Source: Clostridiales bacterium
GTDB lineage: Bacteria > Bacillota > Clostridia > Lachnospirales > Lachnospiraceae
NCBI GenBank assembly: GCA_021204085.1
Contig: JAJPZY010000144.1
Coordinates: 1-64,000 of the forward strand
Length of the DNA: 64,000 nucleotides
Reading direction: 5' to 3'
In this document: piece after piece, positions 1 through 64,000 of the stretch
How positions within the stretch are numbered: position 1 is the first letter of the stretch
How the letters are laid out: every line of letters starts with the position of its first letter
Notes under the pieces: model-generated
What the model was told of the DNA's origin: nothing
Database searches by the model: none
The model's input: only the letters and a program-made list of their open reading frames with translations
Translations under genes and position numbers: made by a program

Positions 1-55
1 ACCAGCACCATGGAATTTAATCCTTCAAACTGGAATTTCAGATTTCAATTCACCG

Positions 56-227
56 CTACGGCGCTTCACTCGTTATCCGTAGGACTGCGCTGCAAATACA
101 TAATACAGCACACGCTTCACTCGTGACGCTTACACGTCACTCGTTATCCGTAGGACTGCGCTGCAAAAAGCTACGGCGCTTCACTCGTGACACTTGCGTG
201 TCACTCGTTATCCGTATGGCTGCGCCA
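56..227. repeat. Three imperfect copies of a REP-like unit (cttcactcg...gttatccgta(g/t)g(g/a)ctgcgc)
   Basis: Copies at about 56-95, 111-168 and 170-227; the last two carry an 18-nt hairpin GTGACGcttacaCGTCAC / GTGACActtgcgTGTCAC. Confidence 0.75.
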
Positions 228-233
228 TCCGGA

Positions 234-296
234 AAAAGGAAGAGACGGTGCCTCGGCTGAGAATACATTCTCCCCAAGGCACCGTCTCTTCCTTTT
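234..296 (-). terminator. Intrinsic terminator downstream of groEL
   Basis: Perfect 20-bp stem AAAAGGAAGAGACGGTGCCT (234-253) / AGGCACCGTCTCTTCCTTTT (277-296); T-run on the minus strand. Confidence 0.85.
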
Positions 297-318
297 CAGC
301 GCCGTAGCTTTTTAACGC

Positions 319-1956
<1,638 letters not shown>

Positions 1957-2056
1957 TTATTTCTATCTGAATTTCGTCCGTCTCCATATCTTAAGACGGC
2001 ACTAATCTGTCTCGCCGCTAACTGATTTTTTCAATCGGAATAATACTGCAAAAATA

Positions 2057-2341
2057 TTACTCTACAATTGCAAGAATGTCATTCTGCTTTACAATGATAT
2101 ATTCTTCTCCGTCCAGCTTTACTTCATTGCCCGCATATTTAGAATAAATCACTCGGTCTCCCACTTTAACCTGCATGGTCACTTCTTTTCCGTCAACCAT
2201 ACCGCCCGGGCCGACCGCGATAACCTCAGCCTCCTGCGGTTTCTCCTGCGCGGAACTGGTAAGGATAATACCTGATTTGGTCGTCTCCTCTGCCTCTAAC
2301 TGCTTTAAAACAACTCTGTCACTTAAAGGTACTAATTTCAT
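2057..2341 (-). CDS. groES: Co-chaperonin GroES
   Basis: MKLVPLSDRVVLKQLEAEETTKSGIILTSSAQEKPQEAEVIAVGPG; start trimmed from the ORF start at 2389. Confidence 0.97.
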   Translation of the reverse strand: MKLVPLSDRVVLKQLEAEETTKSGIILTSSAQEKPQEAEVIAVGPGGMVDGKEVTMQVKVGDRVIYSKYAGNEVKLDGEEYIIVKQNDILAIVE

Positions 2342-2382
2342 GATAAATCCTCCTTCGATCCATTCTATTCTGTCTTTCTCTG

Positions 2383-2409
2383 TTAGCACTCATTTGTTTC
2401 GAGTGCTAA
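2383..2409. promoter_or_regulatory. CIRCE operator (HrcA binding site)
   Basis: Exact TTAGCACTC-N9-GAGTGCTAA directly upstream of groES. Confidence 0.97.
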
Positions 2410-2420
2410 CCACTGGTGTT

Positions 2421-2449
2421 ATAATAGTGATTTCAACTCCAATTCGCAA
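2421..2449 (-). promoter_or_regulatory. Candidate sigma-A promoter of groESL
   Basis: Minus strand TTGCGA-17 nt-TATTAT just upstream of CIRCE. Confidence 0.65.
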
Positions 2450-2569
2450 ATACATTTACATTTCAAAAACAGGTTGAAATCTTCCATATACTTCCATATT
2501 CTTTTGTTTTCTCTTATTTTCTCACTTTTTAAGAAAAAATATGTTTTTATTACCAATCACGACCGATTT

Positions 2570-3349
2570 TTAAATAAGCGAAAAATGTCTGCATGCATTG
2601 TAGATTCCATCCGCATGTATATCATCGGTCACATAATCTGCATGAGCTTTTGCCACATCGGTTCCATTTCCCATAACAATCCCCGTACCAACGAAATCCA
2701 GCATGTCAAGATCATTCGCGCTGTCTCCGAAAGCATACGTTTCTGACCGATCGGCATTCAAAATATCACAAATACAGGCAATGGCAGTTGCTTTGGAATA
2801 CCCCTTCGGGACGGCTTCCATTACAATATCTCCGTGAACCAGGAATTCATAATCATCCTTCAGCGCCTCAATAACCTCTGAATACTTCGTTCCTCCGATC
2901 AGAATACTGAATTTACTGGCCTCCCAGCCGGCCTGATTATTTCGGATCGGCTGTATGTATGCTCCCATAACCTCCAGTAAAAACCGTCCATATGCATCGT
3001 TGCTGATGATATCCGCGTCCATAAACAGCTGATCCCGGCCCTCCATAACCATCGGCATCTTATAGTCATAAAACATCTGCACGGATCGCGCCAGCAGTTC
3101 ATCATCAATCTTTTTATATAAAAGTTCTTCCCCATGATATTCAATATGCGTGCCGCATCCGCTCAAGACTCCGTCAAAGTTTAAAGAAAATAACTCCTCA
3201 CTCTGAATAAAAACCCGTGTTCTTCCGCTGCACAGGAAAATCTGATGCCCGTTCGCCTTCAGCATATGAAGTGCCGTCTTTGTACTGTCCGGAATTACAT
3301 TTTCACGGTCCCATAACGTACCGTCTATGTCAAAAAAAATAAGCGCCAT
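2570..3349 (-). CDS. HAD-family (Cof-type) hydrolase
   Basis: MALIFFDIDGTLWDRE (DxD motif) and FGDSANDLDMLDFVGTGIVMGNG C-terminal HAD motif. Confidence 0.9.
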   Translation of the reverse strand: MALIFFDIDGTLWDRENVIPDSTKTALHMLKANGHQIFLCSGRTRVFIQSEELFSLNFDGVLSGCGTHIEYHGEELLYKKIDDELLARSVQMFYDYKMPMVMEGRDQLFMDADIISNDAYGRFLLEVMGAYIQPIRNNQAGWEASKFSILIGGTKYSEVIEALKDDYEFLVHGDIVMEAVPKGYSKATAIACICDILNADRSETYAFGDSANDLDMLDFVGTGIVMGNGTDVAKAHADYVTDDIHADGIYNACRHFSLI

Positions 3350-3561
3350 CGTACCTGCCCTTTCTGAAAATTCTGTGAATTGCTGTTTTTTCGTTTTCTT
3401 ATTCTAATTTTTGTGTTACCATACTTGCACTCATTACATCATGAATCTTTGATTCATAATCGCATTTCGTCGCTCGCACTCATTAAATCATAAATTATAA
3501 CTTTTGTAAAGAAAGCAAGCGGCAAGCCAGAACTTCATTTCATCCGGAAAGGTGTATCGTT

Positions 3562-3987
3562 ATGTCAGGAAAAAGAAAAAAACGCCGTAAAAAACACGGT
3601 TTCCAAAGATTAATTCTTATCGTCGTTGTACTTGTGATTGTCGTCCTTCTGGTTTTTTTCTATATCATCCAACCGCTGAAGCAGAAGGTGACCTCCGCAA
3701 TCACAGAGAAATTAATTGAGATGCAGGTATCTTCTGACAGCGATGCTTCCGCTGCTGCTGAGGAAATTCTGGAATCCATGAGTGAGGAGGACCGGGAAAT
3801 ACTTGAAGAAATCTACAAAAAGCATTTTAGTGCACAGACAATCGCCGACATCTCCGTTTACGCGGCCTCCGGTGATACCTCTGCAATCATATCCTATTTG
3901 CAGGATGAACTTAACGACGAAGAACTGGCACAAATCTATGAGATATATGAAAAATATCAGGATGAGCTTTCCGATTATCTGGAGTAA
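3562..3987 (+). CDS. Small single-pass membrane protein with basic N-terminus and acidic helical C-terminal region
   Basis: MSGKRKKRRKKHGFQRLILIVVVLVIVVLLVFFYIIQPLK; upstream aaaggtg RBS; no family recognised. Confidence 0.7.
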   Translation: MSGKRKKRRKKHGFQRLILIVVVLVIVVLLVFFYIIQPLKQKVTSAITEKLIEMQVSSDSDASAAAEEILESMSEEDREILEEIYKKHFSAQTIADISVYAASGDTSAIISYLQDELNDEELAQIYEIYEKYQDELSDYLE

Positions 3988-5696
3988 AGCTGTAAGCCGC
4001 CCGCTCCATCCGACAGGCTGTCTCTCACACACAGTGCTCCGTACCCCACCTGAGAATTCGGATACACAGAAAATCCGGGCATACGCTTCGCCCCGCGGCG
4101 CAGGTATGCCTTTATTTTTTCTCCATACAAATACGGATCTTTACCTTGAAGGATTCCCCATTCCATCAGCAACGCTGACGCGCCGGTCACAAAAGGCGCC
4201 GCCATGGACGTACCGGACTTTGACGAGTATCCGCCACCCGGTGCACAGGAAATAATGTTCACCCCAGGCGCGCAAAGATCCGGTTTGAGCGGGAAGAAGC
4301 ATGAGTCCCCTCCCCTGCCCGAAAAAGAGGCGTAGCTGTCAAACGCCGCGTCGTATGCAGCCACGGAAATCACCTTCTGTGCCGTAGCCGGAATTGTAAT
4401 CGTATTATCCACTGACGGAAACAGGAATCCCGTTCCCGCCGAAAGCACCGCCTGCCCCGGAAGCCAGAGATCATATTGTCCGTCGATAATTCGGACAGGG
4501 CGAAGGATAAGCTCCCAAATCCCCGGCGTAACGTATTCGCCAATTGGTATTAAGTCAAAATAGATTTCCTGATCGGAACTGTAAGGAGAAGGCTCCCCAT
4601 AGTAGATCAGCAATTCCGTTCCATCCGTAGAATATCTCTGCGTCCGAATCGTTTTCTCCAGCGGCCCGTAAACCGTCCCGTCCGGATGCCGGATATAAAT
4701 TTCAAACTGATCCTCATATGATTTCCATAGCTGCAGATTCAGCGTCGGCTCATACTCTCCGACGGAAAACTCAATCACCGCATCCGTTTGGCCCTGCAAG
4801 ATTTCCCCGGCCTGCTGCGGCATTCGCGAGGAACTGTCTGTTGCATATTGTGACGCTCCGTTTCCCAAATGTTCAGAGAAAAAACTGCCCGCCGCATGAA
4901 TTTTTGATGCACCCTCATTTTCTGTCCCCGTCACAATCGCAGACTTCCAGTAGGATGAGACCTCTGACAAATAACTCTCTACCAGAGAATTTCCCCGGTG
5001 AGAACCGTAATTATTTCCGAAACTGATGTTGACTGCCACCGGCCGGCCAAGCTCTTTCGCCCTGCGCAGAACATAATCCACTGCCAGCATCAATTCTGTC
5101 GTCCGCGGAAACCCGTCCGGATCTGCCGTTCCCATTTTTACAATCAGAAGCGACGCTTCCGGAGCCATCCCCCGATACAGCCCGCCGGAGGCTCTGCCGT
5201 TTCCGGCACAGATTCCCGCCACATGAGTGCCGTGGCCGCTGATATCCCGACTCGGCACGATCTCATACCGCATTTGCTCTGAAGGCTGCGCCAGCGCCTC
5301 ATTGATCTCATCGCTGTCAAAAATACGGTCCAGCGTCTGATCCCAGAGGTTTACGATTCGCGTTGTCCCGTCTTCATGACGAAAATCGGGGTGGGCATAA
5401 TCAATACCGGAGTCTATGACAGCTGCAAGGATGCCCCTGCCGAACAGTGCGCTCCCCGTTATACTATCTGTTAACCCCAGACCTCCAACCTGCAGGGAAT
5501 TGACACAGGAAACGCGCCTGCCTTCGTTTACCGCGAAGAACAGGCGCTTTGGTTTTTCTAGATATTCAATTTCAGTCCACGCAGAAACCTCTTCCATGCG
5601 CGTCTCAGGAACTTTCAGAATGGCATATCCGTTCAAAAGATACGAAATTGTAATCCCGGTCAAATCACCATCCGCCTGTTCTGCTTTCCCGGACAT
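3975..5696 (-). CDS. S8 family (subtilisin-like, Csp-type) peptidase; open frame downstream of an amber codon
   Basis: Triad motifs VIDSGIDYAHPDF, GHGTHVAGICAGNG, GTSMAAPFVTGASALLME. Frame continues upstream to an ATG at 5825 across TAG at 5712-5714. Confidence 0.85.
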   Translation of the reverse strand: MSGKAEQADGDLTGITISYLLNGYAILKVPETRMEEVSAWTEIEYLEKPKRLFFAVNEGRRVSCVNSLQVGGLGLTDSITGSALFGRGILAAVIDSGIDYAHPDFRHEDGTTRIVNLWDQTLDRIFDSDEINEALAQPSEQMRYEIVPSRDISGHGTHVAGICAGNGRASGGLYRGMAPEASLLIVKMGTADPDGFPRTTELMLAVDYVLRRAKELGRPVAVNISFGNNYGSHRGNSLVESYLSEVSSYWKSAIVTGTENEGASKIHAAGSFFSEHLGNGASQYATDSSSRMPQQAGEILQGQTDAVIEFSVGEYEPTLNLQLWKSYEDQFEIYIRHPDGTVYGPLEKTIRTQRYSTDGTELLIYYGEPSPYSSDQEIYFDLIPIGEYVTPGIWELILRPVRIIDGQYDLWLPGQAVLSAGTGFLFPSVDNTITIPATAQKVISVAAYDAAFDSYASFSGRGGDSCFFPLKPDLCAPGVNIISCAPGGGYSSKSGTSMAAPFVTGASALLMEWGILQGKDPYLYGEKIKAYLRRGAKRMPGFSVYPNSQVGYGALCVRDSLSDGAGGLQLYSR

Positions 5697-5825
5697 TTTT
5701 GCAATCAGCTTCTAGGTCTTTTGCGAAGCGTCATATCCGACATTCAGTTCCTCCGACTTCGCCCGTTCCTCCTCCGTCGCGTCCAGGGCAAGATTTAAAA
5801 GATCATCCCGTTTTTCATTATTCAT
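5697..5825 (-). pseudogene. N-terminal segment of the S8 peptidase, separated by an in-frame TAG
   Basis: In-frame MNNEKRDDLLNLALDATEEERAKSEELNVGYDASQKT*KLIAK then M(SGKAEQ...); AAGGGG Shine-Dalgarno upstream of 5825. Confidence 0.8.
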
Positions 5826-5848
5826 GCGATAGACCCCTTACGACAGCA

Positions 5849-6472
5849 TCATGTTTTACACAGTCGCAGATTATCATTCTGATATATTATATGCCCATTC
5901 TCCAGATTTGGCTGCAGCCAGTTCTCTTTCGCATACTCCCACAATTTTTCTGAGCCGAGGTGAGTATTTCGGTTGCGTCCCAGGATCTGATCAATATGAA
6001 CGCCATGCTCCACCCATGCTTTTCCGTCTGTGGCCGCATTCAGCATCATCGGCTGCAGGTTATCTAATGTTCTGGCGAAACGGGCTTCCGGCGTTTTCTG
6101 CTCTTCAAACTCTCTCCAGATCTCATAGAGCATTTGCCCCTGATCCTCCGGAAGCAGGCCATAGATGCGCTCTGCTGCCTGTGCTTCACGTGCCTCCTGC
6201 GTCTTCTTCCCTTCCTCATCATAGGCGTACGTATCTCCGGCATCAATTTCCACAATATCGTGGATCAAAAGCATCTGTATTGTCTTCAGAACATCAATGG
6301 GCTGATTGGAATATTCTGCCAGAAGAATTGCCATGATTGCCATATGCCAGGCATGCTCCGCGTCATTTTCCTTATGTTCGCCGTCTGAGAGATAGGTCTG
6401 ACGTCTAATCTGCTTTTCCTTATCAATTTCCAGGATGAAATCCAGCTGTCGCTGAAGACGGTTCTCGCTCAT
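5849..6472 (-). CDS. HD domain-containing hydrolase (YfbR-like)
   Basis: NDAEHAWHMAIMAILLAEY ... LLIHDIVEIDAGDTYAYD HD-domain motifs. Confidence 0.85.
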   Translation of the reverse strand: MSENRLQRQLDFILEIDKEKQIRRQTYLSDGEHKENDAEHAWHMAIMAILLAEYSNQPIDVLKTIQMLLIHDIVEIDAGDTYAYDEEGKKTQEAREAQAAERIYGLLPEDQGQMLYEIWREFEEQKTPEARFARTLDNLQPMMLNAATDGKAWVEHGVHIDQILGRNRNTHLGSEKLWEYAKENWLQPNLENGHIIYQNDNLRLCKT

Positions 6473-6556
6473 GTCATGGCCTCCTTAAAAAAATTAAAAC
6501 TTTACTCTTATGGACCTGCTCAAGAAAAAAACATATACCAATATTACATAAAATTA

Positions 6557-7624
6557 TCAATTATCTACGTTACATATCTCCAGAATTTGCCTCACGGCTC
6601 CCGGTTTCCCCGTGTTAACCACGTAATCACAGAGCGCCGCGTTTTTCAGCTCGTTCTCCAGTGAAATCAGGCGCAGGGTTTTTTCGTGGTTGGTCATCTC
6701 TTTTTCCAGGATGCTCTCGATCATCCGCTCGCGGCTGCATTTGCAGAAGATAATGACCGTAGGATAATGGCGTTTCATGGCGATCGCGCCGCTTAAGTCG
6801 ATCGGCATGACGATGTAACGGTTTCCTTTCATCAACTCAGAAATATCCGCCGTCTTCGTCCCGTAGGCGTAACCGGCATACATGGTGGTCTCGATGAAGG
6901 AAGCCCGGTCGCGGATAAACTCTTCCTGCGTAATCTGTGTATGAATGCCGTCTGTCACCGGCTTTGTGGTATATGCTTTCGGCACGGTAAACGCATCGTA
7001 TTTGCAGAGTTCCCGGGTGATTTTATTTTTATTGGAACCGCTGGGTCCCACCAGCGCAACCACGGCCGGCGGCTTTGCTTCCACCCGATCCTCAATCATG
7101 GAAGACTTGATCTGATCCAGAAGTGTGAAAAATTCTTCAAAGTTATTCACCGCCAGAAGCCCCGTTAGCTCCGTGTTCCATGGTTTCCGCATCAGAACCG
7201 GAAAACGGGCGTTGCTCTTTAAGATATTCTTCGGTCCGTCATCCAGCGTGATGTCCACATGAACCATAGACTTCTGAACCCCCATGATAATATTCTCTTC
7301 CGGGAAATCCGGAAAAGCCTCGCGGATCTGTTCCATCCGCCGGGTCATGAACTGCGGATAAACCGCTGTGACAATGTAAATAATTCCCTTCGTCTGGAGC
7401 CTGCGGATGAAATTCTTCGACTCCTCCGGTACATATTGGCGGTCGTAGAGAGAGGGATCGTGATAATATTTCCGAATCACCGAGGCCCGTCCGGTATTCT
7501 CCCAGGAGGTGATGTCCTCCAGCGTCAGCGGAGGATCAAATCCGTATTCCTCATTTGCCATCTCAATGGCCCGATCGTTAAAAGGGGCGATGACGTCGTC
7601 CCAGTCAATCCCGAAAGTAAGCAT
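6557..7624 (-). CDS. Fusion of 5'(3')-deoxyribonucleotidase-like HAD domain and guanylate kinase-like domain
   Basis: N-term FGIDWDDVIAPFND ... LDDGPKN (HAD motifs); C-term VVALVGPSGSNKNKITRELCKYDAFTVPKAYTTKPVTDGIHTQITQEEFI (GMPK-like). Confidence 0.75.
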   Translation of the reverse strand: MLTFGIDWDDVIAPFNDRAIEMANEEYGFDPPLTLEDITSWENTGRASVIRKYYHDPSLYDRQYVPEESKNFIRRLQTKGIIYIVTAVYPQFMTRRMEQIREAFPDFPEENIIMGVQKSMVHVDITLDDGPKNILKSNARFPVLMRKPWNTELTGLLAVNNFEEFFTLLDQIKSSMIEDRVEAKPPAVVALVGPSGSNKNKITRELCKYDAFTVPKAYTTKPVTDGIHTQITQEEFIRDRASFIETTMYAGYAYGTKTADISELMKGNRYIVMPIDLSGAIAMKRHYPTVIIFCKCSRERMIESILEKEMTNHEKTLRLISLENELKNAALCDYVVNTGKPGAVRQILEICNVDN

Positions 7625-7700
7625 ACTCTGCTCCTATTTATGTATCATTCCGGTGTAGGAAAACTCTTGCACTAGTTATGTTGCATGGTCGATAAAAATG

Positions 7701-7739
7701 GATTCAAACAGGGCACGGTAGAGTGCCCTTTATTGAATC
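7701..7739. repeat. Fold-back repeat family 3, copy a; also a possible bidirectional terminator
   Basis: GATTCAAACAGGGCACGGTAGAGTGCCCTTTATTGAATC with T-runs on both sides; closely similar to 32489-32535. Confidence 0.7.
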
Positions 7740-7849
7740 ATTTTTACTTCCCACGCATTCACTTTCTGGCAGGAGTTTTCCCCCACCTGCGTTCTTTGTT
7801 TATATACAGCAAAAGGCTTCGTAGCAGGAGCCCTTTCACTTTGGATTAT

Positions 7850-9808
7850 TTACTTCTCCTGCGGCAGCTCCTTGCGAATTTCCTTCGTGCGGATCTCCTT
7901 GCAGATCGCGTCGATGAAGTCTTCCAGACGCTGCACGCCCTCGTCGCCGGCGAAGCGGCTGCGGACGGAAACGGTACCCTCGGCCTCTTCGTTCTGGCCG
8001 ACTACCAGCATATAAGGAAGACGGGCCATACGCGCGTCGCGAATCTTGTAACCGATCTTCTCCGCACGAGAATCCACGGTGACATCTACCCCGTTTTTCG
8101 CAAGCTCAGCGCGGACCTTTTCTGCGTAGTCCACGTATTTCTCGGAGATGGGCAGGACACGAACCTGCTCAGGGCAAAGCCAGGTCGGGAACTTTCCGGC
8201 ATACTTTTCAATGAGCCATGCCAGCGTCCGCTCATAGCAGCCGATGGAAGTCCGATGAATGATGAACGGGCGTACCTTATCGCCGTTCTGATCAATGTAA
8301 TACATATCAAACTGCTCTGCCTGCAACTCATCCCACTGGACGGTAATCATCGTATCTTCCTTGCCGTAGACATTTCTGGCGTTGATATCTACTTTCGGTC
8401 CGTAGAATGCAGCTTCTCCCACATCCTCTACAAACGGGATGTCCAGCTCTGTCAGAACTTCGCGGATATGCTGCTCTGTCTGGTTCCAGACCTCTGCGCT
8501 TCCGATATATTTATCCGGGTTCGCCGGATCCCACTTGGACAGGTGATAGGTCACATCGTCATTCAACCCCAAAGTTGTCAGACAGTGCTTTGCCAGCGCA
8601 AGGCAGCCCTTGAACTCTTCCACCATCTGATCCGGGCGGACAATCAGATGCCCCTCGGAAATTGTAAACTGGCGGACTCGGGTCAGACCGTGCATTTCAC
8701 CGGAGTCCTCATTTCGAAACAGCGTCGATGTCTCGCCGTATCTGCAAGGCAGATCCCGGTAGGACTTCTGTGTAGCTTTATATACAAAATACTGGAACGG
8801 GCAGGTCATCGGACGGAGAGCGTAGACCTCTTTATCCTTCTCCTCATCACCCAGAACAAACATCCCCTCTTTATAATGATCCCAGTGACCGGAAATCTTG
8901 TACAGGTCACTCTTTGCCATCAGCGGAGTTTTCGTACGAATATACCCCCACTCATTATCCTCCAGGTCTTCAATCCACCGCTGCAGCTTCATGATCATCT
9001 TCGTACCCTTCGGCATCAGCAAAGGAAGTCCCTGACCGATCACATCCACGGTAGTAAACAGCTCCATCTCACGTCCCAGGCGGTTGTGGTCACGATTCTT
9101 AATATCTGCCAGATATGCAAGATATTCATTCAATTCTTCTTTCTTCTGGAAAGCGGTACCGTAAATTCTCTGAAGCTGTGCGCGATTACTGTCGCCCCTC
9201 CAGTAAGCCATGGAAGAAGAAGTCAGTTTAAAAGCCTTGATTCCTTTTGTCGTCATCAGATGCGGGCCGGCACACAGATCAACGAAATCTCCCTGGTCAT
9301 AGAAAGAAATCTCCGCGTCCTCCGGAAGATCCTGAATCAGTTCGACCTTATAAGGCTCCTGCCGCTCCTCCATCATACGAATTGCCTCATCCCGCGGAAG
9401 CGTAAAACGCTCCAGCGCATGCCCCGCTTTGATGATCTTCTTCATTTCCTTTTCAATGTTATCCAGATCCTCTCTGGAAAAAGGCTCCGCCTCAAAATCG
9501 TAATAAAAACCGGTATCTATGGAAGGTCCGATCGCCAGCTTTGCATTGGGGAAAAGGCGCTTCACCGCCTCCGCCATGACATGAGACGCCGTGTGACGAA
9601 TGGTCGCGAGCCCCGCCGCGTCATTTGCAGTCAGGATGTTTAACGTGCAATCCTCTGAAACAACGGTACGCAGATCCACCACTTCACCGTTTACTTCTCC
9701 TGCACAGGCCGCACGAGCCAACCCCTCACTGATATCTTTTGCGATGTCATATACCCGCATGCTCTGCTCATACTCTTTTTCCGAGCCATCCTTCAACGTA
9801 ATCTTCAT
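7850..9808 (-). CDS. thrS: Threonyl-tRNA synthetase
   Basis: TGS domain, HTASHVMAEAVKRLFP, MTCPFQYFVYK, HRTSIGCYERTLAWLIEKYAGKFPTWLCPEQVRVLPI. Confidence 0.98.
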   Translation of the reverse strand: MKITLKDGSEKEYEQSMRVYDIAKDISEGLARAACAGEVNGEVVDLRTVVSEDCTLNILTANDAAGLATIRHTASHVMAEAVKRLFPNAKLAIGPSIDTGFYYDFEAEPFSREDLDNIEKEMKKIIKAGHALERFTLPRDEAIRMMEERQEPYKVELIQDLPEDAEISFYDQGDFVDLCAGPHLMTTKGIKAFKLTSSSMAYWRGDSNRAQLQRIYGTAFQKKEELNEYLAYLADIKNRDHNRLGREMELFTTVDVIGQGLPLLMPKGTKMIMKLQRWIEDLEDNEWGYIRTKTPLMAKSDLYKISGHWDHYKEGMFVLGDEEKDKEVYALRPMTCPFQYFVYKATQKSYRDLPCRYGETSTLFRNEDSGEMHGLTRVRQFTISEGHLIVRPDQMVEEFKGCLALAKHCLTTLGLNDDVTYHLSKWDPANPDKYIGSAEVWNQTEQHIREVLTELDIPFVEDVGEAAFYGPKVDINARNVYGKEDTMITVQWDELQAEQFDMYYIDQNGDKVRPFIIHRTSIGCYERTLAWLIEKYAGKFPTWLCPEQVRVLPISEKYVDYAEKVRAELAKNGVDVTVDSRAEKIGYKIRDARMARLPYMLVVGQNEEAEGTVSVRSRFAGDEGVQRLEDFIDAICKEIRTKEIRKELPQEK

Positions 9809-9879
9809 CGTCTCTCTCCTCTTTCATTTTCGTATAAATGAACCCTGTAACCGTCCGGTATACGAACCATAACAGAATT

Positions 9880-10386
9880 TTACTTATTTCTTCCGCAGCA
9901 CTTTTTGTACTTCTTTCCGCTGCCGCAGGGGCAAGGATCGTTGGGATAAATCTTCTCCGGTTTTACAACTGTTCCGGATTTTTTCTGTTCGATGTATAAC
10001 TCTTTTAACTTTTCCTCAGAGAAAATATCCTTCCACTGGGGAAGCTCATACAGCCAGTCCGCCCTGGCATCTACCATGTTCTTATATAACTTTTCTTTAT
10101 CAAACGCCAGGCTGACAACGGAATCTTCTGTCAGATCTTCCAGATCGTTCGGCTGAATCAGGCTCTCCTGAATACCGTCCAGAAAACCAACCATAGCCAT
10201 AACCTCCAGGTTATACTTTTCGGCAAGTTCCTTTACTGTTCCCTCCACAACCTCATCGGGATTCGTCAGAAGCTGTTCATAAACACCTTTTTCCATGAGA
10301 AAATAACGGTTCCAGAATTTCTGAAGCTCTCCCTTATCTGCTTTATCATTGTAGGCAACTCTCTGCCAATCCTGTAATAATCCCAT
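9880..10386 (-). CDS. SEC-C metal-binding motif protein
   Basis: C-terminal [22 protein letters not shown]. Confidence 0.9.
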
Positions 10387-10587
10387 CTTTATACCACCTT
10401 TTCAATTTAGTTCCGCCTTGGTTAACGGTGACAGTATACATCACTTTATTATATTTTTCAAACTTTTTTATGATAATCTGCATTGTTCTGAATACTTTCT
10501 GCAAATCCGTCCATAATAAAAACAGTAAGACGGTTCCGAGGAACCCCCGAAAACCGTCTTTCTATTAACTTATCCTCCCCTATGACA

Positions 10588-10626
10588 TCTCCGGAATCTT
10601 ACACAAAAGGTTCCGGAGACTTTTTT
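10588..10626 (+). terminator. Intrinsic terminator-like hairpin on plus strand
   Basis: TCTCCGGAA...TTCCGGAGA followed by cTTTTTT; no plus-strand CDS nearby. Confidence 0.6.
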
Positions 10627-10712
10627 ATATCATAGCAAAGACCTTGTTGTTGTAAAGTATTAAAGTATATAATTTCCTATGATATAAAAACACTCCGTGA
10701 GGATGCACCGCA

Positions 10713-11279
10713 TTATTCATATGTAGGCTGAATCAGTCCGTAACCACCGTTTTTACGCTTATAGATTACATTCACCTTACAATTCTCTTCCGCATTCTGG
10801 AAAACAAAGAAATCATGCCCTACCATCTCCATCTCCAGGACTGCATCCTCCGGGAACATCGGCTTGATGTCAAAACGCTTCACTCGCTTAATCTCCGCCG
10901 GAATATCTTCTTTATCTTCTTTTTCCGGTGCAGCAACGACATCTGCTATTTTTGAAGGAACCGTGCGGTTCGTCGGACGACCCGCATACTTCGCTGTCAG
11001 CTTTTCTTTGTATCTGCGGAGTTTACGCTCCATATTTTCTCCGGCGTCATGAATTACATTATACAGATCCATGCCGGACTCTTCTACACGGGTAAACGAA
11101 CCGGTGTCAGCCAGAGAGAACTCAGCCGTTTTTAAATTGCCCTCCACGCTGACCACAACAGTCAGCTCCGCCGTGTCAGATACATATTTTTCCAGCTTCT
11201 TTGCCGCTTTTTCCACGGAAGAACGGATGCTGTCTGTCACACCGATGTTGCTGCCTTTTCCTCTTACATTTACCTTCAT
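10713..11279 (-). CDS. hpf: Ribosome hibernation-promoting factor, long form
   Basis: MKVNVRGKGSNIGVTDSIRSSVEKAAKKLEKYV and C-terminal KRFDIKPMFPEDAVLEMEMVGHDFFVFQNAEE. Confidence 0.95.
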   Translation of the reverse strand: MKVNVRGKGSNIGVTDSIRSSVEKAAKKLEKYVSDTAELTVVVSVEGNLKTAEFSLADTGSFTRVEESGMDLYNVIHDAGENMERKLRRYKEKLTAKYAGRPTNRTVPSKIADVVAAPEKEDKEDIPAEIKRVKRFDIKPMFPEDAVLEMEMVGHDFFVFQNAEENCKVNVIYKRKNGGYGLIQPTYE

Positions 11280-11363
11280 AGTGATTCTCCTTTCATAACC
11301 CGCTGTCCTGCCATACTATACCCTGCAGTCACGGGGAACTTTCCGTTATTCATTTTCCTGCAA

Positions 11364-11939
11364 CTATTCCTTTTTCTTTTTCACACTATAGCCAAATTTG
11401 CCGATCTTCTCTCCCAGTTCAAAATACTCGCCGTAAGAATAAGCGACAAGCCCCAGTTCATTCAGGTGCAGTTTATCTTTCTCATCAAGGTTCACCGGAT
11501 CCACGGATACTGCAGTAATCTCTGCCAGGAACATTACATGGCTTCCAAGTTCAATCTTCTGCGTCACCCTGCACTCCAGGCTCACCGGACTCTCGGCAAT
11601 TCCCGGCGCTGCAACTGTCTTCGACGGGCTGGGAGTCAGATGCATTTTCGCAAACTTATCTACATCCCGGCCGGACTTCACTCCGCAATAATCTGTAGCA
11701 TACGTCAGGTCCTTTGTAATCAGGTTTACCACAAACTCGCCGGTCTCGCAGATAATATCATAAGAATACCGCTCTTTTCGAACAGAAATCGAAAGCATCG
11801 CCGGATCAGAGCAGATTGTGCCTGCCCAGGCAATCGTAACAATATTCGGTTTTTCTCCGGGGCGCTGGCAGCTCACCATCACTGCCGGAACAGGATAAAG
11901 CATATTTCCGGGTTTCCAATGCTCTCTTGCCATATTCAT
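11364..11939 (-). CDS. Flavin reductase family protein (FMN-binding)
   Basis: MLYPVPAVMVSCQRPGEKPNIVTIAWAGTICSDPAMLSISVRKERYSYD. Confidence 0.88.
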   Translation of the reverse strand: MNMAREHWKPGNMLYPVPAVMVSCQRPGEKPNIVTIAWAGTICSDPAMLSISVRKERYSYDIICETGEFVVNLITKDLTYATDYCGVKSGRDVDKFAKMHLTPSPSKTVAAPGIAESPVSLECRVTQKIELGSHVMFLAEITAVSVDPVNLDEKDKLHLNELGLVAYSYGEYFELGEKIGKFGYSVKKKKE

Positions 11940-11951
11940 TCCTCTCTTACC

Positions 11952-13610
11952 TTACTGATCCTGCTGCGCAGTCATAAGTGCCGGGATCAACTGTTTCTTT
12001 CTGGAAACGACCCCTTTCAGAATATGGTAATCACCTGTCTTCTGCTCCTCATAGGCCTTCTCGACTAATGCATCCGCATTCTCGCCGTCACAAATCAGAT
12101 ACGTCGTCTCATCAATGATATTTGTCAGCATAAGAAATACCATGGAAATCTGCTTATCTTTCAATACCTGCGGCAGATACGGGAGCAAAATCTCTTTTAC
12201 CTGTTCCAGTTCTTCCTGAGTCATTGCACTGACCTGACCAACACCAAAATCCACGTCGCCCTGGCTAAACACCTTGAAATCCTGATAACAGATTTCCGCC
12301 GGCGTTTTATTTCCGAAATCACTGCCCGCCTGGAACATGGCTTTCGCATGATCTTCCGTATGAATCCCCGCGATCTGTGCCAACGCCTCCGCAGCAAACC
12401 GATCCGCAGCAGTACAGGTCGGAGAACGATATAAAAGTGTATCTGAAAGAATTGCCGAACAGAGAAGGCCGGCAATCTGCGGCGGAATCTCTATCCCCTG
12501 CTCCTGGAACATCTGATATACAATAGTACCGGTACACCCTACCGGCTGGTTTCTGAAAAATACAGGCGAAATCGTCTCCAGACTTCCGATCCGGTGGTGA
12601 TCAATAATCTCCAGAATATCTGCACCGTCAATGCCGTCCGGTGCCTGAGACTTCTCATTGTGATCCACCAGAATCAGCTGCTTTTTTTTCATATTCAGGA
12701 GATTTCGTCTGGAAATCATACCCACATACTTGCTGTTCTGATCCAAAATCGGGAAATACCGATGTCTTTCTTTTGACATAATATCACGAACACCGATCAC
12801 CAGCTCCTCGGTCTCAAAGGTAACCAGACTGTGCCGATGCATAAAATGCGCAAGAGGCATACTCTGGTTGATCAGGCGCGCCGTCATGTAGGTATCATAC
12901 GGGGTCGTAATCAGCGTACACCCCTGTTTTTCAGCCATCCGAATGATTGTTTTGGAAATCTTCGGTTCTCCGGCGATAATCATACAGCCTGCCCCGGCCT
13001 CAATCGCACAAACCTGCGCTTCGTAACGGTTGCCCATGATCACCAGATCATGCTCATCTATATATTCCTCCATGATCTCCGGGTTTGCCGAGCCGATCAG
13101 AACCTTCCCGGCCGTAAAGCTTGCATTCTCATCTCCGCATAACAACTCACCGTCCAGAGTGTCAAGAATATTTTTATATGGCGTCTGAGCTCTGGAAAGA
13201 ATCTGATTATCATAAACGTCCATATAAGTCGTCGTAATATCCTGCGTCGTGATAAGGCCGATCATATAGCCCTCTTCATCGGTAATAGCAAGCGTCGGGA
13301 CATTCTGATCGCGCATCATATCCCAGGCTCGTTTCAGAGAAGTATCTTCACTGACTCCCGGCGTCCGGCGGATCTCAATATCTTTCACCTGCGCACCAAC
13401 ATCCGTTATCAGTGCGGGTTCATTTATACCAAATCTGTTCAGAACATACTTTGTTTCTTCATTTAATTCACCTGCCCGCTTCGGCTCAAATCCTGCGCTT
13501 TCAGAAATCTGATTCTTTAAATACGCATAAGCGATGGCAGAACAAATCGAGTCTGTGTCGGGATTCTTATGACCGACTACCCAGACTTTCCTACTCTCCT
13601 CTAACCCCAT
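11952..13610 (-). CDS. Manganese-dependent inorganic pyrophosphatase with CBS-DRTGG-CBS insert
   Basis: VWVVGHKNPDTDSICSAIAYA (DHH), CBS motifs, EIIDHHRIGSLETISPVFFRNQPVGCTGTIV, DHHA2 C-terminal. Confidence 0.92.
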   Translation of the reverse strand: MGLEESRKVWVVGHKNPDTDSICSAIAYAYLKNQISESAGFEPKRAGELNEETKYVLNRFGINEPALITDVGAQVKDIEIRRTPGVSEDTSLKRAWDMMRDQNVPTLAITDEEGYMIGLITTQDITTTYMDVYDNQILSRAQTPYKNILDTLDGELLCGDENASFTAGKVLIGSANPEIMEEYIDEHDLVIMGNRYEAQVCAIEAGAGCMIIAGEPKISKTIIRMAEKQGCTLITTPYDTYMTARLINQSMPLAHFMHRHSLVTFETEELVIGVRDIMSKERHRYFPILDQNSKYVGMISRRNLLNMKKKQLILVDHNEKSQAPDGIDGADILEIIDHHRIGSLETISPVFFRNQPVGCTGTIVYQMFQEQGIEIPPQIAGLLCSAILSDTLLYRSPTCTAADRFAAEALAQIAGIHTEDHAKAMFQAGSDFGNKTPAEICYQDFKVFSQGDVDFGVGQVSAMTQEELEQVKEILLPYLPQVLKDKQISMVFLMLTNIIDETTYLICDGENADALVEKAYEEQKTGDYHILKGVVSRKKQLIPALMTAQQDQ

Positions 13611-13649
13611 ACAATGGTTCCTCTCTTATCTCAAAAGTTGACAATTATA

Positions 13650-14495
13650 TCAAAATCTTATATTCATCATATAACATACAAAAAACGCCACTAATCCAAG
13701 AAAGCTTAAGAAACTGAAAAACGAGAAAAACTTCAGGCCTTTGAAAGATTTATTAATCTTCATCACACTCTTGTCATCCAGCTCCAACTCTCCCAGCTTT
13801 ACTTCAAGATCTATCACCAGACTTTTCATATTGCGGTAACACTGTACATTCTCTGTGTGAATCTTTTCCATAATGTCCGCACGGAGACTCTCAGACTTTT
13901 CATTAATCTCTTCCAGGGATACTCTCTGCTCTTCCAGTTTCTCCAGCATCGCCCTGATCTCATCCATCTGCTGCAAAGACTCCTTGATCTCGCCAATCAT
14001 CTGATCCGCGGATTCTTTTATTCCGCCAATCTGATCTGAAGCTTCTTTAATGTCGCTAATTGGCTGCACTGCAGCTGAGATCTCCTGAAGGCAGTCGTTC
14101 GTCCCCTTCAACTCTTCAATCTGATTTTTCGTGCTTTCTTCCAGCTGTCTGACCTGGCGATCCGTCTTGAACTCCAGCTGCTCCATCTGCTGTTCCAGAG
14201 TACTGATCATCTCCTGAATCTGGATGGTCACCCCCGTGATCAGCTGATCAATATCCTCTCTTTTGGAATCTATATTCTGCTCCACTTCTGTAGTCTCCTT
14301 TTTCATGGTATCGATCTGGTTTTCTAACTGAATGATTCTCTCTCGCGCAGCATCCAACTGCTCGTTAAAGAGGATATTCTTTTTTTTCAGATCGTTCTTC
14401 TGATGGTGTGACGCCACGCCTTTTTCTTCATTTTTCTGTCTGGCAGAATGCGCCTCGCCTCCAAACATTGCCTGCAGGCCGCTGATCAAATCCAT
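13650..14495 (-). CDS. Coiled-coil protein with C-terminal transmembrane segment
   Basis: Long heptad-rich region and KFFSFFSFLSFLGLVAFFVCYMMNIRF at the C-terminus; no family recognised. Confidence 0.7.
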   Translation of the reverse strand: MDLISGLQAMFGGEAHSARQKNEEKGVASHHQKNDLKKKNILFNEQLDAARERIIQLENQIDTMKKETTEVEQNIDSKREDIDQLITGVTIQIQEMISTLEQQMEQLEFKTDRQVRQLEESTKNQIEELKGTNDCLQEISAAVQPISDIKEASDQIGGIKESADQMIGEIKESLQQMDEIRAMLEKLEEQRVSLEEINEKSESLRADIMEKIHTENVQCYRNMKSLVIDLEVKLGELELDDKSVMKINKSFKGLKFFSFFSFLSFLGLVAFFVCYMMNIRF

Positions 14496-14546
14496 TTTAA
14501 TTCCTCCCCTGTGACTAAGATTACTTTAAGTATAGCATCTATCCTC

Positions 14547-15647
14547 TTATTTGACAACGTTTAACTCGTTCAGATGCGTGCGAACCATCATCGCTATCTT
14601 AAAGAGCATTGCATCTTCAAAAGTGCGTATGTCAAGCCCAAGCTTTTTTTCAATCCGTTCCAGACGGTAAACCAGCGTATTCCTGTGTATATACAGCTGG
14701 CGGGCAGTCTCTGAAATATTCAGATTGTTGTCAAAAAGTTTGTTGATGGTCATCAATGTCTCTTCATCAAGATCCAAATCCATATTTTCCCCAAGCACTT
14801 CCTTTAAAAACATCTCGCAAAGGTCAGCCGGCAGCTTATAGATCAGTCTGCCGATACCCAGCTGCTGATAATAAAAAGCACGCTCGGTTCCATAATATAC
14901 AATACCGATATCCAGGGCTGTGCAGGCATGTCTGTATGCACGCTGCATCTGTTCGAAAGAGTTGACGGGATCTCCGTATCCTACCCATACATTAATCATC
15001 GCTTCCATCTGCATATTATCCACGATCACTCGTGCATATTGCTCATAATTTTCATTTGGAATATCCGAGACGCTTTTGATCAGAACCGTACGGTTTCCGT
15101 CCATCTCAACCATAAAATCCTGATAACTGCTCACAAACAGATTTTTTAATGTTTCAAGAAGTACCGAATCCGCCTCATTTTTATAATAAATCACGTAAAG
15201 CACATATCTCCCGGACTTCAGTTGAAGCTGATGGCATTTCTCTGAAATCTTTTCCGTCGGAATCTCACCATTGATAATCTGACGTAAAACATTAATTCTG
15301 TTTTCCGGCTCTCGCATGGAGAGGAATGTATCCCGCACATGGCACAACGCCATCTTTCCGATCACATAAGACTGATCCGCCTCTGATCCTCTGCTGCACA
15401 ACAGCACATACTCCGTCTCTCCCTGAAGGTCAACGCGAAAATAAATCCATCCCTGCTGAACCTGTGTCTCTGCCAGCGAATGCGCAAACTGCCTGATCGA
15501 TTGCGAAAATCCGGCCGCCTCCTCCGTACCCGCAACAAATTCTCCTTCCACAGAAAAAAGAAGATACTCCCGTTTGGAAGCCTCCTTCATTTCGTTCAAA
15601 ACTCTCCCCAGCTTTTTTTTCGATACCATCTGATCCATAAACAACAA
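14547..15647 (-). CDS. PucR/CdaR-family transcriptional regulator
   Basis: C-terminal LFDNNLNISETARQLYIHRNTLVYRLERIEKKLGLDIRTFEDA helix-turn-helix. Confidence 0.88.
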   Translation of the reverse strand: MLFMDQMVSKKKLGRVLNEMKEASKREYLLFSVEGEFVAGTEEAAGFSQSIRQFAHSLAETQVQQGWIYFRVDLQGETEYVLLCSRGSEADQSYVIGKMALCHVRDTFLSMREPENRINVLRQIINGEIPTEKISEKCHQLQLKSGRYVLYVIYYKNEADSVLLETLKNLFVSSYQDFMVEMDGNRTVLIKSVSDIPNENYEQYARVIVDNMQMEAMINVWVGYGDPVNSFEQMQRAYRHACTALDIGIVYYGTERAFYYQQLGIGRLIYKLPADLCEMFLKEVLGENMDLDLDEETLMTINKLFDNNLNISETARQLYIHRNTLVYRLERIEKKLGLDIRTFEDAMLFKIAMMVRTHLNELNVVK

Positions 15648-15697
15648 ACTCCTCCTGGATATTCCGGCTTTTGCAATATATTATAAGGACTATAACG

Positions 15698-15728
15698 GAA
15701 AAAACTGGGTACGGAGACCGTACCCAGT
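15698..15728 (-). terminator. Intrinsic terminator downstream of msmK-like gene
   Basis: CTGGGTACGG aga CCGTACCCAG; TTTTTT follows on the minus strand. Confidence 0.8.
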
Positions 15729-15745
15729 CTAACAATCAAATGTTT

Positions 15746-16858
15746 TTAGTGGCAAATCGCCTGCTCAGTCTCTTTATCAAAGAGATGACCCTTGTTAACA
15801 TCAAACGCAACCTGTACGTGATCACCATAACGAGCCGGTGTGCTGGCGTCTACTTTGGATGTCATCGTAACACCATTGGATGTAAAGTAAAGCAATACTT
15901 CGGAGCCAAGGAGCTCATATCCGGTAACCTCTGCGGAAACCTGATAATCTTTATTCTGCTCAACGAATGCCGGGAAATCATCCATGTCATCCGGACGAAT
16001 ACCAAAGACAACTGTCTTTCCGTCATATCCGCCGGCCTTCAGAGCCTTTGCCTTGTTCTCCGGCATCACATATGTAACACCATTCGCTGTGATGGTAACC
16101 TTATCTCCGCTGACTTTTACAACAGCATCCATAAAGTTCATCTGAGGAGATCCGATAAATCCGGCAACGAAAAGGTTGTCCGGCTCATCATACAGTTTCT
16201 TCGGAGAATCTACCTGCATGATAACGCCATCCTTCAGAACAACGATTCTGGTTCCCAGTGTCATAGCCTCTGTCTGGTCATGTGTTACATAAATAATGGT
16301 AGCGCCCAGTCTCTGATGCAGTGCGGAGATCTCAGTACGCATCTGAACTCTCAGCTTAGCATCCAGGTTGGACAGCGGCTCATCCATAAGGAATACCTTC
16401 GGCTCACGAACGATAGCACGACCCATCGCTACACGCTGTCTCTGACCACCGGAAAGAGCCTTCGGCTTACGGTCTAACAGTTTCTCCAGATCAAGGATCT
16501 TAGCTGCTGCCATAACTTTCTTATCAATCTCATCCTTCGGCATCTTTCTCAGTTTAAGTGCAAACCCCATGTTGTCAGCAACTGTCATATGCGGATATAA
16601 TGCATAGCTCTGGAAAACCATCGCGATGTCTCTGTCCTTCGGCTCAACATCGTTCATACGCTTTCCGTCAATATAAAAATCACCCTCTGAAATTTCTTCC
16701 AGTCCGGCGATCATACGAAGTGTTGTTGACTTACCACATCCGGAAGGACCTACAAAGATGATAAACTCTTTGTCTGCTACTTCGAGGTTGAAATCTTTTA
16801 CCGCCTCAAATCCATTCGGATATCTTTTGTAGATGTGCTGCAATGATAATTGTGCCAT
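15746..16858 (-). CDS. msmK: Sugar ABC transporter ATP-binding protein (MsmK/UgpC type)
   Basis: [90 protein letters not shown]. Confidence 0.93.
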
Positions 16859-17061
16859 TTCTGTTACCCTCCATATTTTCTTCTTAACAGTTCGATTTCT
16901 ATCATGAGAGTATTTTATCAAATAATTTATAAAATGTCATTAGGAATTTTTACAAAATTACCATCCCATCCTTGGCATTTATGCCATCAGAAAAATTTTT
17001 TTCGGATTTTTTTATGTATTTCGACGGCTCTTTTCGCGAATTTTGGTAAATGTGACGGTTT

Positions 17062-17496
17062 TTACTGTTTTCCGGTACTTCCGAAACCTCCCCGACTGTC
17101 ATTATTTAAAAATTGCACTTCATCAAATACAATTTTCGGCTGATTTTCAAAAATCCGAAATTGACAGATCCGGTCATTTTCATGAATTACCGTATCTCTG
17201 GTGGCGTATACCGGCATACGCCACATATCTTCATCACCGCAGTAGGAACAATCAATAATGCCGCAGCTGTTTGTCTGCAGGATACCGTAATTTTTAAATG
17301 TGGAACTTCTGGGAACCAGGTGCGCCTCATACCCTTTCGGCAGCTCCATGGCGATGCCAAGCGGAATCAGGCGAAATTCACCCGCTTTTAATTCCACGGT
17401 TTCGCTGGCGCGAAGGTCGATCCAGTCGGATTTCCCGTCAATGTACTCCAGGCGTTTTATTTTGTCCGAAAAATAACGGATGCGGATTTTCTGCAT
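17062..17496 (-). CDS. dut: dUTP diphosphatase
   Basis: LVPRSSTFKNYGILQTNSCGIIDCSYCGDEDMW and C-terminal RGGFGSTGKQ. Confidence 0.92.
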   Translation of the reverse strand: MQKIRIRYFSDKIKRLEYIDGKSDWIDLRASETVELKAGEFRLIPLGIAMELPKGYEAHLVPRSSTFKNYGILQTNSCGIIDCSYCGDEDMWRMPVYATRDTVIHENDRICQFRIFENQPKIVFDEVQFLNNDSRGGFGSTGKQ

Positions 17497-17520
17497 GATA
17501 TTTTGCCCTCCTCTTGATGT

Positions 17521-18528
17521 TTACCAGATAAGATCTTCACTCTCTGTCTTTCGTTCCCGCAGCATCAGTTCCTCGACCGCATCTTTCGCCGGCTGCCCCT
17601 CAAACAGCACCCGGTTCACCTGTTTGACGATCGGCATATCCACATGATATTTTTCAGCAAGCGCAATGGCGGCTTTTGCGGAATATACGCCCTCGACTAC
17701 CATTTTTACTTCATCCATCGCCTCCTGCATGGTATAGCCCTGCCCAATCAGCATACCGGCTTTACGATTCCGGCTATGTCGGCTTGCGCAGGTTACGATC
17801 AGATCGCCGATGCCGGAAAGTCCGTTCAGGGTCTCAGCTTTCGCTCCCATTGCGATCGCCAGACGGCTGATTTCGGCGATTCCGCGCGTAATCAGCGCCG
17901 CCTTTGTATTGTCGCCAAAGCCCAGGCCATCCGCCATACCCGCAGCCAATGCAATGACATTTTTCAGGGAACTCCCCAACTCTATGCCCAGCATGTCCGG
18001 GCTGGTGTAGACACGGAAAACTTCATTCATAAAATATGACTGTACCCGTTCCGCTACCGCTTTCGACTTTGCTCCGGCTACTACAGTGGTCGGAAGTTCT
18101 CTTCCCACTTCTTCCGCATGACTTGGACCGGAAAGCACCGCCACCTCAGCCTGCGGAATCTCTTCCTCCACAATATCCGTCTGAATCATCAGCGTACTTT
18201 CCTCAATTCCTTTTGAAACTACGACAATCAGCTGACCTTCACGTACAAAATGAGCCATATTGCGGGCAGTACTTCGAATATAAGGGGACGGCACTGCCAT
18301 GACAACCAGATCCCCGATTTTCGCGGTTTTTTCAATATCCGTTGTGAAATGAACAGAATCCGGGATTTTTACACCCGGAAGCTTGTCTCTGTGCTCCCTT
18401 TCTTCAGAAAGCATCTTTACTTCTTCTTCCAGAATTGACCAGACAGTTACCTCATGTCCGTTATGTGCCAGGACTACAGATAACGCTGTGCCCCAGCTTC
18501 CCGCTCCTATGATACCAACCTGTGCCAT
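17521..18528 (-). CDS. gpsA: NAD(P)H-dependent glycerol-3-phosphate dehydrogenase
   Basis: MAQVGIIGAGSWGTALSVVLAHNGHEVTVW; SSLKNVIALAAGMADGLGFGDNTKAALITRG. Confidence 0.96.
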   Translation of the reverse strand: MAQVGIIGAGSWGTALSVVLAHNGHEVTVWSILEEEVKMLSEEREHRDKLPGVKIPDSVHFTTDIEKTAKIGDLVVMAVPSPYIRSTARNMAHFVREGQLIVVVSKGIEESTLMIQTDIVEEEIPQAEVAVLSGPSHAEEVGRELPTTVVAGAKSKAVAERVQSYFMNEVFRVYTSPDMLGIELGSSLKNVIALAAGMADGLGFGDNTKAALITRGIAEISRLAIAMGAKAETLNGLSGIGDLIVTCASRHSRNRKAGMLIGQGYTMQEAMDEVKMVVEGVYSAKAAIALAEKYHVDMPIVKQVNRVLFEGQPAKDAVEELMLRERKTESEDLIW

Positions 18529-18570
18529 ATCTTCGCCTCGCCTTCAATATATACAGTGATTTTCCTGTGA

Positions 18571-19227
18571 CTATTTCGATTTTTTTCCGGATCCCGGCTG
18601 AAACCTATTTTCCGTCCCGGAAACCAGCCGTTTCAGGTTGCCCCTGTGCTGGAAAAATGCCAGTCCCGTCAATACGCCGGTCACAACATACATTTCCACA
18701 AGAAACTGCGCGCCAACCTTTAAGAACCCTAATTGTCCGAAAACGATTGTCTGGACAAACAATCCGCTTAAGATTGCCAGCGATCCCAGAGACATAAAGC
18801 TGGTGGGAACAACTGCCAGGAAGAAAAGAATCGCACAGATGGGAACCATCCGCCAGTCATTGGCAAAAACGATCCCCATACTGCAGGCAATTCCCTTTCC
18901 GCCCTTAAACTTTGCATAAAACGGATAGTCATGCCCCAACACTGCACCGAATCCGGCATACAATTCCAGAAGCTTGACCGCATCCGGATATGTATTGCGG
19001 TATAAAAGCCAGATGATCACCATGGCAAAAACCGCTTTCAGGCAGTCACCGAAAAAAACGATAATACCGGCCTTCCATCCGAGTACCCGAATAGAATTTG
19101 TCATACCGGTATTGCCGCTGCCCTCTTTTGTCAAATCTGTATGATAAGCTTTTCCAACCAGCTTTCCGGTAGGGAACAGGCCGAAAACATATCCCAGAAC
19201 CAGAGCAATCACACGAGATGTAATCAT
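18571..19227 (-). CDS. plsY: Acyl-phosphate glycerol-3-phosphate acyltransferase PlsY
   Basis: LFPTGKLVGKAYHTDLTKEGSGNTGMTNSIRVLGWKAG; AVLGHDYPFYAKFKGGKGIACSMG. Confidence 0.95.
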   Translation of the reverse strand: MITSRVIALVLGYVFGLFPTGKLVGKAYHTDLTKEGSGNTGMTNSIRVLGWKAGIIVFFGDCLKAVFAMVIIWLLYRNTYPDAVKLLELYAGFGAVLGHDYPFYAKFKGGKGIACSMGIVFANDWRMVPICAILFFLAVVPTSFMSLGSLAILSGLFVQTIVFGQLGFLKVGAQFLVEMYVVTGVLTGLAFFQHRGNLKRLVSGTENRFQPGSGKKSK

Positions 19228-19285
19228 ATTCTTATCTCTCCTATCTCTTATCTCATATCATTTTTTAATTATCCGGAAACGCACC

Positions 19286-19312
19286 GCATTTTCGAGCCCG
19301 ATTCTGAATAAT
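19286..19312. repeat. Solo end of fold-back repeat family 2
   Basis: GCATTTTCGAGCCCGATTCTGAATAATT closely matches one end of the 62942-63081 element (minus strand GCATTTTCGAGCCTGGTTCTGAATAATC). Confidence 0.6.
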
Positions 19313-19365
19313 TACAGTTTTTATAAAATGCACATCAATGATACAAATCCGCCCTGATGTTTCCT

Positions 19366-20688
19366 CTACTCGCTTTTTCTCTCTCTTATGATGAATTTCA
19401 GTGCAGTTCCCTGGAATCCAAACGTCTCCCGAATCCGATTTTCCAGATAACGGGTATAGGAAAAATGCATCAGCGATTTATCATTTACAAAGAGTACAAA
19501 TGTCGGCGGCTTCACCCCTGCCTGTGTCGCGTAATAAATGCGCAGCCGTTTTCCCTTGTCGGATGGCGGCTCATGCATGGCTACAGCTTCCGTGATGATC
19601 TCATTTAAAACGCCAGTTGCAATCCGCATGGCATTATTTGCGATCACCATATCGATCATATCATAAATCTTTGTCAGGCGCTGCCCGGTCTGAGCAGAGA
19701 TAAACATAATCTGAGCATACGGCATAAAACTCAAAACCTCGCGAATCCGATTCGTATGCTGATTCATCGTTTTATCATTCTTCTCCACAGCATCCCACTT
19801 ATTCACCGCAATGATGATGCCCTTTCCCCGCTCATGGGCGATGCCGGCAATCTTCGCATCCTGCTCCGTCACTCCCTCGGTTGCGTCAATCACGAGAATA
19901 ACCGCATCCGCACGCTCAACGGCAGTGACCGCCCGGATGATACTGTACCGCTCGATCTCCTCTTTGATCTTGCTCTTGCGCCGCAAGCCGGCAGTATCAA
20001 TAAAAATATACTCTCTCCCGTAATACTTAATTACCGTATCTATGGCATCACGGGTCGTTCCTGCAATATTCGAGACAATCAAACGGTTTTCACCCAGAAG
20101 TTTATTAATAATGGATGATTTTCCTACATTCGGCTTCCCGACAATCGCCACTTTCGGGCGCTCATCATCCTCCTCATTCTCAGAAGCATCCGGAAAATAG
20201 CTCACTACCTTTTCCAGCATATCGCCGATTCCGAGCCGGCCTGATGCGGAAATCGGCACAGGGTCACCCATGCCAAGATTATAAAACTCATAAACATCTG
20301 CCTCAAACTTCTGGAAACTATCCACCTTGTTCACAACCAGAACAACGGGCTTGTGAGAACGGCGCAGCATATCAGCCACCTTCGCGTCCGCGTCTGACAT
20401 CCCCTGCCGCACATCCACCATAAAAATTATGACGTCCGCCGTCATCATCGCAATCTCTGCCTGCTCCCTCATCTGCGACAGGATAATATCTTTGGAATCC
20501 GGCTCAATTCCGCCGGTATCTATTAATGTAAAAGAATGGTTCAGCCACTCCACATCTGCATATATACGGTCTCTGGTCACGCCCGGCGTGTCCTTAACTA
20601 TAGAGATCCTCTCCCCGGCCAACGCATTAAAAAGCGTAGACTTCCCAACATTCGGGCGGCCAACGACCGCTACAATCGGTTTACTCAT
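19366..20688 (-). CDS. der: Ribosome biogenesis GTPase Der (EngA)
   Basis: Two G domains: [34 protein letters not shown] and [36 protein letters not shown]. Confidence 0.97.
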
Positions 20689-20993
20689 GGTTCACCTCAT
20701 TACTGCTAATTTAAATCCAGTCTCTGTTTTCTTTATAATTACCGTTATCATCCGGCCGCAAAAACCGGAGTTTTCATGAAACATCAGAATTTATATTCAA
20801 AATCTCTGTGACTGATTGTACCGTATGGTTCTGAATTTGTAAAGAAAAATAAAGAATGCCGGCAACACCCCGACTACGGTGAAAAGCGAAAGGAAAATTG
20901 TATATTTTACTATCCGCAAGATTATGGGGCGTCCATAAAGAACGCCCCGATAATTCATACATATTCATCCTGCTGCGTTAAATACGCTGTCTT

Positions 20994-23900
20994 TTACTCC
21001 TCCGCCCCGTAAAGCTTGATCAGCTTATTCAGGTACGCATAACGCTCTTTCGCGTTCTGCTCAGAGATATCAAAGAGCGCTTCCGCCTTCTCAGCATCCA
21101 GACGTGCCAGCGCGTTGTAACGAACCTCACCATTCAGGAATGCCTTGTAATCTCCGCTCGGAGCCTTGCTGTCCAGACTGAATGCATTCTTGCCCTCAGC
21201 CGCCAGAGCAGGATTGTAGCGGAAGTTGTGCCAGTAACCGACAGCTACTGCATTCTTCTCCTCGGTCTGTGCCTTACTCATGCCGATCTTGATTCCGTGG
21301 TTGATGCAGGGAGCATAAGCAATAATCAGCGACGGTCCCGGATAAGCCTCGGCCTCTGTGAGTGCCTTTACACACTGGTTCATATCAGCACCCATAGCAA
21401 TCTGCGCAACATATACATAACCATAACTCATTGCGATGGAAGCAAGGTCTTTCTTCTTTGTCTCCTTGCCGCCTGCCGCAAACTGCGCAACCGCGCCGGT
21501 CGGAGTCGCCTTGGAGGACTGTCCGCCTGTATTGGAATATACCTCAGTATCAAATACCATGATATTGATATCCTTGCCGGAAGCCAGAACATGGTCTACG
21601 CCGCCGAAACCGATATCATATGCCCAACCGTCACCGCCGAATACCCACTGGGACTTCTTCGCAAGGAAGTCTTTCTGCGGAAGAATCTCCTGCGCCTTCT
21701 CACAGCCGCAGGCCTCAAGAGCCGCCACCAGTTTGTCTGTGGCAGGTCCGTTGGTCACGCCGCAGTTGTACGTATCCAGATACTCCTGTGCCGCAGCCTT
21801 TACATCATCCTTCTGTGCATTCGCCGCCAGATCTTCGATCTTCTCCTTTAAGCCGCCGCGGATTGCGTTGTTGGCAAGAAGCATACCGTAACCGAACTCA
21901 GCCGCATCCTCAAAGAGGGAATTGGACCACGCCGGTCCCTTGCCTGCCGCGTTAACGGTATAAGGTGTGGACGGTGAAGAGTTGCCCCAGATGGAGGAGC
22001 ATCCTGTTGCGTTTGCAATATACATCCGGTCGCCGAAGAGCTGAGTGATCAGCTTCGCGTAAGGAGTCTCTCCGCAGCCTGCGCATGCGCCCGAGAACTC
22101 AAGCAGCGGCTGTTTGAACTGAGAACCCTTGACAGTGGACTGTTTGAACTTCTCTAATACATCCGGTTTCTCGGATACGGTCAGGCCGTAATCGTAGTAA
22201 GCCTGTGTGCCGGCATTCGCCTCGAAGTTCTGCATCGTGATCGCCTGTACTTTGTCCGGGCAGACATTCACGCAGGAACCGCAGCCGGTACAATCGTAAG
22301 CAGACACAGTCATCGCAAACTTATACTGCGGCATACCGGTCATATTCTTGTAAGTCATGCCTGCCGGAGCTGCAGCTGCCTCCTCCTCGGTCATAACAAC
22401 CGGACGGATGACTGCGTGCGGGCAGACATAAGAGCACTGGTTGCACTGGATACATTTATCTACATTCCATACCGGGATATCCACCGCTACGCCGCGCTTC
22501 TCATAAGCAGCCGCGCCGGACGGCGTATTGCCGATTTCGTAATCCACAAAAGCAGATACCGGAAGAGTGTTACCCTGCTGTGAATTAACTTTTTTCTGAA
22601 TATTATTAACAAAATCTACGACATCCTTGCGGGAGCCGGTCGCAACTGCACCGGTGATATCCTCATCCGCCGCATCTTTCCAGCTTGCCGGAACGTCGAT
22701 TTTAACAAAAGCAGTCGCACCGGCATCAATGGCGTCATAGTTCATCTGTATGATCTTGTCGCCTTTCTTGCCGTAGGAAGCTTTTGCCGCTTCCTTCATC
22801 AGACGGTTCGCATCCTCCACCGGGATAACCTTCGACAGCGTAAAGAATGCAGACTGAAGCACGGTGTTGATCCTTCCGCCCAGACCGATCTCTTTACCGA
22901 TCTTGATGCCGTCGATAGTATAGAACTGGATATCGTTCTCCGCGATATAGCGCTTCACCTGACCCGGCAGATGCTTCTCTAACTGATCCGCATCCCAGGA
23001 GCAGTTTAAGAGGAAGGTGCCGCCCGGAACCAGATCCTGTACCATATTGTACTTGCGAATATAAGCAGGGCAATGACATGCCACAAAGTTCGCCTTGGAA
23101 ATCAGATATGTGGAGCGGATCGGATCCTTACCGAAACGCAGATGAGAAATTGTCACACCGCCGGACTTCTTGGAATCATAATCGAAGTAAGCCTGCGCGT
23201 ACATATCTGTATTATCACCGATGATCTTGATAGAGTTCTTATTCGCACCTACGGTACCGTCCGCACCGAGTCCCCAGAACTTGCAGTTGATCGTGGTCTC
23301 CGGAGTCGTAACCGGATTCTCTGTCACTGTAAGGGAAAGGTTCGTTACGTCATCTACGATGCCGATGGTGAATTTCTTCTTATCTGTATTGTTGTAAACC
23401 GCGATGATCTGTCCCGGAGTGGTATCCTTGGAACCGAGACCATACCGGCCGGTAAAGATCGGAACCGCATCAAACTTCGTGTTCTTCAGGGCCGCAACAA
23501 CATCCAGATACAGCGGCTCGCCCATCGCACCCGGCTCCTTCGTTCTGTCAAGAACATAAATCTGCTTTACAGACTCCGGAATCGCAGCAATCAGCGCTTC
23601 TGCACTGAACGGACGATACAGACGAACTTTTACAAGGCCGACCTTCTCACCGCGCGCCATCAGGTAGTCAATGGTCTCATCAATGGTCTCGCAGACGGAA
23701 CCCATAGCGATGATGACCTTCTCGGCATCCTCTGCGCCATAGTAGTTAAACAGCTTGTAATTCGTGCCGATCTTCTCATTTACTTTATCCATGTAACTCT
23801 GGACAACCGCCGGCATCTCGTCATACGCAATATTGCAGGACTCTCTCGCCTGGAAGAAGATATCCGGATTCTGTGCGGAGCCGAGCTGGCAGGGATGATT

Positions 23901-24536
23901 CGGGTTCAGCGCGGAATCGCGGAACGCCTGAATCGCATCCAGGTCAACCAGATCCTTCAGATCCTCATAATCCCAGGTCTCGATCTTCTGTACTTCATGG
24001 GAGGTACGGAAACCATCGAAGAAGTTGATGAAAGGAAGTCTGCCCTTGATCGCGGAGCAATGCGCCACCGGAGTCAGATCCATAACTTCCTGCACGCTGG
24101 ACTCGCAGAGCATCGCACATCCGGTCTGGCGACATGCGTACACGTCAGAATGATCACCGAAAATGCAGAGCGCATGGCTGGCGACAGTACGCGCAGATAC
24201 ATTGAATACGCCCGGAAGCCGCTCGCCCGCCACCTTGTAAAGGTTCGGGATCATAAGAAGCAGACCCTGAGATGCCGTATAAGTAGTTGTCAGGGCACCT
24301 GCTGTCAGAGAACCGTGCACCGCACCCGCGGCGCCTGCCTCGGACTGCATCTCTGTGATCTTAACAGTCTGACCGAAAATATTCTTTCTGCCTGCTGTTG
24401 CCCACTCATCAGAGGCTTCCGCCATTACAGATGAAGGGGTGATCGGATAGATAGCCGCCACATCGGAATACGCGTAGGACGCATGTGCCGCAGCATGGTT
24501 GCCATCCATGGTTTTCATAGAACGTTTCATTTCCAT
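20994..24536 (-). CDS. nifJ: Pyruvate:ferredoxin (flavodoxin) oxidoreductase
   Basis: 1180 aa; DGNHAAAHASYAYSDVAAIYPITPSS; two 4Fe-4S motifs CIQCNQCSYVCPH / CTGCGSCVNVCP; TPP domain GGDGWAYDIGFGGVDHVLASGKDINIMVFDTEVYSNTGGQ. Confidence 0.97.
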   Translation of the reverse strand: MEMKRSMKTMDGNHAAAHASYAYSDVAAIYPITPSSVMAEASDEWATAGRKNIFGQTVKITEMQSEAGAAGAVHGSLTAGALTTTYTASQGLLLMIPNLYKVAGERLPGVFNVSARTVASHALCIFGDHSDVYACRQTGCAMLCESSVQEVMDLTPVAHCSAIKGRLPFINFFDGFRTSHEVQKIETWDYEDLKDLVDLDAIQAFRDSALNPNHPCQLGSAQNPDIFFQARESCNIAYDEMPAVVQSYMDKVNEKIGTNYKLFNYYGAEDAEKVIIAMGSVCETIDETIDYLMARGEKVGLVKVRLYRPFSAEALIAAIPESVKQIYVLDRTKEPGAMGEPLYLDVVAALKNTKFDAVPIFTGRYGLGSKDTTPGQIIAVYNNTDKKKFTIGIVDDVTNLSLTVTENPVTTPETTINCKFWGLGADGTVGANKNSIKIIGDNTDMYAQAYFDYDSKKSGGVTISHLRFGKDPIRSTYLISKANFVACHCPAYIRKYNMVQDLVPGGTFLLNCSWDADQLEKHLPGQVKRYIAENDIQFYTIDGIKIGKEIGLGGRINTVLQSAFFTLSKVIPVEDANRLMKEAAKASYGKKGDKIIQMNYDAIDAGATAFVKIDVPASWKDAADEDITGAVATGSRKDVVDFVNNIQKKVNSQQGNTLPVSAFVDYEIGNTPSGAAAYEKRGVAVDIPVWNVDKCIQCNQCSYVCPHAVIRPVVMTEEEAAAAPAGMTYKNMTGMPQYKFAMTVSAYDCTGCGSCVNVCPDKVQAITMQNFEANAGTQAYYDYGLTVSEKPDVLEKFKQSTVKGSQFKQPLLEFSGACAGCGETPYAKLITQLFGDRMYIANATGCSSIWGNSSPSTPYTVNAAGKGPAWSNSLFEDAAEFGYGMLLANNAIRGGLKEKIEDLAANAQKDDVKAAAQEYLDTYNCGVTNGPATDKLVAALEACGCEKAQEILPQKDFLAKKSQWVFGGDGWAYDIGFGGVDHVLASGKDINIMVFDTEVYSNTGGQSSKATPTGAVAQFAAGGKETKKKDLASIAMSYGYVYVAQIAMGADMNQCVKALTEAEAYPGPSLIIAYAPCINHGIKIGMSKAQTEEKNAVAVGYWHNFRYNPALAAEGKNAFSLDSKAPSGDYKAFLNGEVRYNALARLDAEKAEALFDISEQNAKERYAYLNKLIKLYGAEE

Positions 24537-24771
24537 TCCTCCTCAATTGTTTTTACTTCATAACCGGGCTGTCCCACAGGACAACCGACCGGATTTCATT
24601 ATAACTGATTTATACAGAGAAAACAACTTATTTCGGAAAAATTTCCATCATTATATATAATATATTATATATGATATATCTTGCATAATTATTCAGATGC
24701 TGCATTCAAAAACATGTTACAAAAATCAATACTGCTCTTTAACAGGACAGCCACTTTGCGTGACTTTTCCC

Positions 24772-24799
24772 TTGAAAAACCGCCCCTGTTGTGTATAAT
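24772..24799 (+). promoter_or_regulatory. Candidate sigma-A promoter for the ABC-F gene
   Basis: TTGAAA-16 nt-TATAAT. Confidence 0.7.
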
Positions 24800-24850
24800 C
24801 TAATAAGCGGCCTATCCGCCGCCAAAAACATTAAATACGCGAGGTTTATT

Positions 24851-26491
24851 ATGATCAGTGCAAATAATGTGACATTAAGAATAGGAAAAAAAGCCCTCTT
24901 TGAGGACGTGAATATCAAGTTCACCGAGGGCAACTGCTACGGGCTCATCGGCGCGAACGGCGCGGGCAAATCCACGTTTTTAAAGATTCTGAATGGGCAG
25001 CTTGAGCCGACCAACGGCAGTGTGACCATCACCCCCGGCCAGCGGCTCTCTTTCCTCCAGCAGGATCACTTTAAATACGACGCTTACCCTGTTCTGGATA
25101 CGGTGATCCTTGGCAATCAGCGCCTGTATGACATTATGAAAGAAAAAGATGCCATCTACATGAAAGAAGACTTTACCGATGAGGACGGCATCAAGGCAAG
25201 CGAACTGGAAGCGGAGTTCGCGGACATGGACGGTTGGAACGCGGAGTCGGACGCCGCTACGCTGTTAAACGGCCTTGGTGTGGACACCGATCTGCACTAT
25301 AGCATGATGAGCGAGCTCCCCGGCGCGCTCAAGGTAAAGGTTCTGCTGGCGCAGGCGCTTTTCGGCAACCCCGACATCCTGCTGCTCGATGAGCCGACCA
25401 ACAACTTAGATCTCGACGCCATCTCCTGGCTGGAGGAATTCCTGATCAACTTTGACAATACAGTCATTGTGGTCTCCCATGACCGCTATTTTTTAAATAA
25501 AGTCTGCACACACATCGCAGACATCGACTATGCGAAGATTCAGCTTTACGCCGGCAACTATGATTTCTGGTATGAGTCGAGCCAGCTGATGATCCGCCAG
25601 ATGAAGGAAGCCAACAAGAAAAAAGAGGAGAAAATCAAAGAACTGCAGGAGTTCATCTCCCGATTTTCCGCCAACGCTTCCAAATCAAAGCAGGCGACTT
25701 CCCGGAAAAAGGCTCTGGAAAAAATCCAGCTGGATGAAATCAAACCCTCCAGCCGGAAGTATCCTTACATCGACTTCCGCCCCAGCCGCGAGATTGGAAA
25801 TGAAGTTCTTACTGTAGATGGCATTTCAAAAACTATCGATGGCGTGAAAGTGCTGGATGATGTCTCCTTCATCGTCGGCCGTCAGGATAAGATTGCATTT
25901 GTCGGCAGCAACGAACTGGCAAAAACCACGCTGTTTAAGATCATTACCGGAGAGATGGAGCCGGACAGCGGTTCCTACAAGTGGGGCGTCACAACCAGTC
26001 AGTCCTACTTCCCGAAAGATAACACACAGATATTTGATTCAGACCTGGCCATCGCAGACTGGCTCACCCAGTTCTCGGAAATCAAAGACGCCACTTATGT
26101 CCGCGGTTTCCTCGGACGCATGCTCTTCCCCGGCGAGGACGGAGTGAAAAAGATGCGCGTGCTCTCCGGCGGCGAAAAGGTTCGCGTACTGTTCTCGCGA
26201 ATGATGATCGAGGCCTCCAACGTACTGATTCTCGATGAGCCTACGGATCACCTGGATATGGAATCCATCACGGCCCTAAACAACGGCCTGATCAAATTCC
26301 CCGGCGTCCTGCTCTTCGCCTCCCGCGACCATCAAATCGTACAGACCACGGCAAACCGTATTATCGAATTTCTGCCCGGCGGAACATTTATTGATAAGAT
26401 TACGACTTATGATGAGTATCTGGAGAGTGATGAGATGGCGAGAAAACGTCAGGTATATACGATGGCAAAGACCGATATGGCGGATAACTAA
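24851..26491 (+). CDS. ABC-F family ATP-binding protein (YkpA/YbiT-like)
   Basis: MISANNVTLRIGKKALFEDVNIKFTEGNCYGLIGANGAGKSTFLKILNG; second NBD LSGGEKVRVLFSRMMIEASNVLILDEPTDHLDMESI. Confidence 0.93.
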   Translation: MISANNVTLRIGKKALFEDVNIKFTEGNCYGLIGANGAGKSTFLKILNGQLEPTNGSVTITPGQRLSFLQQDHFKYDAYPVLDTVILGNQRLYDIMKEKDAIYMKEDFTDEDGIKASELEAEFADMDGWNAESDAATLLNGLGVDTDLHYSMMSELPGALKVKVLLAQALFGNPDILLLDEPTNNLDLDAISWLEEFLINFDNTVIVVSHDRYFLNKVCTHIADIDYAKIQLYAGNYDFWYESSQLMIRQMKEANKKKEEKIKELQEFISRFSANASKSKQATSRKKALEKIQLDEIKPSSRKYPYIDFRPSREIGNEVLTVDGISKTIDGVKVLDDVSFIVGRQDKIAFVGSNELAKTTLFKIITGEMEPDSGSYKWGVTTSQSYFPKDNTQIFDSDLAIADWLTQFSEIKDATYVRGFLGRMLFPGEDGVKKMRVLSGGEKVRVLFSRMMIEASNVLILDEPTDHLDMESITALNNGLIKFPGVLLFASRDHQIVQTTANRIIEFLPGGTFIDKITTYDEYLESDEMARKRQVYTMAKTDMADN

Positions 26492-26511
26492 GTATCTCAC
26501 AGAAAAAACAG

Positions 26512-26547
26512 GCGGAGCTGATGATTCAATCAGTTCCGCTTATTTTT
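26512..26547 (+). terminator. Intrinsic terminator after the ABC-F gene
   Basis: GCGGAGCTGATgattcaATCAGTTCCGC followed by ttattttttg. Confidence 0.8.
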
Positions 26548-26564
26548 TGATCTATATTTTACGC

Positions 26565-26653
26565 GTTGCTATTCACAGTCCTCCACCTCACATGCGCAAT
26601 TCACGCCTGCTTATGCGTGTTGGAATTGCTTATGTGGGTGGAGTTCCTGCTTC
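26565..26653. repeat. Fold-back repeat family 1, copy a (right terminal arm missing)
   Basis: GTTGCTATTCACAGTCCTCCACCTCACATGCGCAATTC...GGAATTGCTTATGTGGGTGGAGTTCCTGCTT; abuts the stop codon of the 26654-27661 gene. Confidence 0.85.
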
Positions 26654-27661
26654 TTATTTCAGGCACAGAAACGCGCCGAGATTCCCCCTCTGCCCATAAC
26701 TGGCACGGTGGGAAAACAAGAGATCCGGATTACAGCAGGTACAGATATCTGTAACAGAGAGATGCTCCGGCCGCACTCCGGCCTCCAGAAAGACAATCTC
26801 ATTGGTCTTCCACAAATCAAGCAGATATTTTCCGTCCTCGCCGGCCTTATGGATAGTCTCTGCTGTAAGCGGGAATGTATGGTTCTTACTAAGCCTGTCT
26901 GACTTATTATTATCTGTACCTGCTGAGACGAAATCGGCCTCTTTTGCACGGCACATTTCTTTTTCACAGGAACCACATTGCCGCAGGATCTCTGCCTCGT
27001 GCCCGGAAAACTCTCGAGCAAAAACCTCTGCCACATCCGCACTTACCTCATAACAATCCTGACAGATGGACGGCCCCACGGCACAAACGACATCCTCCGG
27101 ACGGGTACCGTAATTTTCCGCCATCGCCAGAAGCGTCTTTTCTCCCATGCGCGCCATAGTTCCTCTCCATCCGGAATGTGAAAGGCCAATCGCCCGGTGC
27201 ACAGGGTCAACAAAATAGAGCGGCACACAGTCCGCGAAAAACGTCGCCAGTGTCAATCCCGGCACATTCGTGATCATCCCATCCACATCCGTATAGTCCT
27301 TCGGACGCACCACACCTTTCCCGGCATCCTCTTCCGTAATTACGCGAACATTCGTCGTGTGCGTCTGGTCGGAACAGACAATCCGTGTCAAATCCACATC
27401 CAACGCCTCGGCAACCCGGCGGTAATTCTCCGACACAGCATCCGTATCGTCCCCTCGGGTAAAACTGAGGTTCAGTGAAGAAAAAATCCCCTTGCTCACG
27501 CCGCCGGCACGCGTCGTGAAGCAGTGCTTTACGATTCCTGTCTGTGTAAGCGCCGGAAAGATGAGCAACGGCAGGTGTTCGCCGTTACTCAGGCAATGAT
27601 CTTCTTCCCAAATCACATCATGTTTTTCAAGACTATTTTTACGTTTATAATCTGATTGCAT
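26654..27661 (-). CDS. pgeF: Peptidoglycan editing factor PgeF (YfiH / laccase-domain)
   Basis: TTRAGGVSKGIFSSLNLSFTRGDD; FFADCVPLYFVDPVHRAIGLSHSGWRGTMARM. Confidence 0.93.
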   Translation of the reverse strand: MQSDYKRKNSLEKHDVIWEEDHCLSNGEHLPLLIFPALTQTGIVKHCFTTRAGGVSKGIFSSLNLSFTRGDDTDAVSENYRRVAEALDVDLTRIVCSDQTHTTNVRVITEEDAGKGVVRPKDYTDVDGMITNVPGLTLATFFADCVPLYFVDPVHRAIGLSHSGWRGTMARMGEKTLLAMAENYGTRPEDVVCAVGPSICQDCYEVSADVAEVFAREFSGHEAEILRQCGSCEKEMCRAKEADFVSAGTDNNKSDRLSKNHTFPLTAETIHKAGEDGKYLLDLWKTNEIVFLEAGVRPEHLSVTDICTCCNPDLLFSHRASYGQRGNLGAFLCLK

Positions 27662-27664
27662 TTT

Positions 27665-28093
27665 TCACCCTCCGAACTTACCGCAATAGGGAAACGCATT
27701 TTCTATCATCTGTATACCAGCGTCAGAAACTGCCGCCACGTCAAAGCGGCAGGGCGTCTCCAGGGAACAATGCGTAATATACAGATAATAAGAAGCAGCA
27801 TTGGATATTCTCTGCTGCTTGTGAAAATCAACGGCCTCCTGCGGCACCCCATGGCTTTCATTGCTTCTGTACTTTACCTCCACAAATACAATACAGCCTT
27901 CCTTTTTTGCAATAATATCGATTTCTCCCAATCGGCACCGGAAGTTCCGTTCCTGAATCTGATACCCCTGCTGCTTCATCCAGTCAGCGACCTGCGCCTC
28001 ATGAAGCGTACCCACTCTTCGATTGTTCTGCAACGCACAGCCTCCCTGTAATTTGTTCATATCTTCCCTCTCCGGAAACCGGCACGAGATCAA
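27665..28093 (-). CDS. YraN family (UPF0102) nuclease-like protein
   Basis: QGYQIQERNFRCRLGEIDIIAKKEGCIVFVEVKYRS. Confidence 0.93.
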   Translation of the reverse strand: MISCRFPEREDMNKLQGGCALQNNRRVGTLHEAQVADWMKQQGYQIQERNFRCRLGEIDIIAKKEGCIVFVEVKYRSNESHGVPQEAVDFHKQQRISNAASYYLYITHCSLETPCRFDVAAVSDAGIQMIENAFPYCGKFGG

Positions 28094-28168
28094 TGTATCG
28101 AATTGATACTACTAAACGAATAATATACATATAAAAAAATATTGTCAAGGTTTTTATAATCTATATTC

Positions 28169-28221
28169 GTTACTATTCACAGTCCTCCACCTCACATGCG
28201 CAATCGGCTGTGAATAGTAAC
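28169..28221. repeat. Fold-back repeat family 1, copy b (compact)
   Basis: Perfect 14-bp terminal inverted repeats GTTACTATTCACAG...CTGTGAATAGTAAC; shared core CCTCCACCTCACATGCGCAAT. Confidence 0.9.
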
Positions 28222-28225
28222 TCTT

Positions 28226-28987
28226 TTATACAAAATGTCCGATAAAGCTTCTCCTGTGAATCGGCGTCGGCCCGTATTTTTTCAGTGCTTCAATATGCGC
28301 CGCAGAACCATACCCCTTATTAGAAGCAAAGTCATACTCCGGCATGATTTTGTCATATTCTACCATAAGCCGGTCACGGGTAACCTTCGCAATAATACTG
28401 GCCGCTCCGATGGAAATACTCTTGGCATCGCCCTTTATGATCGGCACCTGACGGATAGAAACCTCCGGAATCGTCACTGCATCATTTAAGAGCAGCGTCG
28501 GTTGCGGATGAAGCTTCCCGATTGCCTCACGCATCGCTTCATAGGTTGCCTGAAGAATATTGATCTCATCAATGCGCTGAGGACTCCGCATACCGATACC
28601 CACGGCTACCGCCTCCTCCATAATAACATCATAAAGCTCTTCCCTTTTTTTTGCGGAAAGTTTCTTGGAGTCATTGATATAAAGAATCTGACAATCCTTC
28701 GGCAAAATCACTGCTGCGGCCACTACCGGACCGGCCAGCGGACCGCGTCCCACTTCGTCAATGCCGCAAATATACTCATAATCCGCATACTTCCGCTCGA
28801 AAATTTTTAAATTCTCGATACGCAGAATTTCCGCTTCCAGCTTCTCTATGCGCTTTTTTGCCTGCGCCACCAAAGACTGCACGCCCGCGCGGGGATCCTC
28901 TTCATATGCCTGAATAAAGGAGGAAAGATCCCTGTCAGACATCAGCTGAAACTCAGATTTAATTTCACCTATTTTTTTATTATTCAT
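28226..28987 (-). CDS. rnhB: Ribonuclease HII
   Basis: YICGIDEVGRGPLAGPVVAAAVILP; GDAKSISIGAASIIAKVTRDRLMVEYDKIMPEYDFASNKGYGSAAH. Confidence 0.96.
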   Translation of the reverse strand: MNNKKIGEIKSEFQLMSDRDLSSFIQAYEEDPRAGVQSLVAQAKKRIEKLEAEILRIENLKIFERKYADYEYICGIDEVGRGPLAGPVVAAAVILPKDCQILYINDSKKLSAKKREELYDVIMEEAVAVGIGMRSPQRIDEINILQATYEAMREAIGKLHPQPTLLLNDAVTIPEVSIRQVPIIKGDAKSISIGAASIIAKVTRDRLMVEYDKIMPEYDFASNKGYGSAAHIEALKKYGPTPIHRRSFIGHFV

Positions 28988-29348
28988 CGATGCCTTCCTG
29001 CACAAACTGAATCTCTACTCCGTTCGGATCTTTCACGCAAAAGAATCTTGCATGCGGATTCGGGAACACCATCTCTCCCGCCTGCATTCCGGAATCTACC
29101 AGTTTTTCACGGTACGCAGCTGCATCCTCCACCTCAAATCCGATCAACAGTCCGCCGCCGGTGTAAGGCGCATCCTCATTTTTCACCAGCTCTACACAGG
29201 TCTCACCCGCAGCATTCGTCAAAAATACAATCTGATGTGCAGAATCACTGCGCATATCCCGCTCAATTCTCAGCCCGACGATCTCTTCATAAAATGCAGC
29301 GGACTCATCCAGATGCGCTGTCATAATCGTAACGTGTGCCATCTTCAT
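28980..29348 (-). CDS. VOC family (glyoxalase/bleomycin resistance fold) protein
   Basis: MAHVTIMTAHLDESAAFYEEIVGLRIERDM ... FFCVKDPNGVEIQFVQ. Confidence 0.9.
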   Translation of the reverse strand: MKMAHVTIMTAHLDESAAFYEEIVGLRIERDMRSDSAHQIVFLTNAAGETCVELVKNEDAPYTGGGLLIGFEVEDAAAYREKLVDSGMQAGEMVFPNPHARFFCVKDPNGVEIQFVQEGIDE

Positions 29349-29480
29349 AAAATGATTCCTCCTTCAATAAAAGCACTCCCCACCTATGTTCGTAACGGTT
29401 GATGTTCATTATATAAAAAAAGTATTCACCTCGCAAGCGTTTACACCCGGAATACGTGTGCATCTGAAATATATATTTAT

Positions 29481-30437
29481 CTACACAGGCACTTCCAACG
29501 TAATCCTTCCCAACCGCCCGGATCGAAAATCATCAAGCAGCAATGCCGCAGCCTTGCTGTAGTCAAGTTCTCCGCCGGTGCGGATGCAATTGCGGCTTAC
29601 CGCAATTTCCTCCAGAATTTTTACCGGTTCTTTCATTATATCAGAGCTATGTTCTTGCTCTGCAGATACGTCGTTCCTTTTCTCATCGATTTCTTTCGGT
29701 GCATCCGTTTTTTCCATCTGCTCCGATCCATCATCTGCGTCACTCAGCATTTCCCTTATCGAATACCGTTCTGCCAACACTCCCGGATAATTTTCCGTCA
29801 GATATCGGATCAGTTCCAGCGACAATTCATCAATATTCAAAAGGTTGTCATTCATGGAACCGATAAATGCCAGACGCATACCCACGGCCTGATCATCAAA
29901 TTTCGGCCACAAAATCCCCGGTGTGTCGAGCAGTTCTACATTTTTATTCAGGCGAATCCACTGCTTTCCCTTTGTAACGCCCGGTTTGTTGCCGGTCCGG
30001 GCAACCGCTTTTCCCGCAAAGGTATTTATAAAAGTAGATTTTCCGACGTTCGGGATACCCACAACCATCGCGCGGATCGGACGGTTTTTAATTCCCCGCT
30101 TTCTGTCGCGCTCGATTTTTGCTTTACAGGACTCCATGATGGTATCCTGAATAATTTTCATACTGTTTCTTTTTCTGGCGTCCAGCTCCACGACAAAAAA
30201 ACCCTGATTTTGAAAATATGCCTTCCATACTTTATTCTTGCTCTCATCAGCAAGATCAGCCTTATTCAACAGGATCAGCCGTGATTTGTTTTTCCCCAGT
30301 TCGTCAATATCCGGATTACGGCTGCTTAAAGGGATGCGGGCATCCACCAGCTCGATCACCAGATCAATCAGCTTTATGTCTTCCTGCATCTGGCGCTTTG
30401 CCTTCGTCATATGTCCCGGGTACCATTGAAAATTCAT
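29481..30437 (-). CDS. ylqF: Ribosome biogenesis GTPase YlqF (RbgA)
   Basis: MNFQWYPGHMTKAKRQMQEDIKLIDLVIELVDARIPLSSRNPDID; circularly permuted G motifs LLNKADL then GIPNVGKSTFIN. Confidence 0.96.
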   Translation of the reverse strand: MNFQWYPGHMTKAKRQMQEDIKLIDLVIELVDARIPLSSRNPDIDELGKNKSRLILLNKADLADESKNKVWKAYFQNQGFFVVELDARKRNSMKIIQDTIMESCKAKIERDRKRGIKNRPIRAMVVGIPNVGKSTFINTFAGKAVARTGNKPGVTKGKQWIRLNKNVELLDTPGILWPKFDDQAVGMRLAFIGSMNDNLLNIDELSLELIRYLTENYPGVLAERYSIREMLSDADDGSEQMEKTDAPKEIDEKRNDVSAEQEHSSDIMKEPVKILEEIAVSRNCIRTGGELDYSKAAALLLDDFRSGRLGRITLEVPV

Positions 30438-30467
30438 ATCTCATTCCCTCTCATATTTACACACCAA

Positions 30468-31043
30468 TCACTTCACTCTTCCGAAGTCACGAATAGAAGC
30501 ATAATAAAACCATACTTTCCCGACAATATACTCTTCACTCACGTTTCCGATATTTGCGTAACGGCTGTCCTCACTGTTATTTCGATTATCTCCCAGCACA
30601 AAATATTCATCATCGCCCAGAGTAATTTCCTCCTCGGCAAGTCCGGCGTTTTTAATTGCCTCCGTATCCTCCTCATCATAAATCTCACCGTTAACATAAA
30701 GTACGCCGTCAACAATCTGAACTGTATCGCCCGGAACCGCTACTACACGTTTGATATAATACTGGCTTTTCTCATTACCGTTCGGCAAAAAGGCAACGAC
30801 ATCGCCTGCCTTCGGGTCTGTAAAATTATAAGAAAAGCGATCCACAAACACGCTTTCTCCATCCGACAGCGTGGTCTCCATGGAACTGCCGGCAACAGTA
30901 ACGCGCATCCCGAGACAATATACCAGAACAAAGGCGATAAACAGGATGATAATAATTTCTCCCATGAAAATCAAAACACTCTTCGCCGCTGTCAGAGTTA
31001 CCTTTTTTCGGCGGCGGCGAAAACTTAAGCCTTTCGGGCGCAT
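30468..31043 (-). CDS. lepB: Signal peptidase I
   Basis: GMRVTVAGSSMETTL (Ser) ... YYIKRVVAVPGDTV (Lys) ... LGDNRNNSEDSRY. Confidence 0.96.
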   Translation of the reverse strand: MRPKGLSFRRRRKKVTLTAAKSVLIFMGEIIIILFIAFVLVYCLGMRVTVAGSSMETTLSDGESVFVDRFSYNFTDPKAGDVVAFLPNGNEKSQYYIKRVVAVPGDTVQIVDGVLYVNGEIYDEEDTEAIKNAGLAEEEITLGDDEYFVLGDNRNNSEDSRYANIGNVSEEYIVGKVWFYYASIRDFGRVK

Positions 31044-31147
31044 AATCTGTCCTCCCAAATTACAGCAAAACCGGTTAACAGCCGGAAATGATTCTCTTGC
31101 AAAAAGTTACGGTTTCATTTTCGAAACCGGCAAAATAAATAAAACGA

Positions 31148-31174
31148 AAGGGGTTGTGACTCACACAACCCCTT
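31148..31174 (-). terminator. Intrinsic terminator downstream of rplS
   Basis: GGGGTTGTGactcaCACAACCCC; minus-strand TTTCGTTTTA tail. Confidence 0.75.
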
Positions 31175-31185
31175 GAAACGCTTTG

Positions 31186-31539
31186 CTATCTTACCAGTTC
31201 TTTGACTTTGGCTTTCTTGCCGACGCGTCCTCTTAAGTAGTTCAGCTTTGCTCTTCTTACTTTACCGCGGCGAACCACCTCGATCTTCTCTACGATGGGG
31301 GAATGAACCGGCCAGGTCTTCTCTACGCCGACACCGCTGGAAAACTTACGTACAGTAAATGTCTCACGGCTGCTTCCGCCCTGTCTCTTTAAAACCGTGC
31401 CTTCAAATACCTGAATTCTCTCACGGTTACCCTCTTTGATCTTCGCGTGAACACGGACAGTGTCACCGACACGGAAATCTGCTACGTCGTCGCGCATCTG
31501 CTCCGCTTCAATGTTTCTGATAATTTCGTTTGCGTTCAT
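31186..31539 (-). CDS. rplS: 50S ribosomal protein L19
   Basis: [50 protein letters not shown]. Confidence 0.98.
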
Positions 31540-31650
31540 TTTGTGACCTCCTATTATTTGGATGTTCTTAATACAATGCGTAACAGAGGACCATCTCTTT
31601 TCTTCACAACAAATGTTACTCTAACACAGGTCGGGTGGAATTGCAAGGGG
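31540..31650 (-). promoter_or_regulatory. Possible structured rplS leader
   Basis: trmD-rplS gap contains GTAACA...TGTTAC and TGTTAgagTAACA pairings; no covariance model could be run. Confidence 0.3.
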
Positions 31651-31720
31651 TTTTATGTAAAAAAATCTGCCGCATCCTACCCCAACGTATTTTACAGCAC
31701 AAATCATACCTGTATATCTC

Positions 31721-32452
31721 TCATTGGGATAATAATTTCAAGATTAGCTTTACATCATCCAGAGAAAGTTCTGCACCTTCTAACAGTTCCGGTCTGCTGC
31801 GCAGAGTGCGCAGGATGGACTGCTCATGCCGCCATGCTTCGACTTTCTGATGGTCTCCGGAGAGAAGCACCTGCGGGACTTCCCGCCCCATCCACTCTGC
31901 CGGGCGGCTGTACTGCGGATACTCAAGCAGACCGCCTTCGAGTGACTCCGTACTTCCGGAATTCTCGTTTGTGAGCACCCCCGGCACCATCCTGGCGATG
32001 GCATCCACCATGACCATGGCCGGAAGTTCCCCTCCGGTCAGGACATAGTCGCCAATGGAGACCTGATCTGTCACAATCTCATCAAGGACGCGCTCATCCA
32101 CGCCCTCGTAATGCCCGCAAAGGAAGATCAGCTCCTTCTCTGCTGCAAGTGATTTTGCCATGTTCTGATTGAAAAGTTCTCCCTGCGGTGTCAGATAAAT
32201 ACATCGCGGACGACCTCCGACTGAATCCGTGACAGACTTCCAGGCATCGTAGATTGGCTGCGCCTGCATAACCATCCCGGCGCCGCCGCCATAAGGGTAA
32301 TCATCCACTTTTTTATGACGGTCACGGGTATAATCACGGATATTCACCGTATTTAATTCTATAATTCCGTTTTCCATTGCATTTCCGATGATACTGGTCG
32401 CCAAGCCCTGGCGCACCATCTCCGGAAACAAAGTTAATATATGAAATCGCAT
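31721..32452 (-). CDS. trmD: tRNA (guanine37-N1)-methyltransferase
   Basis: MRFHILTLFPEMVRQGLATSIIGNAMENGIIELNTVNIRDYTRDRHKKVDDYPYGGGAGMVMQAQP. Confidence 0.98.
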   Translation of the reverse strand: MRFHILTLFPEMVRQGLATSIIGNAMENGIIELNTVNIRDYTRDRHKKVDDYPYGGGAGMVMQAQPIYDAWKSVTDSVGGRPRCIYLTPQGELFNQNMAKSLAAEKELIFLCGHYEGVDERVLDEIVTDQVSIGDYVLTGGELPAMVMVDAIARMVPGVLTNENSGSTESLEGGLLEYPQYSRPAEWMGREVPQVLLSGDHQKVEAWRHEQSILRTLRSRPELLEGAELSLDDVKLILKLLSQ

Positions 32453-32468
32453 AGGCTTCCTCCACTAT

Positions 32469-32556
32469 ATATTGGCTCGGACGCGTGCAGAAAACAATTC
32501 AACTCGGACACGGGAAAGTGCCCTCGTTTGAATTTTTTCTGCGCACATCCGAAATA
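32469..32556. repeat. Fold-back element between rimM and trmD; core 32489-32535 is family 3 copy b
   Basis: Outer arms ctcggacgcgtgcagaaaa / ttttctgcgcacatccga; core ATTCAACTCGGACACGGGAAAGTGCCCTCGTTTGAAT. Confidence 0.75.
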
Positions 32557-32594
32557 TACTTTATGGATTGCTGTCGAAAAACTTCCGCGATTCC

Positions 32595-33104
32595 TTAGTC
32601 GCGAAGTCCCGGCATGAGATACACTGTGATCACACCGGTCTCCAGATTCACCTGCTTCACACAGTCGTGAATCGCCGGGAGCAACAATTCTCCGCCGTTT
32701 TTTTCTGCTACCACATAGACATCGTTGGCTCCGGTCTGCATGACATCTTTCAGTGTTCCGAGTTCCTCACCTTCCGTGGAAACAACCTTCATACCGATCA
32801 TGTCCGCAATATAAAACTCATCTTTCTGAAGCTCTACCGCGTCTTCCCGCGTTACATACAGGTTCATACCGCGAAAACGCTCCACCTCATTGATATCGGA
32901 AAATTCCCGGAATTTCAGAATTACCATCTGTTTAAAAAATTTTACCGATGTAATGGTAAGCCCCAACTCCTCTTTTCCGGTATCCAGAATTACATGTTTT
33001 AACTTTTTAAATCGTTTCACATCATCAGTCGTCGGATAGACTTTTACCTCCCCGGCCACCCCGTGGGTGCTCGAGATCACTCCGACTCGGAATCTGTCCG
33101 TCAT
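32595..33104 (-). CDS. rimM: Ribosome maturation factor RimM
   Basis: RVGVISSTHGVAGEVKVYPTTDDVKRFK ... LLLPAIHDCVKQVNLETGVITVYLMPGL. Confidence 0.96.
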   Translation of the reverse strand: MTDRFRVGVISSTHGVAGEVKVYPTTDDVKRFKKLKHVILDTGKEELGLTITSVKFFKQMVILKFREFSDINEVERFRGMNLYVTREDAVELQKDEFYIADMIGMKVVSTEGEELGTLKDVMQTGANDVYVVAEKNGGELLLPAIHDCVKQVNLETGVITVYLMPGLRD

Positions 33105-33202
33105 ATACTTCTCCTCATAAAAGACGAAAGGACATGGCTTTCGTCACGTCCCCTCAGGTATTAAGAACTGCATTCACAGTCTCATTCAGCTCGTAAATCC
33201 TT

Positions 33203-33439
33203 TTACTCCTGCTGCACGATCTCGACGACGACTTTTTTGTCTTCGCGGGACGCGGCTGCCTTCACAACGGATCGGATGGCTTTGGCAATTCTGCCCTGCT
33301 TACCGATAACTTTGCCCATATCGGTCTGCGCAACGTGGAGTTCAAGGACAGTCACTCGCTCTTTCTCTGTCTCAGTGACAGATACCTCTTCCGGGTGGTC
33401 GACCAGTGATTTTGCAATTACTTCCACTAACTCCTTCAT
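33203..33439 (-). CDS. khpA: KH domain RNA-binding protein (KhpA/YlqC)
   Basis: MKELVEVIAKSLVDHPEEVSVTE ... VAQTDMGKVIGKQGRIAKAIRSVVKAAA. Confidence 0.95.
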   Translation of the reverse strand: MKELVEVIAKSLVDHPEEVSVTETEKERVTVLELHVAQTDMGKVIGKQGRIAKAIRSVVKAAASREDKKVVVEIVQQE

Positions 33440-33456
33440 TAGATCACCTCACCAAT

Positions 33457-33699
33457 CTATTTCTCGATACCCGCGATCTTGAAGATCTTGTCCACAGTCT
33501 GTGTGGGCTGAGCGCCGGTAGCCAGCCATTTCTTTGCTGCTTCCTCATCTACACGGATGACAGACGGCTCTTTAGTCGGATCATAGTAGCCAATCTCCTC
33601 GATGAATCTGCCGTCACGCGGGCTTCTCGCATCTGCTACAACGATTCTGTAAAAAGGCGCTTTCTTCTGTCCCATTCTCTTTAATCTGATCTTTACCAT
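33457..33699 (-). CDS. rpsP: 30S ribosomal protein S16
   Basis: [45 protein letters not shown]. Confidence 0.98.
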
Positions 33700-33795
33700 T
33701 TTTCTTCACCTCCTGTAAAGTATAATTATATCTTAACGACCCATATCAGGCTGCAGCTGATGCAGCTCGAATGAATCCGTTAATGGCTTACTTCT

Positions 33796-35178
33796 CTAAA
33801 ATGGGAAGCCTTTCATACCGCCCATCTTTCCTCCGAAGCCTCCGAAACCTCCCATACCGCGCCGCCCTTTTTTCGAGCCGCCGGTCATCTGCTTCATCAT
33901 CTTACGCGCCTGATCAAATTGCTTTACCAGACGGTTGACCTCACTGATATCAACGCCCGCGCCCGCGGCAATTCTCCGCTTACGGCTGGGATTCATCAGA
34001 GCAGGATTTTCTCTCTCCTCGGGAGTCATCGAATAGATGATGCCTTCAATGCGCGCCATCTTCTTATCATCCATGGCATCCTCAATCTGCTTCATCTGGG
34101 AATTGTTCATTCCCGGCATCATACCGAGAACCGAGGCAATCCCGCCCATCTTTTTCATCTGATTCATGGACTCCAGGTAATCATTGTAAGAAAACTCCGC
34201 TTTGCGCATGCGCTGCTCCATCTCAGCGGCTTTTTCCTGATCCATCTCGGCTTCCGCCTTCTCAATGAGAGAAAGAACATCGCCCATGCCCAGGATTCGG
34301 GAAGCCATCCGATCCGGATAGAACTGCTCGAGATCTGAGAGTTTCTCACCCATGCCGGCGTAAAAGATCGGCTTACCGGTCACTGCACGGATGGAAAGCG
34401 CCGCACCTCCTCGGGTGTCGCCGTCAAGCTTCGTGATGATCACGCCGTCGATACCAACCTTTTCATCGAAAGTGCTGGCCACATTCACCGCATCCTGTCC
34501 GGTCATGGCGTCCACCACCAGAACCGTCTGCGCCACGTCCACATGCGCTTTGATCTCCGCAAGCTCAGTCATCATATCCTCATCGATATGAAGACGTCCG
34601 GCAGTATCCAGAATAATGATATTATGTCCATTCTTCGCCGCGTGCTCCACAGCGGCTTTTGCTATGTCAACAGGATTATGGCCGTCCCCCATGGAGAAGA
34701 CATCCACTCCCTGCTTTTCCCCGTTGATCTGCAGCTGCTGAATCGCAGCCGGACGATACACGTCACAGGCCACCAACAGCGGTTTTTTCCCTTTCAGCTT
34801 ATACTTGCCCGCAAGCTTCGCCGCAGTGGTCGTCTTGCCGGCACCCTGAAGACCCGCCATCATGATGATCGTAGTGGCCTGACCGGGATTCAGGCGAATC
34901 TCCACGGTCTCGGAGCCCATCATCTTTACCATTTCTTCGTTTACGATCTTGATGACCATCTGCCCCGGATTCAGACCGTTCATTACATCGGATCCGACTG
35001 CCCGCTCCTGCACGGCCGCAATGAACTGCTTAACTACACGGAAGTTAACGTCCGCCTCCAAAAGCGCCATCTTCACTTCCTTCAAAGCAGCCTTCACATC
35101 GGCCTCCGTCAGGCGGCCTTTGCTCCTCAGGTTCTTAAAAACATTCTGGAGTTTTTCAGATAAACTGTCAAATGCCAT
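33796..35178 (-). CDS. ffh: Signal recognition particle protein Ffh
   Basis: MAFDSLSEKLQNVFKNLRSKGRLTEADVKAALKEVKMALLEADVNFRVVK; GLQGAGKTTTAAKLAGKYK; Met-rich M domain. Start trimmed from 35298. Confidence 0.97.
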   Translation of the reverse strand: MAFDSLSEKLQNVFKNLRSKGRLTEADVKAALKEVKMALLEADVNFRVVKQFIAAVQERAVGSDVMNGLNPGQMVIKIVNEEMVKMMGSETVEIRLNPGQATTIIMMAGLQGAGKTTTAAKLAGKYKLKGKKPLLVACDVYRPAAIQQLQINGEKQGVDVFSMGDGHNPVDIAKAAVEHAAKNGHNIIILDTAGRLHIDEDMMTELAEIKAHVDVAQTVLVVDAMTGQDAVNVASTFDEKVGIDGVIITKLDGDTRGGAALSIRAVTGKPIFYAGMGEKLSDLEQFYPDRMASRILGMGDVLSLIEKAEAEMDQEKAAEMEQRMRKAEFSYNDYLESMNQMKKMGGIASVLGMMPGMNNSQMKQIEDAMDDKKMARIEGIIYSMTPEERENPALMNPSRKRRIAAGAGVDISEVNRLVKQFDQARKMMKQMTGGSKKGRRGMGGFGGFGGKMGGMKGFPF

Positions 35179-35179
35179 G

Positions 35180-35530
35180 CTATAATTCCTCCAAAATACG
35201 CCCGGAAATCTGATGGATCTCCTTAAGCGTCTCTGCGCAATCCTCCTGCCCGGCTCTTTCTCCGGCAGACAATTCACAGATACTGGTGACATCCTCACGC
35301 GTCTTCAGGAAACGCTCTACCAGGTGAAGCTTCTCCTCATAGGTAGCCAGAATCTGATCACATCGCCGAACCAGATCATGCACGCCCTGACGGCTGATAC
35401 CGCGCTCCGCAGCAATCTCACCCAGAGACATATCGTTTAATACCACATCTTCATACACACTTTTCTGATGATCTGTCAGCAATTCTCCGTAAAAATCGTA
35501 CAAAAAAATCTGACGCCCAATTTTCTCCAT
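35180..35530 (-). CDS. ylxM: YlxM-family DNA-binding protein (SRP cluster)
   Basis: MEKIGRQIFLYDFYGELLTDHQKSVYEDVVLNDMSLGEIAAERGISRQGVHDLVRRCDQ. Start trimmed from 35683. Confidence 0.92.
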   Translation of the reverse strand: MEKIGRQIFLYDFYGELLTDHQKSVYEDVVLNDMSLGEIAAERGISRQGVHDLVRRCDQILATYEEKLHLVERFLKTREDVTSICELSAGERAGQEDCAETLKEIHQISGRILEEL

Positions 35531-35546
35531 GTCAATCACCTTGGGT

Positions 35547-35575
35547 AGAGTAACACAGAAAAAATCGGGTGTCAA
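35547..35575 (-). promoter_or_regulatory. Candidate sigma-A promoter for ylxM-ffh operon
   Basis: Minus strand TTGACA-17 nt-TACTCT. Confidence 0.65.
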
Positions 35576-35618
35576 GTAAAATATCTTTACAGTATAATAT
35601 TTTTCAATCTGCAATAAA

Positions 35619-36290
35619 TCAATTCTTCTCCAGGAACGAATACACAACCGCTGCCAGTGCGCCGCCGATGAGCGGACCGACAATGAAAATCCACAGCTGA
35701 GCCAATGCGTCGCCGCCTGCGAAGATCGCGGGCATCAGACTTCTCGCCGGATTGACCGAAGTGCCGGTCAGGGCGATACCCAGAATATGTACCAGTGTCA
35801 ACGTCAGGCCGATGACCAGACCGGAAACCGCCGTATTCTCCACCTTGCTCGTCACGCCGATAATGGCAATTACAAAAACAAAGGTAAGAATAATCTCAAC
35901 CAGCAAAGCGCCGCCGACTGTGCCGTTCTCCCATCCCGCCTGAATCTGGTTCGCGCCGAAACCGCAGTCCCAGCCGAAAACTACACCGAGCACCACGCAG
36001 CCGAGCGCCGCGCCGATAATCTGGGAAATGACATACCCCACAAACTCCACTGCGGACAGCTGCTTGCGGATCAGCATCGCAATCGATACTGCCGGATTGA
36101 TGTGGCATCCCGAAATGTTGCCGATGCTGTAAGCCATGGCGACAATGACCAGACCAAAGGCCAGAGCCGTCAGAATGTAGCCGCCGCCGTTCGCACTGTC
36201 GCAGCCAACTGCCACCGCCGTGCCGCAGCCAAAGGTGACAAGGACAAAGGTGCCGATGATCTCAGCAATGTACTTCTTCATACTTTCCAT
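35619..36290 (-). CDS. Aquaporin (MIP family)
   Basis: GCHINPAVSIAMLIRKQLS (first NPA) and GTSVNPARSLMPAIF (second NPA). Start trimmed from 36335. Confidence 0.96.
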   Translation of the reverse strand: MESMKKYIAEIIGTFVLVTFGCGTAVAVGCDSANGGGYILTALAFGLVIVAMAYSIGNISGCHINPAVSIAMLIRKQLSAVEFVGYVISQIIGAALGCVVLGVVFGWDCGFGANQIQAGWENGTVGGALLVEIILTFVFVIAIIGVTSKVENTAVSGLVIGLTLTLVHILGIALTGTSVNPARSLMPAIFAGGDALAQLWIFIVGPLIGGALAAVVYSFLEKN

Positions 36291-36537
36291 ATGAAAACCT
36301 CCTTTTCGTAATAGGGCTCTTCGCAGCTTCCTCACTGCCTCTGCGAGAGCAGATTGTCAATCTGTTATCAAAGTAAAGTGTAACACATAATTTGTTATAT
36401 AACAACCGCCCAATATTATTTCTTATTCTTTTGACAAAAAATTCACTCTGAATTTCACTATCTGCTCACCTCAGTTCATCTGACCGTATGAACCCTCGCA
36501 TATTACTGATTGCGGCTTTCCCTTACATTTTGCAATG

Positions 36538-36601
36538 ATTCAGAACCCGGTAGATTTGCAGAAAAAAACTATCTGACGAGAACGCGGTACTAGTTCTGAA
36601 T
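36538..36601. repeat. Fold-back repeat family 2, compact copy
   Basis: ATTCAGAAC (36538-36546) / GTTCTGAAT (36593-36601); core GATTTGCAGAAAAAAACTATCTGACGAGAACGCG shared with 62942-63081. Right arm encodes the final I-Q-N of the adjacent CDS. Confidence 0.75.
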
Positions 36602-37525
36602 ATTTGCCACTATTTTATATACGGAAGTATGAGAATACGTCATGGGATCATTATGAGCGAAAAAAATAGTCCCATCCACCGGAGAAAGGATTCGCTCCAG
36701 CACTTCTCCCTCATACGGATCCAGAATTTCCGCCAGCAGTTCACCCTGGCTGACCGCCTGTCCGACGTTCACTTTTCCGTCAAAAATGCCGGACGCATCC
36801 GAGCGGACATTTGCCATTTCCCGGTCAGATACCACCTCAGAAATATATCCGTCATGAGATTTATAATTCAGAATTCCCTGTTTTCCGAGGAAATTCAATA
36901 CATACCGCACAGCCTGCATGGCTGATTCCCGGTCGATGGTGTCGGTACTCGCCGTGTAAACGCTGAATGCCTTGCTCTCCCAGATCTGCCAGTTATAGTT
37001 GAGCGTCGTCGTGTCGTAAGGCCGCACCTCACGGATAACCACATAAGGGAACCCGAATTGTTTCGCCAGTTCCACATCCTCCAGGCCGGTCCGCATCATC
37101 CGGACATGCGGAATAAAATTTCCCGGCATATAAAAACTGGTAAACTGCATGCCATATGTATAATCTTTGATTTCCTCAAAAATTCCCGCTGCGATGCGCT
37201 GCGTCGTCTCGCCGAGATTATATCCGGGAAACATGCGGTTGATATCACTGTTATCAATCGGCCAGAATCGTTTCTGTATGTTCATAGAATACGGATTCAT
37301 GGATGGAATAACTAAAATCTTATATCCGGGGTTTAACTTTCCCTTTTTCTCCAGCTGCTTCAGCTGACGAATGATCTGCGAACAGGTAAACAACTGCTGT
37401 ACCTCGTTGCCCCGGCAGCCGCCTACGATACAGGCTGACTTTTCTCCGCTTCCGAACTCATAGCCGGTCACACGAAAGTCATCCCTATACAGGGATTTTA
37501 TCTCATAAACAGTTTTTTTCGTCAT
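36590..37525 (-). CDS. M14/AstE-AspA-like protein, likely inactive
   Basis: Paralog of 37522-38454; GGCRGNEVQQ and MQFTSFYM replace the HxxE and DIHAS zinc motifs; DINRMFPG retained. Confidence 0.8.
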   Translation of the reverse strand: MTKKTVYEIKSLYRDDFRVTGYEFGSGEKSACIVGGCRGNEVQQLFTCSQIIRQLKQLEKKGKLNPGYKILVIPSMNPYSMNIQKRFWPIDNSDINRMFPGYNLGETTQRIAAGIFEEIKDYTYGMQFTSFYMPGNFIPHVRMMRTGLEDVELAKQFGFPYVVIREVRPYDTTTLNYNWQIWESKAFSVYTASTDTIDRESAMQAVRYVLNFLGKQGILNYKSHDGYISEVVSDREMANVRSDASGIFDGKVNVGQAVSQGELLAEILDPYEGEVLERILSPVDGTIFFAHNDPMTYSHTSVYKIVANIQN

Positions 37526-38454
37526 AGCACATCCTCCAGAATTCGCGCAAGCAGAGACCCCTCATCTACTACCGGATACTCCCGGATGGTAAACAGCAGC
37601 CCATCCGTCGGTGAAGTAACGTGATCCAGTTCCTCGCCGGTCATCGGATTTACAATGCTTCCGATAAAATCACCCTGTTTCACCCGGTCGCCATGCATCG
37701 CATTTTTGATAAAAATCCCGCTGTGCGGCGCGTTTAAGAAACTGACCTTTCCGTCCTCAGAGATAATGGGATCTGTCGTAACCGCGATATCCTCCTGCCA
37801 GATGCCCAGATCATGCATCAGATGAAAAATTCCGTCTGTCAGCCGTTTTCCGTATTCTTTTGTAATCCGCATACCTACGCCCATCTCCACAACAATGGTT
37901 GCCACGCCTCTCGCGTTCATGGTATGCGCCAGCGTAGACTCCAGAACAGTGCTCGCTGCGTGCACCCAGATAAAATCCAGATTCAGCTTTTTCGCAAGAG
38001 GCACAAGCTTCTCACTGGTATTGACATTGATTCGCGCCTGCGGCATCTCCGTCAGGAAAATATTGCTGGCGTGGATGTCAATGCACACATCCGCCCCATC
38101 CAGATCATTACAGATTTCCGATGCCACATACTCTGTCATACTTCCATCCCGGTTTCCCGGAAACAGGCGGTTCATATCCAGATCAAACGCCGGAATTCCC
38201 CGGGTCAAAGAATCAATTCCCAGCGGATTCATCGCCGGGTAGATATCTACCGTACCGGTCAGGAGCTCTTTTCTTTCCCGAATCCTTCGCAGAACCTCAT
38301 AGCAGACATACTGCCCTTCCAGTTCATCTCCGTGCGTCCCCGTTACAATACAGATCCGCTTGCCGCAGTCCGCCCCGTCCGGGGTCACCCGCATTTTTCT
38401 TATATTTAAAACTTCGTCCACGGGCAGGCCCACGGACGCTACGTTCTTAATCAT
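37522..38454 (-). CDS. M14/succinylglutamate desuccinylase-aspartoacylase family metallohydrolase
   Basis: IVTGTHGDELEGQYVC (HxxE), DMNRLFPGNRDG, DVCIDIHASN, TIVVEMGVGM. Confidence 0.9.
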   Translation of the reverse strand: MIKNVASVGLPVDEVLNIRKMRVTPDGADCGKRICIVTGTHGDELEGQYVCYEVLRRIRERKELLTGTVDIYPAMNPLGIDSLTRGIPAFDLDMNRLFPGNRDGSMTEYVASEICNDLDGADVCIDIHASNIFLTEMPQARINVNTSEKLVPLAKKLNLDFIWVHAASTVLESTLAHTMNARGVATIVVEMGVGMRITKEYGKRLTDGIFHLMHDLGIWQEDIAVTTDPIISEDGKVSFLNAPHSGIFIKNAMHGDRVKQGDFIGSIVNPMTGEELDHVTSPTDGLLFTIREYPVVDEGSLLARILEDVL

Positions 38455-38574
38455 ATTCTGTAATGCTATCCTTTCTACCTTTTTACTGCATGTGTTTGCC
38501 GAAGATTACCTTTCACATTCGACAGACACATTTTTTCAAGCCATTCAGACTATATTTGTTTTTTCTGAGATTTC

Positions 38575-38790
38575 GTCCGTATGTTTTCGTATCCAATACG
38601 GACTGATTTTATCCTTCCTGCAATCTCGTCCGTATACTTTCATATCCCATACGGACTAAATCCAACAATTCCTTCAATTTCGTCCGTATCTATTCTTACC
38701 CCTACGGACAAGTTCACATACTATACCACATTGATCCGTATGACGCAACATGACATACGGACTGTTTTTATATAACTTGTCTTTTGTCCG
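38575..38790. repeat. Array of four GTCCGTAT-n12/13-ATACGGAC dyads plus a fifth half-site, 52-54 bp period
   Basis: Left arms start at 38575, 38628, 38682, 38734, 38786; right arms at 38596, 38649, 38702, 38755. Confidence 0.92.
38720..38748 (-). promoter_or_regulatory. Candidate promoter overlapping the fourth dyad
   Basis: Minus strand TTGCGT-17 nt-TATAGT, directed toward 38454. Confidence 0.4.
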
Positions 38791-38857
38791 CACAACGTCT
38801 CCATTTATATAGAAGATTTTTTATATGCTCCAATGTTTGCCATGTTTCCTTTACCAT

Positions 38858-39646
38858 TCACCCCGTCTCGTGATCGCTCACGATGACGGACACACTCTGC
38901 CGCTGCATCCCGCCGCCGATCATCATACCCTTGTTCATCTGGCAGTCCGCAGCGTCTCTGCCGCAGGAAATGAAGATATACTGGTCGTCCGCCTCACGGC
39001 CGTTTGTCGGATCGACACCATACCAGATGCCGTCCTCGCAGACTTCCACCCATGCATGGCTTGCGCCCTCGCCGATCATCATACCTACCACATATCGGGC
39101 AGGTATGTGCTCCAGACGCAAAAGCGCCAGCAGAATATGCGCATAATCCTGGCAGACGCCATGCCGGGAAGACAAAGCTTCCTCCGCCTTTGTAGAAATG
39201 CCGGTGCTGCCCGGCAAATATACCATATCCCGATATAAAAGATTCATATAGTACACCGCTGCCTCCCGCGCAGACATACCGAATACCGGGTGACTGCGCC
39301 AGTACGCCCGGATGGCATCTCCCGCTTTCGTATAGTAAGAAGAATAACGGTATTTTCCCAGTCCTTCCGTCTTTGCCGGACGTCCTGCAGACAGCCCGGT
39401 TCTGGCCAGTCCCTGGACGGTTATCCGAAAAAGACGGTGCGGCTGCTCCACAATTCCGCATAGCGTCTGATTTCCGAAAGAATCAACGCTCGTGAAATTC
39501 TGACTCTCCGGATCCAGAAAAATCCGGATTCCGTCAATCTCCTGCACCGCATCGCTTTTCGGGAAACATTTCAGGGTGTAATTGTGCTTCATTGCCGGTT
39601 CAGAGAACATCAGACTCATCTGATAAATAAAATGCAGTTCTCTCAC
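38858..39646 (-). CDS. Transglutaminase-like domain protein
   Basis: SSRHGVCQDYAHILLALLRLEHIPARYVVGMM ... SHAWVEVCEDGIWYGVDPTNG (Cys-His-Asp triad). Confidence 0.93.
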   Translation of the reverse strand: MRELHFIYQMSLMFSEPAMKHNYTLKCFPKSDAVQEIDGIRIFLDPESQNFTSVDSFGNQTLCGIVEQPHRLFRITVQGLARTGLSAGRPAKTEGLGKYRYSSYYTKAGDAIRAYWRSHPVFGMSAREAAVYYMNLLYRDMVYLPGSTGISTKAEEALSSRHGVCQDYAHILLALLRLEHIPARYVVGMMIGEGASHAWVEVCEDGIWYGVDPTNGREADDQYIFISCGRDAADCQMNKGMMIGGGMQRQSVSVIVSDHETG

Positions 39647-39683
39647 AAAATTTCCCCCTTAGTTCGTTCTATATCTTCACGTT

Positions 39684-40355
39684 TTATACGGACATGATTA
39701 TAAGATTTTCAATCAGATTCACAATCCGGTAGTAATCTATCTGTTCCGCTGACGCGAGTTCCTCAATCTCGTCCAGATATTCCTTATGATAGCGCATACC
39801 GCTCTGCTCCACTCTTGGTCTTAAGCGTCCCAGTTCGCGTAGAATCTCTGCGCCATCCATACCCAAACGCGCATAGAGATCAATCCGCTCAATCCGCTTT
39901 CCGGCTTTCAGAACATTCCGAACCTGCGGATTGTCTACTTTGTCATCCATAATCCCCCAGAATGCCATGATGTGATCAATGACTTCCTGCAGCGGCAGTA
40001 GCGGCGCCTCGCTGATCTTTGCCTCCTGTATATCATAAATCGCCATCTGTATATACGCCAACGCCTCACTGCCCATGATTTCACGCATGATAATGCTGTT
40101 ATCATAAGCACGGGTAAGATTGCTGATGATGGAGTTCGGATCCTCCGTATCAAAAGGATATCTCTCACGGAATGAATCGGCGGAACCGTAGATATCCGGG
40201 ATATCCAGTTTCTCATAAAAGATATGATAGTCCCCCATCAGGTCAATCATGGAATCATAACTCTCAAAATACAGGCAGAGCGTCGTATAAACCCGCTCCG
40301 TATAACGCCCCAGCCAGAATAAATTATCAATATGCTCTAATGAGATAGTACCCAT
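39684..40355 (-). CDS. Alpha-E domain protein
   Basis: MGTISLEHIDNLFWLGRYTERVYTTLCLYFESYDSMID; adjacent to CP-ATP-grasp and transglutaminase. Confidence 0.88.
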   Translation of the reverse strand: MGTISLEHIDNLFWLGRYTERVYTTLCLYFESYDSMIDLMGDYHIFYEKLDIPDIYGSADSFRERYPFDTEDPNSIISNLTRAYDNSIIMREIMGSEALAYIQMAIYDIQEAKISEAPLLPLQEVIDHIMAFWGIMDDKVDNPQVRNVLKAGKRIERIDLYARLGMDGAEILRELGRLRPRVEQSGMRYHKEYLDEIEELASAEQIDYYRIVNLIENLIIMSV

Positions 40356-41662
40356 GTGTCTTTAAATCCTCCTCCCTGTGATGAATTGACAATAAACGAA
40401 TCCGGATTCCGGGTAAACCGCGTCAGACCGCTCTTCCAGACCATCGGCTCATCCGCCATCAGGACAAACGCCCGCAGATCCGCTTTCCGCTGCACGATCT
40501 TATCCCCGTCCATGATATCCATATCTTCGAAATCAATCACTTCCTGCGCAATAAACCGCCGCGGCTCCGCTTTCAGCAGGGAAATAAAATCCGCCTTCTG
40601 CTGCTTTGTCATCGTGTTGCCGAAGACGACGCCGTAGCCGCCGGCTTCCGCCACATCCTTTAACACCAGATCATCAAAATGCTCCAGAACATAGGCCATA
40701 TCCTCCTCATAGAACGGCAGATAGGTCGGCGCATTGTTCAGAATCGGCTCCTCGCCCAGATAATACTTTATCATCTTCGGGACAAAGTAATAAATACCCT
40801 TATCATCCGCCACACCGTTGCCCGGCACATTCATAAGTGCCACATTGCCCTTGCGGAACACATCATAAATGTGCGGCACGCCAATCAATGATTCCGGCTT
40901 AAAGTTCATCGGATCCAGATAATCGTCGGAAATTCTGCGGTAAACCGCGCCGACACGCTCTTTTTTCCCGGAATAATCCTTAAAGTAAAGGACATCATCC
41001 TCCACCACGAGATCCTGGCCGATCGCCAGCGTCGACCCGGTTTGCTCCGCCAGATAAGAATGCTCAAAATAAGCGAAATTGAACCGTCCCGGCGTCAGGA
41101 TTACATTCAGACCGCCGGTATTGACATAGTCCATCGTCTTTTTCAGCAGGTCCGCATAGTTACGGTTATCCTCAATTTTCACCTCACGGAATGTCTTCGG
41201 AGAGCTCATCCGGCAAAGCTGTCTGGCAATCATCGGGTAAGATGCACCGGAGGGCACCCGCAGGTTATCCTCCAGTATGTACCACTCCTTATCCTTGCCA
41301 CGCACCAGATCGATACCGGAAATATGGGAAGAAACATCGCGCACCGGACATACGCCTTCGCATTCCGCCATATAACCGCTGGAAGCAAAAATAAAGTCCT
41401 CAGGAACCACGCCGTCTTTTACAATCTTCTTCTCCCCGTAAATATCTTTCAAAAATAAGTTCAGCGCCTTCACCCGCTGCTTTAACCCCCGCTCCAGATA
41501 ATCAAACTCATCCGCGCCGATCACCCGCGGAATCGCGTCAAACGGAAACAGCTGCTCGTGAAAAACATTATTTTTGTAAATACCGAATTTCACGCCGTAG
41601 CGTGCCAGCAGCCGATTGACCTTATCTGTATTCTGGAACAGATCCATGTCATAAAACTCCAT
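40337..41662 (-). CDS. Circularly permuted ATP-grasp type protein
   Basis: RGKDKEWYILEDNLRVPSGASYPMIARQLCR; LILTPGRFN-type region (VILTPGRFNFAYFEHSYLAEQTG); DLVLKDVAEAGGYGVVFG. Confidence 0.92.
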   Translation of the reverse strand: MEFYDMDLFQNTDKVNRLLARYGVKFGIYKNNVFHEQLFPFDAIPRVIGADEFDYLERGLKQRVKALNLFLKDIYGEKKIVKDGVVPEDFIFASSGYMAECEGVCPVRDVSSHISGIDLVRGKDKEWYILEDNLRVPSGASYPMIARQLCRMSSPKTFREVKIEDNRNYADLLKKTMDYVNTGGLNVILTPGRFNFAYFEHSYLAEQTGSTLAIGQDLVVEDDVLYFKDYSGKKERVGAVYRRISDDYLDPMNFKPESLIGVPHIYDVFRKGNVALMNVPGNGVADDKGIYYFVPKMIKYYLGEEPILNNAPTYLPFYEEDMAYVLEHFDDLVLKDVAEAGGYGVVFGNTMTKQQKADFISLLKAEPRRFIAQEVIDFEDMDIMDGDKIVQRKADLRAFVLMADEPMVWKSGLTRFTRNPDSFIVNSSQGGGFKDTWVLSH

Positions 41663-41791
41663 ATCTGGTCTCCTTTCTGATTTCCCCTAGTCTCCCTGTT
41701 TTCATGTGATTTTACGAACTCATGCCCTGAAATCCAAATCCGATTCAGATTCTGTATCGGATTTCACTTCTCAGGCACCGCCGAAACACGG

Positions 41792-41826
41792 AAAAAAGGG
41801 CGCTCTGCCGTCAAGCAGAACGCCCT
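41792..41826 (-). terminator. Intrinsic terminator downstream of ilvA
   Basis: Minus strand GGGCGTTCTGC ttgacg GCAGAGCGCCC TTTTTT. Confidence 0.85.
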
Positions 41827-41909
41827 CGTTCTTCACGTACTTATTAATTAATTATACAGGGTTGCCAAAGTTTGTCAACTAAATTTCCTCGAAATTCTCT
41901 TTTACAACG

Positions 41910-43130
41910 TTACAGAGCGGTCTGTACCAGCTTCACCCGATACCCTTCCGCTTCCAGGGCATGCAGGATCTGATTTTTATGCTCCGTACCGAACGCCTCC
42001 ATCGTGATCCGCAGTTCCACCGCCGCATTCCGGTTGGACGATACAAACTGGTTATGTTCCAACTTGATGACGTTCCCCTGATTGTCAGCGACAATCCCGG
42101 ACACCCGGTGCAGTTCACCCGGTTTATCCGGCAGCAGCACGGAAACCGTAAAGATCCGGTCACGGAAGATCAGGCCGCGCTGCACCACGGAAGACATCGT
42201 GATTACATCCATATTGCCGCCGCTTAAGATGGCGACCACTCGCTTATCCTTCACATCCAGCTGCTTTAAAGCAGCTACTGTCAGCAGGCCGGAATTTTCA
42301 ACAACCATTTTGTGATTTTCCACCATATCGAGAAATGCCACAACCAGATCATCATCATCCACCGTAATGATGTCGTCCAGATTCTGACTGACATAGGGGA
42401 AAATCTTCTCTCCCGGCGTCTTCACCGCCGTACCGTCGGCAATTGTGCTGACACTGGGCAGCGTGACTACTTTTCCTGCTTTGATGGACTCCTGCATACA
42501 GTTTGCTTTCGCAGGCTCCACACCGATCACTTTAATCTTCGGATTCAGCAGCTTTGCCAGCGTCGATACGCCCGTCGCCAGACCGCCGCCGCCAATCGGC
42601 ACCAGAATATACTCTACCAACGGGAGATCCTTAAAAATTTCCATCGCAATGGTTCCCTGCCCCGTTGCTACTGCCAGATCATCAAAGGGGTGAATAAATG
42701 TATATCCATGTTCATCTGCCAGTTCCAACGCTTTCGCGCAGGCCTCGTCATACACATCACCATACAAAATCACCTCGGCGCCGTATCCCTTCGTTCGGTT
42801 CACCTTGATCAGCGGCGTTGTGGTTGGCATGACAATCGTCGCTTTCACCCCGAACTTCTGCGCTGCGTAAGCCACTCCCTGCGCATGGTTTCCGGCAGAC
42901 GCCGTGATCAGCCCGCGGCTGCGCTCCTCTGCGCTCAATGTGCTGATCTTATAATAGGCGCCGCGCACCTTGTATGCTCCGGTAAACTGCATATTCTCCG
43001 GCTTTAAATAGACCTTATTTCCGGTCTGTTCGCTGAAGAATTCACTGTAAACCAGCTTCGTGTCCTGAGTAACTTCCTTTACAATCTCGCTGGCTTCCTC
43101 AAAACGATCCAGGGTTAACATCTCACTCAT
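41910..43130 (-). CDS. ilvA: Threonine ammonia-lyase with C-terminal ACT domain
   Basis: [51 protein letters not shown]. Start trimmed from 43205. Confidence 0.95.
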
Positions 43131-43635
43131 CGCTTTCCTCCTCCTTACTTCGCATCTTACTTGACAGGTTAAGATATTCCTCTGCCGTCTCCCGGTTTTT
43201 TTCAATCTCCTCCGATGTCAGGACTCGGCGAACCTTTGCCGGGCTCCCCAGCACCATCATACCGTCCGGAATTTTCACACCCTGAGTTACCAGGGCTCCG
43301 GCACCAATCAAACAATTTTTTCCTATTTCAGCACCGTTTAAAATAATTGCTCCCATCCCGATCAGTGTATTATCGCCGATTGTACAACCATGGATAATCG
43401 CACCATGTCCTATCGTCACGTAATCACCAATTACAATCGGATAACCCTTATCCGTATGAAGAACACATCCGTCCTGTATATTACTGCACCGACCGATGCG
43501 GATAGGGTCCCCGTCTCCGCGCAACACCGCCTGATACCAGATACTACTACATGCTCCCATAACGACATCTCCGACCACATCGGCGCTGGGCGCGATAAAA
43601 TTTCTCAACTTATCGAAGCCTTCCATTTCAATCAA
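43123..43635 (-). CDS. Gamma carbonic anhydrase family (left-handed beta-helix) protein
   Basis: [45 protein letters not shown] hexapeptide repeats. Confidence 0.92.
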
Positions 43636-44576
43636 CCTTTCTCGTCAAAAAGTGCATCCACAAAATCGTTTGCATCGAACTTCTGCAAATCTTCTATCGT
43701 CTCGCCGACGCCGATATACTTCACCGGGATTCCCAGCTCCGAGTGAATTGCCACGGCAATTCCGCCCTTCGCCGTCCCGTCCATCTTTGTCAGGACAATT
43801 CCGGTAATCTCCGCAACTTCCGCAAATTGTTTCGCCTGATTTAATGCATTCTGTCCTGTCGTAGCATCAAGAACCACCAGCGTCTCCCGGAATACATCCG
43901 GATACTCCCGCTCCAGAATGCGATTGATTTTTTTCAATTCTTCCATCAGGTTCTTCTTATTATGAAGTCGGCCAGCCGTATCAATCAGAAGCACATCTGC
44001 GTTTCTGGCCTTTGCCGCCTGCACCGCGTCGTAAACAACAGCCGCCGGATCCGATCCCTCCTGGCCGCCGACAATCTCCACGCCGGCCCTATGCGCCCAC
44101 TCGGTCAGCTGCTCTCCCGCTGCCGCGCGGAAGGTATCCGCCGCGCCCAGAATTACTTTTCTGCCCTGGCTCTTTAACTTCGAAGCCAGCTTTCCGATCG
44201 TCGTCGTCTTCCCGACGCCGTTTACGCCAATCACCAGCACCACAGACTTCTCACTTTCAAACCGGTAGGCGGCCTCCCCGATCTGCATCTGCTCTTTGAT
44301 ACTCTCGATCAGAAGCTCCTTGCAGGCCTGCGGCTCCTTAATATGCTGCTCCTTCACCTTCGCTTTCAGATTCTCAATAATCTCCTCCGTCGCCCGGACG
44401 CCGATATCTCCCATCACCAGTATTTCCTCAATCTCCTCATAAAACTCCTCATCAATATGAGAAAATCCCCGAAACACCGAATCAATCCCCGAGACAATAT
44501 TATTCCTCGTCTTCGTCAGGCCGGAAACCAGTCGCCTGAAAAAACCCTTCTTTTCTTCTTTCACTTCCTCACTCAT
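43632..44576 (-). CDS. ftsY: SRP receptor FtsY
   Basis: [46 protein letters not shown]. Start trimmed from 44609. Confidence 0.97.
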
Positions 44577-44612
44577 GCTATCAAACCTCCCTAAATGATT
44601 CGAAACCATCGT

Positions 44613-44635
44613 TATACCCTCGCGGTGAGGGTATA
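44613..44635. other. Perfect hairpin between smc stop and ftsY start
   Basis: TATACCCTCgcggtGAGGGTATA, 4 nt beyond the smc stop codon. Confidence 0.8.
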
Positions 44636-44639
44636 GCCA

Positions 44640-47600
44640 CTACTGCTCCAGTTGACTCTCGATAAGATCTACAGAGACGAGCGCAGACACGCCCTTCTCC
44701 TGCATCGTAATTCCGTACAGCCGGTCCGCCGCGACCATAGTCCCGCGCCGGTGTGTAATCACAATAAACTGCGTGTGCTGCGTCAGCTTATGCAGGTAAG
44801 TCGCATAACGCTCCACATTCGGGTCGTCCAGCGCCGCCTCTATCTCATCTAACAGACAGAACGGCGACGGTTTCAGATTCTGTATCGCAAAAAGCAGCGC
44901 GATTGCCGTCAGCGCTTTCTCGCCTCCGGAAAGCTGCATCATATTCTGCAGCTTTTTGCCGGGCGGCTGTGCGATGATGCGCACACCGCAGTCTAAGATA
45001 TCCTGATCTTCTCCCATCGTCAGCTCCAGTGTTCCCTTTCCGCCGCCGAAGAGCTCCTGAAACGCCTTATCAAACTCTCTCTGGATATCGGCGAATTTTT
45101 CCGCAAACTGCTTTTTCATGCCCTCGTCCAAATCCGCAATAATGTCTTCCAGCGTCTTTCTGGACTGTTCCAGATCCTCATGCTGTCCCTTAAGAAACGT
45201 ATATCTCTCCGAAACCTCCTTATACTCCTCAATAGCATTGACATTCACACTGCCCAGCTTTCGGATATCCTCTTTCAGACCGGAAATCTGTTTTTTCAGT
45301 TCCGCGGTCCCCGGCAAATCCTCTGACTTTTGCTTTTCCGCCTCATGCCGCGTCAGCTCATACTCCTGCCACATGTACTCTGTCTGTGACTCCCTGGTAT
45401 GTTCCAGCTTTTCCAGCCGGTCATTCAAACGAAAAAGCTCCTTATCCAGCTGTGCGAGCTCCGAGGACAACGCCTCCCGCTTTTCAAAAAATCCCTTTTG
45501 TTCACGGTTCATCGCATCCTTATCCGCCGAACACTGCTCCAGATTCGCCGAAAACGTCTCCCTCTTTCGCACTGCCTCCTCGCATCTTGCGGTCATCTCC
45601 TCAATCTGATGCTGTCGGTTTTCAATCTCCTGCCCGCTGTTGGAAGCATTCAGCAGAACCTCCTGCTGCGTACGGTGAAGATCAAGGATTTCCTCCGCCA
45701 CGCGCTGAATATTTTCTCTGGAAAAATCCGATTTCTGCTGCAGCTGCGCAATGGTTACATTGACCGCAGAAATCTCTTCATGCTTTCCCTGAATTTCATG
45801 CTGAATCCGATTAATCTCTTCGGTCAAAACCTCATTCGCGGCGGAAATATCCGCCTCCCGCTGACGGGACTGCTCTACCCGCAAATGAATCTGCTGTTTG
45901 TCTACCTCCGCCTCACTTTTCTCATCTTCCAGCTTCTGAATCTCGGCCTGAATATTTTCATAAAAAGCGGCCTGCTGCTCCTGCTCTTCTTTCAGATGCT
46001 CCACCTCTACCTGAAGTGTATTCTGCCGAAGATAAAAATCCTGCAGTGCCGTCTGAATCTCATCAAAATCGTCCTTTAAGAGTTCATCTGCCGTCCGGAC
46101 ATCCTCCAGACGCTCTTTTATCTTTTTTTCTTCCTCTTTCTGCTCTTTCAGGCGACGCTCCAAAGCAGAGATTTCACGGCTGCGCCCCAACAGGTTGCTG
46201 TTATTTTTAAATGCACCTCCGGTCATGGAACCGCCCGGGGATAATGATTCCCCTTCCAGTGTCACTATACGGAGAGACGACCGAAACTTTCTCTGGATGG
46301 CAATGGCGTGGTCAACCGTATCCGCCACCAGAATTCTTCCCAGAAGATATCCCGCCACCCCGCGATATTTTTCATCTGTCTTCACCAGCGTGTCCGCCAT
46401 ACCGATCGCGCCGGGCTCATGAAGCGCTTTTCTTGCAGGCACGGACTCGGGCGCCGACACATCTGTCAGTGGAAGAAAAGTCGCGCGACCGTATTTATTT
46501 TTCTTTAAAAAGGCGATCATCTGCTTCGCCGTCTCAGTATTATCTGTAACAATATTCTGGATACTTCCGCCGAGGGCAGTCTCAATCGCCGTCTCATACC
46601 GCTTGTCCACGCGAATCAGATCAGCAACCACCCCGTGAATGCCCGGCGTATCTGCCTTGCGCTCCATTACCCGGCGGATGCTGTTTCCGTATCCATCATA
46701 ACGCTCCGCAATATTTTTCAGCGATTCCAGGCGGGAAGCGTCCCGAATCGACTGGTGGCGAAGTTCCTCATGTTCCTTTTCAAGCTCTGCTGCCTGCTGT
46801 TGCCACTTTCTCCGCTTCTGATCAACGCTGATTTTCTTCTTCTCCATACTGAGAATCTTTTCATTCAGCGTATTCAGCGCTTCCTCTGACGAAGCGAGCT
46901 CTCCGGCCGCATCGGAACCGCTGCTCTTTCGTTCCAGAAGCTGTCTTGCAAGCTGCGCCTTTCGTATGTCTGCCTGCTCAATAATCGTGCTGTATCGCTG
47001 CTGCTCGCCCTCAGTGGCGGCTCTGGCATCCAGAAGTGAGAGGATTTCCTGCTTTCCCGCTTCGACCTGCTGCGTTTTCTTTGCTGCCGTCTTCTGCAAT
47101 TCATCCAGCACGTCCTTAAGCTGTTGCTTTCCGGCCTCTGCCTCAGCAATCATCTGATCCGCCTCAGCCTTTTCATCACTGTAGCGCTGTCCGGTCTGCT
47201 GCCGGCGGTCAACCTCCCCCTCCAGATCTCTTAAGCGCTCCTTTACATGCGATTCGCTCTGCTCAATGGTCCGAATCTGCTCCCGAAGCACGTTGATCTG
47301 GCCTTCAAACTTCTCCCGCTCAACATCAGCCTCGCCGATCTGACTCTGAAGGCTTGTAATCTGCGCATCATTTTCCTGAATTTTTAAATCCAGCTCCTCG
47401 TATTTCTGACGGGCTTCCTCAAACGCCGCCGAAGCCTCTGTTTGCTGCTGGTCGGCAATCTCATACTTTCCGCGGACAGACTCCTCTTCCGCATCCACGC
47501 GATCCATGTCCAGCAGGAAAAGATTCACCTCGCCGGCTTTCAGCTCTTCCTTCTTTTTTAAATATGTGCGTGCATGCTCCGACTGCCGCTCCAAAGGGCC

Positions 47601-48206
47601 GATCTGACGCTCCAGCTCTGTCAATATATCCGTAATACGCACCATGTTCTGCTGTTCCGTCTCCAGCTTTTTCATGGTCATTTGTTTACGCCGTTTAAAC
47701 TTTACAATTCCCGCCGCCTCGTCAAAGAGTTCCCGCCGTTCCTCCGGCTTTCCGCTTAAAATCCGATCGATCTGCCCCTGCCCGATAATGGAATATCCTT
47801 CTTTTCCGATACCGGTATCATAAAACATCTCATTAATATCTTTCAAACGGCACGCCGTTCCGTTTAAAAGGTATTCACTCTCCCCGGAACGATACACCCG
47901 CCGCGCCACCGTCACCTCATTGTAATCCACCGGCAGATAATGATCAGAATTATCCAATGTAATCGCCACATAAGCAAAGCTTACCGGCTTCCGGCTCTGC
48001 GTACCGGCGAAAATCACATCCTGCATGCTGGAGCTACGCAGCTGTTTTACCTTCTGCTCACCCAGAACCCACCGCACAGCATCCGCGATATTACTTTTTC
48101 CGCTGCCGTTCGGTCCTACAATACCTGTAATCCCGTTATGAAAATCGAGGACAATCCTGTTCGCAAAAGATTTAAACCCCTGTATTTCAATGGACTTCAG
48201 GTACAT
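44640..48206 (-). CDS. smc: Chromosome segregation protein SMC
   Basis: MYLKSIEIQGFKSFANRIVLDFHNGITGIVGPNGSGKSNIADAVRWVLGEQ; long coiled coil; LSGGEKALTAIALLFAIQNLKPSPFCLLDEIEAALDD. Confidence 0.98.
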   Translation of the reverse strand: MYLKSIEIQGFKSFANRIVLDFHNGITGIVGPNGSGKSNIADAVRWVLGEQKVKQLRSSSMQDVIFAGTQSRKPVSFAYVAITLDNSDHYLPVDYNEVTVARRVYRSGESEYLLNGTACRLKDINEMFYDTGIGKEGYSIIGQGQIDRILSGKPEERRELFDEAAGIVKFKRRKQMTMKKLETEQQNMVRITDILTELERQIGPLERQSEHARTYLKKKEELKAGEVNLFLLDMDRVDAEEESVRGKYEIADQQQTEASAAFEEARQKYEELDLKIQENDAQITSLQSQIGEADVEREKFEGQINVLREQIRTIEQSESHVKERLRDLEGEVDRRQQTGQRYSDEKAEADQMIAEAEAGKQQLKDVLDELQKTAAKKTQQVEAGKQEILSLLDARAATEGEQQRYSTIIEQADIRKAQLARQLLERKSSGSDAAGELASSEEALNTLNEKILSMEKKKISVDQKRRKWQQQAAELEKEHEELRHQSIRDASRLESLKNIAERYDGYGNSIRRVMERKADTPGIHGVVADLIRVDKRYETAIETALGGSIQNIVTDNTETAKQMIAFLKKNKYGRATFLPLTDVSAPESVPARKALHEPGAIGMADTLVKTDEKYRGVAGYLLGRILVADTVDHAIAIQRKFRSSLRIVTLEGESLSPGGSMTGGAFKNNSNLLGRSREISALERRLKEQKEEEKKIKERLEDVRTADELLKDDFDEIQTALQDFYLRQNTLQVEVEHLKEEQEQQAAFYENIQAEIQKLEDEKSEAEVDKQQIHLRVEQSRQREADISAANEVLTEEINRIQHEIQGKHEEISAVNVTIAQLQQKSDFSRENIQRVAEEILDLHRTQQEVLLNASNSGQEIENRQHQIEEMTARCEEAVRKRETFSANLEQCSADKDAMNREQKGFFEKREALSSELAQLDKELFRLNDRLEKLEHTRESQTEYMWQEYELTRHEAEKQKSEDLPGTAELKKQISGLKEDIRKLGSVNVNAIEEYKEVSERYTFLKGQHEDLEQSRKTLEDIIADLDEGMKKQFAEKFADIQREFDKAFQELFGGGKGTLELTMGEDQDILDCGVRIIAQPPGKKLQNMMQLSGGEKALTAIALLFAIQNLKPSPFCLLDEIEAALDDPNVERYATYLHKLTQHTQFIVITHRRGTMVAADRLYGITMQEKGVSALVSVDLIESQLEQ

Positions 48207-48888
48207 ACTTTCCTCCTAACTGCAGGATGGCATGATACGCTGCCTCCTGTTGCGCCGCTTTTTTCGTCGCGCCTTCACCGCACCCCATCGGCTTCCCGCC
48301 GATGCGGGCTTCAACCTGATACGTTTTATTATGAGCAGGTCCGTATTCTCCAACCTGAACATATTCCAGCTTTCCCATCCCGCGGCCCTGAATCATCTCC
48401 TGTAAAATCGTCTTACTATCGTAAAAGAGCTGCATGTGCTCCATATCATTCAAAACAAAACGGAAGATAAACTCCTTCGCCTTCTCAAAACCACCGTCCA
48501 GATAGACGGCTCCCATGACCGCTTCAAATGCGTCCGACAAGACTGATTTCCGCTCCCTCCCGCCGGTCTGCGCCTCACCTTTCCCCAGGAAGAGAAAATC
48601 CCCCAGATGCAGCCCTTTTGTACAAAAGGCAAGCGTCTGCTCACAGACAACGCTGGCCCGCACCCGCGTCAGTTCCCCTTCATCCCAGTCCGGATGAAGA
48701 TGATACAGATGTTCGCTTGTAACAATTTCCAGCACAGCATCCCCCAAAAATTCAAGACGCTCATTGTTATACGTTTTTTTCATCCCGCGCTCATTCGCAT
48801 AAGAACTGTGCGTAAGAGCCTGTCTTAACAATCCTTCATTGTGAAATCTATATCCGATCTTCTCCTGGAATTCCTGCAGCTTTTCCAT
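48187..48888 (-). CDS. rnc: Ribonuclease III
   Basis: NNERLEFLGDAVLEIVTSEHLY; C-terminal dsRBD. Confidence 0.97.
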   Translation of the reverse strand: MEKLQEFQEKIGYRFHNEGLLRQALTHSSYANERGMKKTYNNERLEFLGDAVLEIVTSEHLYHLHPDWDEGELTRVRASVVCEQTLAFCTKGLHLGDFLFLGKGEAQTGGRERKSVLSDAFEAVMGAVYLDGGFEKAKEFIFRFVLNDMEHMQLFYDSKTILQEMIQGRGMGKLEYVQVGEYGPAHNKTYQVEARIGGKPMGCGEGATKKAAQQEAAYHAILQLGGKYVPEVH

Positions 48889-48975
48889 GGACTATCTTTC
48901 CCCTTTTTTACATGTGCAGGGCTGCCGTACCCGTACAGCAGCCCTGTGTTTACCGTACTATTATGCAACCACGCC

Positions 48976-49203
48976 CTAAAGAGAACTGATTCGAATCTGC
49001 TCTACAGCATCGCCGACCGTCCGAATCTGATCGGCCGCTTCCGTAGGAATCTCAATACCGAACTCTTCTTCCAACTCGGTGATGATCTGGAATAAATCCA
49101 AAGAATCAGCGTCCAGTTCCTCGAAAGTTGTCTCTTCGGTAATATCATCCGCGTCCACATCCAGTACGTTTGCAATGATACTCTGAATCTTATCGAATTC
49201 CAT
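48976..49203 (-). CDS. acpP: Acyl carrier protein
   Basis: MEFDKIQSIIANVLDVDADDITEETTFEELDADSLDLFQIITELEEEFGIEI (DSL motif). Start trimmed from 49245. Confidence 0.97.
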   Translation of the reverse strand: MEFDKIQSIIANVLDVDADDITEETTFEELDADSLDLFQIITELEEEFGIEIPTEAADQIRTVGDAVEQIRISSL

Positions 49204-49295
49204 TTCATCCTCCCCTCCTTTCCTCACATATTTTCTATAAAGCAAATGATTACTTATTCACACAAGTCTTCTTTTTTCAATTAGAAACTGCACTC

Positions 49296-50300
49296 TTATG
49301 AAGAAAAATTCTCCTTCAGCTTCTCGCTGATTCCCTGCCGTTTATAAGTCTGACACTGAATCACCGCATTCTTCACATCCTTTGCCTTCGAGCTTCCGTG
49401 AATCTTTACCACCAGGCCGCGGCAGCCGAGAAGCGGCGCTCCGCCATATTCAGAGGCATCAAACTCCTTTAAGGTCTGCTTCAATGCCGGTTTAATCAAA
49501 AGCGCGCCAATCTTCGTCCGCAGGGATGACATCAGCCCCGCCTTCACCTTATCCAGAAGTGTAGCCGCGACTCCTTCATAAAGTTTTAAAACAATATTCC
49601 CGGCAAAAGCTTCACAGACAATAACATCCGCTCCGCCATGAGGAATCTCTCTGGCTTCAATACTTCCGATAAAGTGAATACCCGGACAGGTTTTCAGCAG
49701 AGGATATGTTTCTTTCACCAGCGCGTTACCTTTCTCCTCCTCGGCACCGATATTCAAAATGCCCACCCGGGGATTCTTTATCCCGATAACATTCTCCATA
49801 TAAATGGAACCCATCTGCGCAAACTGCACCAGATGTGACGGCCGTGCGTCCACATTCGCGCCCGCGTCCACCAGAAGCGCCACTCCTTTTTCTGTGGGAA
49901 TCAATGGCGACAGCGCCGGCCGTTCCACCCCTTTGATCCGTCCGACGATCGTCTGACCGCCAACCAGAATTGCACCGGAATTACCCGCGGATACAATCGC
50001 GTCCGCCTCCCCGCATTTCACCATATTCATACCAACCACCATAGAGGACTGCTTTTTTTCACGAATCGCGGAAACCGGATGCTCCGCTGTCTCAATCACC
50101 TCTTCACAATGTACGACCTCGATTCGTTCGGAATCAAAGCTGTACTTGCCAAGCTCTGCCCGGATCTGTTCCTGCCGGCCGGTAAGAATCACTGAAATAT
50201 CCTGATGAGCATTGACTGCATCAACCGCACCTTTTACTATTTCAGCCGGTGCATTGTCGCCTCCCATGGCATCCACCACGACACGAACTGTTTCAGCCAT
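49296..50300 (-). CDS. plsX: Phosphate acyltransferase PlsX
   Basis: VRVVVDAMGGDNAPAEIVKGAVDAV; DVIVCEAFAGNIVLKLYEG. Start trimmed from 50330. Confidence 0.96.
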   Translation of the reverse strand: MAETVRVVVDAMGGDNAPAEIVKGAVDAVNAHQDISVILTGRQEQIRAELGKYSFDSERIEVVHCEEVIETAEHPVSAIREKKQSSMVVGMNMVKCGEADAIVSAGNSGAILVGGQTIVGRIKGVERPALSPLIPTEKGVALLVDAGANVDARPSHLVQFAQMGSIYMENVIGIKNPRVGILNIGAEEEKGNALVKETYPLLKTCPGIHFIGSIEAREIPHGGADVIVCEAFAGNIVLKLYEGVAATLLDKVKAGLMSSLRTKIGALLIKPALKQTLKEFDASEYGGAPLLGCRGLVVKIHGSSKAKDVKNAVIQCQTYKRQGISEKLKENFSS

Positions 50301-50388
50301 ATATAAGACCTCCCGTTCTTTAGTTATCATAAAATATACATCAATATGTTCTATAAATCAACCTTACTTTCAATGTTGCTATTTCCAC

Positions 50389-50590
50389 GATGTTGCTATT
50401 CACAGTACACCACCTGACATGCGCAAAAGCAGCCGTTTCACGTCTGACGCAGCAAAAACGCTGCTCATTTTTTTGCTTATGCAGGTGGAGTTCCTGCTTC
50501 ACAGGTTACATCGGCATCGTGATACAGTCTCTTACGTGCAAGCACGACGATCCTGCATCACAATACCGATGCACTGTGAATAGCAACATC
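50389..50590. repeat. Fold-back repeat family 1, copy c (long form, 202 bp)
   Basis: Perfect 18-bp terminal inverted repeats GATGTTGCTATTCACAGT...ACTGTGAATAGCAACATC; core CCACCTGACATGCGCAAAA.../TTTTTTTGCTTATGCAGGTGGAGTTCCTGCTT. Confidence 0.92.
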
Positions 50591-50655
50591 TTAAAAACAA
50601 AAAATCAAGGATTCAACCTGCATCGAACCCTTGACTTCCTGTAATTTTCATAAAA

Positions 50656-50835
50656 TTAATCGACAGCAATGATTTCTTTCTTGTTGTAGCTGCCGCAATT
50701 CCTGCAAACTCTGTGCGGAACCATCAGCTCGCCGCATTTGCTGCACTTCACCAAAGTCGGAGCACTCATCTTCCAATTTGCTCTTCTCTGATCTCTTCTT
50801 CCCTTGGAAGATTTATTTTTCGGACAAATCGACAT
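50656..50835 (-). CDS. rpmF: 50S ribosomal protein L32, zinc-ribbon form
   Basis: MSICPKNKSSKGRRDQRRANWKMSAPTLVKCSKCGELMVPHRVCRNCGSY. Confidence 0.96.
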   Translation of the reverse strand: MSICPKNKSSKGRRDQRRANWKMSAPTLVKCSKCGELMVPHRVCRNCGSYNKKEIIAVD

Positions 50836-51151
50836 CGCATCCACCTCCAATGCTACATTTCTTTTCAAATCACACTTGGGTTATTATAACCACACTGCTG
50901 ACATTTGTCAACCAGTTTTTGATGATACAAGGGACAAAAGATTGGAAATCGAATGCTGGCATTCGCATTTGCGATCTTGGGGACCGCCAAAACATGAGGA
51001 AGTAGCAAATTTGACCGGTTTGGGGGCAAATTTAGCGGATTCCGAATGTTTTTCGGATTGCGGGATAAGTGAGATAGGAAATCTTTGATTTCCGTAATCG
51101 AACTTATGCACAGCAGCGGTTTTTGTGAAGCAATCCGAAGTATCATCATTG

Positions 51152-52345
51152 TCATACTACGATCTTCTGCGCATCCGAAAAGTTCCGTTTGGAATAGAGG
51201 AAAACCGCATCCTTCTCCTTCAGGACGGTAGAGCCTGACGGAACAATCGCCTTTCCGTCCCGCCGAATCATGACGATCAGCGTTTGCCGGGAAATATCCA
51301 GATTACGGATTTCCTGTCCTACCCACCGATGTCTCTCATTCAGCACGATCTCTTTCAGGGTAAGGCCGACATCCCCTTTACCGCCTTCTGCCCCGAGAAT
51401 GATCACATCCCCGTCAAGAATGACGGTATCTCCCTTCGGAACGATCGTATCTTCCTCGCGCTGAATCACGGCGAGAATCAGTCCGGGCGGCAGCGGCAGA
51501 TCCATGACTTGCCGGTTCGTCCACGGATGTTCACCTGACACATGAAGACGTATAAACCTCAGTTCCTCCTCCATCAGATAATCCGCAGACTGTTTTAAGA
51601 TCGTATACTGTTCCACGAAGCCGGCAGACAAAATACCGGTAGGAATCGCCACCATGCCAACACCGAGGAATGTAATGATAATACCCAGAATACGCCCTGC
51701 GACAGTTACCGGATAAATATCCCCGTAGCCCACCGTCAGCAGTGTGGATACCGCCCACCAGAAGCCCGAAAAAGCATTCTGGAATACATCCGGCTGAGCA
51801 TTATGCTCCAAGCTGTACATGCACAGCGAAGAGGCAATCATCAGGACCAATATAATAAACACGGACGACGCAATCTGATCTTTCTTTCGTTTCAGAACAT
51901 CACCGATCACATTCAGCGCATCAGAGTAAGCATTAACACGAAACAGCCGAAGGATACGGACCACACGAAACATACGGAACGCCACCACTCCCGCCGGAAA
52001 CATAATCGGCAGATAAAACGGAAGAAATGAGAGCAGGTCAATCACACCATTAAAAGACAGCATATATTTGAGTCTGGATTTCCCTTCACTGATCCCGCGA
52101 TAAAGGTAATTCGCCGTCCAGACTCGAAGAACATATTCCACCGTGAAACCCACAACGGTGACCGCTTCCAGGATCGACAACACATCCAAATACTGTTCGG
52201 ATACGTCAAATGTCTCAAATATTGCAATAAAGAGATTCAATAATATCGCAGCTGTGATCAGGACATCAAAGAGCCTGCTCATGAAATCTCCCGCATATCC
52301 GATCTGTATAATTTCAAAAACCCGCTTTTTCTTTTCTTCTATCAT
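51152..52345 (-). CDS. Voltage-gated potassium channel-like protein with C-terminal TrkA-C/RCK-C type domains
   Basis: S4-like RMFRVVRILRLFRV; filter STLLTVGYGDIYPVT; two beta-rich repeats after the pore. Confidence 0.88.
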   Translation of the reverse strand: MIEEKKKRVFEIIQIGYAGDFMSRLFDVLITAAILLNLFIAIFETFDVSEQYLDVLSILEAVTVVGFTVEYVLRVWTANYLYRGISEGKSRLKYMLSFNGVIDLLSFLPFYLPIMFPAGVVAFRMFRVVRILRLFRVNAYSDALNVIGDVLKRKKDQIASSVFIILVLMIASSLCMYSLEHNAQPDVFQNAFSGFWWAVSTLLTVGYGDIYPVTVAGRILGIIITFLGVGMVAIPTGILSAGFVEQYTILKQSADYLMEEELRFIRLHVSGEHPWTNRQVMDLPLPPGLILAVIQREEDTIVPKGDTVILDGDVIILGAEGGKGDVGLTLKEIVLNERHRWVGQEIRNLDISRQTLIVMIRRDGKAIVPSGSTVLKEKDAVFLYSKRNFSDAQKIVV

Positions 52346-52426
52346 TCGACTATTCTACATAAAGTGTCGCCCGCGATACTTCCCGCGGGCGACTGTACGG
52401 CAAACATTCTTCCGGTTATAATATCA

Positions 52427-53617
52427 TTACTTCACTAAAGCCACTGTATCTCTGGCAATCGCCAGTTCCTCATTCGTCGGGATTACGCAGACCTTAACCT
52501 TCGAATCCGGAGTAGAAATAACCAGGTCCTCGCCGCGCTTTTTATTGGCTTCCTCATCCAGAGTAATTCCAAGATATCCCAGATACTCACAGACTTTTTT
52601 GCGAACGGTCGGAGCGTTCTCGCCGATACCTGCGGTAAACGCGATCGCATCCACACCATTCAAAGCAGCCACATAAGAGCCGATATACTTCGCCACACGA
52701 TAACTGAAGACCTCAATGGCAGCCGCGCAAAGCTCATTGCCGTTGTTCATGCCCTCTTCCAGATCACGGAAATCGCTGGAAACCTTTGAAATACCCTGCA
52801 CGCCGGACTTCTTATTCAGTACATTCATAACGCCCGCGATATCCAGATTTTCCTTCTTCGCAATGAACTCCATGATCGCCGGATCAATATCTCCGGAGCG
52901 GGTACCCATAACAAGACCCTCCAGCGGAGTCAGTCCCATTGAGGTGTCTACACACTTGCCATCCTTCACTGCACTGATCGACGCGCCGTTGCCCAGGTGA
53001 GCAACAATGATTTTGGAGTTGCCCAGATCCATGCCGAGGAACTCAGCCATATGCTTGGATACAAAACTGTGGCTGGTGCCATGGAAGCCGTATCTGCGGA
53101 CTTTATACTTCTCATAATATTCATAAGGAAGGCCATAGAGATATGCTTTTTCCGGCATCGTCTGATGGAAAGCGGTGTCGAAAACGCCTACCATCGGTAC
53201 ATCCGGCATCAGCTCTTTGCAGGCATTGATGCCGATCAGGTTCGCCGGATTATGAAGCGGAGCCAGATCATTACACTCTTCTACTGCCGCAAGCATCTCA
53301 TCCGTAATCAGAGCGGAAGATGCAAACTTCTCACCGCCGTGAACAACACGATGTCCGACTGCTCCGACCTCTTTCAGATCCTTGATTGCTCCGGTCTTCT
53401 CATTCACCAGTGCATCCAGCACAAGCTGAATCGCTTCCTTGTGTGTCGGCATTGCTGCATCCGTAATCTCCTTATCAAGTCCGGCCTTCTGGTAGGTAAG
53501 ACGCCCGTCGATACCGATTCTCTCGCAGAGTCCCTTCGCCAAAACAGATTCTGTCTCAGAGTCAATCAGCTGATATTTCAGTGATGAGCTGCCGCAGTTA
53601 ATAACTAATACATTCAT
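52427..53617 (-). CDS. ackA: Acetate kinase
   Basis: MNVLVINCGSSSLKYQLIDSETESVLAKGLCERIG; HLGNGASISAVKDGKCVDTSMGLTPLEGLVMGTRSGDIDP. Confidence 0.98.
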   Translation of the reverse strand: MNVLVINCGSSSLKYQLIDSETESVLAKGLCERIGIDGRLTYQKAGLDKEITDAAMPTHKEAIQLVLDALVNEKTGAIKDLKEVGAVGHRVVHGGEKFASSALITDEMLAAVEECNDLAPLHNPANLIGINACKELMPDVPMVGVFDTAFHQTMPEKAYLYGLPYEYYEKYKVRRYGFHGTSHSFVSKHMAEFLGMDLGNSKIIVAHLGNGASISAVKDGKCVDTSMGLTPLEGLVMGTRSGDIDPAIMEFIAKKENLDIAGVMNVLNKKSGVQGISKVSSDFRDLEEGMNNGNELCAAAIEVFSYRVAKYIGSYVAALNGVDAIAFTAGIGENAPTVRKKVCEYLGYLGITLDEEANKKRGEDLVISTPDSKVKVCVIPTNEELAIARDTVALVK

Positions 53618-53676
53618 GATGTGTTCTCCCTTCGGTTTAAAGTATGTCTCATAAGGCAAAATATGCCTACGCTTCT

Positions 53677-53704
53677 ATTATAGACAAATTCAGGCGGAGT
53701 GCAA
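53677..53704 (-). promoter_or_regulatory. Candidate sigma-A promoter for ackA
   Basis: Minus strand TTGCAC-16 nt-TATAAT. Confidence 0.6.
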
Positions 53705-53820
53705 GTGATTTTGACGATTTTTCACAAGCAGATCATGAATTCTTTGTGCATGTTGATATTTTTTTAACGCACTTCATATCACCCTGACATCCCATCTGAA
53801 ATCGTTGCCGGTTTTAACGC

Positions 53821-53855
53821 AGAAAGAAGAGCCGCCATACGACAGCTCTTCTTTC
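53821..53855 (-). terminator. Terminator-like hairpin downstream of sugar ABC permeases
   Basis: AGAAAGAAGAGC...GCTCTTCTTTCT. Confidence 0.6.
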
Positions 53856-53897
53856 TTTATAAACAATGCTTTTGTTCCAAAATTCTTATACAATCCC

Positions 53898-54743
53898 TTA
53901 CTTAACAGCACCGGTAAGACCTTCTGCGAACTGCTTCTGCAGAACGAAGAATACGATCATAGTCGGAATGGAGCAGAACAGAACGCCCATCATCAGCACA
54001 CCATAGTCAATGGAATATCCGCTTGACAGGTTTGCGATCAGCATCGGCATCGTCTGAGAGTCGGTCTGTGTCAAAACTACTTTCGGCCACAGGTATGCGT
54101 TCCATGCATTCATGAACGTGATAACTGCTGCTGCTGCATACGTAGATTTCATCATCGGCATGTACATGCGGATGAAGATTCCAAACTCTCTCAACCCATC
54201 GATACGCGCTGCCTCCATCGTGTCAATCGGGAAGTTACGCGAATTGTTTCGGAAGAACATGATCAAAAACGGTGTCGAAATAGACGGAAGGATGAAGCCC
54301 CATACAGAGTTCAGCAGTCCGGCTGTGGACATCATCTTGAACAGCGGGATCATCGTTGCTACCTGCGGAACCATCATAGCCAGAAGCAGGATGGTAAATA
54401 CGGTATCTTTTCCCTTATCATGATAAAGCTCAAATCCGAATCCGGCCAGAGAGCAGACAAACAATGCAAGTAATGTCTGTACGACCGCATATAAAAGGGA
54501 GTTGCCCATCGCGCCCCAGAGATTCTGGCTGGAAACCAGATTCTGGAAATTCTGCAAAGCATAAGTTCCCGGAAGGATACGTCCGCGTGCTACTTCAATC
54601 GACTGATTGGTAGCTGCTGAAATCATCCAGTAGAATGGGAATACCGAAATAAATGATACGATGATCAGGAATACATAGGTCGGAGCAAGCCGACGCTGAA
54701 TCATAGATTTATTCTTTTTTCTTTTCTCAGTCACGCGTATCAC
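53898..54743 (-). CDS. Carbohydrate ABC transporter permease (MalG type)
   Basis: EAARIDGLREFGIFIRMYMPMMKSTYAAAAVITFMNAWNAYLWP. Confidence 0.93.
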   Translation of the reverse strand: MIRVTEKRKKNKSMIQRRLAPTYVFLIIVSFISVFPFYWMISAATNQSIEVARGRILPGTYALQNFQNLVSSQNLWGAMGNSLLYAVVQTLLALFVCSLAGFGFELYHDKGKDTVFTILLLAMMVPQVATMIPLFKMMSTAGLLNSVWGFILPSISTPFLIMFFRNNSRNFPIDTMEAARIDGLREFGIFIRMYMPMMKSTYAAAAVITFMNAWNAYLWPKVVLTQTDSQTMPMLIANLSSGYSIDYGVLMMGVLFCSIPTMIVFFVLQKQFAEGLTGAVK

Positions 54744-55638
54744 CTACTTTCATATTGATCAATGCCAGGATTGCCACCAGAATAAATACAAAGAACGACA
54801 TCGCAGTAGCGTAACCGAAGTTCGCAACACCGGTACCGAATGCGTTATTGTAAATGTAGTGGGACATGGTAATCGTGCTGTTAGCAGGACCGCCGTTTGT
54901 CAGGTTGACAGACTCATCGAACAACTGCAGTGTACCGTTGATGGACATGATAAATGTCATGATGATCGTGGGCTTCAGCAGCGGGCAGGTGATGCGGAAG
55001 AATGTCTGTCTTCCGTTTGCGCCGTCCACCTTGGCCGCCTCATACACGGAATACTCGATATTCTGCAGGCCGGCCAGATAGAACACCATGTTGTAACCGG
55101 TCCATCTCCAGAGAAGTGCCAGGATGATAACCATCTTTGCTGTTCCCGGAGTCCCCAGGAAATTGATCCCGGTGCTGATGATGTGAAGTTTGATCAGAAC
55201 TGTGTTGATCAGACCTTCGGTAGCAAACAGAGATTTAAAGATGATAGCGTATGAAACCAGTGATGTCGCACAGGGAAGAAATACGCAGGTACGGAATAAT
55301 CCCTTAAACTTTAAATCCTTATTGTTCAGCATCTGAGCCAATAAAATTGCAAGAATCAACATTACCGGAACCTGGATGCCCAGATACAGGAAAGTGTTTC
55401 CGATGGAACGGATAAACAGCTTATCCTGAAACATTCTTACATAGTTATTAAACAGTGAGTAACCCGCCTCTGTGTTCCAGACCATGGATGCGGATGAACC
55501 AGTCTTCAGCGACATGATAAACGCGCGAACCATCGGGTAAAAGCTCATTATCGCGATGAGTATAGTACCCGGCAGCAGCCAGATCCAACCGGCGATGGAC
55601 TGTTTAGCCAGAAGGCCAAGCCCCTTCTTCTTCTCCAA
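54727..55638 (-). CDS. Sugar ABC transporter permease (MalF type)
   Basis: YEAAKVDGANGRQTFFRITCPLLKPTIIMTFIMSINGTLQLFDE. Confidence 0.93.
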   Translation of the reverse strand: MEKKKGLGLLAKQSIAGWIWLLPGTILIAIMSFYPMVRAFIMSLKTGSSASMVWNTEAGYSLFNNYVRMFQDKLFIRSIGNTFLYLGIQVPVMLILAILLAQMLNNKDLKFKGLFRTCVFLPCATSLVSYAIIFKSLFATEGLINTVLIKLHIISTGINFLGTPGTAKMVIILALLWRWTGYNMVFYLAGLQNIEYSVYEAAKVDGANGRQTFFRITCPLLKPTIIMTFIMSINGTLQLFDESVNLTNGGPANSTITMSHYIYNNAFGTGVANFGYATAMSFFVFILVAILALINMKVGDTRD

Positions 55639-55736
55639 AATAAATCCTCCTTTACAAAGGAAAGCAGGGAAACGGAAAAACCATTCCCCCGCTTTGATAA
55701 TACTGTTATAAAGTTACCTGATTCAAACAACACCTA

Positions 55737-57119
55737 TCAGTCAAGACCCATCTCGAAACGAAGCTGGGACTCTGCAGTCTCAAGTTCAGAAACAAGGTCG
55801 CTGCCGTTGATCGCGTTAACGATTGCCGCTGCAAGATAGGTACGTGCAGTGTAATGATAATCACTCTGCTCTACAGTCGGAACGTTAGAGGTATACTCTG
55901 CGATCTGCTGATAAATCGGAGTATCATTGAAGTACTCAACACCCGCGCTGTATGTCTCGGAATTGCCGGCCGGAGCGTATGTAGTAACAACGCCGCCGTT
56001 GCTCAGAGCGCCATCATAAGTGATGGATGTGCCGGTCTCCTCATAGGAGCCGCCGCCGAAGGTGTAGGACAGGAAGTCTACAGCCAGATCATAGTTTGCG
56101 CAGTTCGCTGTGATGTACAGGGAAGAACCGCCGTTGGAAGCATAACCTTCCTCGCCGCTGATGGTCGGAAGAGTGGTGATCTCCCAGAGTCCGCTGTTCT
56201 CAGTTACGGTCTCGATGGTAGGAATGATCCAGTTACCATTGATGATACCTGCAACCTGATCGCCCTGGATAGCGGTGTTGGTGTACTCATCCCAGCTGTT
56301 CGGAAGAAGGAGGACATTGCGCTGTGCCATCTCAACGATGAGCTCGCAAACCTCAATCAGAGTCTCGTTCTCGGTGATGTACGGCTCGCCGTCTTTCCAC
56401 TGGGAAACGCCCTCAGCCTGAAGCATGATGTAAATCAGGTCATTGCCGTCGCCGTCCATGCAAAGCAGATACTTGCCGGTCGCGTCGTATACAGCCTCAC
56501 CGATATCCATGAACTCTTCCCATGAAACACCGGTCAGATCATCGATCGTGTAGCCGGCTGCCTCAAGAAGGTCAACACGATAAGCTGCAACACAGGTACT
56601 ACTGTCTACCGGCATGCCGTAATGCGTACCGTCAATCATGGAGTAGTCCAGTTTCTCAGCAGAGAAGCTGTCCCAGTCAACATCCGCATCGGCAATATCC
56701 TGCCATACATCCGGATAGTTGGTGTAATACTGGTTGAAAAAGTGATCCTGGAACAGGGTGATGTCCGGAAGCTGGTCATATGCGCTCTCGCCTGCGGTCG
56801 CCACGTTCGTGATCAGAGTCTCAATGTCGGAAGATCCGGACTGCTCTACAATATTCAGAACAAAATCAGGATCTACGTTTGTCTGGTAATCCTCAGCTGC
56901 TGCCTCAAGAGCCGGAATGTTGAAAGCAGTATCCCATGCGTACACGGTAAGCGTATGACCGTCAGAAGAACCGCCGGTCGAATCCGCCTCTGCTGTCGCG
57001 CTGCCGTCTGTCGTGTCAGCGTCAGAGGAACTGTCAGAGCTGCTGCCGCAGCCTGCCATTGCGCCCATAGATACTACAAGAGCACCTACGAGCATGATTG
57101 AAAGTACTTTCTTCTTCAT
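55737..57119 (-). CDS. Extracellular sugar-binding lipoprotein
   Basis: Lipobox VSMGAMAGCGSSSDSS; solute-binding protein length and context. Confidence 0.93.
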   Translation of the reverse strand: MKKKVLSIMLVGALVVSMGAMAGCGSSSDSSSDADTTDGSATAEADSTGGSSDGHTLTVYAWDTAFNIPALEAAAEDYQTNVDPDFVLNIVEQSGSSDIETLITNVATAGESAYDQLPDITLFQDHFFNQYYTNYPDVWQDIADADVDWDSFSAEKLDYSMIDGTHYGMPVDSSTCVAAYRVDLLEAAGYTIDDLTGVSWEEFMDIGEAVYDATGKYLLCMDGDGNDLIYIMLQAEGVSQWKDGEPYITENETLIEVCELIVEMAQRNVLLLPNSWDEYTNTAIQGDQVAGIINGNWIIPTIETVTENSGLWEITTLPTISGEEGYASNGGSSLYITANCANYDLAVDFLSYTFGGGSYEETGTSITYDGALSNGGVVTTYAPAGNSETYSAGVEYFNDTPIYQQIAEYTSNVPTVEQSDYHYTARTYLAAAIVNAINGSDLVSELETAESQLRFEMGLD

Positions 57120-57422
57120 GTTATTCCCTCCTCATGAATTTTAAATTGCGGTGCCAGAAATGCGTTGTGCAAAATATGTAAAATCCGCATTTTCTTCTGC
57201 ACCATGATATGCATATTATACCAGACACACCCGCAGGTATTGTGCGCAAATTTCTTTATAAACCACGCATTTTTCATCATTTATGGTCGTTTTGCATATT
57301 TTTCGATACAATTTCACGGTTTTTTCACAAGAATTCCCATATTATCTGACATTTCGATGTAAATTTTATTGGATTTCGGTTATTTCACGAAAAGAATCTT
57401 TTGTGTTTTTTGAGAATTCACA

Positions 57423-57448
57423 AAAGGGCTGATTACCAGCCCTTTTCC
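57423..57448 (-). terminator. Terminator hairpin whose stem overlaps the end of the AraC-family CDS
   Basis: AAAAGGGCTGgtaatCAGCCCTTTT; the loop contains the TAA stop. Confidence 0.75.
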
Positions 57449-58368
57449 ACCATAATATTAAATTGTGCCAGTCTGCTTTCAAAGTTCTCCGGCTGTTTTT
57501 TCCACTGATACGGTGATGTCCCCGTAATGCGTTTGAAATTCCGGTTGAAGGTTGATGTTGTTGTAAAACCAACCTTGATCGCAATCTCCTCCATCGAACT
57601 CCCGGTCTTGCGGATCAGGTCGCAGGCTTTTTTGATGCGCACCTGATTCAGGTACTCCACCGGCGTCATGCCGATATTTTCTTCAAACAGACGGCGAAAG
57701 TGAGATTCACTGACATGGCAGACCGCCGCAATCTCAGAAATCTTCATAGCCGCAGAATAGTTTTCCCGAATGTAGTCCAGCGCCGGACGTACCTGTTCAA
57801 ACCCGCTCCTTGCTTTTATCCCTTCCGGCATGGCGGCCGGTTCCGCATTGACCCTGGCAATGGCAACCAACAGCGACAGAGCCAACCCCCGGATACACTC
57901 CTTATAAAGAAGATCCCGCTTCTTCTCCATCTCATCCAGAATACCGTGAATCAGCATCGTCATCTCCGGCACAGTATCGCCGGCTCCCAAAAACGGTTTC
58001 CGGTTAATCTTCTCCAGCATTTTCTGCTGAAACAGGATATCATCCGGGTACATTGCCTGCAGAATCTTCTCCGGATCCACAAAAAGATACTCCCAATAGT
58101 TATCCATATTTCCGCTGCGCGTATCGTGCGGATAATTCGCCGGAATAATGGTAACCGTTCCGGTGGTATACGGAATGGAGGCATCCTCCAGGACCATAAC
58201 ACCCTCTCCGTCACGACAGACGCCAATCTCCATCAGATTGTGAAAATGCAGCCGGCCGTCATCAAATCCGTACTGGCGTTTCCAGCTTTCTCCCTGCAGG
58301 GCGATCAGAAACTCATCCCGGGGAATATCGTAGTATCTGAGTTCCATTCTGCCCTTTGTCTTCTTCAC
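57433..58368 (-). CDS. AraC family transcriptional regulator
   Basis: C-terminal MKISEIAAVCHVSESHFRRLFEENIGMTPVEYLNQVRIKKACDLIRKTGSSMEEIAIKVGFTTTSTFNRNFKRITGTSPYQWKK. Confidence 0.95.
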   Translation of the reverse strand: MKKTKGRMELRYYDIPRDEFLIALQGESWKRQYGFDDGRLHFHNLMEIGVCRDGEGVMVLEDASIPYTTGTVTIIPANYPHDTRSGNMDNYWEYLFVDPEKILQAMYPDDILFQQKMLEKINRKPFLGAGDTVPEMTMLIHGILDEMEKKRDLLYKECIRGLALSLLVAIARVNAEPAAMPEGIKARSGFEQVRPALDYIRENYSAAMKISEIAAVCHVSESHFRRLFEENIGMTPVEYLNQVRIKKACDLIRKTGSSMEEIAIKVGFTTTSTFNRNFKRITGTSPYQWKKQPENFESRLAQFNIMVEKGW

Positions 58369-58889
58369 TGGAGGAAAACCCGCTGCGGGTAGCGAAGCTT
58401 CAGGAAACGCAGCGTCTGCTCATCGAGATCGAGCAGAAGCTTGATTTTTTCATCATTTCTCTTGATGATCATCGTATAATAAGGAGTATTTTCCTCATAA
58501 GACGTATAATCATACTTCTTCAGCTTCTCTGTGCCGCCCTGTTTCTTATATTTGCGCACCAACTCATGGTCCGGAGGCGCCACCACCTCCAGATCCTTAT
58601 AATAGAGATACTGCTCATTTTTACGCCGACGCTTCCCCCGAATCACATCGACGGTAAAAGATTCATTTTCAAAAATATACTCATAAGACCGATCCGCATT
58701 GTAGTTATAAAAATAGTACAGCAAGACCAGCATAAACGCAGGAAAAAAGAATGCATTATCAAAAATAATTCCCATCAAAATAAAAATTACCGCGAATACG
58801 ATCATCAATCTGCTGAGAAGTTTTGAAAACTTTTTATTTTTACGGTGCACTTCTATTGTTATATTAAAATCCATTTTTAAACCATACAT
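58365..58889 (-). CDS. YcxB-like membrane protein
   Basis: Two hydrophobic segments near the N-terminus, soluble C-terminal region; 4-nt overlap with the AraC gene. Confidence 0.7.
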   Translation of the reverse strand: MYGLKMDFNITIEVHRKNKKFSKLLSRLMIVFAVIFILMGIIFDNAFFFPAFMLVLLYYFYNYNADRSYEYIFENESFTVDVIRGKRRRKNEQYLYYKDLEVVAPPDHELVRKYKKQGGTEKLKKYDYTSYEENTPYYTMIIKRNDEKIKLLLDLDEQTLRFLKLRYPQRVFLQ

Positions 58890-58890
58890 T

Positions 58891-58937
58891 CCATGACGGG
58901 TCCGCCATCATCGCTAATCTGTGCGGATCCGCCATGG
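58891..58937. other. Fold-back hairpin between galE and the YcxB-like gene
   Basis: CCATGACGGGTCCGC / GCGGATCCGCCATGG pair with two G-U wobbles when read as RNA. Confidence 0.6.
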
Positions 58938-59028
58938 CCTTTCCTTAAATACCCCGGAACAAACTCCCCGTAATTATAAAGATGCCAGATCATCTATATA
59001 AAGGTATACTGTTATACTGAACAAAGGC

Positions 59029-60045
59029 TTACTCCGCATATCCGTTCGGATTATTGCTCTGCCATCTCCAGGAATCCGCACACATCTCCTCGATGCCGTA
59101 CTGCGCCTCCCAGCCAAGCTCTGCCTTCGCTTTTGCCGGATCGCAGTAGCACATGGCGATGTCTCCGGCACGGCGCGGCTTAATCTGGTAATTAATTGCA
59201 TGACCGCAGGCTTTCTCAAACGCATGAACGACCTGAAGAACGCTGTAACCGTTCCCTGTTCCCAGATTATAAATGGAAACGCCCTCTTTGTCCGCCAGCT
59301 TCTCAATCGCTTTTACGTGTCCGGCCGCCAGGTCTACGACATGAATATAATCCCGGACACCAGTACCGTCCGGCGTATCATAATCATCTCCGAACACACC
59401 CAGGCATTCCAGCTTCCCGATCGCCACCTGCGCTACATAAGGGAGAAGGTTGTTCGGGATCCCCTTCGGGTCCTCGCCGATCATCCCGCTCTTATGCGCG
59501 CCGATCGGGTTGAAATAACGCAGCAGTACTACATTCCACTCCGGATCAGAGGTATGGATATCCGTAAGGATCTGCTCCAGCATGCTCTTCGTCCATCCGT
59601 AAGGATTCGTGCAGGTGCCCTTCGGACACTCTTCCGTAATCGGAATCATGGCCGGATCCCCGTAAACCGTCGCGGAAGAACTGAAAATGATGTTCTTGCA
59701 GCCGTAGTTTCTCATCACGTCTGTCAGCACCAGTGTACCGCCGATGTTATTGTGATAATACTCAATCGGCTTCGCTACCGACTCTCCCACAGCCTTTAAT
59801 CCGGCAAAATGGATCACAGCCTCAATCTCGTTTTCCTCAAAAACCTTTGTCATCGCCTCACGGTCAAGGATATCCGCCTCATAAAACTTCAGCGTTTTTC
59901 CGGTGATCTCCTGCACCCGGTCCAGCGCTTTCTCGCTGGAATTATAAAGATTGTCTACAACGATCACGTCATATCCTGCATTTAAAAGTTCCACACATGT
60001 GTGGCTGCCGATGTAACCGGCGCCGCCTGTCACTAAGATAGTCAT
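59029..60045 (-). CDS. galE: UDP-glucose 4-epimerase
   Basis: [44 protein letters not shown]. Start trimmed from 60063. Confidence 0.97.
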
Positions 60046-60128
60046 ATTTGCCTCCTCCTGCAAAATTCTATTGTTATATTAAGTTTCTTACTTCGCACAG
60101 AATGTTACAGCTATCCAAAAAATTTAAT

Positions 60129-61619
60129 TTATAAAATATCAATAAATCTCTGGAATGATTCTCGTCCTTCCGGCGTGCACTTGTACACACCCGCGTCCTC
60201 CAGAACTTTAACAAACACTTTTCCGATCTCGTCCTGCAGGATGGTTTCCACGTTCTCTTCTGTGAAAGTGTAAGCATCCTTAAAGGTGTCATACCAGTCG
60301 GCGTGTTTTTCCAGTGTCTCGTCCGTACGCAGGTCTTTTCCGGCCAGTATATACTCTGCCATGAGATCCATCTCGGATTTCAGGCGTGCCGGCAATACCG
60401 CCAGTCCCATGACCTCGATCAGGCCGATGTTCTCCTTCTTGATATGGTGCAGCTCCGCATGCGGATGATAAACGCCCAGCGGACACTCCTCCGTCGTAAT
60501 GTTGTTGCGAAGCGCCAGATCGAGCTCATACTTTCCGTCACGCATACGGGCAATCGGTGTGATCGTGTTGTGAGGCTCCCCATCGGTCTCGGCAAAAATA
60601 AATGCCTCCTCATCCGTATAAGAACGCCATTTTTTCAGAATATGATCCGCCAGGTCGATCACGCGCTCATCATCGTTTCCGCGGATGCGGATCACAGACA
60701 GCGGCCAGTGGACAATCCCCGCCTCAATATCCTCATACCCGGGAACGGCAAATGTTTTTTCCATCTCCGCCACTTCCATGGCAAAGGTGTAATGTCCGCC
60801 CTGGAAATGATCATGGCTTAAAATCGAACCGCCGACGATCGGCAGATCCGCATTCGAGCCCAGGAAATAATGCGGAAACTGCTTTACAAAATCAAAGAGC
60901 TTCCGGAACGCTGCGCGGTCAATCTTCATCGGTACATGTTCCCCGTTAAACACGATGCAGTGCTCATTGTAATACACGTAAGGTGAATACTGGAATCCCC
61001 ACTGACTGCCGTTGATGGTAATGGGAATAATCCTGTGATTCTGTCTGGCCGGGTGGTTCATTCTGCCGGCGTATCCTTCATTCTCCACACAGAGCTGACA
61101 TTTCGGATACGCAGACTGCTTCGCCAGCTTCGCCGCAGCAATCGCTTTCGGATCCTTTTCCGGCTTACTTAAGTTAATCGTAATATCAATGTCCCCGTAC
61201 TCAGACGGAGCCTTCCATTTCCGGTCTTTTGCAATGCGGTCTTTCCGGATATAGTTGGTCGCAACGCTGAACTTGTAATATGCATCCGTCGCCTGTTTGG
61301 GGCTGACCGCATAATTTTCCCGAAATGTGCGGATTACCTCAGACGGCCGCGGCGTCAGGCAATTCATCAGCTTCGTATCAAAAAGATCCCTCGAAACCAC
61401 ACCGCCATCCTTTAAAACGCCCGTCTCCAAAGCGTAATTCAGGATATGCGCGAGTGTGTCTGCCAGATCGATATCTGTGAAGTTTTCTTCCGGATCCTCA
61501 TAGTCATCTTTCTCCAGCACTTCCAGAATCTGGTTCGTGCTGTAGATCCGCTCCTCTTCCGGAATAAGTCCGGCTTCGATGCCATACTGGACGAGCTTTT
61601 TAATGTAAACATCTACCAT
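60129..61619 (-). CDS. galT: UDP-glucose-hexose-1-phosphate uridylyltransferase (Firmicutes type)
   Basis: YPKCQLCVENEGYAGRMNHPARQNHRIIPI; LPIVGGSILSHDHFQGGHYTFAME. Confidence 0.95.
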   Translation of the reverse strand: MVDVYIKKLVQYGIEAGLIPEEERIYSTNQILEVLEKDDYEDPEENFTDIDLADTLAHILNYALETGVLKDGGVVSRDLFDTKLMNCLTPRPSEVIRTFRENYAVSPKQATDAYYKFSVATNYIRKDRIAKDRKWKAPSEYGDIDITINLSKPEKDPKAIAAAKLAKQSAYPKCQLCVENEGYAGRMNHPARQNHRIIPITINGSQWGFQYSPYVYYNEHCIVFNGEHVPMKIDRAAFRKLFDFVKQFPHYFLGSNADLPIVGGSILSHDHFQGGHYTFAMEVAEMEKTFAVPGYEDIEAGIVHWPLSVIRIRGNDDERVIDLADHILKKWRSYTDEEAFIFAETDGEPHNTITPIARMRDGKYELDLALRNNITTEECPLGVYHPHAELHHIKKENIGLIEVMGLAVLPARLKSEMDLMAEYILAGKDLRTDETLEKHADWYDTFKDAYTFTEENVETILQDEIGKVFVKVLEDAGVYKCTPEGRESFQRFIDIL

Positions 61620-61739
61620 AATTATTGATTTCCCCCTTGTAATTCCTTCATAACAGCAGATGATTTCAAAATCATCACTCTTTTACTGCCATATACTTAA
61701 GATACATTGCAAACAGCCTTTTCATCTGCCTGCGCAGCC

Positions 61740-62906
61740 TCACAGAACACGTCCGCCGTCCCCGATCTCTACTACATAGAAATCAGCAGCATAACCGATC
61801 TTATCCAGGTATGCCTTTCCGACATTTTCAATGAACGCGTCTACGCAATCCTCTTTTACAATGCTGACTGTGCAGCCGCCGAAGCCTGCCCCTGTCATGC
61901 GGGAGCCGATGACACCTTCCTGCTCCCAGGCCGTCTCGACCAGCGTATCCAGCTCGATTCCGGTAACCTCGTAATCATCCCGAAGCGAAACATGGGAAGC
62001 ATTCATCAGCCTGCCGAACTCTTCAATGTCGCCCTTCTGAAGAACCTCAACTGCCTTTAACGTGCGCTGATTCTCATAAACCGCGTGCTTCGCACGGCGC
62101 TGTCTGACTTCGCTCTTAATGAGATCCTTATTCGCCTCGAACTCCTCCTCCGTCAGTTCGCCAAGCGTCTGGATGTCCAGCTTTGCCTGAAGCTCCGCAA
62201 CAGCCTGTTCGCACTCTGCACGGCGCTCGTTGTACTTGGAATCGCCCAATCCACGCTTTTTGTTGCTGCATGCAATGACAATCTTCGCGTCTTTTAACTC
62301 TAATGGCACGTATGTATAAGAAAGATCACTGCAATCCAGGAAAATCGCCATATCCTTTTTGCCCATGGCAATCGAAAACTGATCCATGATGCCGCAGTTT
62401 ACTCCGTTAAAATGATTCTCACAGTACTGACCGAAAAGCGCGATATCCTGCATGCTCACATCCCCGAAACCATACAGATCACAGATTGCCACGCCGACAA
62501 CCACTTCCACAGAAGAGGAAGAGGAAAGGCCGGAAGCATTCGGGATATTTCCGAAAAGCAGCATATCAAAGCCGGTCTCGATCGCATACCCTTTCTCAAC
62601 GAATGTCCACACCATTCCTACCGGGTAGTTCGTCCAATCTGCCGCTTTGTCGTACACCATATTGTCAAGACTCGCCTCAATAATCCCCAGACTCTCAAAA
62701 TTCTGCGAATAAAACCGCATTTTCCGGTCGTCTCTTTTGCGGACGATCGCATAGGTACCGATGGTCAGGGCACACGGAAAAACGTGTCCGCCGTTGTAAT
62801 CGGTATGTTCGCCGATCATATTCACTCTGCCCGGGGCAAAGTACTTGCGGATGTCGCCGCCGTCGCCGAACTTTTCCTTAAAATCCTTCATTAACTCAGT
62901 TACCAT
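61740..62906 (-). CDS. galK: Galactokinase
   Basis: KYFAPGRVNMIGEHTDYNGGHVFPCALTIGTYA; FGNIPNASGLSSSSSVEVVVG. Start at 62906 with GGAGGGG RBS. Confidence 0.97.
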   Translation of the reverse strand: MVTELMKDFKEKFGDGGDIRKYFAPGRVNMIGEHTDYNGGHVFPCALTIGTYAIVRKRDDRKMRFYSQNFESLGIIEASLDNMVYDKAADWTNYPVGMVWTFVEKGYAIETGFDMLLFGNIPNASGLSSSSSVEVVVGVAICDLYGFGDVSMQDIALFGQYCENHFNGVNCGIMDQFSIAMGKKDMAIFLDCSDLSYTYVPLELKDAKIVIACSNKKRGLGDSKYNERRAECEQAVAELQAKLDIQTLGELTEEEFEANKDLIKSEVRQRRAKHAVYENQRTLKAVEVLQKGDIEEFGRLMNASHVSLRDDYEVTGIELDTLVETAWEQEGVIGSRMTGAGFGGCTVSIVKEDCVDAFIENVGKAYLDKIGYAADFYVVEIGDGGRVL

Positions 62907-62941
62907 TTTGTTCCCCTCCATATATTTCATTATAATTCAGT

Positions 62942-63081
62942 GATTATTCAGAACCAGGCTCGAAAATGCTGCTCATTTTCTCGCTGTCGCGTTCTCGCCA
63001 GATAAATTTGCAGAAAAACCAGCTTACGAATGCAGGCATCCGACACTGTTTTTCTGTAAATTTGCCTGGTTCTGAATAATC
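62942..63081. repeat. Fold-back repeat family 2, long copy (140 bp)
   Basis: Perfect 18-bp terminal inverted repeats GATTATTCAGAACCAGGC...GCCTGGTTCTGAATAATC, nested AAATTTGCAGAAAAACCAG/CTGTTTTTCTGTAAATTT. Ends 3 nt from the purB stop. Confidence 0.92.
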
Positions 63082-63084
63082 AAA

Positions 63085-63999
63085 TCACACATTTATCTCC
63101 GCTTTGACACCCAGGACGTCTTTATTGGCTTCCAACACCGGATTTACACAGTCACGCAGGAATTTCTCTACCTGAAGTTCTGCTCTGCCGGTATATTTTG
63201 CCGGATCCATAGCTGCCTGAAGTTCATCCAGCGTCAGCCCGAAGCTCTCATCCGCCGCGATAAGCTCCAGAAGATTATTTTCCTTTCCGTTCTGCTTGAC
63301 ATTCGCCCCGGCTTCCATGGACAGCTGGCGAATCCGCTCATGAAGTTCCTGCCGGTCGCCGCCTTTTTTCACCGCGTCCATCATGATATTCTCCGTCGCC
63401 ATAAACGGCAGCTCGCTCATCAAATGTTTTGTAATGACCTTGTCATAAACGACCAAGCCGTCCACCACATTGAGGCAGAGGTCAAGAACACCGTCGATGG
63501 CAAGAAATCCTTCCGCGATGGAAAGCCGCTTGTTCGCAGAATCGTCCAGTGTCCGCTCAAACCACTGAGTAGCAGAGGTAATCGCCGGATTTAACGCGTC
63601 AATCATGACATAACGGGAAATGGATGCAATCCGCTCACTCCGCATGGGGTTGCGCTTATATGCCATGGCAGAGGAACCGATCTGATTCTTCTCAAACGGC
63701 TCTTCCACTTCTTTCAGATGCTGAAGCAGGCGGATATCATTGGACATCTTGTGAGCGCTGGCCGCGATGCCTGCCACTACATTCATCACTCTCGTGTCCA
63801 CTTTTCTGGAATAGGTCTGTCCGGACACCGGATAACATCCGGAAAATCCCATTTTTTCCGCGATCATCGGATCAATCTTATCAATCGTCTCCTGATCCCC
63901 GTCAAACAGCTCCAGAAAGCTCGCCTGCGTACCGGTCGTCCCCTTGGAGCCGAGCAGCTTCAAAGATCCGAGAACATAATCCAGATCCTCCAGATCCAT
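63085..63999 (-). CDS. purB: Adenylosuccinate lyase, N-terminus beyond the window
   Basis: IGSSAMAYKRNPMRSERIASISRYVM signature; internal Met at the window edge. Confidence 0.95.
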   Translation of the reverse strand: MDLEDLDYVLGSLKLLGSKGTTGTQASFLELFDGDQETIDKIDPMIAEKMGFSGCYPVSGQTYSRKVDTRVMNVVAGIAASAHKMSNDIRLLQHLKEVEEPFEKNQIGSSAMAYKRNPMRSERIASISRYVMIDALNPAITSATQWFERTLDDSANKRLSIAEGFLAIDGVLDLCLNVVDGLVVYDKVITKHLMSELPFMATENIMMDAVKKGGDRQELHERIRQLSMEAGANVKQNGKENNLLELIAADESFGLTLDELQAAMDPAKYTGRAELQVEKFLRDCVNPVLEANKDVLGVKAEINV

Positions 64000-64000
64000 C

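Follow-up and report, generated by a model that had tools for sequence, protein, structure and literature searches.

The closest described relative of the locus reported here is the Anbu operon, which shares with it a trio of genes for a circularly permuted ATP-grasp protein (CP-ATP-grasp), an alpha-E protein and a transglutaminase-like protein. According to later accounts of the original study, this trio is predicted to tag proteins with a peptide or an amino acid (Iyer 2009, cited in PMC6376114 and PMC5666114). In Burkholderia the trio belongs to the NtrC/sigma54 nitrogen-limitation regulon (PMC5491218), and Anbu is induced by nitrogen starvation (PMC6376114). Co-expression of the Anbu-operon proteins of Yersinia bercovieri, a system without M14 proteins, yielded no detectable complex (PMC6376114). 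Anbu, the peptidase proposed for the trio, showed no activity in reported assays. The trio is widespread, and the 2009 prediction was that it synthesizes or attaches peptides; its product is not reported in the literature covered. A second point of reference is CphZ, an AstE-like hydrolase that finishes the breakdown of the nitrogen-storage polymer cyanophycin (PMC10206079).

Positions 36590-41662 of the window, the whole 64,000-nucleotide stretch of DNA that was analysed, carry five genes, all on the minus strand. The ORF list and the Pfam matches, which are above cut-off for all five proteins, bear out the placement and naming given in the preliminary description. Gene 1 (40337-41662) encodes a CP-ATP-grasp ligase of 441 amino acids (CP_ATPgrasp_2, 4e-134), whose match in the PDB is 3n6x, a putative glutathionylspermidine synthase (8.5e-110). 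It overlaps by 19 nt with gene 2 (39684-40355), coding for an alpha-E helical protein of 223 amino acids (Alpha-E, 1.2e-18). The predicted structure of this protein is confident and all-helical, and a fold search with it gave no match at E ≤ 0.001; residues W14, G16-R17-Y18, R21, E156 and R163 are invariant among 43 relatives. Gene 3 (38858-39646) encodes a transglutaminase-like protein of 262 amino acids (Transglut_core, 6.5e-17, and Bact_transglu_N) with a Cys165-His197-Asp212 site, whose three residues each show at least 95% conservation across 60 sequences. The last two genes, overlapping by 4 nt, encode the M14-like proteins: M14b (gene 4, 37522-38454, 310 amino acids; AstE_AspA_cat, 7e-24), an AstE/AspA-family hydrolase, and M14a (gene 5, 36590-37525, 311 amino acids; AstE_AspA_cat, 1.8e-11), a pseudoenzyme of the same family. 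The locus is flanked by an aquaporin-like ORF on one side and a threonine dehydratase-like ORF on the other. An Rfam search of the locus returned no match up to E = 1.

The locus thus has the CP-ATP-grasp, alpha-E and transglutaminase-like genes adjacent and in the order of the Anbu operon, with the ATP-grasp and transglutaminase domains intact. It differs in its shorter alpha-E protein, in which the Pfam match covers positions 7-165 of the 294 in the model, and in carrying a pair of AstE/AspA proteins, one of them dead, instead of Anbu. No Anbu gene was found among the five ORFs or the listed flanking ORFs.

M14b shares the fold of the AstE/AspA deacylase family (PF24827, 84.8 bits against a cut-off of 25), which includes DoeB/EutE, aspartoacylase and Mlr6093. 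It retains the two zinc histidines, the zinc glutamate and the catalytic glutamate (H41, E44, H128 and E190); E44, H128 and E190 are present in all 68 relatives and H41 in 65 of them. The scores against the DoeB, AstE and AspA equivalogs are far below the curated cut-offs (for DoeB, 55.9 against 402.7 bits), and the substrate may therefore differ from those of these equivalogs. M14a, on the other hand, lacks this site: both zinc histidines and the catalytic glutamate are replaced (R38, T129 and Y190), with E41 present. The substitutions are common to relatives across the lineage; two of the positions as a rule hold Arg and Tyr, and position 129 is mostly A or T. The M14a model (pLDDT 94) nevertheless matches the folds of 3na6, DoeB and CphZ. 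As the site is lost and the fold is kept, M14a can be regarded as a pseudoenzyme of the AstE/AspA family and, judged from its sequence, is a catalytically dead paralogue of M14b. The 'deacylase pair' of the preliminary description does not stand as such, the full site being kept in M14b and lost lineage-wide in M14a. The two genes are adjacent nearly everywhere in the genomes surveyed, and the pair provides a clear example of an enzyme kept together with a dead paralogue.

Among the fold neighbours with established chemistry, DoeB and CphZ, the latter offers a parallel: an AstE/AspA-like hydrolase and an ATP-dependent amide ligase work side by side in nitrogen storage. However, the ligase of that system belongs to the CphA family, and the relation is one of family and fold only. 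We know of no pseudoenzyme partner of CphZ.

That the M14 pair is linked to the trio had previously been proposed from proximity, and the linkage proved to be conserved between genera, between families and in three phyla. In a survey of 150 genomes of the family, with full-length CP-ATP-grasp as the marker of the trio, the pair was present in 16 of 16 genomes with the marker and in 17 of the 134 others (Fisher 9e-13, a value inflated by shared ancestry). In 14 of the 16 it lies on the contig of the CP-ATP-grasp gene, in the order CP, alphaE, TG, M14b, M14a. Class-wide, 7 of 7 trio genomes have the pair compared to 3 of 284 others, numbers that are likewise inflated by shared ancestry. Within the family, among congeners and in further families of the Clostridia the gene order is the same. 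Pair and ligase occur together in all eight Campylobacterota genomes with M14b; four of these loci show the full order, and in the other four the transglutaminase gene has moved or was not found. One genome of the Pseudomonadota has a locus with all five genes in this order, at 23-49% identity. Wherever the contig reaches, the pair follows the intact trio of the subfamily, and seen from the trio the two are not apart in most relatives. In G124 a deletion has brought the CP-ATP-grasp gene directly next to M14a. That the five genes form one unit across three bacterial phyla holds up well. The literature searched, with the 2009 primary paper lying outside the search, makes no mention of an M14 pair beside the trio.

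The operon is preceded by a promoter followed by a conserved putative attenuator leader, supported by covariation and new in this analysis. The promoter (41851-41878, minus strand), recognized by sequence and conservation, reads TTGACA-N16-TATAAT and agrees with the consensus at 12 of 12 positions. Perfect -35 and -10 hexamers lie upstream of the CP-ATP-grasp gene in every congener examined, and TTGAC-type promoters are found likewise in many further genera. Between promoter and gene 1, on the same strand, lies an intrinsic terminator (41790-41827; stem-loop at 41796-41827 followed by a T run), in which 8 of 13 stem pairs show changes on both sides in an alignment of 33 leaders. In the same alignment a mini-hairpin, GAAC-GAGGGC-GTTC (41818-41831, minus strand; 4 bp and a 6-nt loop), is paired in 98.5% of the cells, a level reached in none of 500 shuffles and compared with at most 61% in slid controls, and three of its four pairs have changes on both sides. 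It occurs once in 428 kb sampled of its own genome, and elsewhere in that genome the leader sequence pattern gave nothing above control. Both folds are supported by covariation and are mutually exclusive, and the mini-hairpin is a candidate antiterminator competing with the terminator.

ANTAR antitermination sites resemble the leader in having a small hairpin that overlaps an intrinsic terminator at the terminator's base, with a 6-nt loop and a G at loop position 4 (40 of 40 leaders); a single ANTAR gene is present in the genome, immediately after glnA. However, loop position 1 is A in 28 of 40 leaders and G in 12, and the first hairpin (P1) of such sites was not found in the leader. An A1/G4 hairpin upstream of the mini-hairpin was seen in 9 of 40 leaders (22%, compared to 10% in shuffles), mostly at an unsuitable distance. 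Because P1 was not found, the leader is not classed as an ANTAR target RNA.

The reading we favour, with a probability of roughly 50%, is that the five genes constitute one nitrogen-linked pathway that makes and cuts an amide or isopeptide product. CP-ATP-grasp and its partner alpha-E would form the amide or isopeptide bond with ATP, and the transglutaminase-like protein may transfer or process the product by means of its Cys-His-Asp site. M14b, held together with the dead M14a in a heteromeric complex, would hydrolyse this bond in the product or in a breakdown intermediate and return the building blocks, much as CphZ completes the degradation of cyanophycin. Promoter and conditional terminator would switch the operon, probably by nitrogen supply. 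We infer the ligase activity, the complex, the substrate, the direction and the nitrogen signal; the single synthesis and trimming pathway of the preliminary description is plausible. Counted in favour of this pathway were the linkage, the gene order, the catalytic columns, the CphZ and DoeB folds, the Burkholderia regulon, the Anbu induction and the leader; counted against it were the negative complex result in Y. bercovieri, the genomes with the pair and no trio, and the missing first ANTAR hairpin. More tentatively, the locus could represent a new branch in which an obligate M14 enzyme/pseudoenzyme complex replaces Anbu and recycles a nitrogen-rich amide metabolite, controlled by a single-hairpin attenuator under nitrogen status. 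As this branch is always accompanied by an AstE/AspA hydrolase, the product is narrowed to something that such an enzyme can cut. A trio that looks able to form or rearrange amide bonds, together with a pair from a bond-cutting family, ties the predicted peptide-making system to testable chemistry, and the locus yields five defined genes for expression as well as a regulatory switch that can be followed.

Protein tagging and untagging, with CP-ATP-grasp and transglutaminase attaching a short peptide or amino acid and M14b/M14a removing it in the place of Anbu, would agree with the function predicted for this trio in the literature (PMC6376114 and PMC5666114, citing Iyer 2009) and with the operon role of Anbu being occupied here by a hydrolase. 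In one Campylobacterota locus, moreover, the operon adjoins a fusion of CP-ATP-grasp with alphaE and a larger protein that contains a transglutaminase. AstE/AspA enzymes of known chemistry (DoeB, AspA, CphZ) act, however, on small molecules, and the compact operon is without a tag gene, which makes tagging rather unlikely. Distinctly unlikely, too, is that M14a is a new enzyme and the pair performs two reactions: R38, E41, W88, D94, Y190 and the NYNWQ motif, strongly conserved across classes, might form another active site, but the family site no longer has a set of metal ligands, and this conservation fits substrate binding or an interface equally well.

A cluster for a ribosomal or other peptide natural product, in which the five genes would supply the tailoring and leader-removal enzymes, is very improbable. 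ATP-grasp, transglutaminase-like and peptidase genes do occur in such clusters, and the transglutaminase has a weak lasso B2-like match, but in most relatives the genes of the operon are packed too closely to leave room for a precursor peptide gene, and the operon shows no sign of a precursor, exporter or immunity gene; its long-range conservation is also unlike that of such clusters. That trio and pair are independent units, brought together in this lineage by luck, is largely refuted and hardly credible. It could draw on the 17 family genomes with the pair and no trio, many with the pair adjoining purL, from which it follows that the pair is able to act alone. Against it, the linkage holds in three phyla and survives rearrangement of the transglutaminase gene, the trio without the pair occurs only as decayed remnants (G019) or at a distant locus (L185), and on the M14b tree the trio linkage requires 4 changes compared to 16.7 with shuffled labels.

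Between the transglutaminase and M14b genes lies a dyad array (38575-38762, in steps of ~53 bp), with units GTCCGTAT-N13-ATACGGAC near 38575, 38628 and 38734 and a 28-nt variant at 38682. The phased array noticed earlier is real, the window containing three strict matches compared to 0.11 expected by chance, but a role as part of the system did not hold. The whole genome has 70 matches per strand against 12 in the control, so that the unit is a dispersed repeat of intergenic DNA and not locus-specific; it is judged to be no functional part of the operon. A function as operon regulator is ruled out by this dispersal together with the absence of the array from the corresponding gap in close relatives. 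That gap measures 17 bp, and the array is a dispersed repeat that has expanded it.

All five open reading frames lie on the minus strand where the preliminary description had placed them, with the expected domains above the Pfam cut-offs: a circularly permuted ATP-grasp protein (CP, 40337-41662), an alpha-E protein (39684-40355) and a transglutaminase-like protein (TG, 38858-39646), together the trio, followed by the AstE/AspA-family pair M14b (37522-38454) and M14a (36590-37525). There is a 19-nt overlap between CP and alpha-E and a 4-nt one between M14b and M14a. The trio and the prediction made for it are already known; no M14 partner of the trio was named in the searched passages of papers on Anbu, a proteasome-like protein of other trio operons. 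CP matches PDB 3n6x along its length and most of its residues are kept across relatives, while TG retains Cys165, His197 and Asp212. The predicted structure of alpha-E is helical and confident; a fold search yielded no PDB relative at E<=0.001. The source assembly is fragmented (2.93 Mb, 151 contigs); of the named genomes, Lachnospiraceae/Clostridiales MAGs are closest to it. Some genera carry polar amino-acid type ABC transporter genes next to the operon (L081, L083, L087, L094; Pfam check on L094).

Linkage of the pair to the trio had been proposed from proximity. A neighbourhood survey was run, and separation in most relatives, the outcome named beforehand as speaking against linkage, was not seen. 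In one set of 150 family genomes, searched for M14b, CP and M14a each, full-length CP was found in 16, all 16 of which carry M14b, versus 17 of the 134 genomes lacking a full-length CP (Fisher 9e-13, inflated, as are all Fisher values for this linkage, by genome relatedness). The five genes stand on one contig and in one order in 14/16. The order also fits in G076, where TG is broken over two contig ends, residues 126-258 lying on one and 1-150 on the other, and in G114, where a contig end splits the operon; in a further genome, G129, alphaE-TG-M14b-M14a begins at the very contig start. Decayed loci agree with the linkage: a CP fragment runs directly into an M14a fragment in G124, CP is broken with the other operon genes in place in G037, and CP and TG pieces alone remain in G019. 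CP gene fragments in genomes lacking the full operon (L054, L055, L056, L095, L096) are probably remnants.

Class-wide, CP was found in 7/291 genomes, and M14b in 7/7 of these vs 3/284 without CP; the operon lies on one contig in 6/7 and is split at a contig end in G421. In a set of 53 CP loci from named genomes, the pair stands behind the trio in every locus of this subfamily with sufficient contig reach. A Sulfurospirillaceae MAG (L179) has CP-alphaE-M14b-M14a with TG on the opposite strand. M14b occurs in 8 of 150 genomes of its class, each time beside CP and alpha-E; four of these Campylobacterota loci have TG in its Clostridia position, between alphaE and M14b, and in the other four it is moved or not found. 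M14b was also found in 1/349 genomes drawn around a Sphingomonadaceae genome; the Pseudomonadota locus has the order CP-alphaE-TG-M14b-M14a at 23-49% identity. Linkage kept through rearrangement and across phyla is a stronger argument than the Fisher values. On the M14b tree, trio linkage takes 4 changes (16.7 with shuffled labels) and most unlinked pairs are nested inside linked pairs, which fits trio loss. Adjoining the five-gene set of L179, at 14875-20733, lies another set of genes of the predicted system. It encodes an 829-aa fusion of CP-ATP-grasp and alphaE, and a protein of 1121 aa whose N-terminal part is transglutaminase-like and whose long C-terminal part is a putative CP glutamine-synthetase-like ligase.

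Since pairs exist without the trio, the pair can act apart from it. Such pairs often have purL directly behind (L058, L060-L065, L070, L072, L073; about ten genera), identified by Pfam on L058 (GATase_5, AIRS_C, FGAR-AT_linker) and via sequence clustering for the other members. The earlier reading of a deacylase pair may hold for M14b, whose site columns are conserved (H41 65/68, E44, H128 and E190 68/68), but is not supported for M14a, where the equivalent columns in 67 sequences hold R in 60, E in 61, A or T in 55 and Y in 60. Shared by relatives whether or not their pair is linked to the trio, these substitutions mark M14a as a conserved pseudoenzyme. In L179 M14a, read by eye, the substitutions differ and the histidines are likewise lost. 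The AlphaFold model of M14a is confident (pLDDT 94) and matches AstE/AspA structures, DoeB and CphZ. Obligate adjacency and gene overlap suggest an M14b/M14a heteromer. M14b did not reach the NCBIfam cut-offs for the DoeB, AstE or AspA equivalogs.

The trio belongs to the NtrC/sigma54 regulon of Burkholderia under nitrogen limitation (PMC5491218), and marine metagenomes show it in association with urea genes (PMC3597751); a further study links Anbu to nitrogen starvation (PMC6376114). In CphZ-type enzymes an AstE-like protein carries out the last step in degrading a nitrogen store that was built with ATP (PMC10206079). We infer substrate, direction of reaction and signal of the operon: together, the nitrogen literature and the CphZ-type enzymes favour a product that would be an amide or isopeptide, made and recycled with nitrogen supply.

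The dyad array between TG and M14b (38575-38762), previously counted with the system, is judged a passenger. Its unit has 70 matches per strand genome-wide vs 12 in a reversed control, and arrays of GTCCGTAT-N13-ATACGGAC in 53-bp steps also occur on source-genome contigs C2, C3, C7, C11, C17, C60, C93, C101, C105, C106, C132 and C133. In the sampled contigs they reach eight units and are mostly intergenic, two falling inside small, possibly spurious ORFs; spacers are often conserved inside one array. The gap, 403 bp in the window, measures 17 bp in the congeners G164 and G160, about 35 bp in G158, about 109 bp in G156, and 620-670 bp in G162 and G159, with arrays and another inverted-repeat element. 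In three congeners (L122, L123, L124) the gap holds an inverted-repeat element of about 200 bp with ends like GGAAAAATTCGGCG...CGCCGAATTTTTC; this MITE-like element points to the gap as a possible hot spot for insertion. The strong RNA folding of the gap (z -4.6) is expected for an array of dyads.

A perfect promoter (41878-41851, minus strand) is followed after about 20 nt by an intrinsic terminator (41790-41827) and then the CP start, an arrangement present in all congeners examined; 41 distinct CP leaders contained a hairpin with T run. The terminator 5' base can alternatively pair with the preceding four bases, NNNC-[A/G]AAGGC-GNNN, as a mini-hairpin (41818-41831). In alignments of 33 leaders, which were chosen for having the hairpin and trimmed to the motif so that counts are biased towards it, the terminator covaries in 8/13 pairs, and in the mini-hairpin pairing extends to 98.5% of cells (a level matched by no shuffle; <=61% when slid), with both-side changes in 3/4 pairs. 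A rougher test of the mini-hairpin (15 distinct arm combinations, 40 leaders) pointed the same way, 42/5000 shuffles being as high. Covariation of both structures supports a pair of folds, each excluding the other, and hence an attenuator. In 428 kb sampled from the source genome, the structural pattern has a single occurrence.

The mini-hairpin looks like the second of the two ANTAR-site hairpins (PMC3369931), and the source genome has one ANTAR gene, directly behind glnA; the leader was not assigned as an ANTAR site because the obligatory first hairpin is missing. Upstream of glnA in L229 (4294-4436), the long complementary segments AGGGGATTCTTCAGGGCATCCC and ATGCCCTGAAGCATCCCC are possibly a structured leader.

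Follow-up and report, generated by a model that had tools for sequence, protein, structure and literature searches.

Between a transglutaminase-like (TG) gene and a pair of M14 genes, the window (the whole stretch of 64,000 nucleotides analysed, from contig JAJPZY010000144.1) carries a tandem series of short inverted sequences, and the question it raises is whether such a series controls the adjacent genes, acts as RNA hairpins or belongs to something that is not tied to this locus. The features concerned are as follows, where R stands for TACGGAC and L for GTCCGTA.

37522–38454, minus strand: first M14/AstE-AspA-like gene, downstream of the array (Pfam AstE_AspA_cat)
38455–38857, no strand: intergenic region bearing the insert, from the TG gene to the first M14 gene (about 403–407 bp)
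38544–38581, minus strand, arms read on the plus strand: R-24-L unit at the M14-proximal end, composed of degenerate TTCAGAC, 24 bp (the gap of the family) and GTCCGTA
38597–38634, minus strand: R-24-L unit TACGGAC-N24-GTCCGTA, both arms exact
38650–38688, minus strand: R-25-L unit TACGGAC-N25-GTCCGTA, both arms exact
38703–38740, minus strand: R-24-L unit TACGGAC-N24-ATCCGTA, with a weak TATAGT promoter-like hexamer in its spacer
38756–38792, minus strand: R-23-L unit TACGGAC-N23-GTCCGCA, at the TG-proximal end of the array
38858–39646, minus strand: transglutaminase-like gene, upstream of the array (Pfam Transglut_core)

Composition of the array and its repeated unit

Counting the degenerate TTCAGAC at 38544 and GTCCGCA at 38786, the window array consists of ten half-sites, or five R-24-L units, at 38544–38792. 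The L half-sites start at 38575, 38628 and 38682 (GTCCGTA), 38734 (ATCCGTA) and 38786, and the R half-sites at 38544, 38597, 38650, 38703 and 38756, which gives L-to-R gaps of 15, 15, 14 and 15 bp and R-to-L gaps of 24, 24, 25, 24 and 23 bp. All coordinates of the preliminary description were correct on re-check; it had missed the degenerate R half-site at 38544, and the array is slightly larger than it stated. The pattern GTCCGTAT-N(10–16)-ATACGGAC matches twice in the window and not once in 100 dinucleotide shuffles, and an origin by chance is excluded.

The sense RNA of the window array has a marked folding potential (z = −4.5), and a terminator scan of the window detected none. A promoter, TTGCGT-17-TATAGT, had been proposed within the array; it matches the consensus at only 8 of 12 bases, the promoter scan gave no excess in the region, and the promoter is not confirmed.

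The repeated unit was defined on a family set of 137 arrays with about 1,007 half-sites, in which the copies are related and all counts are consequently inflated. The arms are perfect in 817 of the half-sites. The L-to-R gap is 15 bp in 387 of 403 cases, a value somewhat favoured by the seed patterns, in which it was fixed, and the R-to-L gap is 24 bp in 371 of 467. The first arm of an array is TACGGAC and the last GTCCGTA in 67 cases vs. 6 with the opposite ends, a polarity seen separately in genomes G353, G236, G109 and in the source genome, G000 (2.93 Mb). This polarity identifies TACGGAC-N24-GTCCGTA as the repeated unit and the 15-bp gap as a linker. The dyad GTCCGTAT-N13-ATACGGAC of the preliminary description is therefore real but corresponds to the linker side. 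The core arm is 7 bp long, and the eighth base of the arm as initially described (GTCCGTA-T/A-TACGGAC) is nearly free in the family.

In general form, the module is a tandem of TACGGAC-N(22–25)-GTCCGTA units joined by 15–17-bp linkers, with a period of about 53 bp (five turns). The period stays near 53 bp despite shifted inner gaps: 15 + 24 in G000, 16 + 23 in G353, and 15–17 with 22–23 in G109. When arrays are read on the A-rich strand, A-tracts occur at three positions of the 24-bp spacer, namely next to the first arm (GAAA), midway and ahead of the second arm, and the linkers are purine-rich. AAA/TTT periodicity in long arrays is strongest at 10.5–10.75 bp, although any harmonic of 53 gives some signal; together with the constrained gap lengths, it bears out the helical phasing noted initially. 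The number of units varies locally, with orthologous arrays between the same flanks having 9 vs. 11, 12 vs. 8 and 13 vs. 14 half-sites.

Distribution of the family and constraint on its arms

The source genome contains 13 exact dyads, all with a 13-bp gap, vs. none for the reversed control pattern; at up to 3 mismatches, there are 70 dyads vs. 12 for the control, spread over about 20 places. Among 20 genomes of the genus, 10 have tandem arrays, as compared with 0 of the 78 other relatives in the first sample. A search of 85,462 species for the exact pattern yielded 95 stretches; the titled stretches listed (L023–L102) all come from Lachnospiraceae or Clostridiales MAGs, and the named sources are goat rumen or omasum and water buffalo caecum. 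A scan of 397 family members added three further genera (G109, G236 and G353), and the arms in G353 are GTACGTA/TACGTAC. Overall, the arrays come from a small number of gut Lachnospiraceae, mostly of the rumen. No arrays were found in the viral contigs, phages and plasmids searched, with the viral scans covering exact GTCCGTA arms only. Rfam gave no match to the array, the literature on the motif, on Lachnospiraceae MITEs and on rumen repeats contained nothing describing the array family, and it is apparently undescribed so far.

The arms change much more slowly than the DNA between them. Between adjacent units, 5% of arm positions differ vs. 32% of 15-bp spacer positions. Length changes numbered 16 per 1,114 substitutions in the 15-bp spacer (0.014 per substitution) and 65 per 1,728 in the 24-bp spacer (0.038), vs. 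458 gap opens per 3,133 mismatches in noncoding flanks (0.146 per mismatch), so that array spacing is held 4–10 times tighter than flanking DNA; the chain search takes a narrow gap range and undercounts long indels in these figures, and a spacing survey unrestricted below 120 bp found few other spacings.

The same contrast was observed across genomes. In 16 pairs of orthologous arrays with homologous flanks on both sides, which share genomes and are thus non-independent, divergence was 0.029 in arms and 0.230 in spacers, about 8 times less in arms, and arms diverged less than spacers in all 16 pairs. For the window array against its orthologs in G001 and G007, the values were 0.048 for arms and 0.28–0.34 for spacers, with flanks 18% diverged. 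Since arm divergence between species is lower than spacer divergence, the arms have been kept in place after insertion; they are probably still recognised within living cells of the host, as opposed to being debris of dead transposons.

Mobility and genomic neighbourhood

The array is an optional occupant of the TG–M14 junction. The junction is 17 bp long in three array-free congeners (G004, G014 and G016), 35 bp in G006 and 109 bp in G017; in G002 it is 334 bp long, again with no array, and contains a different inverted-repeat element. With the array, it reaches 621 bp in G001 and 671 bp in G007, and the orthologous arrays of these two genomes differ in unit number. The clpC-radA junction shows array turnover of the same kind. 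A motif search across the genome and upstream of orthologs, proposed in the preliminary description, returns abundant other copies, but upstream of orthologs the array is optional.

A second, unrelated inverted-repeat element of about 190 bp (GACACGTTGATTTCTTGACTTTCCTTGCGCCGCC...) lies between the TG and M14 genes with or without the array (L130 in G007, L129 in G001, L131 in G002), which suggests an insertion hotspot. Upstream of the TG gene, two genes at 39684–40355 and 40337–41662 (minus strand) have no NCBIfam match; we presume a resemblance to the alpha-E/circularly permuted ATP-grasp partners common beside such transglutaminases.

Recent copies in G007, G010, MI.10_7 and UBA3820 carry terminal inverted repeats (TIRs). 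These are of the GTTACTTTTCACGGGG type in the first three, with GTTACTTTTCACGGGG...CCCCATGAATAGTAAC 604 bp apart around the G010 array, and of a different, AACATGCACTTACAGTGC type in UBA3820. Eleven arrays at different loci of MI.10_7 are 80–91% identical, flanks included. A 229-bp derivative in G015, with a single half-site left, is flanked by an 8-bp TSD (TATAGAAT); this deletion derivative has the sole clear TSD, and none was clear at the 604-bp G010 copy. In a generic TIR test (score of at least 13), 7 of 101 arrays vs. 3 of 202 controls were positive, three of the seven being array units themselves, and no TIRs were seen around most old copies, the window copy included. The 604-bp element leaves too little room for a transposase gene of the usual size; its one ORF (L038:3921–4346) was scanned within the pooled Pfam tally. 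An autonomous transposon partner was not found; at IS66 loci, suspected from the 8-bp TSD, the TIR of the array element was absent from the flanks examined. Because recent copies carry TIRs and one derivative has an 8-bp TSD, the arrays appear to travel in MITE-like elements.

Neighbouring genes in the source genome include ClpC/RadA, LuxE/LuxC, MoeA/MOSC, RecO, EF-Tu, GreA, GH94 phosphorylase, FGAR amidotransferase and others. Among 103 flanking proteins, no recurrent family was found (126 Pfam families, none in more than two), and a regulon defined by flanking gene function is ruled out. Arrays also sit in convergent and divergent intergenic regions; genes were called by a simple longest-ORF rule, and these intergenic classes are therefore approximate.

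Three other observations concern individual neighbourhoods. A long array of the source genome (L007, contig C60; 8 dyads) adjoins genes for a phage-type integrase and a PD-(D/E)XK nuclease family transposase. At clpC-radA in G007 (C246, ~11016; L189/L193), an array with alternative arms, TGTGTCA-13-TGACACA, has a period of 52 and a purine-rich sense strand and adjoins a degenerate GTCCGTA unit; it is a unique copy, found nowhere else among the 61 genomes searched, and we do not count it as a second array family. At the recO loci (L153–L171), RecO residues 181–226 are aligned in G000, G001, G002, G007, G010, G011, G015 and G017 and absent in G014, G016, G006 and array-free congeners, in parallel with array abundance. 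This presence and absence is probably phylogeny; an origin of the ~45-residue stretch from an array was considered, and no array was found within the gene.

Several known repeat systems resemble the array in part. CRISPR arrays share palindromic repeats and regular spacing, but here the repeats are two separate 7-mers, the spacers of any one array are divergent versions of one another, and the arrays are dispersed between genes with no recurrent cas family among the flanking genes. Serine-resolvase res sites have inverted half-sites (TGTCYRNTA) in several phased dyads and form one short compound site beside a recombinase gene. The phased inverted dyads are shared, and the half-site loosely resembles GTCCGTA; in contrast, the array is an open-ended tandem at about 20 loci with no recurrent recombinase among the flanking genes, and the literature search for res sites with a 53-bp geometry found nothing.

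The pneumococcal BOX element (boxA-boxBn-boxC) is intergenic, with terminal modules, TIRs and TSDs, a proposed IS mobilisation in trans and no clear link to gene function (PMC3049150). As compared by description, the array shares its modular build and variable number of internal units; unlike BOX, its unit is made of helically phased inverted arms with a 53-bp period, arms and spacing persist from genus to genus as the rest drifts, and its strand agrees strongly with transcription (48:7).

DNA or RNA and the candidate explanations

The family is a real interspersed repeat of the BOX/REPIN kind, unusual in that only two short arms and a helical geometry are conserved. On balance, we favour a small interspersed repeat, MITE-like and non-autonomous, as the source of the array, which would form its internal module and provide phased sites for a putative DNA-binding protein. 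Such a protein is the most likely recogniser, although none binding the array was found in this analysis. It would be sequence-specific, binding the 7-bp arm through the major groove, and would also contact the adjoining A-tract on the 24-bp side. Separations of 3 and 2 turns between arms would place successive dimers on the same side of the helix, and the A-tract-rich DNA between them is probably curved. Possible candidates are a transposase or accessory protein belonging to the element and an architectural protein of the host.

The arrays might instead act as RNA, as the preliminary description also considered: sense transcription would give tandem hairpins with purine-rich loops of 24 nt, and these would determine how stable mRNAs are or how they are processed within operons. 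Such roles have been proposed for REP, ERIC and BOX. We regard this reading as unlikely. It is consistent with the agreement between the A/purine-rich strand and the coding strand of flanking genes (48:7; background intergenic AT skew 0.057), with the good folding of the sense RNA (71 R24L and 53 L15R hairpins in minimum-energy folds, besides the z-score given above), with the excess of G-U-preserving over pairing-breaking transitions on the A-rich strand (80 vs. 54) and with the GTACGTA/TACGTAC arms of G353 and G011, in which both arms changed together and complementarity was kept. However, pairing-breaking transitions are far from excluded, A-C mismatch variants are almost as frequent as G-U variants (TACAGAC 24 vs. 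GTCTGTA 31), exact compensatory pairs are not in excess (R24L 4 vs. 2.5 shuffled; L15R 0 vs. 1.6), and no covariation among arm variants exceeds shuffling, so that arm variants lend the hairpins little support. A hairpin, moreover, needs neither a base-exact loop length nor a 53-bp period. The helical spacing, the kept 53-bp sum despite shifted parts (15 + 24, 16 + 23 and 17 + 22) and the convergent and divergent locations favour DNA recognition.

The strand bias itself probably arises because the opposite strand reads as a stem followed by a T-run, which is terminator-like: at least four T occur within the eight bases after the stem in 52% of antisense vs. 4% of sense cases. Elements inserted the opposite way inside operons would probably be lost. 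Intrinsic terminators usually have a longer stem and a shorter loop, which would limit this account. Transcription explains the orientation bias better than the replication strand does: where the flank opposes the contig majority, arrays follow the genes in 7 of 7 cases, albeit in small numbers.

That the arms are remnants of transposase sites in a plain selfish MITE, conserved through the youth of the copies, is improbable. The TIRs, the 8-bp TSD, the recent MI.10_7 burst, the random neighbourhoods and the empty sites agree with it, but orthologous arms stayed conserved after the species split while spacers reached a divergence of 0.28–0.37, and the same arms lie within elements of different TIR (UBA3820). 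Far less credible is control of the M14 pair by a looping array or a cooperative operator. The phased dyads and a weak promoter-like site do lie upstream of the first M14 gene; against this, similar arrays occupy about 20 places by unrelated genes, convergent regions included, the same junction lacks the array in G002, G004, G006, G014, G016 and G017, and the promoter is not above chance. Of the cooperative regulator array proposed initially, the phasing and a probable protein-binding function stand, and the control of the M14 genes does not.

Mobilisation by a REP-associated tyrosine transposase (RAYT), as for REPINs, is the least probable of the explanations considered. Like REPINs, which form tandem clusters of extragenic inverted doublets whose arms are conserved and whose spacers vary (PMC3116915), the arrays are clustered, extragenic inverted doublets with free spacers; REPINs/BIMEs differ in having a longer REP hairpin, as compared with 7-bp arms at a fixed 53-bp period. 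Several array-rich genomes have no RAYT: array-bearing G000, G001, G006, G011 and G016 lack Y1_Tnp (PF01797), and G009, G012, G013 and G019, which are free of arrays, have it.

More tentatively, the DNA-binding explanation might extend to docking platforms for a DNA-architectural protein that mobile elements distributed and the host then maintained. Some gut Lachnospiraceae would have about 20–40 such phased, sequence-specific nucleoprotein nodes per chromosome, which could serve organisation, partition or transcription insulation, and the recognised arm would have changed from GTCCGTA to GTACGTA between genera. After insertion, interspersed repeats of bacteria as a rule either decay or keep the whole hairpin; two 7-bp arms and their helical spacing, kept alone across species and genera beside any gene, would be the signature of an undescribed recogniser. 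This raises the question of a mobile repeat turned into a chromosomal protein-binding platform, and it cautions against taking such arrays for local operators.

Several arrays are followed by a conserved sense-strand hairpin of the GGCGGTCGAAATCGGCTTTGCCTGCAAAATCGACCGCC type (L038 3734–4337, L061, L009 and L071) with no Rfam match, which may be the 3′ module of the element.
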